Made by a program: the position numbers and the translations under genes
Part shown: piece after piece, positions 1 to 64,000 of the stretch
Position numbering within the stretch: position 1 is the first letter of the stretch
How the letters are laid out: every line of letters begins with the position of its first letter
Notes under the pieces: generated by a model
What the model saw: only the letters and a program-made list of their open reading frames with translations
What the model was told of the DNA's origin: nothing
Database searches by the model: none
DNA from: Streptomyces sp. SID13031
Lineage (GTDB): Bacteria > Actinomycetota > Actinomycetes > Propionibacteriales > Kribbellaceae
Direction of reading: 5' to 3'
Assembly (NCBI RefSeq): GCF_010548305.1
Contig: NZ_JAAGLV010000001.1
Location: forward strand, 1 to 64,000
Length of the DNA stretch: 64,000 bases

Positions 1-103
1 GTCAGGGAAACACCCAGTCTCCATTCCGAACCTGGAAGTTAAGCCTGACAGCGCCGATGGTACTGCGACCGGTAGGTCGTGGGAGAGTAGGACGTCGCCG
101 GAC
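1..103 (+). rRNA. rrf: 5S ribosomal RNA, 5'-truncated by the window edge
   Basis: The first 103 bases match the body and 3' part of an actinobacterial 5S rRNA: the CCATTCCGAACC loop, the GGAAGTTAAGCC segment, the GATGGTACTG segment and the closing GGGAGAGTAGGACGTCGCCG region. About the first 15 nucleotides lie outside the window. The 3' end is estimated from the family pattern to within a few bases. It is probably the last gene of an rRNA operon, since a strong hairpin follows directly. Confidence 0.95.
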
Positions 104-113
104 ATTCACACTG

Positions 114-145
114 TTAAGGGCCACCCAGCAATGGGTGGCCCTTAA
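114..145 (+). terminator. Intrinsic terminator of the rRNA operon
   Basis: A perfect 13-bp inverted repeat, TTAAGGGCCACCC / GGGTGGCCCTTAA with a 6-nt loop, lies about 10 bases after the 5S gene. Its position and stability fit the end of the rRNA transcript. No long T-run follows, which is common in high-GC actinobacteria. Confidence 0.85.
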
Positions 146-240
146 TGCATTTACCGGCCCTTGCCCGGGAGCGCTCTTAGTGGCTCAAGCGTCGCGTGAG
201 CGCATCCGCAGCCTGACGGGCTCTGCGCGGGCAGAGGGGA

Positions 241-894
241 CTACAGGTCGTCGGGGGAGATTCCTACCAGGGCTGCGGCGGCGCAGATGTGGATAGGGGT
301 CAGGTCCGCGGGGGCTACCGGGGCCTGGAGCAGCGTGCCTCGTTCGAACGGAGTCAGGCCGATGTCTATTCCGTGGGCGCCGGCTACGAGGCCGCGGACA
401 TAGGTCAGCCAGCCCATCATCGGGATACCGCGGCGGAAGACGCCGGCGGCTGCGGCCAGTTCGGTGTCGGCGATGCTGGCCCATTCGGGTTCCCAGATCG
501 TGACGACCGCTCGGAGAACCTGAGCGAAGCGCTCTGACTGGATCAGGGCGTCCTCGTCGCTCCAGTGCAGGGTGAGCTGGTCAGAGACCGTCGTAAGGGT
601 GCCGCCCATGGAGAGGTCGAACAGCCAGGGGAGTTCACCGGCGCTCTGCAGGTGCAGGCGGGTGGTGCTCGAACCGTTGGAGAGGACCTTGGTGGTCGCC
701 TCGACCATTTCCTGAAGCGGTGTGGAGGCGTCGGCCTCGAGCACGTGGAAGCCCCAGCGCTCGTCCTGCGTCCACAGGTGGACTTCCGGGAACGCCACGG
801 CGACTGCGGTCAGGGTGCGCCCAACGCGAAGCGCCCGGTGTTCGACCGTTTCGTCGCGGTGAGCCCACTGGGCGCGTAGTAGCCAAGATGCCAT
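241..894 (-). CDS. Immunity-protein-like hypothetical protein (Imm52-like, tentative)
   Basis: A 217-residue soluble protein without signal peptide or membrane segment. The ATG at 894 is chosen because a GGAGGG Shine-Dalgarno sits 6 bases upstream; a longer frame reaching 933 lacks one. The N-terminus (WLLRAQWAHRDET), a central ELPWLFDLSMGG segment and a C-terminal YVRGLVAG segment recall the Imm52 group of polymorphic-toxin immunity proteins, but this is a recollection of pattern and was not scored. It lies downstream of the SMC operon on the same strand, separated by 257 bases, so it may be an independent unit. No toxin gene is next to it; its function is unknown. Confidence 0.6.
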   Translation of the reverse strand: MASWLLRAQWAHRDETVEHRALRVGRTLTAVAVAFPEVHLWTQDERWGFHVLEADASTPLQEMVEATTKVLSNGSSTTRLHLQSAGELPWLFDLSMGGTLTTVSDQLTLHWSDEDALIQSERFAQVLRAVVTIWEPEWASIADTELAAAAGVFRRGIPMMGWLTYVRGLVAGAHGIDIGLTPFERGTLLQAPVAPADLTPIHICAAAALVGISPDDL

Positions 895-1151
895 CTCACG
901 CCCTCCGCTCAGCTGCCGGCTGGACCTGTCCAACGGACGGTACGCCGAACGATGAGGGCTTGGCCAGAGCTCCGCCTACTCCGTGTGAACAGCGGGAGTG
1001 GGCCGGAACGCCCATCTGCTGACACCTCACCACTCCAGTGTGAAGCAGCCGTAGGTCATTCCCTACCACCGGGGTCCCTTTTCCGCAGACTCCTGCCCAA
1101 AACCGGTCCCTCGCCGGCACGTCCCGGCGACGGTTCCCGCTGTGAGCGCGC

Positions 1152-4100
1152 TCAGTCTGCGGCTCCTGCCGCTGTGGCACCTTCGTCCGGCTCGTCGGAG
1201 GCGTTGGCGGTGGGCTGCTTGACCGCTTTAGCGGACTTGCGTCGGGTGGCCGGCTTGGTGGCCTTGGCCGAGGTCTCGTCGGCGCCGCCAGCGGTCGAAC
1301 TGGCGCTGGTATCACCGTTGTCGGAGGCTGCTGAATCGGTTGAGCCCGCGGGGGATGCTTGGGAGTCGGTCGACGGTGGGTCCGTGAGGTCCGTGAGGTC
1401 TGCGGTGTCGAGCGTTTGTTCTGCCAATTCGAGGGTGGGGCGGGGGCCTCGGTAGGAGTCGAGCCAGTTTCGGAGGAGCTCGACTCGGGCGGTGTACTCC
1501 TCGTTGCCCTTGACGACCGGCGCCTGGTTGTAGGCCATGGTGTCGGAGGAACGACGGAGCTTCACATAGAGACGGGACGAGGACAGGGCGTAGCGCTCCA
1601 TGTCGTCCTGGAGCGCGCCGATGACCGTGATGTTGCGGTCGCGGCCGATCTGCTCGAACAGGGCCACGGCTTCGCGCCGGTGCTGGGAGCCGAGGTTGCG
1701 GCCGAGCTCGTCGAGGATCAGCAGCAGCGGTCGATCGCTACCCCCGGCGAGGGCAGCCGCGCACACGAGCTTGACCGCCTTCTCGTCCATCTGCGCAGTG
1801 TTGCCCTTGACGTTGAACGCCGAGAACGGCCCACCCTCAGATCGCCGCCACTTCGGTGTGACGGTCCAGCGCCACGGCTTGTCCGGCTCGGCCGGCGGGT
1901 CGGGCTCCGGGTACTCGAGCTTGGCCCCATAACCGCCGTACTGCTGGTCGAGCCGGTCGAACTCCGCCGACACCAGTCGCAGCCGGGCCTTGATGCCATC
2001 GGCGAGGGACGAGCGGTGAGCGCGTGCAGTGCTTTCCGACTCGCCGAGCCCCTCTCGGGCGCGCTCCAGAGCGGCGTTGCGCTCGGCGCGCTGGCTGGCG
2101 ATCTGCTGTTGTTGCAGGCTGTCGAAGGTCTCGTGCTGGGCCAGATGGCTCGCGAGCGTCCGCTGCAAGGCGGGCACCAGGGTCACACGCGCGCCCAGAG
2201 TCCCGCTCGACCAGCCGTCGGCGCCGTTGAGGATCTCCCACAGCTCCGACGGGATCTCCTCCCGCGAGCGTGCGTTCGGGAAGCATCGGCGGATGACATC
2301 GTCGAGCTGGGTGCAGGCCTGGTGGTTCCAGTCGGCCGTCGTACGGCGCTGGGCCGCGTCGTCCGGCAAGGCGACCAGGAACTCGGAGGCCTCTGCAGCG
2401 CTCCCGCCCCAAGCGGTCGTCCTGGTGACCAGGTCGAGGCCGGTCTGCTCCTCCAGGAGCACGAGTCGCCGGCCGGCGAGTTCGTCGAGGATGCGGTCGT
2501 GATCCCGGCGAGTGGCTTCGAGGTTCTTCAACCGCTCATCTCGGACAAGCTGCTGCCCGGCCGCGGCCTCGGCTGACTCCTTGGCCGTTTGGAGAGTGGG
2601 TGCGAGCGAATCGCGATCGGTCTCATGTTGGTCGTTCGCCTCACGGAGGGCAAGGATCTGCTCCTGTACGTCCGCAGCGGTCCCAAGTGCGCGGGCGGCC
2701 GCGGTACGGCGCTCGGCCTGGCCCACGCGAGCGCGAGCCTGCTCAAGCGCGGCCGACGCGGCGGAACGAGCCTCGACGGCTGCCTCGAGTCGGCGACGAG
2801 CTGCCTCGATCCGGGCGGTGCGACCGGTGATCGGCTCCTCGAACTGCCCGACAGCAACCACACCGGCCGGATCATCGATGACCTCTTTGGCCGAGCGAGC
2901 AGCCAGAGCCGCGAAGAACCCATCCAGCTTGAAGCGCTTGTCCGCCGACGCCGGCCCACCCTTGAACGCGGCAGCATCCGGCCGGTTGGCCAGCACGAGC
3001 ATGAAGCCCGCGTAGCCGGCATCACTCAGAGCCGACGTAGCGATCGCGACATCCGAGAAGTCGACGACAACCGCTTCCCGGTACGGCGCCAACCGCGGCT
3101 CCCACTCGGCACGGTCAGACGACGCGAGCTCGGTGATATCCGTGAGCGCGCCACACTCGATACCCGCGTTCGCGAGCACCTGCTGCTGGGGAGCCGAAAC
3201 GGTCTGGCCGCTCTCGGCTTCGCGCAGCTCGCCAGTTGCCTGGTCCACGAAGGAACGCGCCGCGTGATCCCGCCCGATGTGCTCCTCGAGCACAGCGCGG
3301 GCCTCTTCTTGTTCCTCCGCGGCGGCGGAGAGGTCGCGTCCGTCGGCCGAGCGCCCGGCGTCGAGAAGTCGCCGGTGCTCCTGGCCGAGCCGCTCGAGCT
3401 GCTCACGGACCGAACGCTGCGCAAGATCCAGCTCGCGGTCACGGGCGTCGAGCTTGTCGCGCTCCTGCCGGGTCAGCTGGACGTCGCGGAGCAGGTTCTC
3501 CTCGCTGCCGAACGCCTCGATCTCGGTGTCGACCGTCTCGCGGCGAGCCTCCTGCTCGGCCACGCGCTCGTCGAGCACGCCAAGCTCCTGCACGATCTCG
3601 CTGTTGCGCGCATCGCCGTCGACCAGGTGTCGTGCGCAGCGAGCGCGCCAGGACTCGCGCGCTGCCGCGAGAGCTTCGCGAGCAGCTGCGCGCTGCAGGA
3701 TGCCCGCCTCGACCGTGGCCATCTCCTGCTCCCAGCGCTGCAGGTCTGCGGCCGCCTGCTTGGTCGCTTCGCGCTGGGTGTGCTCGGCGGAGCGGTGTGC
3801 CTGCTCCTGCTCCAGCTCGTGGTCGAGCCCGGTGAGCGTGGCGATCGCGTTGAAGATGCGGGCCGGGCCAAGCTCGTTCAGCGGCTCGGCGAGCAGGTTC
3901 GCGGTCGGTGACGACCTGACGGAGGTCGACAGGAACGACACGCAACGGACCTGGCCGCCGTACAGGACTGACGAGAGCTTGTTGGCGTGGAAATCGGTGC
4001 GGCCGTTGGAGTGGGGGAGCGCGGCCCAGAGCGCGTCGGCGCCGGCGGCCCGCTCGGCCTCGGTGACGCCGTACGGGACGTGCAGGCCCTGCTTCCAGCG

Positions 4101-4529
4101 GAGATCCAGGTACGACGCTTTGCGGTTGATCCTGATCCAGACCGTGATGGCGGCCGCTTCGATGTCGGCCAGCTCGGTCAGGTCGGGGTCGGAGAAGACG
4201 CCGACGATGTACCCGCGGTCGACGTTGGACCAGGTGCCTTCCTGGCCGGCCGCTTCGGCGGTGAAGAGCAACTCGGCGGCACCGGGGGCACCGCTGGTCA
4301 GCCGCCATTGCTCGTCGGCGTGCAGGAGGGACAGCGCGGCGATCCAGGAGGACTTGCCGGCGCCGTTGGAGTCGACCGGGCCCTGGCCGGCGACGGTGAC
4401 GAGACCCTGGCCGACCATCGGGATCGGGTGCGTCGACAGCCGGGACAGGTCGACGACCTGGACGCCGAGCAGCACCTTCGAGCCGAGGATGTCGAACGGT
4501 CCGTCCTCAGCCGGGGTGGGGGTGCTCAT
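1152..4529 (-). CDS. SMC/MukB-like ATPase of a kleisin-KITE-SMC operon
   Basis: A predicted 1125-residue ABC-type ATPase with SMC architecture. The N-terminal head carries a Walker A (GPVDSNGAGKSS, residues about 50-61). A long Glu/Arg/Ala/Leu-rich region typical of coiled coil fills most of the centre, interrupted by a more globular, hinge-like segment. The C-terminal head has a Walker B (LLLILDELGRNLG, about residue 933). The expected SGGE/SGGQ signature is not visible; GNTAQMDEKAVKL stands in its place. The last roughly 90 residues are a Ser/Thr/Ala/Asp-rich tail. The ATG at 4529 overlaps the upstream stop by 4 bp; an in-frame extension to 4913 is rejected because it would run through that gene. 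Family knowledge: MukB, MksB and Wadjet JetC share this layout and work with a kleisin and KITE subunits on DNA. No JetD nuclease is encoded nearby. Confidence 0.85.
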   Translation of the reverse strand: MSTPTPAEDGPFDILGSKVLLGVQVVDLSRLSTHPIPMVGQGLVTVAGQGPVDSNGAGKSSWIAALSLLHADEQWRLTSGAPGAAELLFTAEAAGQEGTWSNVDRGYIVGVFSDPDLTELADIEAAAITVWIRINRKASYLDLRWKQGLHVPYGVTEAERAAGADALWAALPHSNGRTDFHANKLSSVLYGGQVRCVSFLSTSVRSSPTANLLAEPLNELGPARIFNAIATLTGLDHELEQEQAHRSAEHTQREATKQAAADLQRWEQEMATVEAGILQRAAAREALAAARESWRARCARHLVDGDARNSEIVQELGVLDERVAEQEARRETVDTEIEAFGSEENLLRDVQLTRQERDKLDARDRELDLAQRSVREQLERLGQEHRRLLDAGRSADGRDLSAAAEEQEEARAVLEEHIGRDHAARSFVDQATGELREAESGQTVSAPQQQVLANAGIECGALTDITELASSDRAEWEPRLAPYREAVVVDFSDVAIATSALSDAGYAGFMLVLANRPDAAAFKGGPASADKRFKLDGFFAALAARSAKEVIDDPAGVVAVGQFEEPITGRTARIEAARRRLEAAVEARSAASAALEQARARVGQAERRTAAARALGTAADVQEQILALREANDQHETDRDSLAPTLQTAKESAEAAAGQQLVRDERLKNLEATRRDHDRILDELAGRRLVLLEEQTGLDLVTRTTAWGGSAAEASEFLVALPDDAAQRRTTADWNHQACTQLDDVIRRCFPNARSREEIPSELWEILNGADGWSSGTLGARVTLVPALQRTLASHLAQHETFDSLQQQQIASQRAERNAALERAREGLGESESTARAHRSSLADGIKARLRLVSAEFDRLDQQYGGYGAKLEYPEPDPPAEPDKPWRWTVTPKWRRSEGGPFSAFNVKGNTAQMDEKAVKLVCAAALAGGSDRPLLLILDELGRNLGSQHRREAVALFEQIGRDRNITVIGALQDDMERYALSSSRLYVKLRRSSDTMAYNQAPVVKGNEEYTARVELLRNWLDSYRGPRPTLELAEQTLDTADLTDLTDPPSTDSQASPAGSTDSAASDNGDTSASSTAGGADETSAKATKPATRRKSAKAVKQPTANASDEPDEGATAAGAAD

Positions 4530-5179
4530 GCCGCTCCTTCTTCTGGGGTGCTGCCTTTGCGAGCGCGGATGGCCTCCGCGATCGGGCTCGACGGCGCGGC
4601 CGCGAGGATCAGCTGATCCTGCAACCGGCGCCGCGCGGCCGGGGTGAGTCGCTGGAGTTGCGGGCCCGGGATGTAGCTCGGCCCGCCGGAGTGGTCGCCG
4701 GACAGCTGGATCAGGCCGGCGGCGCGGAGTCGCTGGAGAGCCAGCCGGCGTTCTTCGGCGCTGATCTTGGTCGTCCGCAGCTCGTCGACCGTCGTCGGGC
4801 GGGCGGATTTCCAGCTGTCGCCGGTCAGAATGCCTTCGCTGCGAGGGATCGCGACCGAGTGGACCAGAACAAGGACGAGGACCGCGCGGTCGACGACGGA
4901 CAACGGCTGCCAACCCTGCGAAGTCAGCGTTTCGGCGATGTCGTCCGCGTAGCCCGCGGTCCAGTGAGTGCCGTCGACGTGAACGAGGGTCCGGCCGATC
5001 AGCTTCAGCATCTTCTGGACCTGGCGGCGCAAGGTGACATCGCGGAGACCGGCCAGCTGCACTTCAGCCACCGGGTGAGCGGCGTACTGAACAGCACTGA
5101 AGGCTGCCAGTACTTCGTCACGGCTACGGTCGCTCAGGTCCTGCAGTAGAGAGTCGAAGAGAGCATGCTGCTCGGTCAT
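4526..5179 (-). CDS. Winged-helix KITE-like subunit (second copy) of the SMC operon
   Basis: A 217-residue protein with no signal or membrane segment. The middle is helical (DRAVLVLVLVHS), followed by a winged-helix pattern: helices around TTVDELRTTKISAEERRLALQRLRA and a wing with SYIPGPQLQRLTP. The same pattern, including a hydrophobic strand ending in a GP turn, occurs in the neighbouring 207-residue protein, so the two look paralogous. MukE/JetB-type KITE proteins are small tandem winged-helix proteins bound to the kleisin; the assignment here rests on operon position and pattern, not on a profile search. Start and stop each overlap the neighbouring genes by 4 bp, indicating coupled translation. 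Confidence 0.7.
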   Translation of the reverse strand: MTEQHALFDSLLQDLSDRSRDEVLAAFSAVQYAAHPVAEVQLAGLRDVTLRRQVQKMLKLIGRTLVHVDGTHWTAGYADDIAETLTSQGWQPLSVVDRAVLVLVLVHSVAIPRSEGILTGDSWKSARPTTVDELRTTKISAEERRLALQRLRAAGLIQLSGDHSGGPSYIPGPQLQRLTPAARRRLQDQLILAAAPSSPIAEAIRARKGSTPEEGAA

Positions 5180-5799
5180 GCGTCCTCCTCGTTCGCAGAT
5201 TCGGAGGGGAGCGGGTCCGGCTCGACCTCAGGGTCGTGCTTGGGAGCCAGTACTGCGGCAGGCGGGTCGGGCAGGATCCGGCAGACCTCGCGGAGGCCGG
5301 TCAATTGGGACGGTCCCCAGGTGATGACTCGGGGGCCCAGCCGGACCTCGCCGGCCTTCTCGTTCCAGATCAGCCAACTGGTGGCGTGGAGGCGACGGAG
5401 GCTGCCGATGATGAGAGTCAGGTCGCTCGACTGCTCAGGGCGACCGCGCAGACCCGCGTACACGGCCTTGACCTGAGTCAGCGTCCCGACAACGCCAGGC
5501 CAGGCGGTGCCGCTGCGGTCCGGCCAGCAGCAGGCGGCGCAGATCGCGAGCACCCGGGCCGTCTCGTTGGGCATCTCGACCGCCACCGGAGGCATGCCGA
5601 GCTCCTCCAGAACGCCATGGCCAGCTCCGTCAGGCAGCGTCGGCAGCATCCACACCGACGAGCCGTCAGGCTCGGCTGCGCGCGTCAACCCCGAGACGGC
5701 AGGCGTGTCGGGTGAGACCTGCAGCGGCCCGGCCGACTGCACCTTCGCCCACCACAGCGCGTTGTAGCTGCGCCCGTTCTCCACAACCTCCGTGCTCAT
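5176..5799 (-). CDS. Winged-helix KITE-like subunit (first copy) of the SMC operon
   Basis: A 207-residue protein. The N-terminal half is variable (NALWWAKVQSAGPLQV). The C-terminal half has a winged-helix pattern: LTLIIGSLRRLHATSWLIW, then strand VRLGPRVITWGPSQ, then helix LTGLREV. This aligns by eye with the LALQRLRAAGLIQ ... YIPGPQLQRL part of the next gene's product. It sits between the kleisin-like and second KITE-like genes with 4-bp overlaps on both sides. MukE acts as a homodimer, whereas Smc5/6 uses a Nse1/Nse3 KITE heterodimer; two separate genes here hint at a heterodimer. An unrelated DNA-binding role cannot be excluded. Confidence 0.68.
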   Translation of the reverse strand: MSTEVVENGRSYNALWWAKVQSAGPLQVSPDTPAVSGLTRAAEPDGSSVWMLPTLPDGAGHGVLEELGMPPVAVEMPNETARVLAICAACCWPDRSGTAWPGVVGTLTQVKAVYAGLRGRPEQSSDLTLIIGSLRRLHATSWLIWNEKAGEVRLGPRVITWGPSQLTGLREVCRILPDPPAAVLAPKHDPEVEPDPLPSESANEEDA

Positions 5800-6986
5800 C
5801 GCGTCACCCGCCGGAAAGAGCCCTCAGTCGCCCACGGCGTCCCGGCCGACGGATCGATCCGCATCCCGTCGCCCCACACCAACTCGTAGTCGAGCTCATC
5901 GTGCAGATGAGCCGCGGTCAACTCGGCCAGCACCCGCCGAGCCGTGACCCAGTCACCCGCGTCGTCCACCACGTCCACGATGCTCACCGAAGAACGCCCG
6001 GCCAGGATCCGCTCGGCCTCAGCGCGCAGGTCCTCGCGATCCGTCGCGGCGGCTGATTCCGGGGCGTCCATCTCCGATGAAGGCCGAGGCGGCGCCATCC
6101 GCGCAGTACCGGTTCGTCGACCGGACTCGACCGCCTCCAGCAGCCCCTCCGGCGAGAAGTCGGGCGCGGCCGCATCAAAGAGCAACCCGTCCAACACGCC
6201 GGCCAATACTTCGGTATCGCTGCTGCGCGTGAACGTCAGCCAGGTCTCGATCGGCAGCAACCCCAGCGCCCGCGTCGTACCGGCGCGTTCCACCAACCGC
6301 CCGGCCGCAAGCTGAACGGCATCCGCATAAGCAGCCAGCGACATCCGCAGCTGCGTGCACACCTGGTGCAACCCGGGCCACCGCTCGAGCACGATCCGGT
6401 GCACCTTCTCGGCCTGCTCGATCAGCCGCTCGTTACCCCAGGCGAGCTGCGCGTTCTCCCGCAGTTGCGCGGTCGTGCTGGTCGACACCAGGATGGACAG
6501 CTCGTTCCCCAGCAGCCGGAAGACCTTCGTCAGCCGTTGGATCGACGCCTGCCCTTGCTCGGCAACAGCGCGCGGATCGCTCACGCTGTGTGCCTCGAGC
6601 GTCAGCAGCTGGTGCAGCTCGGCCTGCCCGCCCTGCACCGACATCCGCTTGAGGAACATCAACATCACGTACGGCGCGAAGGCCGCCCGGTGCCGTAACT
6701 CGTTCGGCCGGTCGACCAGTTTCGTGATCGCGCCGTACTGCCGGAGCACGTCGAAGCGCCGCACGATCACGTCGTGCGGATAGCCGCGACAGGCCAGCGT
6801 CGCCTGCTCGACGGTCAGCCCGTCGCTGCCCGCCTCGGCGAACGCGTCCAGGATCGCCTGGTCCACATCCAGCAACTCCGGGTCGACGATCATCGCGCCG
6901 GCCTCGCGGGCGAGCACGGCGAAGACCTGCCGGTAGACGCGCAGCACAGCCGCTTCGGCCTCCGCGTCCAGCAATGTCGCATCCAT
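5796..6986 (-). CDS. MukF/JetA-like kleisin subunit, first gene of the SMC operon
   Basis: A 396-residue, largely helical protein. The N-terminal part reads as a winged helix (LTVEQATLACRGYPHDVIVRR ... LRQYGAITKL), followed by helices PYVMLMFLKRM and a long helical bundle. After a Pro/Ser-rich linker (about residues 285-315) a second winged-helix-like domain follows (SIVDVVDDAGDWVTARRVLAEL). This order is what MukF-type kleisins show. The ATG at 6986 has a GGAGGAG site at ideal spacing; a frame extending to 7319 would run into the transporter gene. It is the promoter-proximal gene, and its stop overlaps the next start by 4 bp. The family call is inferred from architecture and operon context. 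Confidence 0.72.
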   Translation of the reverse strand: MDATLLDAEAEAAVLRVYRQVFAVLAREAGAMIVDPELLDVDQAILDAFAEAGSDGLTVEQATLACRGYPHDVIVRRFDVLRQYGAITKLVDRPNELRHRAAFAPYVMLMFLKRMSVQGGQAELHQLLTLEAHSVSDPRAVAEQGQASIQRLTKVFRLLGNELSILVSTSTTAQLRENAQLAWGNERLIEQAEKVHRIVLERWPGLHQVCTQLRMSLAAYADAVQLAAGRLVERAGTTRALGLLPIETWLTFTRSSDTEVLAGVLDGLLFDAAAPDFSPEGLLEAVESGRRTGTARMAPPRPSSEMDAPESAAATDREDLRAEAERILAGRSSVSIVDVVDDAGDWVTARRVLAELTAAHLHDELDYELVWGDGMRIDPSAGTPWATEGSFRRVTR

Positions 6987-7132
6987 CGTGCTTCTCCTCC
7001 CGTGACCTGGCCGCCCCCGAAGACAACCAGACAACGGACTGTATCGACGCGGGCCGACGGATCGAAATCGGCTCTCGACCGACCTGTGGACAAACTGTCC
7101 AGGCAGGCCGGTCAAGACAGAAATCGAGCAGA

Positions 7133-7957
7133 CTAGTCCCGCGAGCGGCGGCGGAAGGCCACCAGGGCGAGGGGCGCGAAGACGGCTGTGAAGATGAGCG
7201 ACCAGGCGATGGACGCGATCACCGGGTGCTGGAGCGGCCACTGGGCGTCCGGTGAGGGTGCGAGGCCGTTGCCCCACAGTTCGCGGCACGCCGCGGTCAG
7301 TGCCGAGACCGGGTTCCACTCAGCGATGAGTCGCAGCCAGTTGGGCATGTCCTGGGTCGGCGCGAAAGTGTTGGCGACGAAGGTGAGCGGGAACATCACG
7401 GTGAACATGAAGCCGTTCACTGCCTCCACCGAGCGCATCAGCGACCCGACCCAGATGCCCAGCCAGATCATCGAGAAGCCGAAGAGCAGCAGTAGCAGGT
7501 AGCCCAGCACGCCGTTGACCAGGCCGTCGCGGATCCGCCAGCCGATCAGCAGGCCGGTCACACTCATCACCACGATGCCGATGCCGGAATGGATCAGGCT
7601 CGACAGGCTCCGCCCGACGAGCACGGACGATCGTGAGATCGGCAGCGACTTCAGCCGGTCGACGATCCCCTTCTCCAGGTCGCTGGTGAGCCCGAGGGCC
7701 ACGATGGCGGAGGAGAAGATGATGGTCTGCGCCATGATGCCCGGCAGAAGGAACTCCCGGTACGACGTACCGGGCACGTCGATCGAGCCGCCGAAGACGT
7801 AGGCGAACAGCAGGACGAACATCACCGGCTGGATCGTCACGTCCAGCAGCATCTCCGGCATCCGCCTGATGTGCAGGAGATTCCGCCAGACGACGGTCAG
7901 TGACTGCTGCAGCAGGGTGCGCTGGTGGATCGGTGGCCTGGTCATCACGGCGGTCAT
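7133..7957 (-). CDS. ABC-2 type exporter permease, DrrB family
   Basis: A 274-residue inner-membrane protein with about six hydrophobic segments: FVLLFAYVFGG, IIFSSAIVALGL, IGIVVMSVTGLL, GVLGYLLLLLFGFSMIWLGI, FMFTVMFPLTFVAN and a C-terminal IASIAWSLIFTAVF. The GTSYREFLLPGIMAQ and LKSLPISR stretches are typical of daunorubicin-resistance-type DrrB permeases. It overlaps the upstream ATPase gene by 4 bp, forming a two-gene exporter. Such pairs export hydrophobic drugs or lipids; the substrate cannot be read from sequence. An rRNA methyltransferase gene lies divergently, so a combined resistance function is possible but unproven. Confidence 0.93.
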   Translation of the reverse strand: MTAVMTRPPIHQRTLLQQSLTVVWRNLLHIRRMPEMLLDVTIQPVMFVLLFAYVFGGSIDVPGTSYREFLLPGIMAQTIIFSSAIVALGLTSDLEKGIVDRLKSLPISRSSVLVGRSLSSLIHSGIGIVVMSVTGLLIGWRIRDGLVNGVLGYLLLLLFGFSMIWLGIWVGSLMRSVEAVNGFMFTVMFPLTFVANTFAPTQDMPNWLRLIAEWNPVSALTAACRELWGNGLAPSPDAQWPLQHPVIASIAWSLIFTAVFAPLALVAFRRRSRD

Positions 7958-8940
7958 CGGACGGCCTCCTGCTCGGTCGGAGTCTCGGTGGTGTCTTCCT
8001 GTTCGGCCCGGTGACCGGTCAGGTGCAGGAAGACGTCGTCAAGACTCGGCCGTTTCAGGCCGAGATCGTCGATGTCGATCCCACTGCCGGCGAAGACCCC
8101 CGCGATCCGGGTCATGTCGGCCAGGCCGCTCGCGGGCGCCGTGAGCCGCCGGCTCACTTCCTCGACGTGCACCTCGGGCGCGTGCTGTCGCAGGAGTTCG
8201 GCGGCGCGCGGCAGATCGGTCACCGCCGACACCGTGACGACCACGCTGGCCCGGCCGGCCTCGTCCTTGAGCTGGGTCGGCGTACCAGCCGCGATCACTT
8301 TGCCCTTGTCGATCACGACGATCTCGTCGGCCAGATGGTCGGCCTCTTCCAGATACTGAGTCGTCAGCAGCAAAGTGGTGCCGTCCTTGACCAGGCCGCG
8401 CAGTACCTCCCACAGGTCCGCGCGGCTGCGAGGGTCGAGTCCGGTGGTTGGTTCATCGAGGAACAACACCGGGGGAGAGGCGACCAGGCTGACCGCGAGA
8501 TCCAGCCGTCGCCGCATTCCACCCGAGTAGGTCTTGGCTATCCGGTCGGCCGCATCCGTCAGCAGGAACCGTTCGAGCAGTTCGTCGGACAGTTTGTGCA
8601 GATACTTGGTCGGCAAGCCGTAGAGCCTGCCGATCAGCCGGATGTTCTCCCTGCCGGTCAGCAGTTCGTCGATAGTGGCGGACTGGCCGGTCAGGCCCAT
8701 GCTGCGCCGCACCGCCGCGGGTTCCTTGAGTACGTCGTAGCCGGCAACCCGGCCGGTTCCGCTGGTGGGCACACTGAGCGTCGTCAGCATCCGCACCGTA
8801 GTGGTCTTGCCGGCGCCGTTGGGACCGAGCAGGCCCAGCACCGTTCCTTCGGGGACGACGAAACTCACCCCGTCGACGGCACGGTTCGTGCCGAACTGTT
8901 TCACCAGATCGATCGCTTCGACTGCGGGTCCGTTGGACAT
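7954..8940 (-). CDS. ABC transporter ATP-binding protein, DrrA family
   Basis: A 328-residue nucleotide-binding subunit. Walker A is LLGPNGAGKTTTVRML (about residues 35-50), the signature is YSGGMRRRLDLA, and Walker B is PPVLFLDEPTTGLDP. The H-loop region reads LLTTQYLEEAD, and Gln before Tyr replaces the usual His, as is common in DrrA proteins. The C-terminal DrrA-type domain ends with SLDDVFLHLTGH. It is the first gene of a two-gene operon with the DrrB permease and energises export at the cytoplasmic membrane. The start lies 228 bases from the divergent methyltransferase start. Confidence 0.95.
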   Translation of the reverse strand: MSNGPAVEAIDLVKQFGTNRAVDGVSFVVPEGTVLGLLGPNGAGKTTTVRMLTTLSVPTSGTGRVAGYDVLKEPAAVRRSMGLTGQSATIDELLTGRENIRLIGRLYGLPTKYLHKLSDELLERFLLTDAADRIAKTYSGGMRRRLDLAVSLVASPPVLFLDEPTTGLDPRSRADLWEVLRGLVKDGTTLLLTTQYLEEADHLADEIVVIDKGKVIAAGTPTQLKDEAGRASVVVTVSAVTDLPRAAELLRQHAPEVHVEEVSRRLTAPASGLADMTRIAGVFAGSGIDIDDLGLKRPSLDDVFLHLTGHRAEQEDTTETPTEQEAVR

Positions 8941-9005
8941 GGGTCAAACCCTAGATCGCCGGACCGACAATCTGCCGAGCCTTTTTCGGCGCAGCGGAAA
9001 AGCTG

Positions 9006-9041
9006 ATGACGCCGGGCGCCGCGTTCCCTACTATCCGAAGC
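9006..9041 (+). promoter_or_regulatory. Promoter placing transcription start at a leader-peptide ATG
   Basis: A -35-like ATGACG (9006-9011, 4 of 6 to TTGACA) and a -10-like TACTAT (9029-9034) are separated by exactly 17 bp. The ATG at 9042 begins 7 bases after the -10 element, so the predicted mRNA would start at or next to that ATG and be leaderless, which is common in actinobacteria. Confidence 0.55.
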
Positions 9042-9062
9042 ATGATGAGACTGCTCGGCTAG
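9042..9062 (+). CDS. Six-codon leader peptide (MMRLLG) upstream of the rRNA methyltransferase
   Basis: The mini-ORF reads Met-Met-Arg-Leu-Leu-Gly-stop. It begins where the promoter predicts the transcript start, and its last two codons (GGC TAG) form the left arm of the hairpin at 9056-9085. A ribosome stalled or terminating here would open that hairpin. Leader peptides that control rRNA methyltransferases by drug-induced stalling are known from erm genes; whether this one stalls is inference. Confidence 0.4.
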   Translation: MMRLLG

Positions 9063-9085
9063 TGCGTCCCCAAACGCCCTAGCCG
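9056..9085 (+). promoter_or_regulatory. Attenuator-like hairpin overlapping the leader stop codon
   Basis: CGGCTAG (9056-9062) pairs with CTAGCCG (9079-9085). After one mismatch, GCGT (9064-9067) pairs with ACGC (9074-9077), leaving a CCCCAA loop. A second, weaker pairing is possible downstream: CCGGTG (9103-9108) with CACCGG (9154-9159), which would cover part of the methyltransferase GGAG ribosome-binding site. No T-tract follows, so control could be at termination or at translation. Confidence 0.5.
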
Positions 9086-9168
9086 ACCCCCAGCCAACCA
9101 AACCGGTGCGGACGCCCAGACGGCGATCCCCGGAACGGTTCGCTGTTCTCATTCACCGGAGTCACCCC

Positions 9169-9972
9169 ATGGCACCGTCACTTCTCGACGCCTTGGCAGT
9201 CGGAGCGCAACACCCACGGGGCCGCGCCCTGCTCGCCGTCCGCAAGGATTCCGTCCCGGGCCGGATCCTGATCGAGGGTAGCTGGGAGCATAGCCAACTG
9301 CTCAGCACCCTGACCCGTATCGACACCTTCTACTACTGCCCCGAGGCCTGCGATCAACCTGACACGGCAGAAAAGATCGCTGCTCGGGCCGCGGAGGTGC
9401 ACCGCATCTCACCGAAGCTGCTGGCGCGAGTCAGCCGCAAGAACAGGTCGGACGGGCTGATCTCGATCGCCCGCCTCCCGAGCTGGCAGCCGAACCAATT
9501 GCAACTCACCGACAACGCACTGATCCTGGTCGCTGACGGAGTCGAGTACGCCGGCAACCTCGGCACCCTGATCCGTACGGTCGACGCGGCCAGCGCCGAC
9601 TGCCTCATCCTGACCAGCCGCAGAGCAAAGCTCACCAACCCCGCCGTGTACGCCGCCAGTCGCGGCATGGTCCTGACGACGCCGGTGCTCGAGTTCCAGG
9701 CCATCGGCCAGGCGGCGAGCTGGCTCAAGCAGCACCATTTCGACGTCCACCTGGCCGACCCCGCAGCGACGGGCAGCTACAAGACACCGGAGTACAGGGG
9801 AAGAACCGCCTTCGTGGTCGGCTCCGAAGGCGAAGGACTGCATCGAACCTGGCACGAGCAGGGATTCGCCAAGGTCTCGATCCCGATGCTCGGGAAGGCT
9901 GATTCGCTCAACGTCGCGCTGTCAGCCGGCATCCTGCTCTTCGAGGCCCGCGCCCGCAAGGAGGGGTGGTGA
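9169..9972 (+). CDS. SPOUT (TrmH-like) 23S rRNA 2'-O-methyltransferase, thiostrepton-resistance type
   Basis: A predicted 267-residue S-adenosylmethionine-dependent RNA ribose methyltransferase. The C-terminal SPOUT domain shows all three motifs: motif 1 YAGNLGTLIRTVDAASAD, motif 2 FVVGSEGEGL and motif 3 IPMLGKADSLNVALS (trefoil knot). The N-terminal part resembles the RNA-binding domain of Tsr/Nhr enzymes, which modify A1067 of 23S rRNA and are also about 270 residues. The ATG at 9169 is preferred over one 21 codons upstream because a GGAG lies 8 bases before it. The gene follows a putative leader-peptide attenuator and diverges from a DrrAB exporter. A tRNA target is the alternative. Its 3' end overlaps the convergent lacI-type gene by 51 bp. 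Confidence 0.88.
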   Translation: MAPSLLDALAVGAQHPRGRALLAVRKDSVPGRILIEGSWEHSQLLSTLTRIDTFYYCPEACDQPDTAEKIAARAAEVHRISPKLLARVSRKNRSDGLISIARLPSWQPNQLQLTDNALILVADGVEYAGNLGTLIRTVDAASADCLILTSRRAKLTNPAVYAASRGMVLTTPVLEFQAIGQAASWLKQHHFDVHLADPAATGSYKTPEYRGRTAFVVGSEGEGLHRTWHEQGFAKVSIPMLGKADSLNVALSAGILLFEARARKEGW

Positions 9973-10977
9973 AGCCGTCGAACCACGCTCGATCAGACGA
10001 ACGTCCAGCGTGATCGGGTCCGCCGGGTGCTCCTTGCCCTCGACCGTGCCCAGCAGGAGCTGGACGGCGATCGCCGCCTTCCGCGGGATGTCCTGCGCGA
10101 TCGTCGTCAGCTTCGGCGTCACGTAAGCACTCAGGTCGAGGTCGTCGAAGCCGAGCACGGACACATCGCCAGGAACGGAGAAGCCGCTCTCACCCAAACC
10201 CTCCATGATCCCGATCGCCAGGATGTCGGCGGTCGCGAAAACGGCCGTCGCCCCAGGATGCTCGTCCTTCAGCCGCCGCCCGAGCTCGCGACCACCGGCA
10301 TGGGTCGTGTTCGCGGTGACAAGACGTTCCCGCCAGGACAACCCGGCCTCCGCAAAGGCTGCCCGGAAACCTTCGTATCTCTGGTGCACCACACCGACAT
10401 CGGAGAACGACGGACCGGCGAAGACGATCTCGCGATGCCCGAGCTCCAGCAGATGCCGAGCGGCCAGCAGGGCACCGGTGAAGTCGTCGGACCGTACGCC
10501 GGTGGTCAACGGATTCGCCGAATAGCTGTCGATCGCCAGCAGTGACACCTTGCCGACCGCCCGCGGCGTGAGCCGGTCGATCTCCTCGTCGAGGAACCCG
10601 AGCAGCACGGCGCCGTCCAGGCTCCACGACTGCAACGCCTCGGCGACTTCGGCCGGCTGGGCGATCCCGCGCAGCAGTAGGTGGTACCCGCCCTTGCGCA
10701 GCTCGCGCTCGATCTGCCCGACGATCGCCACGTTGTGCGGGCTGATCATCAAGCTGTCCTCGTCGGCGGCCGGGACCAGCAGGCCGATCAGCCGCGACGA
10801 CTTCGCGGCCAGGCTGCGGGCCGACGCGCTCGGCACGTAACCACGCTCGGCGACGATCCGCTGGATCCGCTCGATCGTGTCCTCCGACACCCGGGCGCGC
10901 TTGCCGTTCACCACGTTCGAGACCGTCATCATGCTGACCCCGGCCTCGTCGGCGATGTCCTTCAGCGTGACCCGCAC
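9922..10977 (-). CDS. LacI-family transcriptional repressor of the alpha-glucan locus
   Basis: A 351-residue regulator. The N-terminal LacI helix-turn-helix reads TLKDIADEAGVSMMTVSNVVNG, with hinge helix RSLAAKSSRLIGLLVP; a periplasmic-binding-protein-like sensor domain follows (GVVHQRYEGFRAAF, AVFATADILAIGIM, VLGFDDLDLSAY). The GTG at 10977 is chosen for its GAGGAG site; the longer frame to 11223 has no HTH-compatible start. It is divergent from the alpha-glucosidase gene, with a LacI-type palindrome between them. It probably represses the GH13-ABC-GH87 operon and its own gene, with an alpha-glucan oligosaccharide as likely inducer (inferred). Confidence 0.92.
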   Translation of the reverse strand: MRVTLKDIADEAGVSMMTVSNVVNGKRARVSEDTIERIQRIVAERGYVPSASARSLAAKSSRLIGLLVPAADEDSLMISPHNVAIVGQIERELRKGGYHLLLRGIAQPAEVAEALQSWSLDGAVLLGFLDEEIDRLTPRAVGKVSLLAIDSYSANPLTTGVRSDDFTGALLAARHLLELGHREIVFAGPSFSDVGVVHQRYEGFRAAFAEAGLSWRERLVTANTTHAGGRELGRRLKDEHPGATAVFATADILAIGIMEGLGESGFSVPGDVSVLGFDDLDLSAYVTPKLTTIAQDIPRKAAIAVQLLLGTVEGKEHPADPITLDVRLIERGSTASPPLLAGAGLEEQDAG

Positions 10978-11075
10978 AGCGGCTCCTCTCGATTGTCGCG
11001 GCCAGGATACGAGGGCGATCCGCCCCGTGACAGCCCATTGACACCTACCCGGAAACAGCCTTACGGTCCCACCAA

Positions 11076-11091
11076 GGTGGAGCGCTAAACC
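11076..11091. promoter_or_regulatory. Candidate LacI-family operator
   Basis: GGTGGAGCGCTAAACC is a 16-bp imperfect palindrome (12 of 16 positions symmetric) with the central GCGC typical of LacI-family operators. It lies 24 bases before the alpha-glucosidase GTG, between it and the divergent LacI gene. Confidence 0.5.
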
Positions 11092-11114
11092 TACCATGAT
11101 CGAACGGAGTCCGG

Positions 11115-12731
11115 GTGAGTACAGAGCAGTGGTGGCGCGACGCGGTGATCTACCAGATCTACCCGCGCAGCTTCGCCGACGGGAACGGCGACGGGACCGG
11201 TGACCTGGCCGGTGTCCGGGCACGGCTGCCCTACCTGAGCAGCCTCGGGATCGACGCCATCTGGTTCACCCCGTGGTACCTGTCGCCGCTGGCCGACGGC
11301 GGGTACGACGTGGCCGACTACCGGGTGATCGACCCGGCCTTCGGGACCGTCGAAGAGGCCGAGCAGCTGATCGCGGAAGCAGCAGCCCTGAACATCCGGA
11401 CGATCATCGATGTCGTCCCCAACCACATCTCCAGCGAGCACGAGTGGTTCAAGGCCGCGCTGGAACAAGGCCCGGGATCGCCGGCCCGGGAGCGATTCTG
11501 GTTCCGCGGTGGTGAGGAGATGCCGACCGACTGGGTGTCGAGCTTCTCCGGCGACACCTGGACCAGGACGAAGAACCCGGACGGTACGCCGGGGGAGTGG
11601 TACCTGCACCTGTTCACGCCCGACCAGCCCGACCTCAACTGGAACCACCCCGACGTCCGCCGCGAACACGAGGAGATCCTCAGGTTCTGGTTCGACCGGG
11701 GCGTCGCCGGGATCCGGATCGACTCGGCCACGATGCCGGTCAAGGACCCGAGCTTCCCGCAGTACGGGCAGACCGACGAGCACCCGTACGTCGACCGCGA
11801 CGAGCTGCACGACATCTACCGATCCTGGCGAGCGGTCGCCGACTCGTACGCCGAACCGCGCGTGCTGGTCGGCGAGATCTGGCTGGCCGACCCCGAGCGG
11901 TTCGCCCGCTATCTCAGGCCGGACGAGATGCACACGGCGTTCAACTTCGACCTGATGGGCCGGCCCTGGAAAGCTTCCGAGCTGCGCGAGTCGATCGAGT
12001 CCACCCTGGCCGCGCACAAACCGGTCGACGCGCCTGCCACCTGGGTGCTGTCCAACCATGATGTGACCCGGCCGGCCACCCGGTACGGGCGTGAAGACAG
12101 CTCGTTCTCGTTCCAGACCAAGCGGTTCGGAGTACCGACCGATCTGGCCATGGCACAGCGGCGAGCGCGGGCGGCGGCGTTGCTGACGGCGGCGTTGCCG
12201 GGGTCGCTGTATGTCTACCAAGGCGACGAGCTCGGCCTGCCCGAGGTCGAGGATCTTCCGCTCGCCGCGCTCCAGGACCCGATCTTCCACCGCTCCGAAG
12301 GCGCCGACCCCGGACGCGACGGCTGCCGCGTACCGTTGCCCTGGACAACTACCGGTCCAAGCTTCGGCTTCAACTCACAAGGTTTCACGCCCTGGCTGCC
12401 GCAGCCGGCGGACTGGGGATCCCACTCCGTCGAGGTGCAGGAACGCGATCCGGACTCGATGCTCGCCCTGTACCGCGCGGCGCTCGCGGATCGCCGCCGG
12501 CTCGCCAAGGACTTCGCTTGGCACGAACTGAACACCGCGGACGTCATCGCCTTCAGCCGCGGACCGAACTTCGTCTGCCTGGTCAACCTCGGCGCAGAAC
12601 CGGCGAAGCTCCCGCAGTACGACGAAATCCTGCTCGCCAGCGCCGCCCTAGTTGGCGATCGCCTTTCCACCGACGCAGCCGTCTGGCTGTCCACAAACAC
12701 AACCACCACGAACCCGACCACGAAGTTGTAG
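11115..12731 (+). CDS. GH13 alpha-glucosidase (oligo-1,6-glucosidase type)
   Basis: A 538-residue cytoplasmic glycoside hydrolase without signal peptide. The N-terminus WWRDAVIYQIYPRSFADGNGDG is the GH13 start pattern. Catalytic residues are visible: nucleophile Asp in GIRIDSA (about residue 204), acid/base Glu in VLVGEIW (about 254) and the transition-state Asp in VLSNHDVTR (about 316). The YVYQGDELGLPEVED segment is typical of the alpha-glucosidase subfamily. The GTG at 11115 has a GGAG site. It is the first gene of an operon with a sugar ABC importer, so it probably cleaves imported alpha-linked oligosaccharides to glucose. The linkage cannot be read from sequence; the GH87 gene in the locus suggests nigero-oligosaccharides. 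Confidence 0.93.
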   Translation: MSTEQWWRDAVIYQIYPRSFADGNGDGTGDLAGVRARLPYLSSLGIDAIWFTPWYLSPLADGGYDVADYRVIDPAFGTVEEAEQLIAEAAALNIRTIIDVVPNHISSEHEWFKAALEQGPGSPARERFWFRGGEEMPTDWVSSFSGDTWTRTKNPDGTPGEWYLHLFTPDQPDLNWNHPDVRREHEEILRFWFDRGVAGIRIDSATMPVKDPSFPQYGQTDEHPYVDRDELHDIYRSWRAVADSYAEPRVLVGEIWLADPERFARYLRPDEMHTAFNFDLMGRPWKASELRESIESTLAAHKPVDAPATWVLSNHDVTRPATRYGREDSSFSFQTKRFGVPTDLAMAQRRARAAALLTAALPGSLYVYQGDELGLPEVEDLPLAALQDPIFHRSEGADPGRDGCRVPLPWTTTGPSFGFNSQGFTPWLPQPADWGSHSVEVQERDPDSMLALYRAALADRRRLAKDFAWHELNTADVIAFSRGPNFVCLVNLGAEPAKLPQYDEILLASAALVGDRLSTDAAVWLSTNTTTTNPTTKL

Positions 12732-12742
12732 GAGAACCACGC

Positions 12743-14101
12743 ATGAAGATCACTCCCATCGCCCTCGTGGTCGCCCTGGCCGCGAGCCTCACCGCCTGCT
12801 CGGGATCAGCGGAGAAGGCCGCCACCCCCGACGGGCCGGTCACTCTCAAGGTCGCCCGCGACCCCGGTCTCGACAAGGGCGCGATCGCCGCCTTCGACGC
12901 GCGGGTCGCGCAGTTCGAGAAGGACAACCCGAAGATCGACGTCGTCCCGCAGGAGTACAACTGGACCGCGACGACGTTCACCGCGCAGCTTGCTGGTGGC
13001 ACGCTGCCCGATGTCTTCACCGTCCCGTTCACCGACGGCCGCGGCCTGATCGAGCGCAAGCAGATCGCCGACATCAGCGGCCTGGTCTCCGCCCTGCCGT
13101 ACGCGAGCAAGTTCAGCGAGAACGTCGCCAAGGCGGGCAAGGCCGAGGACGGCAAGATGTGGGCCGTCCCGATCGCGGCGTACGGGCAGGCGCTGCACTA
13201 CAACCGGTCCCTGTTCAAGCAGGCCGGCCTCGACCCTGACAAGCCGCCGGCGACCTGGGACGAGGTCCGTGCGGACGCCAAGCAGATCGCGGAGAAGACA
13301 GGCAAGGCCGGGTACGCCGAACTGACCACCGACAACACAGGTGGCTGGATCCTCACCACACTCGACTACGCCTTCGGTGGCCGCACTGAGAAGCTCGACG
13401 GCGACACTGCGACGGCACAGCTCGATACACCCGAGATGACCTCGGTACTGCAGCTCCTGAAGGACATGCGCTGGTCGGACAACAGCATGGGCTCCAACTT
13501 CCTCTACGACTGGGGCGGCATCAACCAGGCCTTCGCCTCCGGCCAGATCGGGATGTATGTATCCGGTGGCGGCAACTACGGCTCCCTGGTCACGCAGAAC
13601 GCGCTCAAGCCTGCTGACTACGGTGTTGCCACCATTCCGCTGGCGTCCGGTGGAGAGGCCGGAGTACTGGGCGGCGGGACGCTGGCAACGGTCAGCGCCA
13701 AGTCCAACGAGGCGGTGAAGGCTGCTGCCGTGAAGTGGATCGACTACTTCTACATGAAGAAGCTGGCCGACAAGGACGCCGCAGTACTGGATGCGAAGAC
13801 TATTGCCGCCTCCAAGCAGCCAGTGGGTGCTCCGCAGTTGCCGGTGTTCGACAAGGCGACCTACGACGAGTCGCTGGGCTGGGTGAAGGAGTACGTGAAC
13901 GTCCCGCTCGACCAGATGAAGCCGTACACCGACAAGATGTTCGACCAGCCGCTGGTCACCGAGCCGGTCCGGTCGACCCAGGAGGTCTACAAGCTGCTCG
14001 ACCCGGTGGTACAGGCGGTGCTCACCAACAAGAACGCGGACATCGCAGACCTGCTCAAGAAGGCCGACGCCGAGGCGCAGGCCCTCCTCGACCGGAAGTA
14101 A
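12743..14101 (+). CDS. Sugar ABC transporter substrate-binding lipoprotein
   Basis: A 452-residue family-1 extracellular solute-binding protein. The N-terminus has a lipoprotein signal ending in LTAC, with the acylated Cys at residue 19. The body reads ANSATLPDVF-like (GGTLPDVFTVPFTDG) and IGMYVSGGGNYGS, typical of maltose/oligosaccharide binding proteins. The ATG at 12743 follows AGGAG, 11 bases after the alpha-glucosidase stop. It would be anchored outside the membrane and deliver oligosaccharides to the two downstream permeases. No ATPase gene is present in the locus, so a shared MsiK-type ATPase is probably used, as is usual in actinobacteria. Confidence 0.93.
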   Translation: MKITPIALVVALAASLTACSGSAEKAATPDGPVTLKVARDPGLDKGAIAAFDARVAQFEKDNPKIDVVPQEYNWTATTFTAQLAGGTLPDVFTVPFTDGRGLIERKQIADISGLVSALPYASKFSENVAKAGKAEDGKMWAVPIAAYGQALHYNRSLFKQAGLDPDKPPATWDEVRADAKQIAEKTGKAGYAELTTDNTGGWILTTLDYAFGGRTEKLDGDTATAQLDTPEMTSVLQLLKDMRWSDNSMGSNFLYDWGGINQAFASGQIGMYVSGGGNYGSLVTQNALKPADYGVATIPLASGGEAGVLGGGTLATVSAKSNEAVKAAAVKWIDYFYMKKLADKDAAVLDAKTIAASKQPVGAPQLPVFDKATYDESLGWVKEYVNVPLDQMKPYTDKMFDQPLVTEPVRSTQEVYKLLDPVVQAVLTNKNADIADLLKKADAEAQALLDRK

Positions 14102-14106
14102 CGCCG

Positions 14107-14991
14107 ATGACACGAGGTCGCGGGAGTGGCCCGAGCACGCTGGTCTTCCTGCTACCGCTGTTACTGGTCTTCGGGGTCTTCTCCTGGATCCCGATCCTCA
14201 GGGCCGTGGTGATGAGCTTCCAGGAGACCAACCTGGTCACCCCTGCGACCTTCGTCGGCCTGGAGAACTTCCGGGACGTCCTAGCCGACACCCTGCTCTG
14301 GACAGCGGTCAAGAACACCCTGTACTTCGCTCTGCTGGCCTTGCTGTTCGGGTACCCGGTACCGCTCATCGCCGCCGTGCTGATGAGCGAGGTACGCCGC
14401 TTCAAGGGGCTCTACAGCGCACTGGCGTACCTGCCGGTCGTGATCCCGCCGGTGGTCGCAGTGCTGCTCTGGAAGTTCTTCTACGACGCCAGCCCCAACG
14501 GCGTCTTCAACACGATCCTCGGGGCAGTAGGCCTCGGCCCGGTGTCCTGGCTGCAGGACTCGGGCAGTGCGATGCCGGCACTGGTCATAGAGGCGACCTG
14601 GGCCGCTGCCGGCGGCACGGTCATCATCTACCTCGCTGCTCTGACCGGTGTCGCCACCGACCTCTACGAAGCAGCCGAGATCGACAGGGCGTCGATCTGG
14701 CGCAAGATCTGGCACGTGACGCTGCCGCAGCTCCGAGGCGTCCTGCTGATCACCTTCATCCTCCAGATCGTCGGGACGTCACAGGTCTTCCTGGAGCCGT
14801 TCCTGTTCACCGGCGGCGGCCCGGCGAACTCCACGATCACGATCCTGCTGCTCATCTACGACTACGCGTTCGCGAACAGCCTCGGCGGCGAGTACGGCGC
14901 CGCCACCGCGCTGAGCATCATGTTGGCCGTTGCCCTGGGCATCCTGTCGGCCATCTACTTCCGCCTCACCCGATCCTGGAGCCGCTCATGA
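14107..14991 (+). CDS. Sugar ABC transporter permease, MalF-like
   Basis: A 294-residue inner-membrane permease with six hydrophobic helices, beginning with STLVFLLPLLLVFGVFSW. The EAAEIDRASIWRKIWHVTLPQL sequence is the EAA loop that contacts the ATPase. It starts 6 bases after the binding-protein stop and overlaps the next permease gene by 4 bp. It forms a heterodimeric channel with the MalG-like protein. Confidence 0.94.
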   Translation: MTRGRGSGPSTLVFLLPLLLVFGVFSWIPILRAVVMSFQETNLVTPATFVGLENFRDVLADTLLWTAVKNTLYFALLALLFGYPVPLIAAVLMSEVRRFKGLYSALAYLPVVIPPVVAVLLWKFFYDASPNGVFNTILGAVGLGPVSWLQDSGSAMPALVIEATWAAAGGTVIIYLAALTGVATDLYEAAEIDRASIWRKIWHVTLPQLRGVLLITFILQIVGTSQVFLEPFLFTGGGPANSTITILLLIYDYAFANSLGGEYGAATALSIMLAVALGILSAIYFRLTRSWSRS

Positions 14992-15863
14992 GCAGGGGCA
15001 TCCTCTCGTCGTCGGACTGGCGCCGCCCCGGCGTCCGGCGTACCGCTCGCTCTGTGCACGTAGTGCTCCTAGGACTGCTGTTCCTGGTCGGCATGGGTCC
15101 CATGCTCTGGCTGGCCAAGGCAGCGGTCACCCCGACCCAGGACACCCTGCGCGCGCCGCTGGCGTTGTGGCCGAACGGGATCGACTGGGCCAACCTCTCC
15201 ACCGCCTGGTCGCGGGTGGAGATCGACAAGTATTTCCTCAACACCGTCGTGCTGGCAGCCGGCTCCTGGTTCGTCCAGTTGCTGGTGGCAACGACGGCCG
15301 GTTACGCCTTGTCCGTACTACGCCCGCGCTACGGCAAGGCGCTGACCGGGATCGTGCTCGCCACTCTGTTCGTGCCGTCGGTCGTACTGCTCGTCCCGCT
15401 CTACCTCACGATCGTGAACCCGCCGTTGCTGAAGGCATCGTTGATCAACACGTTCTGGGCGGTCTGGTTGCCGGCCGGTGCGAACGCCTTCAACATCCTG
15501 ATCGTCCAGCGGTTCTTCGACAACCTGCCCCGGGAGGTGTTCGAGGCCGCCCGGGTCGACGGCGCCGGGCCGTACCGGATGTTCTGGTCCGTCGTCCTGC
15601 CGATGTCACGCCCGATCGTGGGCGTCGTCTCGGTGTTCGCGATCATCGCGGCCTGGAAGGACTTCCTCTGGCCGCTGCTGGTGCTCCCCGACCCCGATCT
15701 GCAACCCCTGTCCGTCCGTCTCCCCGCGCTGCAGCGGTACGTCGAACTCGATGTGTTCCTGGCGGCACTCGCGATCTCGACGGTGTTACCGGTGGCGCTC
15801 TTCCTGATCTTCCAGCGACTGTTCCTGAAGTCCAACGCGCTTGGTGGCGCAGTCAAAGGATAG
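14988..15863 (+). CDS. Sugar ABC transporter permease, MalG-like
   Basis: A 291-residue inner-membrane permease with about six hydrophobic helices. The EAA loop is visible as EAARVDGAGPYRMFWSVVLPMSRP. The start overlaps the MalF-like stop by 4 bp (ATGA), indicating coupled translation. The protein pairs with the preceding permease. The sugar imported is inferred from the flanking GH13 and GH87 genes. Confidence 0.94.
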   Translation: MSRGILSSSDWRRPGVRRTARSVHVVLLGLLFLVGMGPMLWLAKAAVTPTQDTLRAPLALWPNGIDWANLSTAWSRVEIDKYFLNTVVLAAGSWFVQLLVATTAGYALSVLRPRYGKALTGIVLATLFVPSVVLLVPLYLTIVNPPLLKASLINTFWAVWLPAGANAFNILIVQRFFDNLPREVFEAARVDGAGPYRMFWSVVLPMSRPIVGVVSVFAIIAAWKDFLWPLLVLPDPDLQPLSVRLPALQRYVELDVFLAALAISTVLPVALFLIFQRLFLKSNALGGAVKG

Positions 15864-15907
15864 GTAGTTCCCGCCCCGCAATACCCTGACAGAAGGGCTC
15901 CACAACC

Positions 15908-18829
15908 ATGCCCAAGAAGAGGTACGCGACCGCCTTGCTGGCCTTCGCGCTGGCCACCACTTTCCTCCGACCGGCGACCGCGGCCGCGTTCACCGCGGCC
16001 GCGTTCACCGCGACCGTGCAGGCCGAGAGTGCGACCCTGGCCGGAGGTGCGGTCGTCCAGACCGACCACACCGGCTTCACCGGCTCCGGTTTCGTCGGTG
16101 GATTCACCGACGGGAACAAGGGGACCGCAGCCGTCACGGCCGCGGTCAGCATCCCGACCGCCGCTAGCTACGACCTGTCCCTCAGGTATGCGAACGGCAC
16201 CGGCTCAGACAAGACGCTGTCGCTCTACCGGGCCGGGACGAAGATCCAGCAGGTCACCCTGCCGGCGTCGGCCAACTGGGACACGTGGTCCGATCTTCAC
16301 ACCACGCTGTCCCTGCCCGCCGGGTCGAACCAGCTCAGCTACCGCTTCGACTCGACCGACTCCGGCAACGTCAACCTCGACAAGCTGACCGTGACCGATG
16401 TCCCCGGCTCGCCGTCGCCCGTCGGAGCCCTGGAGGCCGAGAGCGCGACGCTGTCCGGGGGAGTGGTCGTTGCCTCTGACCACCCGGGCTACACCGGCGC
16501 GGGTTTCGTCGGCGGCTACACCGACGCCAACAAGGGGAATGCGGCAACGACCTTCTCGGTCTCGGCTGCCAAGACGGGGACCAGCACGGTCACCCTGCGC
16601 TATGCGAACGGCACCGGTGTCGCGATGACGCTGTCCCTGTACGCCAACAGTGTCAAGGTGAGGCAGATCAGCCTTCCTGCCACGGCCAACTGGGACACCT
16701 GGGGCACTGCGGAGGAGGCGGTCCCGGTCACGGCAGGCATCAACTCCGTCGCCTACAAGTTCGACACCACGGATACCGGCAACGTGAACCTCGACCACAT
16801 CACGGTCTCCGCTCCGACCGACCCGCCACCGGCGTCCGGTGGACCGGAACTGGAGAGCTCCTTCCTGTCCGGCGGCGCCACCACTGGTACGTCGATCTCC
16901 GGGTACGCCGGAGCCGGGTACGTCACCGGCTTCACCGCAGTGGGCGCTCGCGCGATCCGCACGGTCAACCTCACCGCCGCAGGCGCCGCCACGACCACTC
17001 TCCGGTACAACAACTCGACGGGCAGCACCAAGACGCTGAGCGTCTACGCGAACGGCGTCAAGGCAGGCCAGGTGTCGTTGGCTGCGGGAAGCGGTTGGGG
17101 GACGGTCACCCAAACGCTGACGCTGCGAGCCGGACTCAACCTGATCGGCTACCAGTACGACGCAGGTGACAGCGGCAACGTCGCGCTCGACGACCTCGCA
17201 GTCGCCGGATCGACCGCTCTCGCAACCCGTGGCGCAACGGTGCCCTACACGGAGTACGAGGCGGAGAACAGCAGTACCAACGGCGTCGTGATCGGCCCCG
17301 ACCGTACCTACCGCACGGTCGCGTCGGAGTCGTCCGGCCGGCGCGCGGTACGGCTCGACAACGCGGGCAAGTACACGCAGTTCACGCTGACCAAGCCAGC
17401 CAACTCGATCGTCGTCCGCTACTCGATTCCCGACAACGCGGGCGGTACCGGAATCACCGCGCCGCTCGGCGTCTATGTCGGCGGCTCGAAGGTCAAGGAC
17501 CTCACGCTGACGTCGGCGTACAGCTGGGTCTACGGCCTCTACCCCTTCCCCAACGATCCGGGACTGGGCGGCGGCCATCGCTTCTACGACGAGGTCCGCT
17601 CCACGCTCCCGTCGTACCCGGCGGGCACAGTCATCAAGCTGCAGAACGACACCTCCACGCCGATCACCGTCGACCTGATCGACACCGAGGTGGTCGCACC
17701 GGCGTACACGATCCCGGCGAACTCGGTCGACCTGACGGCGTACGGCGCTGTGTCGGGTTCTGGTGATGACACAGCGGCGTTCAACTCGGCGGTCAGCGCG
17801 GCCAAGGCGGCCGGCAAGACGCTCTGGATCCCCACCGGCACCTTCGACCTGACCGCGCGGATCAACATCGACAACGTGACGATCCGCGGCGCGGGCATGT
17901 GGTACTCCACGATCCGCGGCAACGCCGGCCGCGGCGGCTTCTTCGCCAACGGCGGCGCCGTGCAACTCGCCGACTTCTACTTCGCCGGCGACGTGCGCTA
18001 CCGCGACCCGGACGGCTCGGTCACCACCGACGCCGCCCTGGAAGGCAAGTTCGGCCCCGGCTCGCTGATCCACAACGTGTGGCTCGAGCACTCGAAGGTC
18101 GGCCTCTGGGCCAGCAGCGGTACCAGCGGCCTGTACGTCGCCGGCGTACGGATCCGCGACATGTTCGCGGACGGGCTCAACCTCAACACCTTCAGCGGCG
18201 ACGGCAGCCCGGTCAGCAACAGCCGGGTCGACCAGAGCGTCTTCCGCAACACCGGTGACGACGCGATGGCGATGTGGTCGTTCAACAGCGCGGTGGCCAA
18301 CTGCGCCTTCACGTTCAACACCGCCACCCTGCCCGCGCTGGCCAACGGCGGCGCGATCTACGGCGGCAACGGCAACCGGATCGAGGACAACCTGTTCTCC
18401 GACACGGTCTACACGGCGGCCGGGATCACGGTCAGCACCTGGCACTCGTCCCAGCCGTTCAGCGGTAACACGGTCGTCCAGCGCAACACGATCACCCGGG
18501 CGGGCGGTTTCAACACCGACTGGAACAGCAGCCAGGGCGCTCTGTGGATCTACGCCGAAGGCCGGGAGATCACCTCGCCGGTGCTGATCAAGGACATCGA
18601 CATCATCGACAGCTCCTACCAGGGCATCTCGATGAGCTGGCAGAAGAACGTCACCAACCTGACCTTCGACCACGTGAAGGTCCAGAACACCGGTACCTAC
18701 GGGATCGACATCCAGGTCGCCGGCAGCGCCACCTTCAACTACGTCACCGTCTCCGGCACCCCGTCCGGCGGCCTCAACAACGCCTTCGGCTTCACCCTCA
18801 TCCGAGGCCCCGGCAACTCTGGCTTCTAA
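15908..18829 (+). CDS. Secreted GH87-type alpha-1,3-glucanase (mycodextranase/mutanase) with CBM35-like modules
   Basis: A 973-residue exported protein. A Sec signal peptide (KKRYATALLAFALATTF) is followed by three similar beta-sandwich modules starting near residues 37, 173 and 311, each with an E-S-A-T-L-like start, a Y-x-G-x-G-[FY]-V turn and a D[ST]GN[VS]-N-L-D end, typical of CBM35/CBM6. From about residue 446 a GH87-type catalytic region begins, ending in a right-handed beta-helix (residues about 610-970). Two acidic motifs, ADGLN (about 755) and NTGDDAMAMWS (about 781), match the three-Asp catalytic set known for GH87. It would act outside the cell on alpha-1,3-glucan, releasing oligosaccharides for the upstream importer. 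A start 44 bases after the permease gene suggests cotranscription. Another beta-helix polysaccharidase is the alternative. Confidence 0.8.
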   Translation: MPKKRYATALLAFALATTFLRPATAAAFTAAAFTATVQAESATLAGGAVVQTDHTGFTGSGFVGGFTDGNKGTAAVTAAVSIPTAASYDLSLRYANGTGSDKTLSLYRAGTKIQQVTLPASANWDTWSDLHTTLSLPAGSNQLSYRFDSTDSGNVNLDKLTVTDVPGSPSPVGALEAESATLSGGVVVASDHPGYTGAGFVGGYTDANKGNAATTFSVSAAKTGTSTVTLRYANGTGVAMTLSLYANSVKVRQISLPATANWDTWGTAEEAVPVTAGINSVAYKFDTTDTGNVNLDHITVSAPTDPPPASGGPELESSFLSGGATTGTSISGYAGAGYVTGFTAVGARAIRTVNLTAAGAATTTLRYNNSTGSTKTLSVYANGVKAGQVSLAAGSGWGTVTQTLTLRAGLNLIGYQYDAGDSGNVALDDLAVAGSTALATRGATVPYTEYEAENSSTNGVVIGPDRTYRTVASESSGRRAVRLDNAGKYTQFTLTKPANSIVVRYSIPDNAGGTGITAPLGVYVGGSKVKDLTLTSAYSWVYGLYPFPNDPGLGGGHRFYDEVRSTLPSYPAGTVIKLQNDTSTPITVDLIDTEVVAPAYTIPANSVDLTAYGAVSGSGDDTAAFNSAVSAAKAAGKTLWIPTGTFDLTARINIDNVTIRGAGMWYSTIRGNAGRGGFFANGGAVQLADFYFAGDVRYRDPDGSVTTDAALEGKFGPGSLIHNVWLEHSKVGLWASSGTSGLYVAGVRIRDMFADGLNLNTFSGDGSPVSNSRVDQSVFRNTGDDAMAMWSFNSAVANCAFTFNTATLPALANGGAIYGGNGNRIEDNLFSDTVYTAAGITVSTWHSSQPFSGNTVVQRNTITRAGGFNTDWNSSQGALWIYAEGREITSPVLIKDIDIIDSSYQGISMSWQKNVTNLTFDHVKVQNTGTYGIDIQVAGSATFNYVTVSGTPSGGLNNAFGFTLIRGPGNSGF

Positions 18830-18842
18830 CCCACCACCCACT

Positions 18843-18878
18843 CCAGCCTCCCGCGCCCTGCCCGCCGCGGGAGGCTGG
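18843..18878 (+). terminator. Terminator after the glucan operon
   Basis: A perfect 13-bp stem, CCAGCCTCCCGCG / CGCGGGAGGCTGG with a 10-nt loop, begins 13 bases after the glucanase stop codon. Its place at the end of the run of co-oriented genes supports intrinsic termination. Confidence 0.8.
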
Positions 18879-18897
18879 CCCACGCCTCCCAAGGCCG

Positions 18898-18956
18898 ACT
18901 TTGTGCACGGCCTGAGTGTTTCAAGGCCGCCCAGACGCTCAGGCCGCGCACAAAGT
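18898..18956. repeat. 59-bp dispersed palindrome, copy 1
   Basis: The segment begins ACTTTGTGCACGGCCTGAG and ends CTCAGGCCGCGCACAAAGT, forming a near-perfect 20-bp stem around a 19-nt centre. A second 59-bp copy with the same ends lies at 24643-24701. Function unknown; REP-like elements or a regulator site are possible. Confidence 0.7.
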
Positions 18957-19040
18957 GGACCAGAGGCCCGGGCCGGGCGGCGGGGGGGTGGGGGTGGGTT
19001 GGGAGAATGGGTGGGGTTGCCGGGAGTTGGGAGTGGAGCG

Positions 19041-20027
19041 GTGGGGTTTGTGGCGGGTGAAGTGGTTGCGCCGGGGGATCCCCGGATCGTGCTGGAGGGG
19101 CAGTGGGGGTATCAGCCGGGGCTGGCGATCACGGTGAACTCGGGGTCGCGGATCTCGTTCACGTTCAACGGCACGGCCGCGCAGGCCTTGTTCGACGTCG
19201 GCGGGCTGGAGACGCCGCCGCATCTGTGGGTCTCCGTCGACGAGGCTGAGCCCGAATTGCACGTGGTCGACCAGCCGGTCATCGAGTTGACCGCTGAGAA
19301 GGCCGGCCCGCACAAGGTCGAGATCGTGGTCAAGGACGTCAACGAGCACGTGAACCGGTGGAATCCGCCGTTCGGGTGTGCCGTCGTCTTCGCCGGGCTG
19401 GTGCTCGACAGCGGCACTCGGCTGCGGTTGAGCGGCCGGCCTAGCGGGCCACGACTGGAGTTCTACGGCGACTCGATCACGCAGGGCGTTCGCGCGCTCA
19501 GCGCGCACCTCGAGTCGGAGGGTGTCGACGGCAGCAAGTCGTACGCGTACCTGACAGCGCGAGCGCTCGGCGCATCGGCGTACCAGGTCGGGTTCGGCAG
19601 TCAGGGCATCATCAAGGCGGGGAACGGTGAGGTGCCGCCCGGGACGGAGTCGTTCGGCTGGAACTTCGCCGGCTCACCCGCCGAACGGGTCGAGCAGCCC
19701 GACGTGGTCGTGCTGAACCTGGGAGTCAACGACGAGACGCTCAGCGCTGCGCAGTACGGCGGCTACCTCTCGCTGGTGCGCGCGCAGTACGAGGCCGCGG
19801 AGATCGTTGCCCTGAGCCCCTTCAACGGCAAGCACGCGAGCGAGATCGAGGCGGCGGTCAAAGCGGTCACCGCGGCCGGCGATCCGAAGATCCGGTACGT
19901 CGGTACGGACGGCTGGATCACCGAGGCCGACTGCACCGACGCCGTCCACCCCTCCGTCGACGGCCACGCCAAGATCGCGGCCCACCTGACCGAAGAGCTC
20001 AGCAAGCTCTTGCCTTCGCGGAAGTGA
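19041..20027 (+). CDS. SGNH/GDSL-family hydrolase (probable carbohydrate esterase)
   Basis: A 328-residue protein with an N-terminal beta-rich domain (about 1-130) and a C-terminal SGNH domain. Block I is FYGDSITQG with the nucleophile Ser, block II GFGSQGI, block III LNLGVND, and block V DAVHPSVDGH with the catalytic Asp and His. This two-domain layout resembles family CE2 acetyl esterases. The GTG at 19041 is chosen for a GGGAG site 8 bases upstream; a frame from 18903 would start inside a palindrome and has a low-complexity Gly/Arg N-terminus. No signal peptide is seen from this start. It may deacylate sugars released by the neighbouring glucan system, but it has its own upstream terminator region. 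Confidence 0.82.
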   Translation: MGFVAGEVVAPGDPRIVLEGQWGYQPGLAITVNSGSRISFTFNGTAAQALFDVGGLETPPHLWVSVDEAEPELHVVDQPVIELTAEKAGPHKVEIVVKDVNEHVNRWNPPFGCAVVFAGLVLDSGTRLRLSGRPSGPRLEFYGDSITQGVRALSAHLESEGVDGSKSYAYLTARALGASAYQVGFGSQGIIKAGNGEVPPGTESFGWNFAGSPAERVEQPDVVVLNLGVNDETLSAAQYGGYLSLVRAQYEAAEIVALSPFNGKHASEIEAAVKAVTAAGDPKIRYVGTDGWITEADCTDAVHPSVDGHAKIAAHLTEELSKLLPSRK

Positions 20028-20047
20028 ATCGGCGGTCGGCCGCCGAT
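20028..20047 (+). terminator. Terminator after the SGNH hydrolase gene
   Basis: ATCGGCGG and CCGCCGAT form a perfect 8-bp stem with a TCGG loop, starting directly after the stop codon. No T-run follows. Confidence 0.55.
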
Positions 20048-20160
20048 GGTGGCGGGTCTGCTCCCGGCTCCTGGGCGCCCGTCAAACGCGGCCGACCTAT
20101 TCGCCCCTGGTCGAATGTCTGGTGATTGCCGTGCCGCCCGCCGCCCGGCACGATGGGGTG

Positions 20161-20520
20161 ATGGCGACCAGCGATTTCCAGAGCGTCGACGAGTACATCG
20201 CGTCGTTCCCGGCCGAGGTCCAGGTGATTCTGGAGCAGGTACGCCAGACGATCCACGGCGTCGTGCCGGCCGCGGGGGAGAAGATCAGCTACCAGATCCC
20301 GACGATCACGCTGGACGGGAAGCAGTTGATGTACTTCAGCGGCTGGAAGAAGCACATCTCGGTGTACCCGATCCCGCCGGTCGAGGGCGAGCTGGCGGCC
20401 GCGCTCGAGCCGTATCTGGCCGGCAAGGGCACGCTCAAGTTCCCGCTCGCGGAGCCGATCCCGTACGACCTGATCGCGCGCCTGGCCGAGGCGTTCGTCG
20501 CGTCACGGGCGGCCGAGTAG
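20161..20520 (+). CDS. DUF1801 family protein (YdhG-like)
   Basis: A 119-residue soluble protein with the DUF1801 pattern: a start helix SVDEYIASFPAEVQVILEQVRQTI, then GEKISYQIPTITLDGK and a C-terminal GTLKFPLAEPIPYDLIARL. Homologues include B. subtilis YdhG, proposed as intracellular iron chaperones, so the biochemical role is uncertain. The ATG at 20161 has a GGGGTG upstream. Its 3' end overlaps the convergent SWIM gene by 18 bp. Confidence 0.88.
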   Translation: MATSDFQSVDEYIASFPAEVQVILEQVRQTIHGVVPAAGEKISYQIPTITLDGKQLMYFSGWKKHISVYPIPPVEGELAAALEPYLAGKGTLKFPLAEPIPYDLIARLAEAFVASRAAE

Positions 20521-21729
20521 CTCCGCGGGATCCGGCGACGGTGGGGCGCTCAGCATCCAGTCGTTGAACTGTTTGGTGAACAAGTACCAGAGCCCGTCGG
20601 GTGCGAGTCTCAGTTGGGCCCGGTCGGCGGTGATCCGGTTGCCGTCCACTACTCCGTCAAGCACCTCCAGCCCTTCCGCCAGGGCGCTTGGGTCGATGTC
20701 GTCAGGCAGCTCGGCAGCCGCGGCGAGTCCACCGGCTCCGCCCTCGCGCCAGGCAACCGCCCAACTCGTCAACTGCCTCGCAGTGAGCCCGGCCCGATGT
20801 GCCAGGTCGGCCAGGCCCGGCGTACCGAGCAGGCCTGCTGCTCTCCGCGCCAGATCCTGATCGCGGGTGAGGGCCAGCCCGCCATCGCCGTCGCCCGCCG
20901 CCAACTCCCAGGCCCGTCGCGCCGCATCGGTCGCCAGCGCGACCAGATCCTTGCCATCGACCCCCGATTGTCGCGGTGGCTCCAGTACCAGTACTGCGGT
21001 AGGCGCGCCCGGCTGGTTGAGCGGACGCACCGGGAGCGGGATTGGTCCTAGCGTCCGCGCGAAAGCCGTCTTGGCCACGAGCCCAACTGGTTGCGGCTTG
21101 ATGGCGAGCGGCTCTGCGCTCACCGAACGGCGGGCTCGGAGTGCCGACAGCAGCTCATCCTTCTGCTTGCCGCGGAGCAACAACAACTCGAACGGATCCT
21201 CATCCAACGCGTCTGCGATCAAGTAGCAGACGGCCGCCGAATGCTTGCAGGGAACGGCGAAGTCCGGGCAGTTGCAGTCCGTCCGCACCTCACCCGCGTC
21301 GGGCAGCAGCTCAAGACCAACCGCCTGCGCGTCATCTACCAACTCCGGCGGCAACTCTCCGTCGAGCAACGCGGCGACCCGCCCGATCTGCGCCGACACG
21401 ACGTCGAGCACCGCATCCCACTCGGCATCGTTGAACGCACGGATCTTGACCGTCACCTCGTACGGCGCCACGCGGCTGCCCTGCACACTCGCGCGCACGA
21501 CACCGGGGTCGACGTTCAGCGCCAGCACGCTGCCCCGCCGCGCATACGACCGCCCACGCCCGAGCCGATTCGGATCAAGCCGAGCCCGATGCTCCAACGC
21601 CTCCAGCCATGCCTTCCCCCACCAGGTAGCCCCGAACGGCCGCCGACTCCCCGCCCCCTTCGCCGCCGGCAACCCAGCATTCTCAGCCTCTCGCTCCCGC
21701 CACCCCTGCCAGGGCGTCCGCTCATTCAT
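20503..21729 (-). CDS. SWIM zinc-finger protein paired with SNF2 helicase
   Basis: A 408-residue protein. The SWIM motif is visible as CNCPDFAVPCKHSAAVCYL (C-x-C ... C-x-H, about residues 152-170). The N-terminal FGATWWGKAWLEALE segment and the later low-similarity helical region are usual for actinobacterial SWIM proteins next to SNF2 helicases. The start at 21729 overlaps the helicase 3' end by 8 bp, so the two are cotranscribed. SWIM domains bind DNA or protein; a joint role in DNA repair or chromatin remodelling is known only as a suggestion. Confidence 0.9.
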   Translation of the reverse strand: MNERTPWQGWREREAENAGLPAAKGAGSRRPFGATWWGKAWLEALEHRARLDPNRLGRGRSYARRGSVLALNVDPGVVRASVQGSRVAPYEVTVKIRAFNDAEWDAVLDVVSAQIGRVAALLDGELPPELVDDAQAVGLELLPDAGEVRTDCNCPDFAVPCKHSAAVCYLIADALDEDPFELLLLRGKQKDELLSALRARRSVSAEPLAIKPQPVGLVAKTAFARTLGPIPLPVRPLNQPGAPTAVLVLEPPRQSGVDGKDLVALATDAARRAWELAAGDGDGGLALTRDQDLARRAAGLLGTPGLADLAHRAGLTARQLTSWAVAWREGGAGGLAAAAELPDDIDPSALAEGLEVLDGVVDGNRITADRAQLRLAPDGLWYLFTKQFNDWMLSAPPSPDPAELLGRP

Positions 21730-24610
21730 CAGCCATCCCAGGTGCGGGTGCGGGGGTACGGCCAACGGTTGACGGGTTGTAGGCACTGGCGGCGCCCGAC
21801 TTAGCGGGCGTTGTCGACAGCTCGACCAGCTCTGTCAGTTGGTGGTCCGACAGCTCGCTCAGCCAGGCCTCGCCGGAGCCCACCACGGCATCGGCCAGTT
21901 GCCGTTTGGCGGCGATCACGGCGGAGATGCGATCTTCGAGGGTGTTTTCGGTGACCAGGCGATGCACTTGAACTGGGCGGTCCTGGCCGATTCGGTAGGC
22001 GCGGTCTGTTGCCTGGTCTTCGACGGCTGGGTTCCACCAGCGGTCGTAGTGCACGACATGTGTCGCCTTCGTCAGCGTCAGCCCGACACCGCCGGCCTTC
22101 AGCGACAGCAGGAACACCTGCGCCTCACCCGCCTGGAACTGCTCGACCAACTGCTCCCGCTTCCGCACCCCGACACCACCGTGCAGGAACAACGTCCGCA
22201 CCTGCCGCGCGGCCAGATGCGACTCGATCAACCGGCACATCTCGACGTACTGGCTGAAGATCAGCACCGACTCGCCCTCGGCCAGGATCACGTCGAGCAG
22301 CTCATCCAGCGCCGCCAGCTTCCCTGACCGTCGGGGGAGCGGACCGGGCTCGTGCAGGAACTGCGCCGGATGGTTGCAGACCTGCTTCAGCTGCGTGAGC
22401 AGACTCAGCACCAGCCCCCGCCGCGCCATCCCTTCCGCTTCCTCGATCTTGGCGAGCGTCTCCTTCGCCACCGCCTGATAAAGCGTGGCCTGCTCCGAGG
22501 TCAGCGGTACGACGACGTCGTGCTCGGTCTTCTGCGGCAACTCCGGCGCGATCCCCGGATCACTCTTCTTCCGTCGCAACAGGAACGGCCGGGTCACCCG
22601 CGCCAGCCGGGCCGTCGCCTCCTCATCGTGATACCGCTCTACCGGTACTGCGACGTCGTGCCGGAACCGATCCAGCGTCCCGAGCAACCCCGGCGCAGCC
22701 CAGTCCAGGATCGACCAGAGCTCCGACAACCGGTTCTCCACCGGCGTACCGGTCAACGCCAACCTGGTTGCTGCAGGCAACGTCCGCAACGCGCGAGCCG
22801 TCCGGGACAAGGGATTCTTCGCATGTTGCGCCTCATCCGCGACCGCGAGCCCCCAGAAGATCTCGCCCAGCACCCGATGGTCCTGACGCACCACTCCGTA
22901 TGTCGTCAGCACCACCTCGTCGGGAGCGATCTCCGACAAGGACCGCCCAGCCCCGTGGTACCGCCGTACCGGAACGTCAGGCGCGAACTTCATCAGCTCC
23001 CGCTCCCACGTCCCGAGCAAGGTCGACGGGCAGACCACCAGCGTCGGCCCCCGACCGCGCTGCGACAGCTGGAGATGCAGCGCGATCACCTGGATCGTCT
23101 TGCCCAACCCCATGTCATCCGCCAGGCACCCGCCGAACCCGAGCTCGGCCAGTTGCGCCATCCACGCGACTCCTCGGCGCTGGTAGTCGCGCAACGTCGC
23201 GCGCAATCCCACCGGCTCGGCCATCGGCTCCGGCTGCTCGGCGGCGCGGAGTCGCTCGACCATCAGCTGCAACGAACCGTCCGCGTCGAAGGCGACCGGC
23301 TCACCGTCGACCTCCAGCGACCCCGTCAACGCAGCCCCGAGCGCCTCGGCACCACTGAGCTTCCGCGATCCACCGCGGCGCAACTTGCGGACCAGCTCCT
23401 GATCGATCCGCACCCACCGCCCGCGCATTCGGATCATCGGCCGCTTCGCCTCGGCCAGCGCAGCGACCTCCGCCTCGGTCAGCTCCTGCCCATCGAGCGT
23501 CGGCCGCCAGCGGAAAGCCAGCAGATCGGTCAGGCTGAAGTCAGGACCGGTCACCGCACCCGGCGTCGGCGTCGCCTGCACAGCACCGCGCAGCGCGAGC
23601 TCACCCGCGAACAACTCAGCCGGCCACAACACCTCGATCCCAGCCCCGTCGAGCGCGTCACTGTCGCCGGCCAACTCGTCCAGCGCCTCATCGCCGACCG
23701 GCACCTCAGCCGGAGCGGCATCCCTCAGCGCAGCCCCGAGCGGTGGCCAAACCCGAGCCCCGCGACGCAAAGCCAGCAAGAGATCCGTCTCGGCTCGCTC
23801 ACCCAACGCGGCCAGTACTGCGGGCGGCGCGTTCCACACGTCGGCGACATCGACTAGCAGACTCGGATCCACGCCGCTGCGCAGTTGCAGCACGGCCCTG
23901 AACTCGGAGTCATCCTCAGGTGGCTCGATCCGCAGCACCAGTCGCGCGCCGGCCTGCTCGCTCCGCGCAGTCTCCTCGAGCCATGCCGTCGACCCGGTCA
24001 ACTCGATCGGCTCGACATCGGCAAAAGCAGCCGCACCACCCCGTACTGCGACTGCCGCGGCGGGCGTTCGCACCAACGTGTCGGCCAGCGCGTCCCAGAA
24101 GGCACGGACGAGTTGCTCCGGGTCGACCAACCGGAGCGGCCGTGACCCTTCGATCGCCAGTGCGTGCCCGTGCGCAGGCATCGCCGCCGCCAGATTCCGC
24201 AACCAGCCATGGTCAGCCGGATCCAGCGGCGCCACCCGCCAAGCGCCGTAACCAGCCGGGCTCTTGTCCGGCACCAACCGCCCACGCCCGATCAATCCCA
24301 CGCCGGCCAACGCAGCGGCCGCCCAGGCCCGCAAACTGGGCGACTCCCCACCAGGTAGTCCGTCGGCCGACCGCAGCAGGAAGGCCAGCCCTTCCTCCAC
24401 ATTGAGGGTCAGCGCCGGCACCTGCGCCCGGCGAATTTGCTCGCCGCGCGGAAGTACCAACTCGACCTTCTCCTGCGCGACCAGGCCGGCGGCGGCGAGG
24501 TCGCCGTACAGCACCAAGCGGCCCGCTCGCGGCGGGTCGGCGGGTGAGAACGTGACCTCCAACACCCCACGAACCCTACCGACCACCGCCGACATCGCAG
24601 ATTCCGTCAT
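21722..24610 (-). CDS. SNF2-family DEAD/DEAH-like helicase
   Basis: A 962-residue ATP-dependent DNA translocase. The N-terminal half is an actinobacterial SNF2-associated region. The motor core shows motif I (LADDMGLGKTIQVIAL), motif II (DEAQHAKNP), motif III (LALTGTPVENRLSELWS), and C-terminal motifs with GGVGLTLTKATHV and YRIGQDRPVQVHRL. The ATG at 24610 (M-T-E-S-A-M) is taken; the Met at 24595 is an alternative, as neither has a strong ribosome site. Frames extending to 25345 would overlap the divergent oxidoreductase gene. It is translationally linked to the SWIM gene. Resembles the HelZ-type helicases of mycobacteria. Confidence 0.92.
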   Translation of the reverse strand: MTESAMSAVVGRVRGVLEVTFSPADPPRAGRLVLYGDLAAAGLVAQEKVELVLPRGEQIRRAQVPALTLNVEEGLAFLLRSADGLPGGESPSLRAWAAAALAGVGLIGRGRLVPDKSPAGYGAWRVAPLDPADHGWLRNLAAAMPAHGHALAIEGSRPLRLVDPEQLVRAFWDALADTLVRTPAAAVAVRGGAAAFADVEPIELTGSTAWLEETARSEQAGARLVLRIEPPEDDSEFRAVLQLRSGVDPSLLVDVADVWNAPPAVLAALGERAETDLLLALRRGARVWPPLGAALRDAAPAEVPVGDEALDELAGDSDALDGAGIEVLWPAELFAGELALRGAVQATPTPGAVTGPDFSLTDLLAFRWRPTLDGQELTEAEVAALAEAKRPMIRMRGRWVRIDQELVRKLRRGGSRKLSGAEALGAALTGSLEVDGEPVAFDADGSLQLMVERLRAAEQPEPMAEPVGLRATLRDYQRRGVAWMAQLAELGFGGCLADDMGLGKTIQVIALHLQLSQRGRGPTLVVCPSTLLGTWERELMKFAPDVPVRRYHGAGRSLSEIAPDEVVLTTYGVVRQDHRVLGEIFWGLAVADEAQHAKNPLSRTARALRTLPAATRLALTGTPVENRLSELWSILDWAAPGLLGTLDRFRHDVAVPVERYHDEEATARLARVTRPFLLRRKKSDPGIAPELPQKTEHDVVVPLTSEQATLYQAVAKETLAKIEEAEGMARRGLVLSLLTQLKQVCNHPAQFLHEPGPLPRRSGKLAALDELLDVILAEGESVLIFSQYVEMCRLIESHLAARQVRTLFLHGGVGVRKREQLVEQFQAGEAQVFLLSLKAGGVGLTLTKATHVVHYDRWWNPAVEDQATDRAYRIGQDRPVQVHRLVTENTLEDRISAVIAAKRQLADAVVGSGEAWLSELSDHQLTELVELSTTPAKSGAASAYNPSTVGRTPAPAPGMADE

Positions 24611-24642
24611 CCACAGGCCGCCCAGCCCCCTTCCTCCGCAGA

Positions 24643-24701
24643 ACTTTGTGCACGACTTGAGCATCTGGCCGCCCCCGATTTGCTCAGCTGGAGCACAGAG
24701 T
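24643..24701. repeat. 59-bp dispersed palindrome, copy 2
   Basis: Same length and ends as the copy at 18898: begins ACTTTGTGCACGACTTGAGC and ends TGCTCAGCTGGAGCACAGAGT-like, with a looser stem. It lies in the divergent promoter region between the SNF2 gene and the oxidoreductase gene, so it is not simply a terminator. Confidence 0.6.
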
Positions 24702-24797
24702 GGATCCAAGGGGTGAGAGGGGCCGAGCTTGACCTGAACCTTCGTTGAGGTTGCAGGGTCGATTGCAACATCGGCGACGACGAAGGGATGCGGACCC

Positions 24798-25772
24798 ATG
24801 CGGGCAGCAGTAGTGACGAAGTTCGGCGGCGCGGACGTCATCGAAGTACAGGATTGGCCGGAACCGGTCGCCGGCCCTGGGCAGGTGCTCGTCGACATCG
24901 AGCTGACCGACCTCATCTTCGTCGAGACGGCGATCCGGAAGGGGCTGCACGGCGGCTTCTTCGACGTGAAACCGCCGTATGTGCCGGGCAACTCGTTCGG
25001 CGGCGTAGTGCGGTCGGTCGGCCCGGACGTCGACGAGAAGTGGATCGGCCGGACGGTGATCGGCCGGACCGTCGACTTCGGCGCGCATGCGGAAGTAGGA
25101 GTCGCGGCCGTCGAGAAGCTCGTCGAAATACCGGCAGACCTGAATCTGGAAGTGGCGGTGGCGGCCGTCGTTGACGGCACCACCACGCTCCTCCTCGAAC
25201 GGCTGGCGCCGGCCCTGCAAGGCAAAGAGGTCCTGATCACCGCCGCGGCTGGTGGCATGGGCGTCCTGCTGGTCCAGGTCGCGCACAAGGCCGGCGCCCA
25301 CGTGATCGCCGCGGCGCGCGGCCAGGCCAAGCTCGATCTAGTCAAGGCCCAGGGCGCCGACGTCGTGATCGACTACTCGGTCGAGGGCTGGGAGAAACTG
25401 GTGCTAGAGGCAACGAATGACGAGGGCATCAACATCGCGTTCGACGGCGCCGGCGGCGAGCTCGGGGCGACCGCGTTCGGCGTCTTGAAGGATGGCGGCT
25501 GGTTCTCCGCGCACGGTGCGCCGAGCGGCGGTTTCGCGGCGTACGACCCGGCAGACGCCGAGCGCCGCGGCATCACCGTGAAGGGGATCGCGGACCTGCG
25601 CGTCGACAGGAACAACCTCGCCATCAGCGGCGAGGACGTGCTGGAGCGGGTACTGCGAGGCGACCTCATCCCGGTGATCGACCGGACCTTCGCCCTCGAT
25701 CAGCTCGGCGAGGCGCACACCGCGGTCGAGTCGCGGTCACTGCTTGGTAAGGCTTTGATCAGGATCCGATGA
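24798..25772 (+). CDS. Zinc-independent quinone oxidoreductase (MDR family)
   Basis: A 324-residue NADPH-dependent medium-chain reductase. The N-terminal GroES-like domain (VVTKFGGADVIEVQDWPEP) precedes a Rossmann fold with the nucleotide motif AAAGGMGVLLVQVAHKAGA. The zinc-ligand GHE motif of alcohol dehydrogenases is missing, as in QOR/zeta-crystallin enzymes. It probably reduces quinones or enones in the cytosol. The gene is divergent from the SNF2 operon and monocistronic by spacing. Confidence 0.9.
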   Translation: MRAAVVTKFGGADVIEVQDWPEPVAGPGQVLVDIELTDLIFVETAIRKGLHGGFFDVKPPYVPGNSFGGVVRSVGPDVDEKWIGRTVIGRTVDFGAHAEVGVAAVEKLVEIPADLNLEVAVAAVVDGTTTLLLERLAPALQGKEVLITAAAGGMGVLLVQVAHKAGAHVIAAARGQAKLDLVKAQGADVVIDYSVEGWEKLVLEATNDEGINIAFDGAGGELGATAFGVLKDGGWFSAHGAPSGGFAAYDPADAERRGITVKGIADLRVDRNNLAISGEDVLERVLRGDLIPVIDRTFALDQLGEAHTAVESRSLLGKALIRIR

Positions 25773-25874
25773 CCTTCGGTTAGACCGATCCCTCCTTGGG
25801 GCAGTGGTTCCAGTAATGGCAACCAGCGCCTCGAGGAGGGCTGACCCATGTCGCTCAGTGAGGCAGTACCACGG

Positions 25875-27224
25875 TCAGTTGTCGCCGACGGGCTGGTCGG
25901 CGCGCTCGCCCACGGCCGGCGGGAGCGGTCGCGCGGTGACGATCGTGTTCCGCCCGGTCCGCTTCGCGGTGAGCAGCGCGTTGTCGGCGGCCAGGATCAA
26001 CTGGTCCATCGTCGCCGCCACCTCTGGGTAGACCGCGGCACCGAACGACGCCGGTACGCCGGTGATGGTCGTCTTCGACGTCCCCGTCGTACTGACCGAG
26101 ACGGTCAGGGCGGCCAGTCGGTCCCTGATCCGCTCCGCGACCTCCAGCACCTCGGTCTCCGAGGCACCGGGCAGCAGCACGGCCAGCTCGTCGCCGCCTA
26201 CGCGCGCGACCAGGTCACCCTGGCGCACCTCGGCCCGGACGCTCTCACCGACCGCCTTCAGCGCCTGGTCACCCGCCGGGTGCCCGTAGGTGTCGTTGAT
26301 CTCCTTGAACTTGTCCAGGTCGAGCATCAGCAGCCCGACCGTACTGCGCAGCGTCTCGGCGCGGGCGAGCTCCACCGGCACCGCGCTGGCCCAGTACGAC
26401 GAGGTGGCGAGCCCGGTCTTCACATCCGTCGCGGCCGCCCGCTGGTACTGCGGGAGCAGCAGGTCTCGGTGCAGCGCGAGCACGGTCACCATCAGCACGG
26501 GGACGACCCATGGGTATGACGTCTGCATCGCGGCGATCGCCACCCCCAGGCCCAGGCCGGCGCAGACGACCAGTTGGTCGGACAGTTCGCCCAGCGCTTG
26601 GCGGGCGGTCGCCTCCGGGGAGGCGAGCAGGATCGCGCCGATCACGAGCGCGTAGTTGACCAGCCACCAGGTCGCCGCGGCGGCGATCACGACGAGCAGG
26701 GACCAGAGGCCTGTCGGTACGCGCGGCTCGGTGAGCAGGCCGCCGGCGCGCAGTACGGCAGCAGTAGCGGCGCTGGCCAGGACGTAGGTGGCCGTGGAGA
26801 AGATCTTGCGGTGGGCAACTGTCCGTCCGTACACGCGGAACCACGAGTACAGGTACGACATGACGATCAGCGGGATCACCAGGGACAGCGGCAGGAGCAG
26901 CAGGCTGGCGAAGACCCACAGGCACTTCAGGTTCGTGTGGGGCGAGGTGTTGGCGGCCATCTCCCGGCGCCGCTCGATCCCGCGGGCCGACTCCAGGTGC
27001 AGCGTCGAGGCGACGGCCAGGACGGCGAACGCGGCCCACTCCGAGGAGCTGACGCCGGCGTTGGGTCCGGTCAGTGTCGAGCGCACGGCCAGTGTGGTAA
27101 TTGTGACCGCGATCAAATCAATCGCAATCACATATCCGAGCGCCGCGGGCGGTAACGACCAGAGCTTCCATTGCCGGGGTGGCACGAAGGCACTCCGACC
27201 GATCAGAATCATCATGAGCCTCAC
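25875..27224 (-). CDS. Membrane-bound GGDEF diguanylate cyclase (degenerate GGDEL)
   Basis: A 449-residue protein. The N-terminal 250 residues contain about seven hydrophobic helices (for example LPPAALGYVIAIDLIAVTI, LLLLPLSLVIPLIVMSYLY). The C-terminal GGDEF domain has DLDKFKEINDTYGHPAGDQAL and an active-site loop reading GGDEL instead of GGDEF/GGEEF. An RQGD inhibitory-site motif lies five residues before it. Diguanylate cyclases make c-di-GMP from two GTP; the last loop residue is tolerant, so activity remains possible. The GTG at 27224 is taken because an AGG lies upstream; the ATG at 27215 is an alternative. It is divergent from the GNDWF peptide gene. Confidence 0.88.
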   Translation of the reverse strand: MRLMMILIGRSAFVPPRQWKLWSLPPAALGYVIAIDLIAVTITTLAVRSTLTGPNAGVSSSEWAAFAVLAVASTLHLESARGIERRREMAANTSPHTNLKCLWVFASLLLLPLSLVIPLIVMSYLYSWFRVYGRTVAHRKIFSTATYVLASAATAAVLRAGGLLTEPRVPTGLWSLLVVIAAAATWWLVNYALVIGAILLASPEATARQALGELSDQLVVCAGLGLGVAIAAMQTSYPWVVPVLMVTVLALHRDLLLPQYQRAAATDVKTGLATSSYWASAVPVELARAETLRSTVGLLMLDLDKFKEINDTYGHPAGDQALKAVGESVRAEVRQGDLVARVGGDELAVLLPGASETEVLEVAERIRDRLAALTVSVSTTGTSKTTITGVPASFGAAVYPEVAATMDQLILAADNALLTAKRTGRNTIVTARPLPPAVGERADQPVGDN

Positions 27225-27334
27225 ACAAGTCGACCTGAGCGGTTATGCGTACATCGTAACGGCCTGTTCACGTCAGGTCACCCCTGTGTCCGGATTCATT
27301 GAACGGACGAAACCTCCATCGAAGGGTCGAGATC

Positions 27335-27520
27335 ATGAGCAAGGCAGCGCGTCAGACCAGTACCGGCAACGACTGGTTCAGCGGCGGCAACGACTGGTTC
27401 CACGGGGGAAATGACTGGTTCACGGGCGGTAACGACTGGTTCACCGGGGGTGGGAACGACTGGTTCACCGGTGGCAACGACTGGTTCGTCCCGGCCGCCG
27501 GCGGCGGTAACGACTGGTGA
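27335..27520 (+). CDS. GNDWF tandem-repeat peptide, possible RiPP-like precursor
   Basis: A 61-residue protein that begins with about 10 ordinary residues (MSKAARQTST) and then consists of seven GNDW units, six followed by Phe, joined by SG, HG, TG, TGG or VPAAGG spacers, and ends at the last GNDW. The ATG at 27335 has a GAAGGG site at ideal spacing, so translation is likely; an in-frame start at 27299 lacks one. Across the repeats all four Gly codons and both Asn codons are used, yet the residues are unchanged, which points to selection on the peptide. Such leader-plus-repeated-core layout is known from multi-core RiPP precursors. No maturase gene is adjacent; a GGDEF gene diverges upstream and an MFS exporter converges downstream. 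Unrecognised family. Confidence 0.75.
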   Translation: MSKAARQTSTGNDWFSGGNDWFHGGNDWFTGGNDWFTGGGNDWFTGGNDWFVPAAGGGNDW

Positions 27521-27525
27521 CGAAA

Positions 27526-27545
27526 AGTAAATCTTTACTCTTCCT
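27526..27545. terminator. Weak AT-rich hairpin after the GNDWF gene
   Basis: AGTAAA (27526-27531) and TTTACT (27534-27539) form a short hairpin followed by CTTCCTTT, just after the stop codon. The region is unusually AT-rich for this sequence and could terminate either converging transcript. Confidence 0.35.
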
Positions 27546-27592
27546 TTACGGTTGGCCGGGCTGATTTCCCGGCCGAGCTTTCAGGATTCGAT

Positions 27593-28849
27593 TTACCGGG
27601 ACTTTACGGACCCGACCGGAATTCGGCGGGCGCGCCGCCAGGCAGCGCCCGCCGCGACCGCCACCAATGCGCCGGCAGCGCCCATGACGGCCAATGCCAG
27701 CGATGGTTTGAATCGCTCGGCCAGCACCCCGGCGAGCAGGATGCCGAGGCCCTGACTGCTCTTCAGCGCCGTACTCGCGACGCCGAACGCCTGGCCCCGC
27801 TGATGGTCGGGCACTGCCTGGACGAAGCTCGCGCTGGCCGGCAGGTGGTAGGCCGAGGCGGCGCCGGACAGCCCCCAGAGCAGCACTGTGATGGGCAAAC
27901 CTGGCTGGAGGGCGCAAAACACCAACGGAACGCAGGCGGCGACGGCCAGCGGCCCCAGGAATCGCATCCGCCGTTCGGGTGACCACAGGGTGATAAGCCA
28001 CATGCCGAGGACGGCGCCGGCGGGCTGGGCGGCCAGCAGTAGCCCGGCTGCCTTCGGCCCGCCACCGATCTCGGCGGCGTAGGGGACCGCCAGGCCCTCC
28101 ACGGTGACGTAGAACCCGGCGACGGTTGCCAGAACCACCAGAGCCCGCAGGCGCGGAGTACGGGCTACTAGGGACGCTCCTGCGACCAGGTCCTTGAAGT
28201 AGCTGCGTCTGGGCTCGTCCTCGGCCGCCTGTGCCTGTGCTGGTGCTGGGCGGCTGCGCACGCCGAAAGCGATGAACGCGGCGGACAGCAGGAAGGTCAC
28301 CGAATCCAGCAATAGGCCACCGGAGGTCCCTACTGCGACCACTACGAGCCCGCCGGTACCGAAGCCGAGCACCTGGCTGAACTGGACGACCATGTCGTTC
28401 GCGGCCTTGCCCAGGACGTAATGGTCGCCTGGCAGTACCACCGGGAGGGTGGCGGCTCGTGCGGCGTTGAACGGGGAGCCGAAGGCCTGCAGCGCGACCA
28501 GCAGCAGGATGACCGCCAGCAGCGGCAACGCGTTGATCGCCATCGCGGCTACCAGTACTGCCCGCGCCAGGTCCGTGACGATCATTACGCGGCGCCGCGG
28601 GTAGCGGTCGGCGAACCCGGCCAGCAGCGGCCCGAAGACCAGATCGGGAACGTAGGTGAGGGCGTAGGTGAGCGCGGTCAGGCCGGCCGACTGGGTTCGA
28701 TCGAACACCAGCACGGACAGCGCGACCCGGGCGAGCTGGTCGCCGATCACAGACAGCACACCGGCCATGAACAGAGCGCGGAACTCGGCATGCCCGAAGA
28801 CATCCCGCCAGCGCGCTTTCGCCACCACTCCCACCATGTCGGAGACCAT
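27593..28849 (-). CDS. MFS transporter (drug-efflux type)
   Basis: A 418-residue inner-membrane protein with 12 predicted helices. The DRYPRRRVMIVTDLARAVLV segment after helix 2-3 is the MFS-3/enterobactin-exporter-like signature, and SPERRMRFLGPLAVA marks the matching loop of the second half. The start at 28849 (MVSDMVGVV) is chosen over longer frames into the intergenic region; the Met at 28837 is possible. Members export small hydrophobic compounds or peptides. It ends 72 bases from the GNDWF peptide gene on the opposite strand, so any link between them is only positional. Confidence 0.88.
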   Translation of the reverse strand: MVSDMVGVVAKARWRDVFGHAEFRALFMAGVLSVIGDQLARVALSVLVFDRTQSAGLTALTYALTYVPDLVFGPLLAGFADRYPRRRVMIVTDLARAVLVAAMAINALPLLAVILLLVALQAFGSPFNAARAATLPVVLPGDHYVLGKAANDMVVQFSQVLGFGTGGLVVVAVGTSGGLLLDSVTFLLSAAFIAFGVRSRPAPAQAQAAEDEPRRSYFKDLVAGASLVARTPRLRALVVLATVAGFYVTVEGLAVPYAAEIGGGPKAAGLLLAAQPAGAVLGMWLITLWSPERRMRFLGPLAVAACVPLVFCALQPGLPITVLLWGLSGAASAYHLPASASFVQAVPDHQRGQAFGVASTALKSSQGLGILLAGVLAERFKPSLALAVMGAAGALVAVAAGAAWRRARRIPVGSVKSR

Positions 28850-29350
28850 AACCACTATCCGTGGCCTGACACCTCCAGCCCGTGATACCGAGGGTTTCCC
28901 TGCACGGGGGATCAGCGCCGGTGTGATCGATCGCACGGTGGTTGGTCAGTACCAGCAATGGCACTGGTGTGCTGCATACAAGGGTTTGAAGGGGCAAATC
29001 AGTGCCAAAAGTGGCAACCGGTGAGGCGTCGCTTGTCCGACGCCTCTATCCTGGAGTTGTCTGGTACCGGGGTCTGGGCGGGGCGGCCCCGACCCTGGTG
29101 CCGGACTTCTTTTGCGCCCGGGCAATCTGCCCCGGCGGCCTACCGGATCGACGGCCGAACTGACCGGCTGGATCTGTAGCGAAACTGTCGGTGGGGCCCG
29201 GTAGCGTTCTTCTTGCCAGGGGCGGCTCCTGGGCGTGCTTCCTTCTCCTTCACCAAGGCATGTAGCGCGTCCGCTCCCCGCCCCTGGCAGCTCTGTCCAT
29301 GACGGCTTTCGCCCGCGCGCCGGGCAGCTGTCGCCTTCGGGGAGGCCGCG
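28850..29350. other. 501-bp intergenic region with one strong hairpin
   Basis: No convincing gene is seen; small frames here lack ribosome sites and recognisable sequence. A perfect hairpin (29023-29046) lies inside. The region separates the divergent MFS and RING-TerD genes, so promoters for both are expected, but no clear -10/-35 pair stands out. Confidence 0.6.
29023..29046. terminator. 9-bp perfect hairpin in the divergent intergenic region
   Basis: GAGGCGTCG and CGACGCCTC pair perfectly around a CTTGTC loop. It lies about 300 bases upstream of the RING-TerD gene and 170 bases from the MFS start. It could be an intrinsic terminator or a leader element. Confidence 0.45.
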
Positions 29351-31903
29351 ATGCCTGACTTGCTTGCCGCCGTGCTGTTGCGACGCCGGCGCTTGGTCGA
29401 CGCAAGTCGCCTAACCCCGCCCGTACGCCGCTCCGCCTGGCAATGGTTGCGCCGACCGCTGACGACTCAGGCCGGGCTGGCCGCGTTGCAGGCCGACCTG
29501 ATCCAGCGTGGACTGCTGCTGTCGGCCGGCCTCTATCGCCACTGCTCCGGGTTGAGCCCATTAGCTCTGGCAGGGCTGGGCAACGCGATGCTCGACCTGC
29601 TCGATCAGGAGTCGGGGGCGGACGCTTCGCACGTGCCCCTCTTCCGCGGCTTCCCCGAAAGCGTGCCGGGCAATACCGAGACCTTCTACATCGATCGTGT
29701 GTTCGCCCGGCTGCTGCAAGAGCCCGAGCAGCCGTGCGTGCTGTGTGGCGAGGCGAAGACGGTTCATCCGGTATCGCCTTGTGCGCATCTGGTCTGCCGG
29801 TCGTGCTGGGACGGCTCCGACTTCAGTGCCTGCCCGCTGTGCTTGCGTCGGATCGATCCCGACGATCCGTTCCTGCAGCCGTCGTTCGACGAGGTGCCGC
29901 CGGCGGGTGCTGCAGATCGCTTGCGGTTGCTGGCATTGGCGCCCGCTGACGCTGCGCGGAGTACGGCGACTGATTTGCTCGCTCGACGTGCGGCGTTGTC
30001 GGCCGCCGACCGCTCGGATCTCGTCGTCCTGCTGGCCGAGGCGGATCCGAGCTGGCTTCCCCCGAGCATCCCGGTGCGCGAGACTCGTGCGCTGGTGCTC
30101 GCCGAGTTGATGCCGCGCTTTCCTGCCCTGGTTGACGAGCTCGTCCAGACAGCGGCCGACGCGCTGCGCCTGCTCTACGCGTTGATGGGCGCCGATCCAG
30201 GGCTCCGGACCCCGCCGGTACGACGCCAATCGTTGCCGCGGGCGACTCGGCGTACGGTGCTGGCCAGGCTCGATCGCCTGCCGGTCGAGTTGCTCGTCGA
30301 GGACATGTTGCGGCACGAGCGCGAGTGGAAGCGGATCGCGGAAAACCTGCACCCGTTCGAGTTCGCGACCCGCTACCCGGTGGCGGCGTTGGCCTTTGTT
30401 GTACTGCGCCGGACCCGGGTGGATGCGACGAGTGCTGTCGGGCGCGCTGTGCTGAGCGAGGCGGCTCGTCAGCCGCTGATCCGGGTGGAGGACGGCCGGC
30501 TCAGGATGAACACGTTCGCGAGCCGGGTCGAGGGTGCGTTCACCTATGGCCGGCCGGAGTTGGCGCTCGACCTGTTGCGAGGGCGGCCGGGGGAGTTGCT
30601 GCGCCGGCTCGTCCAGCTGGTTCGCGCGTTGCCACCGGAGGCGCACACCACGCTGGTCGACGCTGTCACGACAGCCGTGTCTGACGTGTCGCCCGTCGTG
30701 CTGACCGCGGCGCTCGGCCAGGTGCGTACGCCACCAGGGGATCTGCGACTGTTCTTCCCGCGCGGAGGGACAACTCGGATCTGGACCACCGTGGACGAGC
30801 GAGACCCGTTGCCAGTCGAGCTGGCCGCGGCGCTGGGCGCAGTACTGGTGGGGGAGTTGTTGCGCCGGGCAACGGCTTTGCCGCGGGTCCGGCGGGCGTT
30901 CCTGGACGAGGAGTTGTCCCGGCTGGCGGCGCCCGGGTCGGAGCGGAGTGCGTCCTCGTCGCTGCTGCGGATGACGCGCGGCAGCTCGCAACCGATCCCG
31001 CCGGACGACTTGTTGCGGCTGTTCCTGCACTGGGTCGAGCCCGAGGGGCGGCGGGTGGATCTCGATCTGTCCGTTGCAGTGTTCGACGAGGAGTGGCGGT
31101 TCGTCGGGCTCTGCGACTACACGCGATACCGGTTCGACCAGGACGCGCTGGTGCACTCAGGCGATCTCACGTCGGCGCCCGGCCCGCTGGGTGCGACCGA
31201 GTTCGTCGACCTGGATCTCGTCGCGGTGGCGCGCGTCGGCGGGCGGTACGTGCTGCCAGTGGTGTTCAGCTACAACGATGTCGCTTTCGAGCATCTCGAG
31301 CGCGGGTTCGCCGGGGTGATGCGGAAGCCGTCGGGGCTGTTCGATCCGGCGTCGGTCGAGGAGCGGTTCGACCTGACCGGGCCGGCGAAGATCCTGCTGC
31401 CGTTCGGCATCGACCTGCGCACGAAGGAGCTGCGCTGGTACGACGTGAACCTCAGCGCCGCCGGGTACGGGCACAACATCGCGCGGTACGGCGGCCACAT
31501 CGCGCTGATGGCGGCGGCGACGGAAGAGGTCCACGGCGCCGGCGATCGGGTGAGCCTGTGGGAGCTGTCCTGCTGGCACGCGGCCGCTCGTACCAACGAG
31601 GTGGTCGTCCGCTGTGCCGACGATTCGATCGTCGGCTACCTACGCGGCGAGACCGAAGATATAGCCGATTTCGCCCGCCGACTGACGGCCCGCCTGGAGC
31701 CAGACCGCGACTGGGACCTCGACGCCGCCAACCGCGCCGACTTCGTCGCAGTCATCAACGGCGACATAGACCCCAAATCAGGCGCCGAGGTCTACGCCCT
31801 CCACCCCCACCTACTAGACCCATCCAACCTGAACCTCGTAGACGCCCCCCACCTCCTATCAACCCTCACCCCAGACACCCGAGCCCCCCTCCCCACCCAC
31901 TGA
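29351..31903 (+). CDS. RING-finger protein with C-terminal TerD-like domain
   Basis: An 850-residue cytosolic protein. A RING-like cysteine pattern occurs at about residues 128-166: CVLCGE, then CAHLVCRSC, then CPLC, i.e. C-x2-C, C-x-H-x2-C-x2-C and C-x2-C. The centre is a long Leu/Arg/Ala-rich helical region. The C-terminal part (from about residue 565) resembles TerD: DLDLSVAVFDEEWRF, FSYNDVAFEHLERGFAGVM and KILLPFGIDL. This layout matches what is annotated in Streptomyces and Myxococcus as the MXAN_6230/SCO0854 RING-domain family. RING domains recruit E2 enzymes in eukaryotes; the bacterial role is unknown. TerD proteins bind calcium and act in tellurite/stress resistance. Start supported by a GGGAGG site. 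Appears monocistronic. Confidence 0.85.
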   Translation: MPDLLAAVLLRRRRLVDASRLTPPVRRSAWQWLRRPLTTQAGLAALQADLIQRGLLLSAGLYRHCSGLSPLALAGLGNAMLDLLDQESGADASHVPLFRGFPESVPGNTETFYIDRVFARLLQEPEQPCVLCGEAKTVHPVSPCAHLVCRSCWDGSDFSACPLCLRRIDPDDPFLQPSFDEVPPAGAADRLRLLALAPADAARSTATDLLARRAALSAADRSDLVVLLAEADPSWLPPSIPVRETRALVLAELMPRFPALVDELVQTAADALRLLYALMGADPGLRTPPVRRQSLPRATRRTVLARLDRLPVELLVEDMLRHEREWKRIAENLHPFEFATRYPVAALAFVVLRRTRVDATSAVGRAVLSEAARQPLIRVEDGRLRMNTFASRVEGAFTYGRPELALDLLRGRPGELLRRLVQLVRALPPEAHTTLVDAVTTAVSDVSPVVLTAALGQVRTPPGDLRLFFPRGGTTRIWTTVDERDPLPVELAAALGAVLVGELLRRATALPRVRRAFLDEELSRLAAPGSERSASSSLLRMTRGSSQPIPPDDLLRLFLHWVEPEGRRVDLDLSVAVFDEEWRFVGLCDYTRYRFDQDALVHSGDLTSAPGPLGATEFVDLDLVAVARVGGRYVLPVVFSYNDVAFEHLERGFAGVMRKPSGLFDPASVEERFDLTGPAKILLPFGIDLRTKELRWYDVNLSAAGYGHNIARYGGHIALMAAATEEVHGAGDRVSLWELSCWHAAARTNEVVVRCADDSIVGYLRGETEDIADFARRLTARLEPDRDWDLDAANRADFVAVINGDIDPKSGAEVYALHPHLLDPSNLNLVDAPHLLSTLTPDTRAPLPTH

Positions 31904-31950
31904 CTCAGGCCCCCGACCCGCGGATGGCGCCACGCGGCGTACCGGTCGGT

Positions 31951-32508
31951 CTAGCTGGCTTGGCGGATCTGCTCGATCAGGGCTGAGGCGACCAGCTCGA
32001 ACGGTGCCAGGTCTTGTTCGGCGCGGGCCATGACGACTGCTCCTTCGGAGGCGGCGAGTAGCGCGGCTGCGTACTTCGCGCCGTCCTCGGCACTCAACCC
32101 GCCTTGCACCAGCAGGTCGGCGAGCCCGGAACGCCAACGGCGGAAGGCATTTGCGGCATGTTCGCGCAGCTCAGGCGAGTCGGTCGCGACAGTCACGGCC
32201 AGCAGCGAACACCCCGCCCGAAGCTCCGACCTCACCAGCAACGCCCGCCACCCACCGATGAACAACTCGGCCACCTCCACAGCCGACGCCCCCGCCTTCG
32301 TCTGCAGCAGCTCGAGCGCCCGCGTCGTCGCCAGGTCCAGCGCCTCGGCGACCAACTGATCCTTGCCGCCGGGGAAGTGGTGATAAACCGACCCGCGCGG
32401 CGCGCCGGTCAGCTCAAGCACCTCCGAGAAGGACGCACCCTGCAGCCCGCGCTGAGCGAGCAGCACGATCGCGCCCTCGATCATCCGGGTCCGGACCTCG
32501 TTCGCCAT
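31951..32508 (-). CDS. TetR-family regulator of the tautomerase gene
   Basis: A 185-residue repressor. The N-terminal helix-turn-helix reads GASFSEVLELTGAPRGSVYHHFPGGKDQL, the LmrA/YxaF-like TetR type. The C-terminal domain is the helical ligand-binding half. The ATG at 32508 is preferred (GAGG upstream) to the Met at 32541, which would cover the operator. It is divergent from a tautomerase gene with two palindromic sites between them, so it probably represses both. Confidence 0.9.
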   Translation of the reverse strand: MANEVRTRMIEGAIVLLAQRGLQGASFSEVLELTGAPRGSVYHHFPGGKDQLVAEALDLATTRALELLQTKAGASAVEVAELFIGGWRALLVRSELRAGCSLLAVTVATDSPELREHAANAFRRWRSGLADLLVQGGLSAEDGAKYAAALLAASEGAVVMARAEQDLAPFELVASALIEQIRQAS

Positions 32509-32526
32509 GCCACCTCGTTCCTTGAC

Positions 32527-32571
32527 TATGACGGCCATCATAATCTACCGTCCGCTATGACGATCGTCATA
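32527..32571. promoter_or_regulatory. Two TetR operator palindromes
   Basis: TATGACGATCGTCATA (32556-32571) is a perfect 16-bp palindrome. TATGACGGCCATCATA (32527-32542) is an imperfect copy with its centre 29 bp away. Both lie in the 83-bp gap between the divergent TetR and tautomerase genes. Confidence 0.8.
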
Positions 32572-32591
32572 ATCCTCCGAAGGAGCCCGCC

Positions 32592-33017
32592 ATGCCCATG
32601 ATCGACGTCTACGCCCCCGCCGACCTGCTCTCCGCCGACGCGGACAGTCCCCTCGGCGACGAACTGACCCACGCCGTACTCCGCGCCGAAGGCGTCGCAA
32701 AGCCGGGCGCCTTCCACCTGGACAACACAGCCGCCTTCATCCACCGACTCCCGAGCGCAGCGGTCTCCGTCGCGAGTTCCGCGTCCGCCCGCGTCGTCCG
32801 GGTGCAGATCATCACGCCCCCCGGCTCGCTGAACCGCGACGGCCAGAAGCAGATCGTCCGCGAGGCGACCGAGATCGTCGCCAAATTCGTCACCGACCCC
32901 GCAACCCGCACCTGGGTCATCCTCACCGAGGCGGCCGAAGGCGGCTGGGGCATGGGCGGCACTGCCTTCGGCGTCGAGGAGTTCACCGCCCTGGCAACCA
33001 AAGCTGCCAGTGCCTGA
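32592..33017 (+). CDS. Tautomerase-superfamily protein (4-OT/MIF type)
   Basis: A 141-residue enzyme of the tautomerase fold. Pro2 directly after the initiator Met (MPMIDVYAPADLL) is the catalytic base of the family, which supports the start at 32592; an AAGGAG site precedes it. The two beta-alpha-beta halves are seen, the second with KQIVREATEIVAKFVTDP and TWVILTEAAEGGWGMGG. It is twice the 4-oxalocrotonate tautomerase length, i.e. a fused form. Substrate unknown. Regulated by the divergent TetR gene. Confidence 0.88.
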   Translation: MPMIDVYAPADLLSADADSPLGDELTHAVLRAEGVAKPGAFHLDNTAAFIHRLPSAAVSVASSASARVVRVQIITPPGSLNRDGQKQIVREATEIVAKFVTDPATRTWVILTEAAEGGWGMGGTAFGVEEFTALATKAASA

Positions 33018-33457
33018 CGCTGCTCCGGCAGTGACCAAGACACCGCCAAGATTCGGACGCACTCCAGAACGCGCCGGCGCCGGGCACGACGAAGTGTGGG
33101 TCAGACCCGCTCAGGTTCGGGCGCACCCCTCCAACGGAGCGAGTACCCGCCGCTGCCCCCTCCGCACCGCCGCCTCGCAAACGTCTCGGGGGTTAACCCC
33201 CCAGAGGGTGGGTTGCCCCCTCGGAATCTGGCCGGGCAACCCACCGTCTGAGGGGTTAACCCCCGATAGGCGCTGGGGTGGAAGGGCGCACCCCTCCGGC
33301 CGGTTTCCGGCCGGCGCGCGCAAGTGCTGCGGTCGGGAGCGCCGTCGTGAGGAGGCGGGGAGGCTTAACATCCCTGCGACCTCAGCGAAATGTGGCGGCG
33401 TACATGTCGTGACATAAAAAGTCTGCAGATTCCGCCGCAGACCTGAGGAGTACTCCG
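33018..33457. other. 440-bp gene-free region with palindromes and short repeats
   Basis: No gene is supported. It holds the 79-bp palindrome at 33187-33265, two copies of GGGCGCACCCCTCC (near 33118 and 33283), and a CCGGCCGG-TTT-CCGGCCGG hairpin near 33297-33315. The last 100 bases, with AT-richer sequence, probably carry the promoter of the next operon. Confidence 0.6.
33187..33265. repeat. 79-bp near-perfect palindrome
   Basis: Two 32-bp arms (33187-33218 and 33234-33265) match in 30 positions around a 15-nt loop. Each arm starts or ends with the self-complementary CGGGGGTTAACCCC motif. The RNA would be an exceptionally stable hairpin. It lies between the tautomerase gene and the next operon. 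Confidence 0.85.
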
Positions 33458-33763
33458 GTGACGTTGAGCCAACCCACGGACGCCGAGCTGGACGTGATGA
33501 TCCGCGCGCGTCTCGCCTCGATCGGTATCGATCTCGACCAGCTCCCACCCGGCACCCAACCGGATCCGGAGACGGGCAGCCCCGGCCGCGACACCGCGCT
33601 GGCCGGCCTGCGCAGTTTCGTCCGGACGACGGTCGTCCCGCTCGGCGCCTACCAGTTCGCAGTACCGGGGGTAGAAGGCGACGAGGACCGCGCTGCTCTG
33701 GCGCAACAACTCTCGCCGCCGTCGCTCTACCCGTCCATCGACGTCAAGCGGCAGGCACGATGA
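33458..33763 (+). CDS. Small hypothetical protein preceding a Tat amidase
   Basis: A 101-residue hydrophilic protein starting at a GTG with a TGAGGAG site. It reads like a helical start (DAELDVMIRARLASIGIDLDQLPPG) and an acidic middle, with no recognised domain. Its stop overlaps the amidase ATG by 4 bp, so the two are coupled. It could be a subunit or an export partner of the amidase. I do not recognise the family. Confidence 0.75.
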   Translation: MTLSQPTDAELDVMIRARLASIGIDLDQLPPGTQPDPETGSPGRDTALAGLRSFVRTTVVPLGAYQFAVPGVEGDEDRAALAQQLSPPSLYPSIDVKRQAR

Positions 33764-35388
33764 CGAGCCCGGCAAGCCGCGCGGACGCCCCCGCAGACGG
33801 CCCCATGGACACCCGCGTCGACCGGCGGTCCTTCCTCCACCGAGCCAGCGCACTGGCAGCGGTCGCGACCGTCGGCACCGTCGCCCTGCCGTCGGTCGCG
33901 TACGCAGGCCCAGCCACCGCCCCGACGCTCGACAACCTCACCGCCCCCGTACGGCCGGAAGCCCAACTCGACGTCACCGAACTGACGATCGCCGAAGCCG
34001 CAACGCTCATCCGCAACGGACGGCTGAAGCCCGAGGCGCTGCTGGAGGCCTACCTCGCCCGCATCAGCAAGTTCGACGGCATCTACCAGGCGTTCAACCT
34101 GGTCCTCGCCGACGAAGCGCTCGCCCGCGCGAAATCGCTCGGCCGGTCGCGTGGCGGCGCACTGCACGGCATCCCGCTCGCGATCAAGGACAACTACTAC
34201 ACGCGCGGCATCCCGACGACGGCGAACTCCTTCCTGTTCGAGAAGTTCGTCCCGCCCTTCGACGCGACCGCGGTACGCCGACTGACGGCGGCCGGCGGCA
34301 TCGTCCTCGGCAAGACCCAGATGGGCCCGCTGGCCACGACCCGCGCGACCACACCGGACGGCCGGATCACCACGGTCAACGCTTGGACGCCCGCGGATCC
34401 GAGTACCGACCCGGGCGGCTCCTCCTCCGGATCAGCAACCGCCGTCGCGTCGCGGATGGCGACCTCAAGCGTCGGCACGCAAACCGGTGGCTCGATCACC
34501 GCGCCGTCGAACGCGCAGAACCTGACCGGCCTGAAACCCACGATGGGCCGCGTCTCCCTGTACGGCATCGTGCCGCTCAGCTACACCCGCGACCACCCCG
34601 GCCCGCTCGCCCGGGACGCCAAAGACGCCGCGATCATGCTGACCGCGATGGCCGGCGAAGACCCGAACGACCCCCGCACGCAAGGCCTGCCACCCGTCCC
34701 CGACCTGATCACCGCCGCAACCCCGGTACTACGAGGTCGCAAAGTCCGCGTCCGTTGGAAGACCAGGGTCGGCGTGATCCCCGGCTTCACGAGCGGGACA
34801 ACTGAGGTGGCGGCTGCCCGTCGAGCGGCCCTGGACACGCTGGCCGGCGTGCAGGACCTCCGCGTCGTCGACGTGACGCTGCCCGACGAGTGGGACGTCC
34901 TGACCAATGCCGCCTTCAACAACGTGCGGCTGCCCGAGCGCAGCGAGCCATTCATGCCGATGTTGCGCGCCGACCTTCGCGGCTTCGGCGTCTCGGTGAC
35001 GGGCTGGCTGCAGGGCGCGCTGCTCGGCGCCGACGAGTACCTGACCGGCCAGCGCGCGAAGGTGCTGTTGCTGCGACGGGTGCTGGACGACTTGTTCGAG
35101 CAGTGTGACGTCGTGGTGCAGATCAGTCCCACCCCGTTCGACGCGATCGGGCTTCCGGAGCTGGCCCTGCCGATCGGGTTCAGCGCGGCAGGAATCCCGA
35201 TCGGGACGATTCTGGGTGGCAAACCCTTCGGCGAGGATCGGTTGCTGGCCGTCGCGGCTGCCTATCAGGCGGTGACCGACTGGCATCAGCGGCGGCCGGT
35301 CGACCCGGAGGGCGTAGTACGGGCGAGGGCGGCCGGGCAGGATCGCGGGCGGATCCGGGCGGAGGACGTTCCTGAGCTCATGCAATGA
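33760..35388 (+). CDS. Tat-exported amidase-signature hydrolase
   Basis: A 542-residue secreted enzyme. A twin-arginine signal (DRRSFLHRASALAAVATVGTVA) occupies residues about 20-45. The amidase-signature triad is visible: Lys in GIPLAIKDNY, cis-Ser in GGSSSGSA, nucleophile Ser in TQTGGSITAPS. It hydrolyses an amide or ester outside the cytoplasm; the substrate is not determinable. It overlaps the upstream 101-residue gene by 4 bp. Confidence 0.92.
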   Translation: MTSPASRADAPADGPMDTRVDRRSFLHRASALAAVATVGTVALPSVAYAGPATAPTLDNLTAPVRPEAQLDVTELTIAEAATLIRNGRLKPEALLEAYLARISKFDGIYQAFNLVLADEALARAKSLGRSRGGALHGIPLAIKDNYYTRGIPTTANSFLFEKFVPPFDATAVRRLTAAGGIVLGKTQMGPLATTRATTPDGRITTVNAWTPADPSTDPGGSSSGSATAVASRMATSSVGTQTGGSITAPSNAQNLTGLKPTMGRVSLYGIVPLSYTRDHPGPLARDAKDAAIMLTAMAGEDPNDPRTQGLPPVPDLITAATPVLRGRKVRVRWKTRVGVIPGFTSGTTEVAAARRAALDTLAGVQDLRVVDVTLPDEWDVLTNAAFNNVRLPERSEPFMPMLRADLRGFGVSVTGWLQGALLGADEYLTGQRAKVLLLRRVLDDLFEQCDVVVQISPTPFDAIGLPELALPIGFSAAGIPIGTILGGKPFGEDRLLAVAAAYQAVTDWHQRRPVDPEGVVRARAAGQDRGRIRAEDVPELMQ

Positions 35389-35492
35389 GCTTTGTGAGAG
35401 TTCGATGACTTTTGTGCCGCGAGTTCGGCGATCATGCCTGCGGATCCTGGTGTACGGGGTTACAAAGGAAGTGTCGGCGAAGGGAGCCACGA

Positions 35493-35993
35493 ATGACGTA
35501 CGACGTGGTGGTGCTCATCGAACGGGAGATGAGCGAGGGCGACGCGCGAAGGGTCGCCGCCCTGCATGCAAGGCACGAGGAGACGGTGGACTACCACCTG
35601 CTGGTCTCCAGTCACCCCACCGAGGGTCTCGGCGGACCGATGGCGTTGCTGGGTTCCAGCTTCGCAGCGGTCGCCGGCTTGCCCCCCGGGCTCAGTCCGG
35701 GCAGGACGACGACTGCGACGGCCCTGGCCGATCCGCAGTTCGACCTGGCCTCGGTGATCGAGCACAGCTCACGAAGACTCCGCGGCCGCAACGACTGCCG
35801 GGTCAACGTCTCCATCACCCACGGCGAGATCCTGCTGGCCCTGAGAACCATGGTCACCAGCACCAAGAGCCAGGAGGTGGTAGTTGTCGCCTGGCCCGAA
35901 ACAGTAGCCCGCTTCCTGTGCTCCGACTGGGCCCACAACGCCCGCCGGGAACTCAACATCCCCCGAATCCGAGTCCTGGAACACGCCGACTAG
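35493..35993 (+). CDS. Conserved hypothetical protein, 166 residues
   Basis: A soluble alpha/beta protein starting MTYDVVVLIEREMSEGDARRVAALH with an AAGGGAG site. Parallel strands are suggested by YDVVVLIE, TVDYHLLVS, CRVNVSITHG and QEVVVVAWPE, which hints at a Rossmann-like or USP-like fold. I do not recognise a family. It stands alone between the amidase gene and an inverted repeat that probably ends its transcript. Confidence 0.75.
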   Translation: MTYDVVVLIEREMSEGDARRVAALHARHEETVDYHLLVSSHPTEGLGGPMALLGSSFAAVAGLPPGLSPGRTTTATALADPQFDLASVIEHSSRRLRGRNDCRVNVSITHGEILLALRTMVTSTKSQEVVVVAWPETVARFLCSDWAHNARRELNIPRIRVLEHAD

Positions 35994-35997
35994 CGCC

Positions 35998-36041
35998 TTG
36001 TTGTACCGCTGGCGTGATCTAGCAAGCCAGCGGTACAACAA
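35998..36041 (+). terminator. 16-bp perfect inverted repeat
   Basis: TTGTTGTACCGCTGGC and GCCAGCGGTACAACAA pair perfectly around a 12-nt loop, starting 5 bases after the stop of the 166-residue gene. A related half-site (GCCAGCGGTACGACAA) occurs near 37090-37106, after the next gene, so the sequence may be a small repeated element. Confidence 0.7.
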
Positions 36042-36096
36042 ACAGCGTTCGTCCACAGGTTTCAACCGCCGCGCCTGCGGGCCAGGTGACGACGGC

Positions 36097-37092
36097 ATGT
36101 TCTCCGGTATGAACAGAAATCTGGCGACGACGGCCGCTGAGCGAGGCGGCTGGTTCGAGCGCGCGGACGCCCACGCGGCCGGCTACGACGACAACGACCT
36201 CCGGGCCCGCGTTCGCGCCGGGCGATGGGTCCGATTGTGCCGCGGCGCGTATGCCGAGTTGCGCGAGGACCACCAATCCCGCCCCGAGTGGGACCAGGCG
36301 AGGTGGTTGCATCTCCGTGCGGCAAAGGCGTTCTATCACCGCCTCGGCGGTCGCGCGGTGGTCAGCCATCAGTCCGCCGCGCTACTGCATGGGATCGAGG
36401 TGACCGACCTCGACCTGGGCCGCGTTCACCTGACCAGGCTGTCCGGCCTCGGCAGATCCGGTACTGCGGTATGCCAGCACGCGCCTCGCCCTCCTGTACT
36501 GGAGTCGGTCGTGTTGGGTGGCGTGCGGTTGACCCCGGCCCCGCGCGCAGTGGTGGAGGCGATCCTCCTGACCACCTACCCGGTCGCAGTATCAGTGGTC
36601 GACGAAGCCCTCCGAAGAGGGCTGGCGACACCGGCGGGGCTCGTCGATGCGCTTGAGCTGTTCAGGAATCGCACCGGCATCGGCCCGGCGACCCGAGCGG
36701 TGCTGTTCGGCGACGGCCGCTCCGAGTCCGTCGGCGAGTCCCGCTTGAGGGTGCTGATGGCAGATCTCGGTCTGCCCGCTCCGCTTCCGCAGGCCGAGAT
36801 CCGGGATGAGCTGGGTGGGTTGGTAGGGCGAGTCGACTTCTTGCTTGCGGACAGTGGGGTGATCGTCGAGTTCGACGGCGCCCTCAAGTACGCGGGCACG
36901 AGTGCCCTGCCGCTCGTACGGGAGAAGCAACGCGAGGATGCCCTCCGCGATCTCGGCTACGAGGTAGTCCGCGCCACCTGGGCCGACCTCGCCCGCCCTG
37001 ATGGGTTTGCCCGGCGCATCCGGTCGGCGACCCGGCGCGCGGCGGACCGGCGTACGCCGATGGCAGGTTCTGTTACCGCTAGCGGGAAGTAG
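36097..37092 (+). CDS. AbiEi-like winged-helix protein with DUF559 nuclease-like C-terminus
   Basis: A 331-residue protein. The N-terminal part (ERGGWFERADAHAAGYDDNDLRARVRAGRWVRLCRGAYAE) is the winged-helix pattern of AbiEi-type antitoxins. The C-terminal part resembles the Vsr-like DUF559 domain: GESRLRVLM, GRVDFLLADSGVIVEFDGALKY, then LRDLGYEVVRATWADL, with the acidic and Lys residues of a PD-(D/E)xK fold. The start at 36097 is chosen for AGGTGA; Met at 36109 is possible. Solitary copies are frequent in actinobacteria and no AbiEii toxin gene is adjacent, so a toxin-antitoxin role is doubtful. Confidence 0.8.
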   Translation: MFSGMNRNLATTAAERGGWFERADAHAAGYDDNDLRARVRAGRWVRLCRGAYAELREDHQSRPEWDQARWLHLRAAKAFYHRLGGRAVVSHQSAALLHGIEVTDLDLGRVHLTRLSGLGRSGTAVCQHAPRPPVLESVVLGGVRLTPAPRAVVEAILLTTYPVAVSVVDEALRRGLATPAGLVDALELFRNRTGIGPATRAVLFGDGRSESVGESRLRVLMADLGLPAPLPQAEIRDELGGLVGRVDFLLADSGVIVEFDGALKYAGTSALPLVREKQREDALRDLGYEVVRATWADLARPDGFARRIRSATRRAADRRTPMAGSVTASGK

Positions 37093-37130
37093 CGCGCCAG
37101 CGGTACGACAAGCCGCTAGTGGGCCGTCGG

Positions 37131-37904
37131 TCAGTCGTCGATCAGAGCCCGGAGGGGGTCTCGCTCTGGGGCGGGGACGTAGGTGGCGTAGTAGTCGTAG
37201 AGGTTTTGGCGGGCTAGGCGGGCGGCGGCGTGGCCGTTGCCCGTGCGGATCGCCTCGACCACCTCGGCGTGGTGCTGGAGGGATTCGAGCATCAGGGCGC
37301 GGCTGTTCGTCGCGTGGGCGATCTTGTCCGAGATCAGACTCAGTACTACGCCGCGCACGACCTCGTTGCAGGTCTGCAGCAGGGAGTTGCGGCTGACTCG
37401 CGCGACTGCCTCGTGGAACGCGACGTCGGCTTCGCTGAAGGCGGTGAAATCGACGTCGATCGCCGCGCGCATTGCGACGAGCGTTTCGTCCATCTCGGCG
37501 AGCTGCTCGTCGGTGCGCAGGCGCGAGGCGAGCTGGATCGCCGCGCCGTCCATGATCATCCGGAAGGCGATCAGCTCGCTCAGCGTCAACTCGTCGACCC
37601 GGGCGAGCCGTGTCATCTGCTTGCGCAGCGGGCCCTGGGAGAACGGCAGGATCTCCGGGCCGTTCGGATCGCCCGGCCGGGAGCGGACGATGCCGTTGCT
37701 CTCGAGGACCCTGAGTGCCTCCCGCACGGTCGACCGGCTGACGGCGAACTGGGTCACCAGTTCACGCTCGCTGGGCAGCCGCTGACCGGGGGAGAGGTCG
37801 CCGCGGACGAGCGCGTCCTCGATCTGCTCGACGATCCGCTGGTACGCGCGAACCGTCTGCACCGGCTGGAACCGCGGCGGCTGATCCTGCGCCTGTTTTG
37901 CCAT
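37131..37904 (-). CDS. GntR/FadR-family repressor of the peptide-import operon
   Basis: A 257-residue regulator. The winged helix reads LPSERELVTQFAVSRSTVREALRVLESNGIVRSRPG. The FCD ligand-binding domain follows with FRMIMDGAAIQLASRL, DVAFHEAVARVSRN and a final HHAEVVEAIRTGNGHAAA, holding the usual metal-binding His/Asp positions. It diverges from the dpp-like operon with a FadR-type palindrome between them, so it probably controls that operon in response to its substrate. Confidence 0.93.
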   Translation of the reverse strand: MAKQAQDQPPRFQPVQTVRAYQRIVEQIEDALVRGDLSPGQRLPSERELVTQFAVSRSTVREALRVLESNGIVRSRPGDPNGPEILPFSQGPLRKQMTRLARVDELTLSELIAFRMIMDGAAIQLASRLRTDEQLAEMDETLVAMRAAIDVDFTAFSEADVAFHEAVARVSRNSLLQTCNEVVRGVVLSLISDKIAHATNSRALMLESLQHHAEVVEAIRTGNGHAAARLARQNLYDYYATYVPAPERDPLRALIDD

Positions 37905-37983
37905 CCCACACCTTCCCGCACCTCTTTTGCCTTGACAGTCCGCCCGGCAGCGATAAACCTAGTGGCCTATTGGTACCTAGTCC

Positions 37984-37998
37984 ACTGGTCCGACCAGT
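37984..37998. promoter_or_regulatory. FadR/GntR-type operator
   Basis: ACTGGTCCGACCAGT is a perfect 15-bp palindrome around one central base. It contains TGGTCCGACCA, matching the FadR-subfamily consensus TGGTNNNACCA. It lies 112 bases before the GTG of the binding-protein gene and 80 bases from the regulator start. A nearby CTAG-TGG ... GGTACCTAG sequence may be a second, weaker site. Confidence 0.75.
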
Positions 37999-38095
37999 TA
38001 CGGCTGCGCTGGCATCGCGAGTTCACCGGCGATCCGCCGCAGTCCGTACGCCGGCGGGCAGGCAAAATGCGCGCATGATGGTCAGAGGAGTTCGC

Positions 38096-39604
38096 GTGAA
38101 GTCGTATTCCCCCCGCGTGGTCGCGCTGCTCGGCGCCGCCCTGCTGGCCGTCACGGCCGCCGCCTGCTCCGCGGGCTCCGGTACTTCGTCCGGCTCATCG
38201 CCTGGTGGCGACCAGTCGCTCGTCGTCGGCCTGGTCGCCGAGCCGGCCAGCCTCGACTTCACCACCACGGACGGTGCGGCGATTCCGCAGGTGCTGCTCG
38301 GCAACGTCTACAACGGGCTCGTCAAGCAGGACGAGGCCGGCAAGATCGTGCCGGACCTGGCCAAGTCGTGGACCGTCTCCCCGGATCGCAAGACCTACAC
38401 CTTCGAGCTGGTGGACAACGCCAAGTTCACCAACGGCGCCGGCTTCACCGCAGCCGATGCCGCGTTCAGCATCAACCGCGTGAAGACAGCGTGGACGACC
38501 TCGCTCAAGGCCGCGATGGATGTCGTCGCCGACGCCAAGGCGGTCTCGCCGACCCAGTTGCAGGTGACGCTGAGCAATCCGAGCAACGGCTGGCTCTTCC
38601 GGATGACGACCCGCGTCGGCGCGATGTTCTCCCAGAGCGGCGTCGACAAGCTCGCCACCGATCCGGTCGGCACCGGACCGTACAAGTTCGGCAGCTGGAA
38701 GCGCGGCGACTCGATCGTGCTGCAGCGCAACGACGCCTACTGGGGGACGAAGCCGTTCTTCAACCAGGTCACGCTCAAGTACTTCAAGGACCCGACGGCG
38801 CTCAACAACGCGCTGCTCACCGGCACGATCAACGTCGTCGGCACGGTCCAGGCGCCGGAGGCTCTGACCCAGTTCACCAGCAACAGCAAGTACCAGGTGA
38901 TCGAAGGGACGACCAACGGCGAGGTTGTCCTTTCGTTCAACAATTCACGCCCGGTCTTCAAGGATCTCGCGGTCCGGCAGGCGATCCGCCAGGCGATCGA
39001 CCACAAGGCGCTGCTCGACACCTGCTTCGCGGGCCGCGGCAAACTGATCGGCAGCATGGTCCCGCCGACCGACCCGTGGTACGAGGACCTGACCGGCGTC
39101 GCACCGTACGACAAGGCGAAGGCGACCGCCGCCCTGAAGGCAGTGGCCGGTACGACGCTCCGGCTCCGGCTCCCGACGTTGCCCTATGCAACGTCTTGCG
39201 GCCAGGTGGTGAAGAGCCAGCTGGAGCAGGTCGGACTGAAGGTCACGATCGACCAGCTCGAGTTCCCGGCGGCCTGGCTGACCACGGTCTTCAAGAACGC
39301 CGACTACGACATGTCGATCATCGCGCACGTCGAGCCGCGCGACCTGGGCGCCGTCTTCAACGCGAAGTACTACACCCGGTACGACGACCCGACCCTGGTC
39401 GGCCTGCTGGCCGCGGCGGACTCCGGTGACGAGGCGGCCCAGGTCGACAACATGAAGAAGGCCGCGCGGCGACTCTCGGAGCAGGCCGCGGCCGACTGGC
39501 TGTTCCTGCTGCCGAACCTCGTCATCGCCGACAAGAACCTGACCGGCCTGCCCACCAACGCGATCACCGAATCCTTCGACCTGTCCCGCCTCGCCCGATC
39601 CTGA
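38096..39604 (+). CDS. Dipeptide/oligopeptide ABC transporter binding lipoprotein
   Basis: A 502-residue family-5 extracellular binding protein. The signal ends in AAAC with the acylated Cys (residue about 23). Family features include PASLDFTTTDGAAIPQVLLGNVYNGL, DPVGTGPYKFGSW and IRQAIDHKALLDTCF. The GTG at 38096 is chosen because AGAGGAG lies 5 bases upstream; the frame extends to 37898 without a proper start. It feeds the DppBCDF-like importer encoded downstream. Confidence 0.92.
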   Translation: MKSYSPRVVALLGAALLAVTAAACSAGSGTSSGSSPGGDQSLVVGLVAEPASLDFTTTDGAAIPQVLLGNVYNGLVKQDEAGKIVPDLAKSWTVSPDRKTYTFELVDNAKFTNGAGFTAADAAFSINRVKTAWTTSLKAAMDVVADAKAVSPTQLQVTLSNPSNGWLFRMTTRVGAMFSQSGVDKLATDPVGTGPYKFGSWKRGDSIVLQRNDAYWGTKPFFNQVTLKYFKDPTALNNALLTGTINVVGTVQAPEALTQFTSNSKYQVIEGTTNGEVVLSFNNSRPVFKDLAVRQAIRQAIDHKALLDTCFAGRGKLIGSMVPPTDPWYEDLTGVAPYDKAKATAALKAVAGTTLRLRLPTLPYATSCGQVVKSQLEQVGLKVTIDQLEFPAAWLTTVFKNADYDMSIIAHVEPRDLGAVFNAKYYTRYDDPTLVGLLAAADSGDEAAQVDNMKKAARRLSEQAAADWLFLLPNLVIADKNLTGLPTNAITESFDLSRLARS

Positions 39605-39617
39605 TGGTTCTGCCCTG

Positions 39618-40565
39618 ATGATCCTTCGCCTGGCCGAGCGCACCGCGGTGCTGGTGATCAGCCTCGCGGTCGCCTCGGTGCTCGTCTTCGGCTTCATGGC
39701 AGTACTCCCGGGCGACCCGGCCCGGGTCGCGCTGGGCGTGAACGCGTCCGACGACGCCGTCGCGCAACTGCGCCAGCAATTCGGACTCGACCGGCCACTG
39801 ACCACGCAGTACGTCGACTGGCTGGGCGGGTTGCTGCACGGCGACTTCGGTACGTCGTACGTGTCGAAGGTTGCCATCGGCCCGCAAGTCGCCGACCGGT
39901 TCCAGGTGACGCTGTGGCTGGTGGTGGTCGGCATGGTCGTCGCGCTGGTACTGGCCGCTCCCGCCGGAACGGTGATGGCCGCGCGGCATCGCCGGCTCTC
40001 GGGTCTTGCTCTCTCCGCTCTCTCACAACTCGGAGTCGCGATCCCGGCGTTTCTCGCGGGGATCTTGCTGATCATGCTGTTCGCGGTGAAGCTCGGCTGG
40101 CTCCCGGCCAACGGCTGGACGCCCCCAGCTGAGGATCCCGGGATGTTCTTGAAACAGCTGATCCTGCCGGCGCTGTCTCTCGGGATCGTCCAGGGAGCCG
40201 TGCTGACTCGCTACGTGCGTAGCGCCGTGCTCGAGGTGCTGCGCGAGGACTACCTTCGGACAGCGCGGGCCAAAGGATTGCGGCCGTTTCCCGCTTTGTG
40301 GCGACACGGTCTGCGCAATGCGGCGGTGCCGGTGGTGACCGTACTCGGGTTGCAGTTGGCGACCTTGCTGATCGGGGCGGTCGTGGTCGAGCGCGTCTTC
40401 GTCATCCCCGGCCTCGGCAGCCTGCTCCTCGACGGCGTCTCCAACCGCGATCTGCTGCTCGTCCAGGACGTGGTGATGGTCCTCGTCGTCGCAGTACTGG
40501 TCGTCAACTTCCTCGTCGATCTCCTGTACGTCGCCTTGGACCCCCGGTTGCGGGTGACGCGATGA
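39618..40565 (+). CDS. Peptide ABC transporter permease, DppB-like
   Basis: A 315-residue inner-membrane permease with six helices. It begins MILRLAERTAVLVISLAVASVLVFGFMA and has GDPARVALGVNASDDAVAQLRQQFGLDRPL, the typical DppB N-loop. The EAA-loop region is YVRSAVLEVLREDYLRTARAKGL. It starts 13 bases after the binding-protein gene and overlaps the DppC-like gene by 4 bp. Confidence 0.95.
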   Translation: MILRLAERTAVLVISLAVASVLVFGFMAVLPGDPARVALGVNASDDAVAQLRQQFGLDRPLTTQYVDWLGGLLHGDFGTSYVSKVAIGPQVADRFQVTLWLVVVGMVVALVLAAPAGTVMAARHRRLSGLALSALSQLGVAIPAFLAGILLIMLFAVKLGWLPANGWTPPAEDPGMFLKQLILPALSLGIVQGAVLTRYVRSAVLEVLREDYLRTARAKGLRPFPALWRHGLRNAAVPVVTVLGLQLATLLIGAVVVERVFVIPGLGSLLLDGVSNRDLLLVQDVVMVLVVAVLVVNFLVDLLYVALDPRLRVTR

Positions 40566-41380
40566 GGCGCTGGAACCCGAGTCTCGTCGTCGGCCTGGCG
40601 ATCGTCGGTTTGATCGTGCTGACCGCCCTACTGTCGTTCGTCTGGACCCCGTACGACGCCACGCTGGTCGACCCGGCTGTCAGGCTGGCGTCGCCGTCAT
40701 GGGCGCACTGGTTCGGGACGGACAAATTTGGGCGGGACGTGTTGAGCCAGCTCATGGTCGGCTCCCGGACGACGCTGTTCGTCGGGTTGGTGGCGGTCGG
40801 GGTCGCGGCGGTCATCGGCGTACCGGTCGGGATCCTCGCGGCGATGACCCGGCGCTGGGCGAGCGAGGTCGTCATGCGCGCCAACGACCTGTTGCTGGCG
40901 TTCCCGGCGTTGCTGTTGGCAATCATGTTCGGAGCGGTGTTCGGCGCAAGCACGTTGACAGCAATGGTTGCCATCGGCATCGCTACCGTGCCGTCGTTCG
41001 CCCGGGTCATCCGCAGTGGAGCGTTGCAGGTGATGCGGACGGAGTACGTACTGGCGGCTCGAGCTGCTGGTCGGCGGCCGTTTCCGATTGCTCTGCGACA
41101 CGTGTTGCCGAACGTGACGAGTCTGGTCACCGTCCAGGCTTCGGTGTCGTTCGCGATCGCAGTACTGGCCGAGGCTGCGCTGTCGTTCCTCGGCTATGGG
41201 ACGCCACCGCCGACACCTTCGTGGGGACGGATGCTGCAGGAGAGCCAGGAGTTCCTCTTCAGTGCACCGCGATTGGCGGTCTTCCCCGGCGTAGCGATCG
41301 CGATCGCAGTACTGGGCTTCAATCTGCTGGGCGATGGCCTACGCGACCGGTTCGATCCGAAGCTGGAGGACCGGCGATGA
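40562..41380 (+). CDS. Peptide ABC transporter permease, DppC-like
   Basis: A 272-residue permease with about six helices. HWFGTDKFGRDVLSQLMVGSRTTL is the conserved DppC/OppC segment, and EYVLAARAAGRRPFPIALRHVLPN the EAA loop. Start and stop overlap the neighbouring genes by 4 bp each. It pairs with the DppB-like subunit. Confidence 0.95.
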   Translation: MRRWNPSLVVGLAIVGLIVLTALLSFVWTPYDATLVDPAVRLASPSWAHWFGTDKFGRDVLSQLMVGSRTTLFVGLVAVGVAAVIGVPVGILAAMTRRWASEVVMRANDLLLAFPALLLAIMFGAVFGASTLTAMVAIGIATVPSFARVIRSGALQVMRTEYVLAARAAGRRPFPIALRHVLPNVTSLVTVQASVSFAIAVLAEAALSFLGYGTPPPTPSWGRMLQESQEFLFSAPRLAVFPGVAIAIAVLGFNLLGDGLRDRFDPKLEDRR

Positions 41381-42339
41381 GCGACGTACTTCGGGTGCAG
41401 GGGCTGACCGTCACCGTGCGGGACAAGACGCTCGTGCAGGACGTGGACCTGACCGTCGGGCCGGGGGAGCGGGTCGGGCTGATCGGGGAGTCCGGGTCCG
41501 GCAAGTCGCTGACCGCGTTGAGCATCATCGGCCTGTTGCCGGAGGACGTCCACGCTGCCGGCTCTGTGCGGTTGGCCGGCGTCTCGCACGAGCTACTCGG
41601 CGCCGACGAGCGCCGGATGTCACGCGTACGGGGACTCCAACTGGCGATGGTCTTCCAAGAGCCGATGACCGCGCTCAACCCGACGATGCGAGTCGGCGAC
41701 CAGGTCGCCGAGGCAATGCTCATCCACCGAACGGTCCCCGGCCGCCGAGCCGCCCGCGTTGCCGCTCGCGAACTCCTGGCGCGAGTCGGGTTGGCCGAAG
41801 CCGCGAGGACCTACCCGCACCAACTCTCCGGTGGCCAACGGCAACGAGTGGTCGTAGCGCTTGCCCTGGCCAACGACCCCGCCTTGCTCATCTGCGACGA
41901 GCCGACCACCGCACTGGACGTCACAGTGCAGGCGATGATCCTCGACCTGATCATGAAGGGCGTCGCCGCTCGTGAGTCTGCGTTGTTGTTCATCACCCAC
42001 GATCTAGCGGTTGTCGCCACCGTCTGCCAACGAGTCCTGGTCATGTACGGCGGCCGAGTAGTGGAGTCAGGCCCGGTGGGTGAGGTCTTCACGAACCCCC
42101 GCCACCGCTACACCCAAGGCCTACTAGCCGCCTCCGACCTGGACTCAGCCGACGCCCGCCTCCCCACCATCCCCGGCAATGTCCCCGCCGCGGGCCACTT
42201 CCCATCGGGTTGCGTCTTCCGAACCCGCTGTACCTATGCCACGGACACGTGCGCCGAGGTCCCACTGTGGGAGGGCACCCCGTCCCACGGCTTCGCCTGC
42301 CACCACCCAGCTCCAGCCCTGGAGCCCACCCATGCCTAA
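41377..42339 (+). CDS. Peptide ABC transporter ATPase, DppD-like
   Basis: A 320-residue ATPase. Walker A is LIGESGSGKSLTALS, the Q-loop region AMVFQEPMTALNPTM, the signature QLSGGQRQRVVVALALA and Walker B ALLICDEPTTALDVT, followed by the H-loop LLFITHDLAVV. The Cys-containing C-terminal oligopeptide-type domain is visible (FPSGCVFRTRCTYATDTCAE). The ATG at 41377 overlaps the permease stop. It powers import with the DppF-like ATPase. Confidence 0.96.
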   Translation: MSDVLRVQGLTVTVRDKTLVQDVDLTVGPGERVGLIGESGSGKSLTALSIIGLLPEDVHAAGSVRLAGVSHELLGADERRMSRVRGLQLAMVFQEPMTALNPTMRVGDQVAEAMLIHRTVPGRRAARVAARELLARVGLAEAARTYPHQLSGGQRQRVVVALALANDPALLICDEPTTALDVTVQAMILDLIMKGVAARESALLFITHDLAVVATVCQRVLVMYGGRVVESGPVGEVFTNPRHRYTQGLLAASDLDSADARLPTIPGNVPAAGHFPSGCVFRTRCTYATDTCAEVPLWEGTPSHGFACHHPAPALEPTHA

Positions 42340-43288
42340 CCCCCCGCACCCCACCGACCCGCTGCCGGACGACTCTGCCGAGCGACCGCAGGACCACGCG
42401 GCTTCCGCAGGCGCCAAGGACCGCGTCGTAGGCGCCCCCCGTCCCGAGCCCAGCTCCGGCGAGCCCGCGATCCGCGTAGTCGACGTCCGGCGCGACTACC
42501 CCCGCCCGCGCACCTCTCTGCTCAAAGCAGCACCCACCGTCCACGCACTGCGCGGCGTCAGCCTCGAAGTACAGGCGGGGGAGCGATTCGGAATCGTAGG
42601 TGAGTCCGGCTGCGGCAAGTCCACCCTGCTCCGGATCATCGCCGCCCTGGACCGCGCCACCTCCGGCCAGGTAGTTGTCGAAGGCACCGACATCACCCGC
42701 CTCCCGGAACGCCGCCTGAAGTTCCTCCGCGAGAACCTCCAGCTCGTCTTCCAGGATCCGATGAGCTCCCTCGACCCGCGCATGCGAGTCCGCGACATCA
42801 TCGCCGAACCCCTCGTAGTACAAGGCCATCCAGCCTCCGGAGAGCGCGTTCGCGAACTCCTGGACGCAGTCGGCCTCTCCGCCGACGCAGGCGACCGCTA
42901 TCCCCACCAATTCTCCGGCGGCCAACGCCAACGCATCTCCATCGCCCGAGCCCTGGCCCCGCGCCCACGCATCCTCATCGCCGACGAACCGGTAAGCGCT
43001 CTCGACGTCTCCGTCCGGGCCCAGGTCCTCAACCTCATCTCTGACCTGGTCGACGAACTCAACCTCACCCTCGTCTTCGTCTCCCACGACCTCTCCGTCA
43101 TCAAGCACGTTTGCGACCGAGTAGCCGTCATGCACGCCGGCGAGATCGTCGAAACCGGCCCCACCGGCCAGGTCTACGCAACCCCCACCCACCCGTACAC
43201 CCGCCGCCTGGTCTCCGCCATCCCCACCCTCCCGCGAGCTTTGGCCGGCGCCACCACCACAGACCTCCTGAGAGGAGCCGCCGAATGA
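42332..43288 (+). CDS. Peptide ABC transporter ATPase, DppF-like
   Basis: A 318-residue ATPase with a Pro/Ala-rich N-terminal extension of about 45 residues. Walker A is IVGESGCGKSTLLRI, the Q-loop LQLVFQDPMSSLDPRM, signature QFSGGQRQRISIARALA, Walker B RILIADEPVSALDVS and H-loop LVFVSHDLSVI. The start overlaps the DppD-like 3' end by 8 bp. The usual Cys-rich C-terminal tail is absent; the protein ends soon after TPTHPYTRRLVSAIP. Confidence 0.94.
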   Translation: MPNPPHPTDPLPDDSAERPQDHAASAGAKDRVVGAPRPEPSSGEPAIRVVDVRRDYPRPRTSLLKAAPTVHALRGVSLEVQAGERFGIVGESGCGKSTLLRIIAALDRATSGQVVVEGTDITRLPERRLKFLRENLQLVFQDPMSSLDPRMRVRDIIAEPLVVQGHPASGERVRELLDAVGLSADAGDRYPHQFSGGQRQRISIARALAPRPRILIADEPVSALDVSVRAQVLNLISDLVDELNLTLVFVSHDLSVIKHVCDRVAVMHAGEIVETGPTGQVYATPTHPYTRRLVSAIPTLPRALAGATTTDLLRGAAE

Positions 43289-44838
43289 ACTTCCCCGAAG
43301 GTCTACCGATCGGCTCCGACTGGCTGCCCACCTTGACCACTGCTCCAGTACATTTCCCGTACGACGGAAGCGTGGTGGCCCAGGTGCCGATCGGCACCGT
43401 CGATCTCGCGCGCCAAGCACTCGAGAACGCGCTCTCCGTCCGAGCCGAGGTTGGCCGCCTGCCCTCCCACATCCGCCGCAAAGCCTTGCAGGGAGCGCTC
43501 TCCGCCGTCGCCGAACAACGCGATGCCTTCGTAGACCTCCTGGTCCTGGAAACCGGCAAGCCCTTGGTCGACTGCAGAGTGGAGGTAGAGCGCACCCTCC
43601 TGACTCTGGAAACCTCAGCCGAAGAAGTAGCCCGCCTCCACGGTGAAACCGTGCCACTCGACCTCCTGCCGAGCGGCGAAGGATTGCAGGGCTTCTGGGT
43701 CCGCAAACCGATCGGCGTGGTGGTCGGCATCACCGGCTTCAACTATCCACTCCTACTCGCCGCCCACAAGCTCGCCCCCGCCCTGGCCGCCGGCTGCCCC
43801 ATCATCGTCAAGCCCGCACCGCAGACCCCATTGGCGACGCTCTGGCTGGTCCACCTCGTACGAGAAGCCTTGGTCGCCGCCGACGCGCCCGCTACCGCCG
43901 TGCAGTTGGTGACCGGCGGCGCAGACGTAGGCGCCACCCTCACCACCGACCGTCGAATCGGCGCCGTCTCTTTCACCGGCTCGGCCGCAGTCGGCCACCA
44001 GATCGCCCGAGACGCCGCCCCAATCAAGGTGCTACTCGAACTCGGCTCCAACTCCGCTCTGGTGGTAGCGGAAGACGCAGACCTGGCCGCGGCCGCGGAC
44101 GCCGTAGTACGGGGTGGCTATTACGCCTCCGGGCAAGCCTGCATCAGCGTCCAACGAGTAATCGTCGTCGAGTCGGTCCGAGCAGCCTTCCTAGCCGAAC
44201 TAGCTCCCCGCCTGGACCAGGTAGTCGTCGGCGACCCCCGCGACCCAGCCACCCGAGTCTCGGCCCTGATCGACGTCCGCTCCACCACCCGAGTTCGCAC
44301 CTGGATAGCCGAGGCAGTCACCGCCGGCGCCACCCTCGCCCACCCCAAACCCAACTCTTCGGCCCCTGCATCGGCACCGCCTGCGCCCGCCTCGGTCGGA
44401 GGTCCCGCGCCGGCCTCCGCGCCCGGCAGCGACACCGCCACCGTCCGCGTCCCGGCTCCCGCGTTCACGGGCGACGGGGTCATCCGGCCGACCGTCCTCC
44501 TCGACCTTCCGCCCGGCCAGCTGGTCTGGGACGAGGAGATCTTCGGCCCGGTGATCGCGATCCGCTCGGTACCCGACATCGCCACCGCCTTCGAGACCGT
44601 CAACGCCTCGCGCTACGGCCTGCACGCGAGCGTTTTCACCAGCTCGCTCGAGACCGCGTTCGCCGCGATCGACCAACTCGACGTCGGGGGAGTGGTCGTC
44701 AACGAGGTCCCCGGCTTCCGCTCCGACGTGATGCCGTACGGCGGCGTGAAGGACTCCGGTACCGGCCGCGAAGGCCCCCGCTTCGCCATCGAGGAACTGA
44801 CCACCACCCGAATGGCAATCATCCGCCCGAAGCCTTGA
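43285..44838 (+). CDS. Aldehyde dehydrogenase with a low-complexity insertion
   Basis: A 517-residue NAD(P)-dependent aldehyde dehydrogenase. The cofactor region reads PIGVVVGITGFNYPLLLAAHKLAPALAAG, the Glu motif LLELGSNSALVV (LELGG in most members) and the catalytic Cys GGYYASGQACISVQRV. Between about residues 350 and 395 a Pro/Ala/Ser-rich stretch replaces the normal short loop. Start supported by GAGGAG and a 4-bp overlap with the ATPase gene. It oxidises an aldehyde formed from the imported compound; the exact substrate is unknown. Confidence 0.9.
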   Translation: MNFPEGLPIGSDWLPTLTTAPVHFPYDGSVVAQVPIGTVDLARQALENALSVRAEVGRLPSHIRRKALQGALSAVAEQRDAFVDLLVLETGKPLVDCRVEVERTLLTLETSAEEVARLHGETVPLDLLPSGEGLQGFWVRKPIGVVVGITGFNYPLLLAAHKLAPALAAGCPIIVKPAPQTPLATLWLVHLVREALVAADAPATAVQLVTGGADVGATLTTDRRIGAVSFTGSAAVGHQIARDAAPIKVLLELGSNSALVVAEDADLAAAADAVVRGGYYASGQACISVQRVIVVESVRAAFLAELAPRLDQVVVGDPRDPATRVSALIDVRSTTRVRTWIAEAVTAGATLAHPKPNSSAPASAPPAPASVGGPAPASAPGSDTATVRVPAPAFTGDGVIRPTVLLDLPPGQLVWDEEIFGPVIAIRSVPDIATAFETVNASRYGLHASVFTSSLETAFAAIDQLDVGGVVVNEVPGFRSDVMPYGGVKDSGTGREGPRFAIEELTTTRMAIIRPKP

Positions 44839-44863
44839 CCGACACCTCGAGGAAGGATCCACG

Positions 44864-45634
44864 ATGACCGACTATGCGAACCTGTTCCGGCTGGACGGCA
44901 AGCACGCGGTCGTCGTTGGTGCAGGCAGCGGGATCGGCCGCGAGTCCGCCCTGGCCCTGGCCGCCCACGGTGCCCGCGTCACCGCCGCCGACCGCGACCT
45001 AACCTCCGCCGAGCAGACCGTTGCGCTCGGCAACGACCTAACGCCGTACCAGCTGGACGTCCTCGACGAAGCAGCAGTCATCCAATCGGCCCAAGACCTC
45101 GGCGACGTCGACGTACTCGTATTCACCGCCGCGACCAACGTCCGCAAACGCATCCTCGACTACACCGGCGAAGAGTTCGACCGCGTCGTGGCACTCAACC
45201 TCCGCGCGTCGTTCGACCTCATCCGCGCCTTTGGCGGACCCATGGCAACCCGCGGCCGCGGCAGCATCATGGGCTTCAGCTCGATCCGCGCAACCACCGT
45301 CGAGCCCGGCCAATCGGTGTACGCGGCAACCAAAGCCGGCCTCGTCCAGCTCTTGAGGACGGCCGCCGCCGAACTCGGCCCCAACGGTGTACGCGTCAAC
45401 GCCATCGCCCCCGGCGTGGTCGAAACCCCCCTCACCGCCCAAATCAAGGCCGACCCAGCCTGGTACGACGCCTACGCCCAGAAGAGCGCCCTGGGCCGCT
45501 GGGCCACCCCGAACGAACTCGCTGGCGCAGTCGTCTACCTCGCCTCCGACGCCTCCTCCTTCGTCACCGGCAGCGTCCTCCACGTCGACGGCGGCTGGAC
45601 CGCTGTCGACGGCCGCTTCACCCCTCCGAACTGA
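44864..45634 (+). CDS. SDR-family oxidoreductase
   Basis: A 256-residue short-chain dehydrogenase. The cofactor motif is VVVGAGSGIGRESALALA (TGxxxGIG variant), an N in FTAATNV, catalytic Ser in IMGFSSIRA, and YAATKAG with Tyr and Lys. The C-terminal FVTGSVLHVDGGWTA is the classical SDR end. GGAAGG site 25 bases after the ALDH gene. It likely converts an alcohol or keto intermediate in the same pathway. Confidence 0.94.
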   Translation: MTDYANLFRLDGKHAVVVGAGSGIGRESALALAAHGARVTAADRDLTSAEQTVALGNDLTPYQLDVLDEAAVIQSAQDLGDVDVLVFTAATNVRKRILDYTGEEFDRVVALNLRASFDLIRAFGGPMATRGRGSIMGFSSIRATTVEPGQSVYAATKAGLVQLLRTAAAELGPNGVRVNAIAPGVVETPLTAQIKADPAWYDAYAQKSALGRWATPNELAGAVVYLASDASSFVTGSVLHVDGGWTAVDGRFTPPN

Positions 45635-45651
45635 CTCGCCTGGAGCCCAAG

Positions 45652-47076
45652 ATGACTGAGAGCCTGGCCGACCTATCTGCCGTCGAACTCATTTCCCGTT
45701 ACCAGGAAGGCTCTCTGTCGCCCGTCGAGGTACTAGAGGACGTGCTCGCCCGAGTCGACTCCCTCGAGCCAAAGCTCTGCGCCCTCTACGCGCCGGACCC
45801 CACCTCGGCCCGCGCCGCAGCCCGCGATTCGGAGTACAGATGGCGTACAGGCGACCCAGTCGGCCCACTGGACGGCGTACCGATCACCATCAAGGAAAAC
45901 ATCGCCACCCGCGGCACCCCAGTACCGCAAGGAACAGCAGCAACCGACCTGACCCCGGCCACCGAAGACGCACCCGCAGCAGCCCGCCTCAGAGCAGCCG
46001 GTGCGCTCATCTTCAGCAAGACCACCATGCCGGAGTACGGCATGCTCTCCTCCGGCGTCTCCACCTTCCACCACCTCTCCCGCAACCCGTGGGACCTCAC
46101 CCGTACTCCGGGAGGCTCCAGTGCAGGCGCTGGCGCAGCAGCCGCCGCCGGCTACGGCCCCATCCACCTGGGTACCGACATCGGCGGCTCCATCCGCCTC
46201 CCTGCCGGCTGGTGCGGAGTAGTAGGGCTCAAACCAACCCACGGCCGAGTAGCAGTCGGCAACCCCTACCCGGGCAGAGCAATCGGCCCCCTAGCCCGTA
46301 CTGCCGCCGATGCCGCGCTAGCGCTGACCGTCATGTCCGGCCCCGACCGCCGCGATTACACCTCCCTGCCACACCTCGCCGACAGCTACAACCCAGCCCC
46401 AGACCTGCCACACACTGCCGGCGACCACAGCTCAGCCCTAGACCCGCGTGGCGTCCGCATCGCTCTACTACTCGACGCGGGCCTAGGCCTCCCGGTAGAC
46501 CCCGAGGTAGCTGCAGCAGTCTCCGTCGCCGCAGCCCTGCTGGAGAAGGCCGGTGCCATCGTCGAACCGATCCCGCCGATCATCACCCGCGAAATGCTCG
46601 ATGGCCTCGACCACTTCTGGCGCGTCCGGTCGGCGTATGACATCAACGCTCTCCCCGAAGACCGCCGCGCCAAGGTACTCCCAGAAATTCGCCGCTGGGT
46701 CTCGACCGCCACCGACCTGACCGCCTTCGACGTCTTCCACGGTCACACACAGATGCACGCCATGGCCGTGGCTGTCGACAAGGCCTTCGCCGACTACGAC
46801 TTCATCCTGTCCCCGGTCGCCCCGATCACAGCCTTCGCCGCCGATCTCGCCTACCCGACCGACGACCCCCTGAAGCCCTTCGAACACATCGCCTTCACCG
46901 TCCCGTACAACATGTCCACCCATCCCGCCGCCACCATCAACTGCGGCTTCTCCACAACAGGCCTCCCCATCGGCCTACAAATCGCCGCCCCCCGCTTCAA
47001 CGATCTGGCGGCACTCGGACTGGCCGCCTTCGTCGACTCCGCTCAGCCAGATCACCGCCCTTGGCCGAGCACCTGA
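45652..47076 (+). CDS. Cytoplasmic amidase-signature amidohydrolase
   Basis: A 474-residue amidase without signal peptide. The triad is visible: Lys in GVPITIKENIA, cis-Ser in GGSSAGAGA and nucleophile Ser in TDIGGSIRLPAG. The gene begins 17 bases after the SDR stop, the last of the import operon. It probably opens an amide bond of the imported molecule before SDR and ALDH act. Its stop abuts the stop of the convergent XRE gene with no gap. Confidence 0.93.
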   Translation: MTESLADLSAVELISRYQEGSLSPVEVLEDVLARVDSLEPKLCALYAPDPTSARAAARDSEYRWRTGDPVGPLDGVPITIKENIATRGTPVPQGTAATDLTPATEDAPAAARLRAAGALIFSKTTMPEYGMLSSGVSTFHHLSRNPWDLTRTPGGSSAGAGAAAAAGYGPIHLGTDIGGSIRLPAGWCGVVGLKPTHGRVAVGNPYPGRAIGPLARTAADAALALTVMSGPDRRDYTSLPHLADSYNPAPDLPHTAGDHSSALDPRGVRIALLLDAGLGLPVDPEVAAAVSVAAALLEKAGAIVEPIPPIITREMLDGLDHFWRVRSAYDINALPEDRRAKVLPEIRRWVSTATDLTAFDVFHGHTQMHAMAVAVDKAFADYDFILSPVAPITAFAADLAYPTDDPLKPFEHIAFTVPYNMSTHPAATINCGFSTTGLPIGLQIAAPRFNDLAALGLAAFVDSAQPDHRPWPST

Positions 47077-48339
47077 TCAGGCGAGCCTGAGCTGTGGGCG
47101 GTGATCGCTGCCGGCCTTCAAAATCTCCACGAGCACAGGCTCGGGAAGATGCAGCTCATCAGCCAGCTGGTCCGACCCGAAGCCAGACTTCTCCAACAAC
47201 TCAAACGTGAGCTGCAGCAAGGTCGGTGCCTCGATCGCCGTCAGCGGCCCTGGCTCCGGAAACCCCCACTCGTTGAGCTGTTGCATGCCCCGTCGATACG
47301 CATTGGGCGTCAGCACACCAAGGTGATGCGCCCGATAGACGAGCGCCTTCAACGAGACACCCCACCGCTGCTTGAGATGATGCAGCTTCTCCCAATCAAG
47401 CCGCCGGGGGAGCTCCTCGACGATCTCGTCCGCCGGCATCAGGAACTCCGCCGCAAACGAGTCCGCCTCCTTCTCCACGATCCGCGACCCCGGCGCGGCA
47501 TCGAAATGCATCACCAGATGAGCAAGCTCGTGCGCCGAATCAAACCGCGCGCGGGCAGCATCAGCCTTAGCCGGATTGAGCAGCACGACCGGCCGAGTAG
47601 GCAGATGCGCCGAGAACGCATCGACCGATTGCGAGATCTCCGGCAGGCGCAGTACCAGAACCCCCGCCGCCTCGAGCATCCTGACGACGTGCGGCACAGG
47701 TCCGGCCCTGAGCTCGAAATGCGCGCGGGCCTCGGCCGCCAACTTCGCGATGTCCGCAAGATCAGGAGCCTCCGGCGCCCGCAGATCAGGCAGCAACAGA
47801 TGCGGCAACTCAACATGCTGCTCAAGAGCAGTCAGTACATCGGCCGCCAACTCGGCGAACGCAAGCGCCCGATCCCGCTGAAGCTGACTAGTCGTCCGCA
47901 GACTCCTGAAATGCGGACTCGAAGCCGACCCCGGCTGCAACGACCGCCCCAACGTGAAGAACTCACCCGGCACCCCGAGCGCCAACGCCATCGCCGCTAC
48001 CAACGGCAAAGTGGGCCTCGTCTGCCCGCGCTCGAACTGACTGACCGCCGCCGGAGTAACCCGAATCAGATCAGCCAACTCAGTACGCCGAAGCCCCCTG
48101 AGCCGCCGAGCCAACGCAAGCCGAAGCGGATCAAACCGCACCGCAACCCCCACGGCTCGCCGCTCCTTCGCACCCGACTCGACGCGCACAGCAACCTTCG
48201 CGGTGCGGCGCTCCGCAGGATCTGACTCGAGGCGTACGGCGACATCCGCGGACGGGCGACCCTCAGGATCCGGGTCGAGGCGTGCGGCAGTGTCCTCGGA
48301 CCGGGATTTCTTCGGGTCCGAGGTTGGCTCAGGCGCCAT
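47077..48339 (-). CDS. XRE-type HTH regulator with ImmA/IrrE metallopeptidase domain and N-terminal repeats
   Basis: A 420-residue protein. Residues about 14-77 consist of four 16-residue units of similar pattern (…VAVRLESDPAERR…), the last leading into the usual family start VAVRFDPLRLALARR. The HTH follows (RTELADLIRVTPAAVSQFERGQTRP). The C-terminal half is an ImmA/IrrE metallopeptidase with HELAH at about residue 268 and EKEADSFAAEFLMP as the third ligand. Such proteins cleave cognate repressors or act as stress sensors. The ATG at 48339 is used; it overlaps the upstream partner gene by 11 bp. Confidence 0.9.
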   Translation of the reverse strand: MAPEPTSDPKKSRSEDTAARLDPDPEGRPSADVAVRLESDPAERRTAKVAVRVESGAKERRAVGVAVRFDPLRLALARRLRGLRRTELADLIRVTPAAVSQFERGQTRPTLPLVAAMALALGVPGEFFTLGRSLQPGSASSPHFRSLRTTSQLQRDRALAFAELAADVLTALEQHVELPHLLLPDLRAPEAPDLADIAKLAAEARAHFELRAGPVPHVVRMLEAAGVLVLRLPEISQSVDAFSAHLPTRPVVLLNPAKADAARARFDSAHELAHLVMHFDAAPGSRIVEKEADSFAAEFLMPADEIVEELPRRLDWEKLHHLKQRWGVSLKALVYRAHHLGVLTPNAYRRGMQQLNEWGFPEPGPLTAIEAPTLLQLTFELLEKSGFGSDQLADELHLPEPVLVEILKAGSDHRPQLRLA

Positions 48340-49027
48340 CGTTTCCGGCCGCCTGCTGCTCGGTACCACGGAGACGGACGGCGATCGGCGGTACCGGACG
48401 TTGGTCGAACCGGTCAGCGTCGTACCCAACCGCCGGCACGATGGGGAGCTGATCACCGGGCAGATCCCGATGCACCAACTGCACAGCGAACCACGGCCCG
48501 GCGCCATCCTTGGTGTCCCGCGGAAAGCCCAGGTGCGCGGCAACTTCGCCCGTCTCGGCGTCACCAGCCCAGGCGAGATGCAGATACCGCGGCGACCCCG
48601 ACGCCGCGTTCGCCGCCAACTCGACATCCGGCGACTCGAACCCTTCGAACAGCTGGAGCTGTTGGCTGTTCGCCGCCGGCCCCTGATGCCTGGTCGCGGA
48701 GGAGTCCCAGTCGATGGAGTACGGGTCCGCAAGTACGGTCTTCCCCGGCAACTTCGAGGCGCGTAGTACCCGCCCGAGATGGACAACCCGCAGCGAGTTG
48801 CCCTGCAGATCGGCGAGCACGTCCCTGCGTTGAGCAAACTCCTGGACGGTCCTGTTCGCGTAGTTGCGCGCCGACCCCATCCCCAGCGTCACGGCATCAT
48901 CGCCGAGCGCCGGTTCGTGCCGATCGAGGTTGGTACGCCAGACGTCGCGCAGCAACCCGATCAGCTCGGGCAGCACACCACTGGCAGTCCAGTCGGACGC
49001 CACCTCAGCGAGCAGCTCTTCATGCAT
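48329..49027 (-). CDS. Partner protein of the XRE-ImmA regulator, unknown function
   Basis: A 232-residue soluble protein starting MHEELLAEVASDWTASGVLPELIGLLRD. The C-terminal part has an Asp/Pro-rich stretch (WAGDAETGEVAAHLGFPRDTKDGAGPWF). No recognised domain. Upstream TATAAC lies 7 bases before the ATG, which would give a leaderless mRNA; the -35 is unclear. It is translationally coupled to the XRE-ImmA gene, so it may be its target, antitoxin or co-sensor. Confidence 0.72.
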   Translation of the reverse strand: MHEELLAEVASDWTASGVLPELIGLLRDVWRTNLDRHEPALGDDAVTLGMGSARNYANRTVQEFAQRRDVLADLQGNSLRVVHLGRVLRASKLPGKTVLADPYSIDWDSSATRHQGPAANSQQLQLFEGFESPDVELAANAASGSPRYLHLAWAGDAETGEVAAHLGFPRDTKDGAGPWFAVQLVHRDLPGDQLPIVPAVGYDADRFDQRPVPPIAVRLRGTEQQAAGNDGA

Positions 49028-49119
49028 GCGACCAGTTATAGCGGAACCCCCGGACAGTTGCCGGGAAATCAAGTGGGAGTGTCGCCAGATCCTCGGGGAG
49101 ATCGCACTTTCGTCGAGGC

Positions 49120-50013
49120 TCAGTACTTCCCGTAGACCTGGACTTTCGTACCGATCGGGGTCTCGGCGAAGATCTCGTGGATCTGTGGGCGCATGACTCG
49201 GACGCAGCGATGGCTGGCCGGGTAGGTCTTGATCAACGAGTTGACCCGGCTGCCGTGCAGTGCGATCCCCGGCCGGTCCTTGAGGAAGTAGATCGAGTCA
49301 TACATGTACGCGTCGTCATACAGGCTGCTCTCATGCGCCCCGGCCCACTTGCGCCAGACCGTACCGGTGCGGTTGGGCGTCTCGTACCCCGGCCCGCCGG
49401 TGGACACCCAGACGATCCGGCGAATCTCCTTGCCGACGATCTGGTAGAGCACCAGGCAGGTCTTGTTGACATAGATCCCCGGCGCCTTGTTCGCTGCCGG
49501 CCGCTTAGTTGCCGTCAGCACCGATCGCACATCCTCAGCAGTCAGCCCACCGCGACTGACGGGCATCCCATTCGTCTCCCGCCACGCACACAACGCCTGC
49601 TTGGCCCGCTTGGTGATGTCACCGTCGACATCTCCCACGGGATACCCAAGTGCATCGAGCTTGGCCTCCACCTGCTTCGCGTACGCCGCCACGGGCCGCG
49701 GCTTCGGCCTGACCGTCGGCTTCACGGTCGGAGTCGCGGTCGGCGCCGACGTGGGCTGGCCGGTCGGCGTACCCGGCGTACCCGGAGTACTGGGCGTGCC
49801 CGAAGTACTCGGTGTGCTTGACGTGCTGGGCGTACTCGAGGTGCTCGGCGTGCCGCTAGGCGTGGTACTGGGTTCCGCCGTCGGGCTACTGGACGACGGC
49901 GCGGAAGCGCTCGGCGTACCGGAAGAACCCGAATCGGCCGCCACATCCGCGCATCCCGTCAACGTGATGGCAAGCAGGGCGGTACAAGCAACGAGACCAC
50001 GTCCTCGAGACAC
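49120..50013 (-). CDS. L,D-transpeptidase lipoprotein with peptidoglycan-binding domain
   Basis: A 297-residue exported protein. The signal ends LTGC (Cys about residue 20), so it is a probable lipoprotein. A long Ser/Thr/Pro linker of TPST-like repeats follows (about 30-105), then a PG-binding-1 domain (AKQVEAKLDALGYPVGDVDG), then a YkuD catalytic domain with HGSRVNSL and SHRCVRV, where Cys is the nucleophile. It would make 3-3 cross-links in the cell wall. The GTG at 50013 is preferred (AAGGGG upstream) to the GTG at 50034. Confidence 0.93.
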   Translation of the reverse strand: MSRGRGLVACTALLAITLTGCADVAADSGSSGTPSASAPSSSSPTAEPSTTPSGTPSTSSTPSTSSTPSTSGTPSTPGTPGTPTGQPTSAPTATPTVKPTVRPKPRPVAAYAKQVEAKLDALGYPVGDVDGDITKRAKQALCAWRETNGMPVSRGGLTAEDVRSVLTATKRPAANKAPGIYVNKTCLVLYQIVGKEIRRIVWVSTGGPGYETPNRTGTVWRKWAGAHESSLYDDAYMYDSIYFLKDRPGIALHGSRVNSLIKTYPASHRCVRVMRPQIHEIFAETPIGTKVQVYGKY

Positions 50014-50190
50014 GATTCCCCTTTCCGTCGGCACTTCTCAGACTCGCAGAGGGGCAGCGCCATCAGCCGAAGACCCGCCGTACGCAACCGCCGCCCGCCG
50101 AGGCTAGTACCAACACCGGTTCCCGCACTCACCCTTCCCCACACCCGTCACCGAACCGTTGCCATCGGCCTCATCCCGCTCCCACAACCA

Positions 50191-50227
50191 AAAGGCAGGC
50201 CGAACCCCAAGGGGTCGGCCTGCCTTT
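50191..50227 (-). terminator. Intrinsic terminator for the 135-residue gene
   Basis: AAAGGCAGGCCGAACCCC and GGGGTCGGCCTGCCTTT form a 17-bp stem with one bulge and an AA loop. On the minus strand the stem is followed by TTTTGG. It lies 13 bases after the stop of the gene at 50241. Confidence 0.85.
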
Positions 50228-50240
50228 CGGAAAGCTCGAT

Positions 50241-50648
50241 TCAGAGCCCGAGATCCCTGAGGAACTCCGGCTTGTAGGCCTGCATCACCACGTACCGCGG
50301 ATCGGGCGTCTCCACACCCTCATAGCTCGGCTCAGGCGCACCCGCCTCATCCACCGGCGTACTGGGGTCGACCCACTCCTGCTTGGCATGACTCCACCGT
50401 GTCAACGTGAAATCCGCACTCAGCCGATCATCAGCGACAAGCTCGCGCACAGTCTTCTCAGCCTCACGCGCATCGCCCTCGGTGTTGGCATAGATCAGCA
50501 ACCGAGACCCATCCCGAGTCACCGTCACCTGCCCGCCAAGCCGCTTCTCCGCCGCATGATCAAGATCAACCGCCCGCAACCGCTCCAAGAACGACAACCC
50601 ATGCTCAGCGTCATCCAACTCAACCTCAACACGGTACTCATCAGCCAT
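50241..50648 (-). CDS. Conserved hypothetical protein, 135 residues
   Basis: A small acidic protein starting MADEYRVEVELDDAEHGLSFLERLRA. The beta-alpha-beta rhythm (YRVEVEL, QVTVTRDGSRLLIYANTEGDAREAEKTVREL) suggests a ferredoxin-like fold. It is known as a hypothetical in many actinobacteria; no function is recognised. The start at 50648 is chosen over 50711 because AGGGG is adjacent. A strong terminator follows. Confidence 0.75.
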   Translation of the reverse strand: MADEYRVEVELDDAEHGLSFLERLRAVDLDHAAEKRLGGQVTVTRDGSRLLIYANTEGDAREAEKTVRELVADDRLSADFTLTRWSHAKQEWVDPSTPVDEAGAPEPSYEGVETPDPRYVVMQAYKPEFLRDLGL

Positions 50649-50691
50649 AACCCCTACCCTACCGACCACAGGACCAGGATCCGCGCAGCCC

Positions 50692-51489
50692 TCAACCTGG
50701 CGGCCAGCCACAGCACTTCTTGTACTTCACCCCAGACCCACACCAACACGGCTCGTTGCGCTTGGGTGGCCACTCGACCCTCGCGCCCCCGTCATGCCCG
50801 CTGACGATGGTCTGGAGATCCTCGAGGTGTCTGGCGTCGTCGGTGAGTCCTTGGAGCCGCTTCCAGTCGGCGAGGCTCATCCTGTTCGCGACGATCCGCC
50901 CTCCGCCCCTGGCTCGAAGTACTGCTTCGATTTCGAGGTAGTAGGCGTCGGGTTGCTCCGGGAAGGTTCCTCGTGGTCGAGACTGGGTCAGCGCCGCCAG
51001 CGCTCCACGATCCCAGAAACGAGGTTGCTCGTCGGCCACCTGGCTCTCGGCCACTAGGTCGAGCAGTCTCCAGCTCTTGGCCATGCCTTCGGCGGAGTCG
51101 ATCCCGATGAGCAGATCGGCGTCGGAGAGTGGGATGTCGAGTTCCCATTTCAGCCTGCGGCGGGCTGCCGCCAGGTGAAGGTACCCGGCTGCATGTACTG
51201 GGCTCCGAAGGCCTTCGGGTGTGATGGTTTCCATCGCCAGCAGATACATGCCGAGAGCCAGTGCCGGCTTGTGGTCCTCGACTATCTCGATGGCGCGCAG
51301 CCACGGCTCGCTCAAGAATGTTGCACTGGACAGCACGGCGTTCAGCTCGGCATAGGCATCAGCATCCTCGTTTTCATCGAAGAGATACTCGGCGTGGTCG
51401 AGGTGAGCCTGATCGGCGTCCTCACCTCGATCGTCGGACAGGGCGGGGGCACAGCAGGCGCGGAGCTTCTCCGCGATCGAATCGTCCAT
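50692..51489 (-). CDS. SEC-C motif protein
   Basis: A 265-residue soluble protein. The last residues carry the SEC-C zinc motif RNEPCWCGSGVKYKKCC, found in SecA and in many stand-alone proteins. The rest is helical (AYAELNAVLSSATFLSEPWL) and TPR-like. Start at 51489 is placed at MDDSIAEKL; the frame stays open to 51717 but that extension covers the inverted repeat at 51581. Role unknown. Confidence 0.78.
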   Translation of the reverse strand: MDDSIAEKLRACCAPALSDDRGEDADQAHLDHAEYLFDENEDADAYAELNAVLSSATFLSEPWLRAIEIVEDHKPALALGMYLLAMETITPEGLRSPVHAAGYLHLAAARRRLKWELDIPLSDADLLIGIDSAEGMAKSWRLLDLVAESQVADEQPRFWDRGALAALTQSRPRGTFPEQPDAYYLEIEAVLRARGGGRIVANRMSLADWKRLQGLTDDARHLEDLQTIVSGHDGGARVEWPPKRNEPCWCGSGVKYKKCCGWPPG

Positions 51490-51580
51490 GCCAGAGAAAA
51501 TATGGACTTCCCACCTCAGCCGCGGACCTCTTCCAAACCTGTGGACAACAGACCTGGTCAGCCCGCATTTCGCCTCGCGT

Positions 51581-51680
51581 GTACCGAAGGACAGGCAGTA
51601 GTCGTCAACTAACCGGTCTGCCTCGCCTGACTGAGCGGCGCCATGTCTCTGATGGACGACTACTGCCTGTTCTTCGGTAC
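51581..51680. repeat. 26-bp inverted repeat with 48-bp spacer
   Basis: The arms at 51581-51606 and 51655-51680 match in 25 of 26 positions. Read inward on either strand they encode the same peptide pattern (DDYCL-S/F-FGT). They lie between the divergent SEC-C and LysR genes. No transposase is present; possibly a remnant of a mobile element or a duplicated coding fragment. Confidence 0.7.
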
Positions 51681-51732
51681 GCACCCATCCCGCCAACATC
51701 TGCCACCGAAGAATCAATGGATTTCCATCACC

Positions 51733-51746
51733 TATACTTCTGAGTC
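51733..51746 (+). promoter_or_regulatory. -10 element giving a leaderless lysR mRNA
   Basis: TATACT (51733-51738) lies 8 bases before the LysR ATG, so the transcript would start at the ATG. ATGGA-TT-TCCAT at 51718-51729 is an inverted repeat that may be the LysR autoregulatory site. No Shine-Dalgarno is seen. Confidence 0.5.
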
Positions 51747-52634
51747 ATGGAGCTGAGGCATCTCGAGCACTTCGTCGCCGTCGCCGAGCAGAAGCACTTC
51801 ACCCGCGCCGCCGAGGCGATGTCGATCTCGCAATCCGGCCTGTCGGCGTCGATCCGCGCCTTGGAACGCGAACTCCACGCTTCCCTCTTCGTCCGCAACA
51901 CCCGCAGCGTCGAGCTGACCGAAGCCGGCCGGGCCCTCCTCTGCGAAGGCCGCCGAACCCTAGCCGCCGCCGAGGCAGCCAAGGACGCGGTAGCCGCAGT
52001 ACAGGGCCTCCTCCGCGGCCACCTAACCGTGGGCCTCGAACAATGCCTAGGCGTAGTAGACGTCCCCGCCCTGCTCGCAAAGTTCCGCTCGGCGTACCCA
52101 GCCGTCGAGATCGAGGTCCGCCAAGGCGGCTCCACTCCCATGCTCGACGAACTAGCCTCAGGCCGCCTCGACGTCGCGTTCGTGGCCACCGCCGGCCACC
52201 CCATCGACGGTCTTGACCTGCGCCCCCTCTCCAGAGAAGACATGGTCATGGTCTGTTCGGCAGAACACCGCCTAGCTTCGGCCCCGACAGTCACTCTCCA
52301 GGACCTAGCGGGGGAGTCCTTCGTGGACTTCGACCCCAGCTGGGGCGCCCGCGCGATCGCCGACCACGCCTTCGCTGCAGCAGGCGTCAGCCACCCCGTA
52401 ACCATCGAGGTCAACGACGTCCACACCCTCCTGGCCCTGGTCAGCCACAACCTAGGCGTAGCCCTGGTCCCAGAACGCATAGCCGCCAAACGAGGCGACC
52501 ACATCACGGTGCCACTAACCCCCAACTCAGCCGACTCCTGGCAAGTCTCAGTAGCCATCCCCACCGGCTCCGCAGCAAGCCTCGCCGCCGACGCGCTAAT
52601 AGGCATGCTCCCCACCACGGCAGGCGAAAGATAG
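51747..52634 (+). CDS. LysR-family transcriptional regulator
   Basis: A 295-residue regulator. The HTH is MELRHLEHFVAVAEQKHFTRAAEAMSISQSGLSASIRALE-like with a classical LysR linker. The C-terminal periplasmic-binding-type domain (LTVGLEQCLGVVDVPALLAKF, ASGRLDVAFVA) senses a ligand. It lies alone; its target may be the neighbouring genes, but no clear metabolic partner is seen. Confidence 0.94.
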   Translation: MELRHLEHFVAVAEQKHFTRAAEAMSISQSGLSASIRALERELHASLFVRNTRSVELTEAGRALLCEGRRTLAAAEAAKDAVAAVQGLLRGHLTVGLEQCLGVVDVPALLAKFRSAYPAVEIEVRQGGSTPMLDELASGRLDVAFVATAGHPIDGLDLRPLSREDMVMVCSAEHRLASAPTVTLQDLAGESFVDFDPSWGARAIADHAFAAAGVSHPVTIEVNDVHTLLALVSHNLGVALVPERIAAKRGDHITVPLTPNSADSWQVSVAIPTGSAASLAADALIGMLPTTAGER

Positions 52635-52644
52635 CCTTGCCCGC

Positions 52645-54219
52645 ATGGCGCGCAAGCACAATCCTCAGCTGTCCTCGGCCGATCAGGAGCTGTTGAAGCA
52701 GTTCCAGACGAGTCTTGTCGGCCTGAGCGCCGACCAGTTGGGCAAACTGCTTCCGCAGGTACTAGGCGCCATGCCAGGGATTGTGATGCCAGGGCTGGAT
52801 CCGTTCGCCCGAACGGCACCCCCGTCGAGACGGCGAGCTCGCCGTAAGAAGGTGACCACCTACCGGGTCCGCGTCGATCTCGCCGAGACCAAGCCTCCGG
52901 TGTGGCGGCGGCTGGAGCTCGCCTCGGACCTGTTTCTGAACGAGGTCCACGACATCCTCCAGACCGCGTTCGGCTGGACCGACAGCCACTTGCACGAGTT
53001 CGCCTCGGGCAAGGACTACTACGACCGCTCGGCCGAGCACTACCTTTGTCCGTTCCAAGCCGACGAGGGCGAGATCGGCGTACCGGAAGAGGACGTTCGC
53101 CTCGACGAGGTCCTCGCCAAGCCGGGCGACAAACTCATGTACCTGTACGACTTCGGCGACGGCTGGATGCACGTCATCAAACTCGAAGCCGAGCTGCCGC
53201 GGGACGATTCCGCTCCCAACGCCGTCTGCATCGGCGGCCGCCGTCCTAGCCCGAGCGAGGACTGCGGCGGTGTAGGCGGCTTCGAGCTGATTAGCGCTGC
53301 CCTCGATCCCGGCCATCCGGAGCATGCCGAGGCCGTCGCCGAGTTCGCCCACCGGTACGGCGAGGACGTCAACCCCGCGGATTGGGCGCCTACCCCGTTC
53401 GACCTCGAGCGGATCAACAGAATCCTGGCCGATCCCAGTGACAAAGGCCTGACCGGTCTCAACGGTGACCAGTCGGATCTTCCCGGACCGCTAGGCGAAC
53501 TCGCTGACGCGATCCGCTCCAGAACCCAGCAAGACCTGTTCCAGCAGCTGATCGAAGCCGCGGACCTGGATGCCCCTGTTGAGATCGACGCCGGCACCGC
53601 GGCCCGGATGGTCTCGCCGTACAACTGGTTGCTGGACCGCGTCGGGGATGACGGCATCAAGTTGACCGGCGCCGGGTACTTACCGCCCGTCCACGTAGAA
53701 GCCGCCATGGCCGATCTCGGGCTGGGCGCAGAATGGTTCGGCAAGGGTAATCGTGAGGTCCAGACCATGCCCGTACTCCACCTCCGAGAGTCAGCACAGG
53801 CTATGGGTCTCCTGCGCAAGCACCGCGGAACACTCGTGCTCACAAAGCGTGGGCGTGCCGTCCGCACCGATCCGCTCGCACTGTGGTGGCACCTGGCCGA
53901 ACAGATGCCACCAGCCTCCAGGGACGCTTGCGAGACCCAAGCCGGGCTCATCTTCCTGGCCACGCTTGCCGCAGGATCCACCGATGCTCGGAACAGGACG
54001 ATCGCGGAGATTCTCACCGCGATCGGCTGGGCGCTCAGCGATGGAACGCCATTGACGCCCTCAGCTGCCAGCCGGGCAGCCTGGGACACCAGCACCGCCC
54101 TGCACCGCCTCGGCGCCTTCATCGAGGAGCGAGGCACCTACGGCCGGCCCGACAAAGTCACACCGGAAGGCGTGACCTTCGCCAGGGCTGCCCTGCGCAC
54201 CTGGCCCGGCCGTGCGTAG
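52645..54219 (+). CDS. Plasmid pRiA4b ORF-3-like protein
   Basis: A 524-residue protein. The N-terminal third carries the PRiA4_ORF3 domain: YRVRVDLAETKPPVWRRLEL, LHDILQTAFGWTDSHLHEF-like and YDFGDGWMHVIKLE. The C-terminal region is helical and of unknown function. The family is known from plasmids and IS1096-type elements but is also chromosomal. The ATG is at 52645, 10 bases after the LysR stop. Its stop directly abuts the convergent gene. Confidence 0.85.
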   Translation: MARKHNPQLSSADQELLKQFQTSLVGLSADQLGKLLPQVLGAMPGIVMPGLDPFARTAPPSRRRARRKKVTTYRVRVDLAETKPPVWRRLELASDLFLNEVHDILQTAFGWTDSHLHEFASGKDYYDRSAEHYLCPFQADEGEIGVPEEDVRLDEVLAKPGDKLMYLYDFGDGWMHVIKLEAELPRDDSAPNAVCIGGRRPSPSEDCGGVGGFELISAALDPGHPEHAEAVAEFAHRYGEDVNPADWAPTPFDLERINRILADPSDKGLTGLNGDQSDLPGPLGELADAIRSRTQQDLFQQLIEAADLDAPVEIDAGTAARMVSPYNWLLDRVGDDGIKLTGAGYLPPVHVEAAMADLGLGAEWFGKGNREVQTMPVLHLRESAQAMGLLRKHRGTLVLTKRGRAVRTDPLALWWHLAEQMPPASRDACETQAGLIFLATLAAGSTDARNRTIAEILTAIGWALSDGTPLTPSAASRAAWDTSTALHRLGAFIEERGTYGRPDKVTPEGVTFARAALRTWPGRA

Positions 54220-55467
54220 TCAATTGATCGTGTCGCGGCCAAGCTGATCGAGCTCGGCGGCGTATCGCTCGCTGTCGAAGGCCTTCTCACCCATCAAGCT
54301 TCCGTGTAGCTGCGTCATGGCCACATATCCGATGGCGTGCAGGATGTTGTGCCTGTCCTGGCCGAGGTCACGAAGTCTCCGCGCTGCTTGCCACGTCTCG
54401 GGCGGGTCGTTGTCCCACATTTGGTTCGCGACGATCTCGTGCATCACCAGGTGCAGTCGCGGATTCACACCGTCGACCTCACCCTCGAAGCCGGGGTCGG
54501 CGAGTGCGTCGTGGTACTCGGGATGTTCGCCTTCGATCAAGATGCCGCGTTCGTCCGGGTCGTTCGGATCCAGTTCCGGGAAGTCGTCGTCACCAACATG
54601 CGTACCGAAGTACGGCATCGCGAACATTCGCCGCTCGATCGCGTCCTGCAGGTCATCAATGCCTTCTACCTCTGAGAGGCCGGCCAGCAGAGCACGTCCG
54701 ACCGGCACGTTCTCGTCATAGGTTTCGTCGAATTGTCCGGCGCACGTCCGGGCGACTTGGAGGACCTCGTCGAGTGCAGCAGACGACAGACCCTGTCGGG
54801 ATCCGGCCCAGCTGATCCACGCCGGCATCATCCGCTGCATCATTGCCCGGTCCTCGGGGTCCAGGACTGCCTTCTTCGGAAGCCAGCCCAGCAGGAAGAT
54901 CTCGATCTTGACGGGGCTCACTCGCAGTACTTTCGCGCCGTCATAGTCGGCGCCATAGTCGACGATCAGCCGGGCGCAATACTCAAGGCTATCGCCGGAT
55001 GGAAGGTCAGCTGCTTCAGGCGAGGCGAGGAACTCGCGGACAACCTGCTCGCGTGCTCCTTCGCTGATCTCGGCCGGCTCCGCGAGTGGCGATGGCTCGG
55101 GAAGCGCCCGCAGCCGGGCCAGTGCGAGGGCCCGCAGCCCTGCAAAGTCCGGCGAGACCTCTGGCTGCCAGGTCTGGTCGGTAGCGCGAGCCAGCGCGAG
55201 CGCCGCGGCCGTCCCCGGCCTCCTGCGCGTCTGCTCGACCAGGGCTCCCAGCGGTTCGAGGTCCTCTTCACCGAGCTCACCCGCTTTCCACCCGTGACCG
55301 CAAAACATCGATACCAGCATTTCCGCGCCGAGTGGATCCGCGTCAGCGGCCGCCTGGCCGAACTGCTCGAATACCTCGCGCAGCACACTGGCCTGGTCCG
55401 GCACCGCATGGAGCCGCCCCCGAGGCTGCTTCTTGCTCGGCTTCTTGCGACCGCGACTCTTCGGCAT
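54220..55467 (-). CDS. DUF1841-type hypothetical protein
   Basis: A 415-residue protein with a basic N-terminus (MPKSRGRKKPSKKQPRGR). The C-terminal 130 residues match the DUF1841 pattern: GEHPEYHDALADP, NPRLHLVMHEIVANQMWDNDPP and HNILHAIGYVAMTQLHG, with several His in the same helix. The upstream region is helical. Function unknown. Start at 55467 is preferred over 55503. It is convergent and abutting with the pRiA4b-ORF3-like gene. Confidence 0.8.
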   Translation of the reverse strand: MPKSRGRKKPSKKQPRGRLHAVPDQASVLREVFEQFGQAAADADPLGAEMLVSMFCGHGWKAGELGEEDLEPLGALVEQTRRRPGTAAALALARATDQTWQPEVSPDFAGLRALALARLRALPEPSPLAEPAEISEGAREQVVREFLASPEAADLPSGDSLEYCARLIVDYGADYDGAKVLRVSPVKIEIFLLGWLPKKAVLDPEDRAMMQRMMPAWISWAGSRQGLSSAALDEVLQVARTCAGQFDETYDENVPVGRALLAGLSEVEGIDDLQDAIERRMFAMPYFGTHVGDDDFPELDPNDPDERGILIEGEHPEYHDALADPGFEGEVDGVNPRLHLVMHEIVANQMWDNDPPETWQAARRLRDLGQDRHNILHAIGYVAMTQLHGSLMGEKAFDSERYAAELDQLGRDTIN

Positions 55468-55576
55468 AGCCCAACTTTCGCAAGGCGACGCCTCAATCGC
55501 CAACCTGGGTCACCCGGACGTTTCGCGAACCGCTGTCGGGTGTGGCTACACCGGGCCACACCCGACGTGCGGTGAC

Positions 55577-56551
55577 TTACCAGGCGTAATCCTCGGGGGC
55601 GGTCTTGTACCCCGGGAAGATCTCGTCGAGCTTGGCGAGTGCCTTGTCGTCGAGCTTGAGGTCGACCGCACGAATCGCCGACTCGAGCTGCTCCATCGTG
55701 CGCGGCCCAACGATCGGCCCGGTTACGGCCGGCTGGTGCAGCAGCCACGCGAGAGCGACATCGCCAGGCGCATGCCCGAGCTCATCGGCAAACGCCTCGT
55801 ACTCCTCGATCTGCGGCCGCATCTTCTCGACAGCTTCCTTGGCGCGCCCTTCGAGCCGGCGCACGCCCTCGACGTCCTTCCGCAGGACACCGCCCAGCAA
55901 CCCACCCTGCAACGGCGACCACGGAATCACGCCGAGCCCAAACTCCTGCGCCGCTGGCAACACCTCGCGCTCCACGTCCCGCACGATGAGGTTGTAGATC
56001 GACTGCTCGCTGACGAGCCCGGTGTAGTTGCGCTTAGCTGCCTCGGCCTGAGCCTGAGCAATGTGCCAGCCCGCGAAGTTGCTGCTACCGGCGTACAGGA
56101 TCTTCCCCTGCTGTACTGCGACCTCCATCGCCTGCCAAATCTCCTCCCAAGGAGTGGCCCGGTCGACGTGGTGGAACTGGTAGAGATCGATGTAGTCCGT
56201 CTGCAACCGCTTCAGGCTTGCGTCGAGCGCGCGGCGAATGTTGAGGGCGGAGAGTTTGCCCTCGTTCGGCCAGCCTTCGCCCATGTCGCCGTAGACCTTG
56301 GTGGCCAGCACCGTCTTGTGCCTGTTGGCGGGGTCCTTCGCGAACCACTCACCAACGATCTCCTCCGTCCGTCCCGGGTAGATAGACCGCCCGTACCCGT
56401 TCGCGGTGTCGAAGAAGTTGATCCCAGCCTCATGAGCCGCACTCATGATCGCGTGCGAGTCCTCCACGCTCGTATGCGGCCCGAAGTTCATCGTCCCCAA
56501 CACGATCCGACTAACCGACAACCCCGTACGCCCAAGCTGAGTGAATTCCAT
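55577..56551 (-). CDS. Aldo/keto reductase
   Basis: A 324-residue NADPH-dependent reductase of the TIM-barrel AKR family. Catalytic tetrad residues are visible: Asp and Tyr in DTANGYG, Lys in VLATKVYG, His in LYQFHHVD. The start LGRTGLSVSRIVLGTMNFG is the AKR N-terminus. GGGAG precedes the ATG at 56551. It reduces aldehydes or ketones in the cytosol; the substrate is unknown. Confidence 0.94.
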   Translation of the reverse strand: MEFTQLGRTGLSVSRIVLGTMNFGPHTSVEDSHAIMSAAHEAGINFFDTANGYGRSIYPGRTEEIVGEWFAKDPANRHKTVLATKVYGDMGEGWPNEGKLSALNIRRALDASLKRLQTDYIDLYQFHHVDRATPWEEIWQAMEVAVQQGKILYAGSSNFAGWHIAQAQAEAAKRNYTGLVSEQSIYNLIVRDVEREVLPAAQEFGLGVIPWSPLQGGLLGGVLRKDVEGVRRLEGRAKEAVEKMRPQIEEYEAFADELGHAPGDVALAWLLHQPAVTGPIVGPRTMEQLESAIRAVDLKLDDKALAKLDEIFPGYKTAPEDYAW

Positions 56552-56639
56552 ACTCCCAACCTCCCTCGCCCGCGCCGAGATTTCCAACAGTAGAATCCAC
56601 TCAGTTCGATCACTCAGTCTTCTAAGTCGAGCGCAGACC

Positions 56640-56661
56640 CCGGTACGCCGTACTGCGTGTC
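56640..56661. repeat. 22-bp intergenic direct repeat, copy 1
   Basis: Identical over 22 bases to 58833-58854 and starting CCGGTACGCCGTACTGC. Here it is enclosed by GCAGAC and GTCTGC, which could form a hairpin. It lies between the divergent AKR and DinB genes. Confidence 0.6.
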
Positions 56662-56721
56662 TGCCCCGAAATCCTGGGTCCAACGTGGCGTCGGCGGGGA
56701 TGGGTGCAGGAGACTGCTTCG

Positions 56722-57471
56722 ATGGCTGCTGAGTATGTTCAGAGTGATCAGTTCCGTGGCGCGCGTATCCACCTGTGCGACCTTGCCGGCCTCGAGATCC
56801 GCGATTGCGAGGTCAGCGGTCTGAAGATCGTCGACTGCTACGGGAGCGACGTCTCCCTCGGTGGCGACTTCGAGCGTCTTGTCGTGAACGACGTCGACGT
56901 GACCGCGTACGTCGAGGCCGAGCTCGACCGGCGGCACCCCATCCGGGCCCTGGCGCGTGACGCCGCGTCCGCCGACGACTACCGGGCTGCTTGGGATGCC
57001 ATCGAGACGCTCTGGGCCGCGACGCTCGACCGCGCCAGGCTGTTGCCCGAGGCCAAGCTGCACGAGCAGGTCGACGGCGAGTGGTCGTTGGTCGAGACTC
57101 AAAGGCACTTGCTGTTCGCCAGCGACGCCTGGCTCGGCAGCGCCGTGCTCGAGGAAGAAGCGCCGTACCACCCGTTGGGCTTCCCGGCCGGCGGGATGCC
57201 GCCCGACGATGCGGCAAAGCTCGGACTCACCCTCGAAGCCACCCCGACGCTCGACGAGGTGCTCGCGCCGCGACTCGCCCGCATGGCCACGATGCGGCGC
57301 GTCGTCGACGGACTCACCGAGACCGAGCTCGATCGGATCTGCGGCCGCAAGCCGGCGGACCCGTACCCCGACCAGGAGTACGTCGTACGCCGCTGCCTCA
57401 AGGTGGTACTGAAGGAAGAGGCCGAGCACCACCGCTACGCAGTACGCGACCTCGCCGTACTCGAGGCCTGA
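56722..57471 (+). CDS. DinB-family protein with a pentapeptide-like N-terminus
   Basis: A 249-residue protein. The first 60 residues resemble pentapeptide-repeat strands (FRGARIHLCDLAGLEIRDCEVSGLKIVDC). The remainder is a DinB four-helix bundle with VDGEWSLVETQRHLLFASDAW, holding a His of the metal site, and EEAEHHRYAVRDLAVLE with further His ligands. Such enzymes are thiol-dependent metalloproteins in actinobacteria. The ATG at 56722 follows AGGAG. Confidence 0.9.
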   Translation: MAAEYVQSDQFRGARIHLCDLAGLEIRDCEVSGLKIVDCYGSDVSLGGDFERLVVNDVDVTAYVEAELDRRHPIRALARDAASADDYRAAWDAIETLWAATLDRARLLPEAKLHEQVDGEWSLVETQRHLLFASDAWLGSAVLEEEAPYHPLGFPAGGMPPDDAAKLGLTLEATPTLDEVLAPRLARMATMRRVVDGLTETELDRICGRKPADPYPDQEYVVRRCLKVVLKEEAEHHRYAVRDLAVLEA

Positions 57472-57496
57472 ACCGGGGGAAGGGGCTACGTCGGCG

Positions 57497-58063
57497 CTAT
57501 GGCCGTAATCCCTGAAGCAGAATCTGCAGGTAGCGCTCGGCCGTGTCAGGCGGCGTGCCCCGGGATGCCTGATGCAGACCGGTCAACAACCTGCGGAGAT
57601 CGTGCCCGTCGACGCCGTCCCGGATCGCGCCGGCGCGGCGGGCAGCCCGGACCATCAAGACCATCGACTCGATCAGGTCGGCGCTGAGTCTCAGTACGTC
57701 GTCGCAGGTGAACTCCGGTGACGCGAGGACGAGCGCGAGGGCAGGGTCGCCGAGCTGCAACTGCTGGGCTCGGCGCATCAGGTCCTCGAAAGCGACAGTG
57801 ACATCCGTACGCTCAGCTGCGACCCTCACCTCTTCGACCAGCACTCGGAAGCTGTCGATCGCCAGCGCCTCGAGCAGTACTTGAACAGTCGGGAAGTGCC
57901 GGTAGACCGTGCCCACCCCGACGCCGGCGCGGGCTGCCAGCGCGTTCATGGACAGCGTCGCGGCACCCTCCGCGAGCTCCTGGCGGGCGACTGCGATCAC
58001 ACGCTCACGAATGCGAGCCGAGTCGGCCCGCAGATTCGGCGGATCGGCGAGTGACCTGATCAC
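57497..58063 (-). CDS. TetR-family repressor of the nitroreductase gene
   Basis: A 188-residue regulator. The HTH reads LSMNALAARAGVGVGTVYRHFPTVQVLLEAL. The helical C-terminal domain binds an unknown effector. The GTG at 58063 has a GGGAG site. It diverges from a nitroreductase gene, with paired palindromes in the 94-bp gap. Confidence 0.92.
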   Translation of the reverse strand: MIRSLADPPNLRADSARIRERVIAVARQELAEGAATLSMNALAARAGVGVGTVYRHFPTVQVLLEALAIDSFRVLVEEVRVAAERTDVTVAFEDLMRRAQQLQLGDPALALVLASPEFTCDDVLRLSADLIESMVLMVRAARRAGAIRDGVDGHDLRRLLTGLHQASRGTPPDTAERYLQILLQGLRP

Positions 58064-58084
58064 GCTCCCGACAGTAGCATCAGT

Positions 58085-58133
58085 GGATTATTTATCCGCT
58101 GAGTGCTACGTTCGCTGAACGGATAATCCATCC
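58085..58133. promoter_or_regulatory. Paired TetR operator half-palindromes
   Basis: GGATTATTTATCC (58085-58097) and GGATAATCCATCC (58121-58133) share the pattern GGAT-N5-ATCC, with centres 36 bp apart. Both lie in the AT-rich divergent region between the TetR and nitroreductase genes. Confidence 0.65.
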
Positions 58134-58157
58134 GATCAGTAGCTTCAAGGGGCGTCG

Positions 58158-58817
58158 ATGATCGAGGAACTCGAGCGGCTGCTCACCTATCGCCGCAGCT
58201 GCCGCGGCTTCACCACCGAACAAGTACCGCGCGCCGACATTCAGCGTCTACTCACTGTCGCTCAACGCACACCCTCCTGGTGCAATGTGCAGCCCTGGCA
58301 GGTCGAGATCACGTCGGGCGAAGCAACCACCAAACTGCGCGAGGCATTTCTCGAGTCGTTCGATGGATCAGGCACAGACCTCGACTTTCCCGCCGGCTAC
58401 TCGGGCGTCTACAACGAGCGTCGCAGGGCGGTTGGATGGCAGCTCTACGAGGCAGTCGGCGTCACCCGGGGCGACCGTGAGGCATCTGGCCGCGAAATGC
58501 TCCGCAACTATGAGTTCTTCGGTGCACCACATCTAGCGGTCATCACCACCGAGGCCGAACTCGGGGTCTACGGCGCGATCGACTGCGGCCTGTATATCGA
58601 CTCATTCCTCTTAGCCGCCCAGGCATTGGGACTCGGCACCTGCGCCCAGGCCGCAGTGGCCAGCCGCTCCCCGCTGCTGCACGAATGGTTCAACCTGCCA
58701 GACAACAGGCAAGTTATCTGCGGCATCGCCTTCGGGTATGCCGATCCCAATCACCCATCGGCCCACTTCACCTCGACAAGAGCCCCTCTGAGCGAAGTAG
58801 TCACCTTCCACGAATAG
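58158..58817 (+). CDS. Nitroreductase-family flavoprotein
   Basis: A 219-residue FMN-dependent reductase. RRSCRGFTTEQVPRADIQRLL is the nitroreductase N-terminus, WCNVQPWQVEIT the FMN-binding motif, and FLLAAQALGLGTCAQAAV the helix of the second half; it ends with CGIAFGYADPNHP. It reduces nitro or quinone compounds with NAD(P)H. Ribosome site AAGGGG. Likely repressed by the divergent TetR. Confidence 0.94.
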   Translation: MIEELERLLTYRRSCRGFTTEQVPRADIQRLLTVAQRTPSWCNVQPWQVEITSGEATTKLREAFLESFDGSGTDLDFPAGYSGVYNERRRAVGWQLYEAVGVTRGDREASGREMLRNYEFFGAPHLAVITTEAELGVYGAIDCGLYIDSFLLAAQALGLGTCAQAAVASRSPLLHEWFNLPDNRQVICGIAFGYADPNHPSAHFTSTRAPLSEVVTFHE

Positions 58818-58832
58818 GACCCTGGTCCATGC

Positions 58833-58854
58833 CCGGTACGCCGTACTGCGTGTC
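58833..58854. repeat. 22-bp intergenic direct repeat, copy 2
   Basis: Same 22 bases as 56640-56661, just after the nitroreductase stop. The flanks differ, so only the core is repeated. Function unknown. Confidence 0.6.
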
Positions 58855-58891
58855 CGCCTGCCGAGGCCCCTGATCTCATAGGGTCATCCCC

Positions 58892-59142
58892 ATGGCGACC
58901 ACCAAGTTCGATGTCGGCGGCCACAAACTCGCAGCCGAGATTTCAGGCGAGGGGACCCCGACGATCGTCTTCAGCTCTGGCAGTGGCAATGCCACCACCA
59001 ATCCCTTGCCGCCGACCTCGGCGCCACCCACAAGGTCGCCCGCCTCGGCGGTCATTATGTCCAGAAGGACGACCCGACCCTCGTCGCCGAAACGATCGAC
59101 GACCTGATCGACGCAGCCCGTAAACGCCTTGCAGGTGGCTGA
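58892..59142 (+). pseudogene. Internally deleted alpha/beta hydrolase
   Basis: The first 33 codons (MATTKFDVGGHKLAAEISGE ... FSSGSGN) are the normal N-terminus of an alpha/beta hydrolase. The reading then changes frame near 58990, and the new frame encodes a normal hydrolase C-terminus with SLAADLGATHKVARLGGHYVQ and IDDLIDAARKRL. The middle, including the nucleophile elbow, is missing, so a large internal deletion has removed the catalytic part. Confidence 0.8.
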
Positions 59143-59801
59143 AACCGAGCAGGACCCAGCGAGTGAGCACATCAAGGACGCCCAGCTGATCTGGGACTAT
59201 CACCAGCTGCATCACCAGCTGCGGCCTGTCGATGTAGGTATCGGCCTGGGCAGCCACGATCTCGGTGTTGCGACCTTCGCAGCTCAGCTCTACCAACGAG
59301 TGCTGTTCCCGACTCTTGTCTTCACCGGTGCGAATAGCCGAACGACCGCGGCTCGGTTTCCTCGGGGTGAAGCGGTCCACTACCGCGAACACGCCATCGG
59401 TCTCGGCGTACCGGCTTCTGAGGTGCTCGTCGAACCTCGGGCGACGAATACCGGTCAGAACATCGCCTTCACGCACGACCTTCTCGCTGGCCGTGCGGAG
59501 TCCGTCGGGTCAGTGCTGTTGATCTCCAAGCCATACATGGAGCGCAGGGCCTTTGCGACCTGTCAGAAGGCGTGGCCAGACGTCGAGGTCATCTGCGCGT
59601 CAGAACCGATCGAACTCATCGACTACGTTGCTGGCATCGGCGACCCACAACTCGTCCTCGACATGCTGGTCGGCGATCTGCAACGCGTGATCGAGTACCC
59701 CAGCTCTCGGCTTTGCGATCGAGCAAGAGGTGCCGGACAACGTACGCGATGCCTATGAGCGTCTAGTCGATGCCGGCTACACCAGCCGTTTGATGACCTA
59801 G
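59135..59801 (+). pseudogene. YdcF/DUF218-family protein with a frameshift
   Basis: Codons from the GTG at 59135 give a DUF218 protein (GIGLGSHDLGVATFAAQLYQR, FTGANSRTTAARFPRG, NTGQNIAFTHDLL). At 59704-59708 the sequence CTCTC appears to hold an extra CT; beyond it the proper end (GFAIEQEVPDNVRDAYERL) continues in another frame to the stop at 59799-59801. A 2-base slippage or a base-calling error explains this. DUF218 proteins act at the envelope in other bacteria. The TTG at 59129 is an alternative start. Confidence 0.75.
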
Positions 59802-60208
59802 CCAGACCGCGACGGGTGCCAGGCAGGCAACTTGGCCTCGTCGCGAGGGAACAACTGCTGGTCTTCGATCAACAGATCCGAATCAGCATCCCGTCGAACG
59901 GCGGGTTGTCATAGTCGAAGTCAGCATCGAGCTGTCCTGAGCTATCGAGCGTCAGCCGACCGTTGTACCAGGTGCCCTTGCCTTCCTGATACATCGCTTC
60001 ACGAAGGTCGGCTGCAGCGTCATCACCGTCATCATCGAGCTCGCAGTCCTGGTCGATGATGACGTCAGCCCTGGTCGCACTCGCGCTGGTTGAAGTCATG
60101 CAGCCCGCCGCGGAGATCTCTAATTTCCAGCTTCCGCCAGCCGTCTGACCCCGACCGAGCCAGCGACCGCCCGACCGCAGCCAGCAGTTCCTGTGCTTCA
60201 CCGATCAT
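59798..60208 (-). pseudogene. YezG-like immunity/antitoxin gene with two frameshifts
   Basis: Three segments in different frames join into one protein: an N-terminal MIGEAQELLAAVGRSLARS from the ATG at 60208 (GAGGGAG site), a middle (DCELDDDGDDAAADLREAM ... GTWYNGRLTLDSSGQLDADF) and a C-terminal DADSDLLIEDQQLFPRDEAK ending at 59798. Shifts lie near 60115 and 59895. The pattern is that of YezG-type immunity proteins of polymorphic toxins. It is probably inactive. No toxin gene is nearby. Confidence 0.7.
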
Positions 60209-60240
60209 GCGTTGAGCTCCCTCGCTTCGGCCTTTGTCGA

Positions 60241-61483
60241 TCAGAGGGTGAATGTCCAGCGACCGTTAGGGCTTGTTAGTGTGCTTTGCTCGGGGCTGAG
60301 TTCCACGCGCAGGTGATCGAGTGAGAATCGGCCGGACGAACTCCAGGTCTGCTGGACTCGCTCGAGGTCATCCCAAAGGCGGCGTGGACCACTTTGGTGG
60401 ACAACTTGGCCGGCGCCTTCGGCCCGTGCCCAGGATCCGTCTGCGCCGAGAAGCCAGATGACCTCAGAGCCGTCGTCAAGCGTGGCTGATCGGTTCTCTA
60501 CCTTCGGGCTGTCGAGCTCATAGAGGCAGCGCAACTGCCAATCGGTCCACAGGTTCGGCAGAGGGCCGGCGAGATCTCGGACGTCGTCACCGATCGCATC
60601 GCGCGCTCCCGTGTAGACCTCATCGAGCAGGGGCGGGTAGTTAGCTTCCTGCCGGGTTCTCATGAAGCTGGCGGGATCCGCCTGGACTCGTCCGCGCGCG
60701 ATGCCGTAGTCCTGCATCTCTGCGCTGATGAGCAGCGAAGTGCCTGCGATGGTGGTGACAATCCGACCGCCCGGGCGCAGAGATTCCAGCCAGCTGCGGG
60801 GGACCGGTCGCACGGACACCGTCGCGAGGATCCGGTCGTACTCGCCACCAGGCAGAGGACCTGTCGTGTCACCAACCTCAATCGTTGGCGTCCGACCAAA
60901 TGCGGCCAGGCGTTCTCTCGCCGCCTCCACGAGATAGGCGTCACGTCGACGCTGGTTACCTGATCGTCCCCAAGCCGATGACTCAGCAATGCAGCCGAGT
61001 AGCCGGATCCAGTGCCGACATCCAGCACTCGTTCCGCCGGCTGCGGGTCGAGCAGATGCAACACCCGAACGATCAATCCGGGAAGGGTCGACGAAGACGT
61101 AGGGAGACCAGCCTGTCGATCAGCTTGGTTGGCGTGGTCCGCATGGACAGGCCCACTCGTGTCACTAGCGTCGCGTCGCCATAGAACTGCGCCCATGGAT
61201 CTTCCTTCTCCGGTACGACGGGACGTCACGCGAACGGATAGCTATCGGGAACCGGTTCCCACCATCTCGGCACCAACCGATGCCGCGGCGTCGCGCAGAC
61301 GGCGTTGTGCCATTCCGGTGCCCCGGACGTCACATCATCGGCGAGCTGGCGAGCCGCGTTCGTCCAGTCGGTCACTGGCCAGTGATCCTCTCCATGCAGT
61401 GCGTCGACGACCGCGTTCGTCCCGCGGGCGAGTCTGCGCTGACCACGAGATAGACAGTTGTCCAAGTTGGTTAAGTCGAACAT
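60241..61483 (-). pseudogene. Protein-isoaspartate-methyltransferase-like gene with one stop and two frameshifts
   Basis: The pieces together give a SAM-dependent methyltransferase of the PCMT type, with ERVLDVGTGSGYSAALLSHRLG as the SAM motif and PRSWLESLRPGGRIVTTIAG downstream. The reading is broken by a TGA at 61226-61228, a frameshift near 61155 and another near 60935. The ATG at 61483 lies inside the SOS-like site. Related genes accompany lanthipeptide loci or serve as stand-alone methyltransferases in actinobacteria. It is likely non-functional. Confidence 0.75.
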
Positions 61484-61491
61484 TTGTTCTA
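61476..61491. promoter_or_regulatory. LexA (SOS) box
   Basis: TCGAACATTTGTTCTA matches the actinobacterial SOS consensus TCGAAC-N4-GTTCGA in 14 of 16 positions. It lies 10 bases before the methyltransferase ATG and overlaps a -10-like TCTACT (61488-61493) that would give a leaderless mRNA. DNA-damage control of the R-M locus is inferred. Confidence 0.6.
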
Positions 61492-61501
61492 CTGTTGAGT
61501 G

Positions 61502-62803
61502 ATGGATGCCCGGCGGCAGGATCCGCGCTTGAGAGTCTCAGCTGAAGCGGTGCGACCTGCGGCCGATGCTCATCGTGAAGGGACGTTTCCGGCTCGGGGT
61601 GACGGCGCACCGGGGGCAGTCCAGGGATTGTCGGCGGGCGCGTGGCAAGATTCAGATGTGCCGACTACATCCCTGCCGCAGCCAGTTGGCGTAGCCGAGT
61701 TCTTCGCCGGGATCGGCCTTATGGCACGCGGCCTTGAGCTGCGCGGATTCCGCGTGGACTGGGCGAATGACATTGAGGCCGCGAAGAGGGATCTATACCT
61801 CGCGAACCGGCCTGATGCCCAGAAGCTGTTCCACCTCGGCGACGTCCGTGATGTCCGTGGTAGTGACATGCCCAGCGCCGAGTTGGCAACTGCATCGTTT
61901 CCGTGCATAGACCTCAGCCTCGCCGGGAACAGGAAGGGCCTCGCAGGAACCCAGAGCGGGATGTTTTGGGAGTTCGCGAGAGTGCTTGAGGAGATGGGCT
62001 CGGCGCGTCCGCGCGTCACCCTCCTCGAGAACGTGCACGGCTTTGCCACCAGCCATGGCGGCCAGGACTTGAGCAAGGCACTGGTGCGGATGTCCGAGTT
62101 GGGCTATAGCTCAGACGTTATCGCAATCAACGCTCGTCACTTCGTCCCCCAGAGTCGCCCACGCATGTTCGTCATCGGTGTTCGAAACGATCTCCCCAAG
62201 GGTGCCCATGTCGGTGTCCCCCCACTCTCCGACGTGCGGCCGCCGTGGGTTCGGGCCATCTTCGAGCGACACCCCGAACTCCCAATGCACTACCTCGACC
62301 TCCCGGACCTTCCGGCTGGACCGGAGGACCTCAGCGGTGTTGTTCAGCGTATGGAGTCCGGTGACCAACGGTGGTGGGACGCAGAGAGGACCTCAGCGTT
62401 CGTCGGGAGCCTCAGCGAGCGCCAGGCAGCGAGGCTAGAGGCGCTACGCGGTGGGAACGAGACGACCTGGAGAACGGCCTACCGCCGGACCCGCGGCGGC
62501 GTGGCGACATGGGAGATCCGCGCAGACGGTATCGCCGGCTGCCTGAGGACTACGGGCGGCGGCTCGTCCAAGCAAGCGCTGGTTCAGGCTGGCCGGGGTC
62601 AGGTGCGCTGTCGGTGGATGACGCCGCTCGAATATGCGCGCCTGATGGGCGCGGGTGGATTCAAGACCCGGGCGCGGACCGACAACCAAGCGTTGTTCGG
62701 GTTCGGCGACGCAGTCGTCGTCGACGTCATCAGTTGGATTGCCGACAACTATCTGTTGCCCGCTTTGCGGCCGAATGGGGTTGGCGTCAGCGACGCCGTC
62801 TAG
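61502..62803 (+). CDS. DNA (cytosine-5) methyltransferase of a type II R-M locus
   Basis: A 433-residue C5-methyltransferase. Motif I is VAEFFAGIGLMARGLELRGF, motif IV SFPCIDLSLAGNRKGL with the catalytic Cys, motif VI LLENVHGF, motif VIII FVPQSRPRMFVIGV. The variable region (about 250-340) is the target-recognition domain, and motif X is near the end (ALFGFGDAVVVDVI). The first 50 residues are atypical, so translation might start at the GTG at 61659 (VPTTSLPQPVGVAEFF). Recognition site is unknown. It protects DNA from the downstream nuclease. Confidence 0.92.
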   Translation: MDARRQDPRLRVSAEAVRPAADAHREGTFPARGDGAPGAVQGLSAGAWQDSDVPTTSLPQPVGVAEFFAGIGLMARGLELRGFRVDWANDIEAAKRDLYLANRPDAQKLFHLGDVRDVRGSDMPSAELATASFPCIDLSLAGNRKGLAGTQSGMFWEFARVLEEMGSARPRVTLLENVHGFATSHGGQDLSKALVRMSELGYSSDVIAINARHFVPQSRPRMFVIGVRNDLPKGAHVGVPPLSDVRPPWVRAIFERHPELPMHYLDLPDLPAGPEDLSGVVQRMESGDQRWWDAERTSAFVGSLSERQAARLEALRGGNETTWRTAYRRTRGGVATWEIRADGIAGCLRTTGGGSSKQALVQAGRGQVRCRWMTPLEYARLMGAGGFKTRARTDNQALFGFGDAVVVDVISWIADNYLLPALRPNGVGVSDAV

Positions 62804-62835
62804 AGTCGGCCCGCCGCACGACGTTAGGGTCAGAG

Positions 62836-63558
62836 ATGATGAAGATCGCGAAGAAGGACCAACCGCCGAATCCAGTGAGGCTGATTCGTGCCGAGCTAGC
62901 CAAGCTCATGGCCGAGGAAGACCCCCAGCGGCCGGGAGAGGTGATCGGCAGCGCTGTCGGCATCTACGCCTATTTCGACTACGACGGCGAGCCTATCTAC
63001 GTCGGGCAGACTTCGTCGGCGTTCAGGGATCGGGTCGGCAGACACCTGACCGGCCAGCGGTCGGATGCAGTGGCCAAGTTCATCTTGGACCCTTTCGAGG
63101 TGGCGTATGTGAATATGTGGAGCATTCCCGCCGTGGCAACTGCAGTCAGCCTTAAGGACCCCACCAAGACCGCCAGCAGCGCCGAGAAGAAGGCGCTGCT
63201 GGACCCTTATGAGTACACCGTCTACAAGAAGCTCGAGAAGCAGTCTCGGTTTGGCGCTGTCCTGAATGAGGGAGTCATTAGACCCCGGGACCTGGTCGGG
63301 ATGCCGAGCGTAGTCGCTGGACGCATCATCCCGGACGAACTGTGGGAAGACCGCCAGCACTCAGATGTGAGGATCGCCCGTCGCGCAGCCACAATCTCCC
63401 GGCTGTCTCAAATGATCTCGGAGCGTGAGGTATCGGGTGGCATGCGACGGACTCTGCTGCTGCAAGCGCAGCGGTTGGCGTGGCTGGCCGAGCATCGCAT
63501 CCATGAGATCGGCGCAGAGGTTCCGGACTCCGAGGATGCCTTGATCAGCGATGAGTAG
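62836..63558 (+). CDS. GIY-YIG restriction endonuclease
   Basis: A 240-residue nuclease. The GIY-YIG core is GIYAYFDYDGEPIYVGQTSS, followed by the catalytic Arg in FRDRVGRHL and a Glu in SAEKKALLDPYEYTVYKKLE. It resembles GIY-YIG type II restriction enzymes such as the Eco29kI class and sits 32 bases after the methyltransferase gene. It probably cuts unmethylated target DNA. Start at 62836; ATG at 62839 is equally possible. Confidence 0.82.
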   Translation: MMKIAKKDQPPNPVRLIRAELAKLMAEEDPQRPGEVIGSAVGIYAYFDYDGEPIYVGQTSSAFRDRVGRHLTGQRSDAVAKFILDPFEVAYVNMWSIPAVATAVSLKDPTKTASSAEKKALLDPYEYTVYKKLEKQSRFGAVLNEGVIRPRDLVGMPSVVAGRIIPDELWEDRQHSDVRIARRAATISRLSQMISEREVSGGMRRTLLLQAQRLAWLAEHRIHEIGAEVPDSEDALISDE

Positions 63559-63584
63559 CTCGGCAGGCATCGTATTCTTACCGC

Positions 63585-63725
63585 ATGTCGGGGTCCTTGC
63601 TGCCGCCAGATGATCTGCGGCACGGCCATATAGATGGTGACGGCAGCCTCGGGTGCTGGCATGTGGCGCGTCGCTGCGACCATCGAATTTACCACGCCGA
63701 GCGCATGAAGAGCGCGAGATATTGA
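63585..63725 (+). CDS. 46-residue Cys/His-rich small ORF in the R-M locus
   Basis: An overlooked short frame starting MSGSLLPPDDLRHGHIDGDG and containing GCWHVARRCDHRIYH, where the Cys and His residues could bind zinc. TATTCT (63573-63578) lies 6 bases before the ATG, so a leaderless transcript is plausible. It lies between the restriction enzyme and vsr genes. It could be a controller or accessory protein; this is uncertain. Confidence 0.45.
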   Translation: MSGSLLPPDDLRHGHIDGDGSLGCWHVARRCDHRIYHAERMKSARY

Positions 63726-63786
63726 TGCTCGCCTGGCCTGCTGTCACCGACGGGACGTCGTACACGCGAAAGTGCGGAGCCAACGG

Positions 63787-64000
63787 ATGAATGGGCATGT
63801 CGACCCCGGAGTGCGAAGATCCATGCAGGCGAACCGGAGTAGAGACTCCAAGCCAGAACTGCGCTTGAGGTCGATCCTCCATCGCCGCGGCCTGCGGTTC
63901 CGGGTTTGCTGTCGGCCTCTCGCCGGCGTGCGACGGACGGCCGACCTGGTGTTCACAAAGGCGCGAGTGGCGGTGTTCGTAGACGGCTGCTTTTGGCACA
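63787..64000 (+). CDS. vsr: Very-short-patch repair endonuclease Vsr, 3'-truncated by the window edge
   Basis: The first 71 residues are present: VRRSMQANRSRDSKPELRLRSILHRRGLRFRV, then RRTADLVFTKARVAVFVDGCFWH. These are the Vsr N-terminus and part of the active site (the Asp in TADLVF and the His of CFWH). Vsr nicks next to T:G mismatches made by deamination of 5-methylcytosine, so it is normally paired with a C5-methyltransferase like the one upstream. A GCGGAG site precedes the ATG. Confidence 0.93.
   Translation, partial: MNGHVDPGVRRSMQANRSRDSKPELRLRSILHRRGLRFRVCCRPLAGVRRTADLVFTKARVAVFVDGCFWH

Follow-up and report, generated by a model that had tools for sequence, protein, structure and literature searches.

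The locus analysed here raises one question: what does a small gene do that encodes the same short peptide unit seven times? It lies in the window, by which we mean the whole stretch of DNA under analysis, 64,000 nucleotides from Streptomyces sp. SID13031 (Kribbellaceae in GTDB). The initial annotation described a 61-residue peptide with seven GNDW units after a short head, and considered an unknown multi-core RiPP or a repeat protein. The reading frame was confirmed on the forward strand, from the ATG at 27335 to the TGA at 27518–27520, and its product is MSKAARQTSTGNDWFSGGNDWFHGGNDWFTGGNDWFTGGGNDWFTGGNDWFVPAAGGGNDW. Tryptophan occupies positions 14, 21, 28, 35, 43, 50 and 61; the period is about seven residues, and most GNDW units are spaced by seven. 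At most two GNDW units were obtained in 20,000 composition-preserving residue shuffles, compared with the seven in the peptide. The peptide is without a signal sequence. The described codon variety was found again, with GGC, GGT, GGA and GGG for glycine and AAC and AAT for asparagine among the units, as was the ribosome site, GAAGGG at 8 nt upstream of the ATG. The features of the locus are listed in Table 1.

Table 1. Features at the repeat peptide locus, in window coordinates.
Feature	Position	Strand	Remarks
GNDW repeat peptide gene	27335..27520	+	ten-residue head, then seven GNDW(F) units
Shine-Dalgarno-like GAAGGGT	27321..27327	+	7-8 nt 5' of the peptide gene ATG
TCTTTAC-N5-CTTTACG element	27532..27550	not assigned	directly 3' of the stop codon, kept across orthologous repeat loci
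Membrane GGDEF diguanylate cyclase (predicted)	25875..27212	-	divergent from the peptide gene; GGDEL active site, I-site RQGD
MFS transporter (MFS_1/MFS_3; TIGR00900-like)	27593..28936	-	convergent with the peptide gene; homologues at most paralogous modules
Candidate promoter of the GGDEF gene, TGACCT-16 nt-TACGAT	27253..27280	-	conserved intergenic element, read by eye

A first search of 58 genomes detected homologues in 35 of 36 other genomes of the same genus and in none of 21 genomes from other genera of the order. A profile search matched 37 of 38 Kribbella genomes, one of these (G028) with a decayed copy, and gave no credible match to the repeat peptide in 394 other genomes of the class; a single hit outside the genus (G100/L079, E 7.5e-4) was dropped, being without an NDW/NEW frame. 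Homologues with conserved repeats, on whose existence the initial annotation had made its reading depend, are thus kept in 36 of the 38 Kribbella genomes. In the deeply diverged G029 the GGDEF gene is kept, and the peptide and MFS genes are absent. The number of units varies from 2 to 8 among orthologues, and the C-terminus is N[DE]W-stop in all 35 tabulated orthologues except one with DDW-stop. The ribosome site of orthologues is of the AAGGGT or AGGATC type.

The codon variety had been taken as a sign of selection on the peptide and as an argument against recent expansion of the DNA, and comparison between species agreed. Among twelve alignable orthologues, pN/pS was 0.007 in the 28 GNDW codons (260 synonymous and 11 non-synonymous pairwise differences) and 0.65 in the remaining codons. 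The distance was 0.049 between species for units in the same register, and 0.091 among different units of one gene, which makes the array an old one that was not recently copied. Some sub-lineages have GNEW, SNDW or TNDW throughout all units of the peptide, which indicates slow concerted change at deeper levels. By every comparative sign, the repeat peptide is translated. The element that follows the stop codon is direct-repeat-like and reads TCTTTAC-N5/6-YTTAC across Kribbella orthologues; it is retained even at orthologous loci without the MFS gene, and was not seen at the micro-ORF paralogous loci inspected.

The divergent neighbour of the peptide gene encodes a multi-TM N-terminal domain of about 255 residues followed by a GGDEF domain (Pfam GGDEF, 2.5e-38). 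The N-terminal membrane domain had no Pfam match, and the AlphaFold model of this cyclase has a pLDDT of 37. The MFS protein gave only weak matches, to SLC37A4, in the PDB. A strict consensus scan for promoters and terminators made no calls, and the candidate promoter of the GGDEF gene was likewise uncalled. The statement that no maturase is adjacent proved correct: P450, rSAM, ATP-grasp and YcaO enzymes are absent from the Kribbella module (profiled genes at 24.8–33.0 kb), and none occurs among the families common to the paralogous f23 modules described below. A role as Trp attenuator or leader peptide was rejected because nothing follows the peptide gene at short distance on its strand. The gene order SNF2 helicase, quinone oxidoreductase, GGDEF, peptide, MFS and MXAN_6230-family RING protein is kept genus-wide over about 10 kb. 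Therefore, linkage at the window locus alone proves little, and the argument rests on paralogous loci.

Other repeats were observed elsewhere in the window. A lipoprotein-like protein, L,D-transpeptidase-type by eye (49120–50034, minus strand), has a Ser/Thr/Pro-rich low-complexity stretch (STPSTSSTPSTSG) that corresponds to a 9-bp tandem repeat at 49764–49851. An XRE-type regulator with an ImmA/IrrE-like metallopeptidase domain, again by eye (47077–48837, minus strand), has in-frame 16-residue repeats (VAVRxESxxxERRxAx) upstream, at the tandem repeat 48174–48304, and its N-terminus is possibly over-extended.

Other GGDEF genes of Kribbella, 44–49% identical to that of the window, share its gene arrangement. 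The gap between each paralogous GGDEF gene and the MFS homologue contains a micro-ORF with a strong Shine-Dalgarno sequence, for example ATG-CGG-AAC-AAC-GAG-TGG-TGA. The encoded peptides have 5–8 residues and include MRNNDWH, MQNNDW, MNNDW (L133), MRNGEWH and MHNEWP. Whole genomes were then scanned with a pattern blind to GGDEF, GGAGG-N3..11-ATG-nnn-AAY-AAY-GAN-TGG. It matched 17 sites in 15 of the 38 Kribbella genomes; 395 further genomes of the class gave no match, nor did the reversed control. All 17 sites adjoin a GGDEF homologue, and 16 adjoin an MFS homologue too. The eight paralogues that were found through the GGDEF protein and missed by the pattern all carry a Shine-Dalgarno-led micro-ORF with tryptophan (MRNNNDWG, MRTNDWP, MNNDW, MRNGEWH at three, MRANDWF and MHNEWP). 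The MHNEWP gene belongs to the window's own genome (contig C47, near 324,600). As background, generic micro-ORFs of this kind were present in 8 of 2086 control windows, and the M[RQ]..W type in none of the 2086.

MRNNDWH and MRANDWF align with one unit (xGGNDWF) of the window peptide, and both equal its period of seven. Because scans blind to GGDEF found the micro-ORFs solely at GGDEF loci, the window gene is, as judged from sequence, a fused seven-unit form of the MRxNxW micropeptide family. The term multi-core is borne out only in the sense that the unit recurs. The initial annotation missed this context, which consists of a divergent GGDEF cyclase, a convergent MFS gene and stand-alone heptapeptide relatives.

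Homologues of the window GGDEF protein (30–38%) also occur in a second actinobacterial family, f23, and sparsely elsewhere. In f23, the gap between the GGDEF and MFS genes contains tandem arrays of 2–13 separate heptapeptide ORFs, each led by a Shine-Dalgarno sequence. The arrays encode MRDNTWT (4–8 copies), MRDTTWS (5 and 13), MRDNNWN (8), MRGNSWD (2–6), MRANSWD (2–5), MRDNKWSR (3) and MRDVNWT/MRDSNWT (4). Distant loci encode MRSVQWA (twice), MRDVHWG, MRNTHWTRA, MSSGVQWV, MSSTQWG and MRGVKWA (twice). The family consensus is M-R-x-N-x-W-x, with peptides of 5–9 residues and genes of 18–27 bp; the array genes are near-identical, 24 bp long and have a ribosome site each. A tandem pattern, also blind to GGDEF, matched 16 of 22 f23 genomes and none of 296 genomes across the phylum, with controls at zero, and all 30 loci fetched lie between GGDEF and MFS genes.

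In the arrays, the coding units are better conserved than the spacers. In arrays with at least four copies, identity was 0.955 for the ORFs and 0.648 for the spacers; in L179 and L181 the spacers are only about 33% identical, compared with about 96.5% for the ORFs. The tryptophan codon is TGG in 89 of 89 units, the start codons ATG and GTG are interchanged, and synonymous wobble is found in the R, N, D, T and S codons, so that conservation tracks amino acids and not nucleotides. No Rfam family was found at the array loci.

Conserved extra genes at f23 loci were considered as module parts and rejected, since they are confined to one syntenic orthologue group. At nine orthologous f23 loci, and not at paralogous modules, the MFS gene is followed on its far side by a gene for a ThiF-nitroreductase fusion (723 aa; L171, 3078–5250), which resembles Rv1355c of M. 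tuberculosis, a protein encoded near c-di-GMP enzymes in that species. At L172 (G155:C3, 288000–305500), a partly interrupted second GGDEF copy (query residues 79–428, one internal TAG) is found beside the intact one with its MRDNKWSR array, which suggests local duplication and decay.

The GG[DE]E[FL] active site and the RxxD inhibitory I-site are kept in all 101 GGDEF homologues examined. With the established enzymology of this family, intact sites mean that the homologues should be active, product-inhibited diguanylate cyclases. A role of the GGDEF protein as a peptide-modifying nucleotidyltransferase, in analogy to MccB, was rejected, as the active and inhibitory sites are all of the ordinary-cyclase type. 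The tree places the fused-repeat group, the micro-ORF group of Kribbella and the array group of f23 each on one side of a branch. The negative set consisted of GGDEF homologues from other lineages (L075, L076, L201, L161, L163, L165 and L164/L204), and they lack a micro-ORF. Tight cyclase clades share a peptide, with five MRGNSWD in one and MQNNDW plus one MNNDW in another, and the modules of one genome differ (MRDNKWSR, MRANSWD and MRDNHWTP in G155). This distribution supports a pairing of peptide and cyclase. It is further supported by G028, where a frameshift splits the GGDEF gene, the MFS gene has been lost and the adjoining peptide has decayed too.

The MFS gene accompanies 24 of 25 micro-ORF modules in Kribbella and 21 of 25 modules in f23. 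It is missing at L176, L184, L186 and L140 and at Kribbella L054, L059 and L061–L064, and was not found adjoining the distant modules L191–L193. The genomes of L140, L176, L184 and L186 also hold another, MFS-bearing module. At the repeat locus, MFS loss was counted in 8 of 21 genomes with a second module and in 0 of 17 without one (Fisher 0.005, a value that ignores relatedness and reflects about four independent losses). The pattern fits an exporter acting in trans, and is only suggestive of it. In the MFS-less clade of L059 and L061–L064 (Kribbella soli clade), only 2–3 units of the shrunken peptide are left, head residues are altered and constraint is relaxed, and this module may be in decay.

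Micropeptides that always stand beside a GGDEF cyclase, and usually beside an exporter, point to peptide signalling by a system of a new kind. The peptides exist, are conserved and bear a signature of translation, the module is constant and its catalytic site is intact; from here we infer export, unit release, cyclase binding and the sign of the effect. Each micropeptide gene is divergent from that of a membrane diguanylate cyclase of its own, with which it is inherited, and usually convergent with the MFS gene. The MFS protein would export the peptide, as released units or as the whole chain, an activity proposed by analogy. Outside the cell, the peptide would act as an autocrine ligand whose target is the N-terminal membrane domain of its cognate cyclase, and peptide level or cell density would in this way be turned into cyclic di-GMP output. 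Copy number is raised in two ways, by tandem stand-alone micro-genes in f23 or by heptads fused in one ORF in Kribbella. That an MFS-exported micropeptide is the private autocrine ligand of the neighbouring cyclase's membrane domain is a serious possibility, to which we give somewhat less than an even chance. The broader proposal is held with more reserve: the modules might form a new signalling class in which a membrane cyclase, its sensor domain being without a Pfam match, has as its cognate ligand an MRxNxW micropeptide supplied by arrays of up to thirteen 24-bp genes or by a fused ORF, and several private peptide-to-cyclic-di-GMP channels would exist per genome.

The main rival to a ligand is a leaderless RiPP-like product. 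The micropeptide, or each GNDWF unit, would then be the precursor of a small tryptophan compound, modified in trans or only formylated and processed, and exported by the MFS protein, and the cyclase would merely control its production. Size and the MR start match the smallest precursors, bytA (PMC13417212) and MccA (PMC7680869); several precursor copies would serve a product that is required in quantity; and MFS loss coincides with the shrunken, relaxed peptides of the clade described above. However, the four enzyme families named above are missing from the Kribbella module and not common to the paralogous f23 modules, and the cyclase is the constant partner even without the MFS gene, which is unusual for a biosynthetic cluster. 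We regard such a product as rather unlikely. If it were a natural product, it would stand for a new class of ribosomal products, minimal in size and with gene arrays that serve dosage.

A (formylated) micropeptide might also stay in the cytosol as an intracellular regulator that binds the cyclase or the MFS protein, with the dosage or translation rate of the mini-genes tuning the target and the fused Kribbella chain being multivalent. This would agree with the missing signal peptide, with a cyclase linkage stronger than the MFS linkage and with a Kribbella form that is one chain with each of seven sites conserved. It leaves the recurrent MFS partner unexplained, and free heptapeptides are short-lived in the cytosol; we consider it distinctly unlikely. 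The micro-ORFs are antisense between two co-directional genes in all MFS-bearing modules, and a cis-acting device at the RNA level could be imagined, in which a transcript antisense to the MFS–GGDEF gap carries Shine-Dalgarno-led ORFs for ribosome binding or transcript stability and not for a functional peptide. Against this stand the conservation of amino acids rather than nucleotides (synonymous wobble and the ATG/GTG swap), the lack of an Rfam family and the fused Kribbella form, which has a single Shine-Dalgarno sequence despite seven conserved NDW units, and such a device is improbable. A structural or Ca-binding RTX-like repeat protein unrelated to signalling is hardly credible, as its sub-threshold Pfam similarity (E 0.32) is driven by GGND, the repeat is a heptad and not a nonapeptide, and sister loci encode a single unit of 5–8 residues that is unable to form a beta-roll. 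Pfam and NCBIfam searches with the 61-residue peptide gave RTX matches below threshold only, which were rejected (11.5 bits for the nonapeptide GGxGxDxUx, Pfam cut-off 23), and tblastn against plasmids gave RTX-like low-identity matches only.

Returning to the peptide as a cyclase ligand, it would tell what membrane diguanylate cyclases sense in one whole clade, and would amount to a peptide language for these actinomycetes. Gene callers do not see the micro-genes (18–27 bp), although few coding sequences at the same loci are conserved as tightly. The search rule "MR..W beside this GGDEF" makes the idea directly testable. In the open-access literature, these peptide sequences were not found in a relevant sense, nor was Kribbella found paired with GGDEF, and no description was found of tandem arrays of up to 13 near-identical micro-genes with their own ribosome sites. 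No earlier description of the MRxNxW family was found in this literature either, and its newness rests on the module architecture and the absence of a known counterpart.

The closest known genes in size are those of the biarylitides. Their precursor gene bytA encodes five residues in 18 bp and belongs to what were called the smallest known genes (PMC13417212). The likeness lies in an actinobacterial precursor gene on the 18-bp scale that annotation missed, with an aromatic C-terminal half (PMC13417212), and MNNDW of L133 equals the biarylitide precursor in length. In contrast, no cross-linking P450 was found among the profiled genes or the families common to f23 modules. There is no Y-x-H/W aromatic pair and no MxYxH-like pentapeptide, as the positions before the single invariant tryptophan are mostly D/N/G/A/S/T/E, and the partners are GGDEF and MFS genes with tandem arrays.

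Microcin C is derived from the heptapeptide MccA (MRTGNAN), and its exporter is MccC. The present modules resemble it in having a ribosomally made free heptapeptide with an MR start, a tiny gene and an exporter gene in the cluster; MccA is formylated (PMC7680869). The differences are that the Kribbella module is without an MccB (ThiF-type) adenylating enzyme, a ThiF-nitroreductase occurring at one f23 orthologue group only, that the partner is a diguanylate cyclase, and that the copies are tandem or fused. The C-terminal asparagine of MccA is not a feature of the family, whose peptides end in W or in W plus one to three residues; MRDNNWN and MRDSTWN are the sole members that end in Asn. Together, bytA and MccA show that genes of so small a size are real and that export of such peptides is possible.

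On the cyclase side, MASE-type membrane diguanylate cyclases share a multi-TM N-terminus and a canonical GGDEF domain with I-site, whereas the cyclase of the module has a Pfam-unmatched N-terminal domain and a fixed micropeptide neighbour. The SHP/Rgg and ComS/ComR pheromones are comparable in that a short exported peptide has a private cognate receptor (PMC7564271). Those systems use longer precursors that are cut, ABC export and cytosolic transcription factors as sensors, whereas here an ORF of 5–8 residues stands beside a membrane cyclase.
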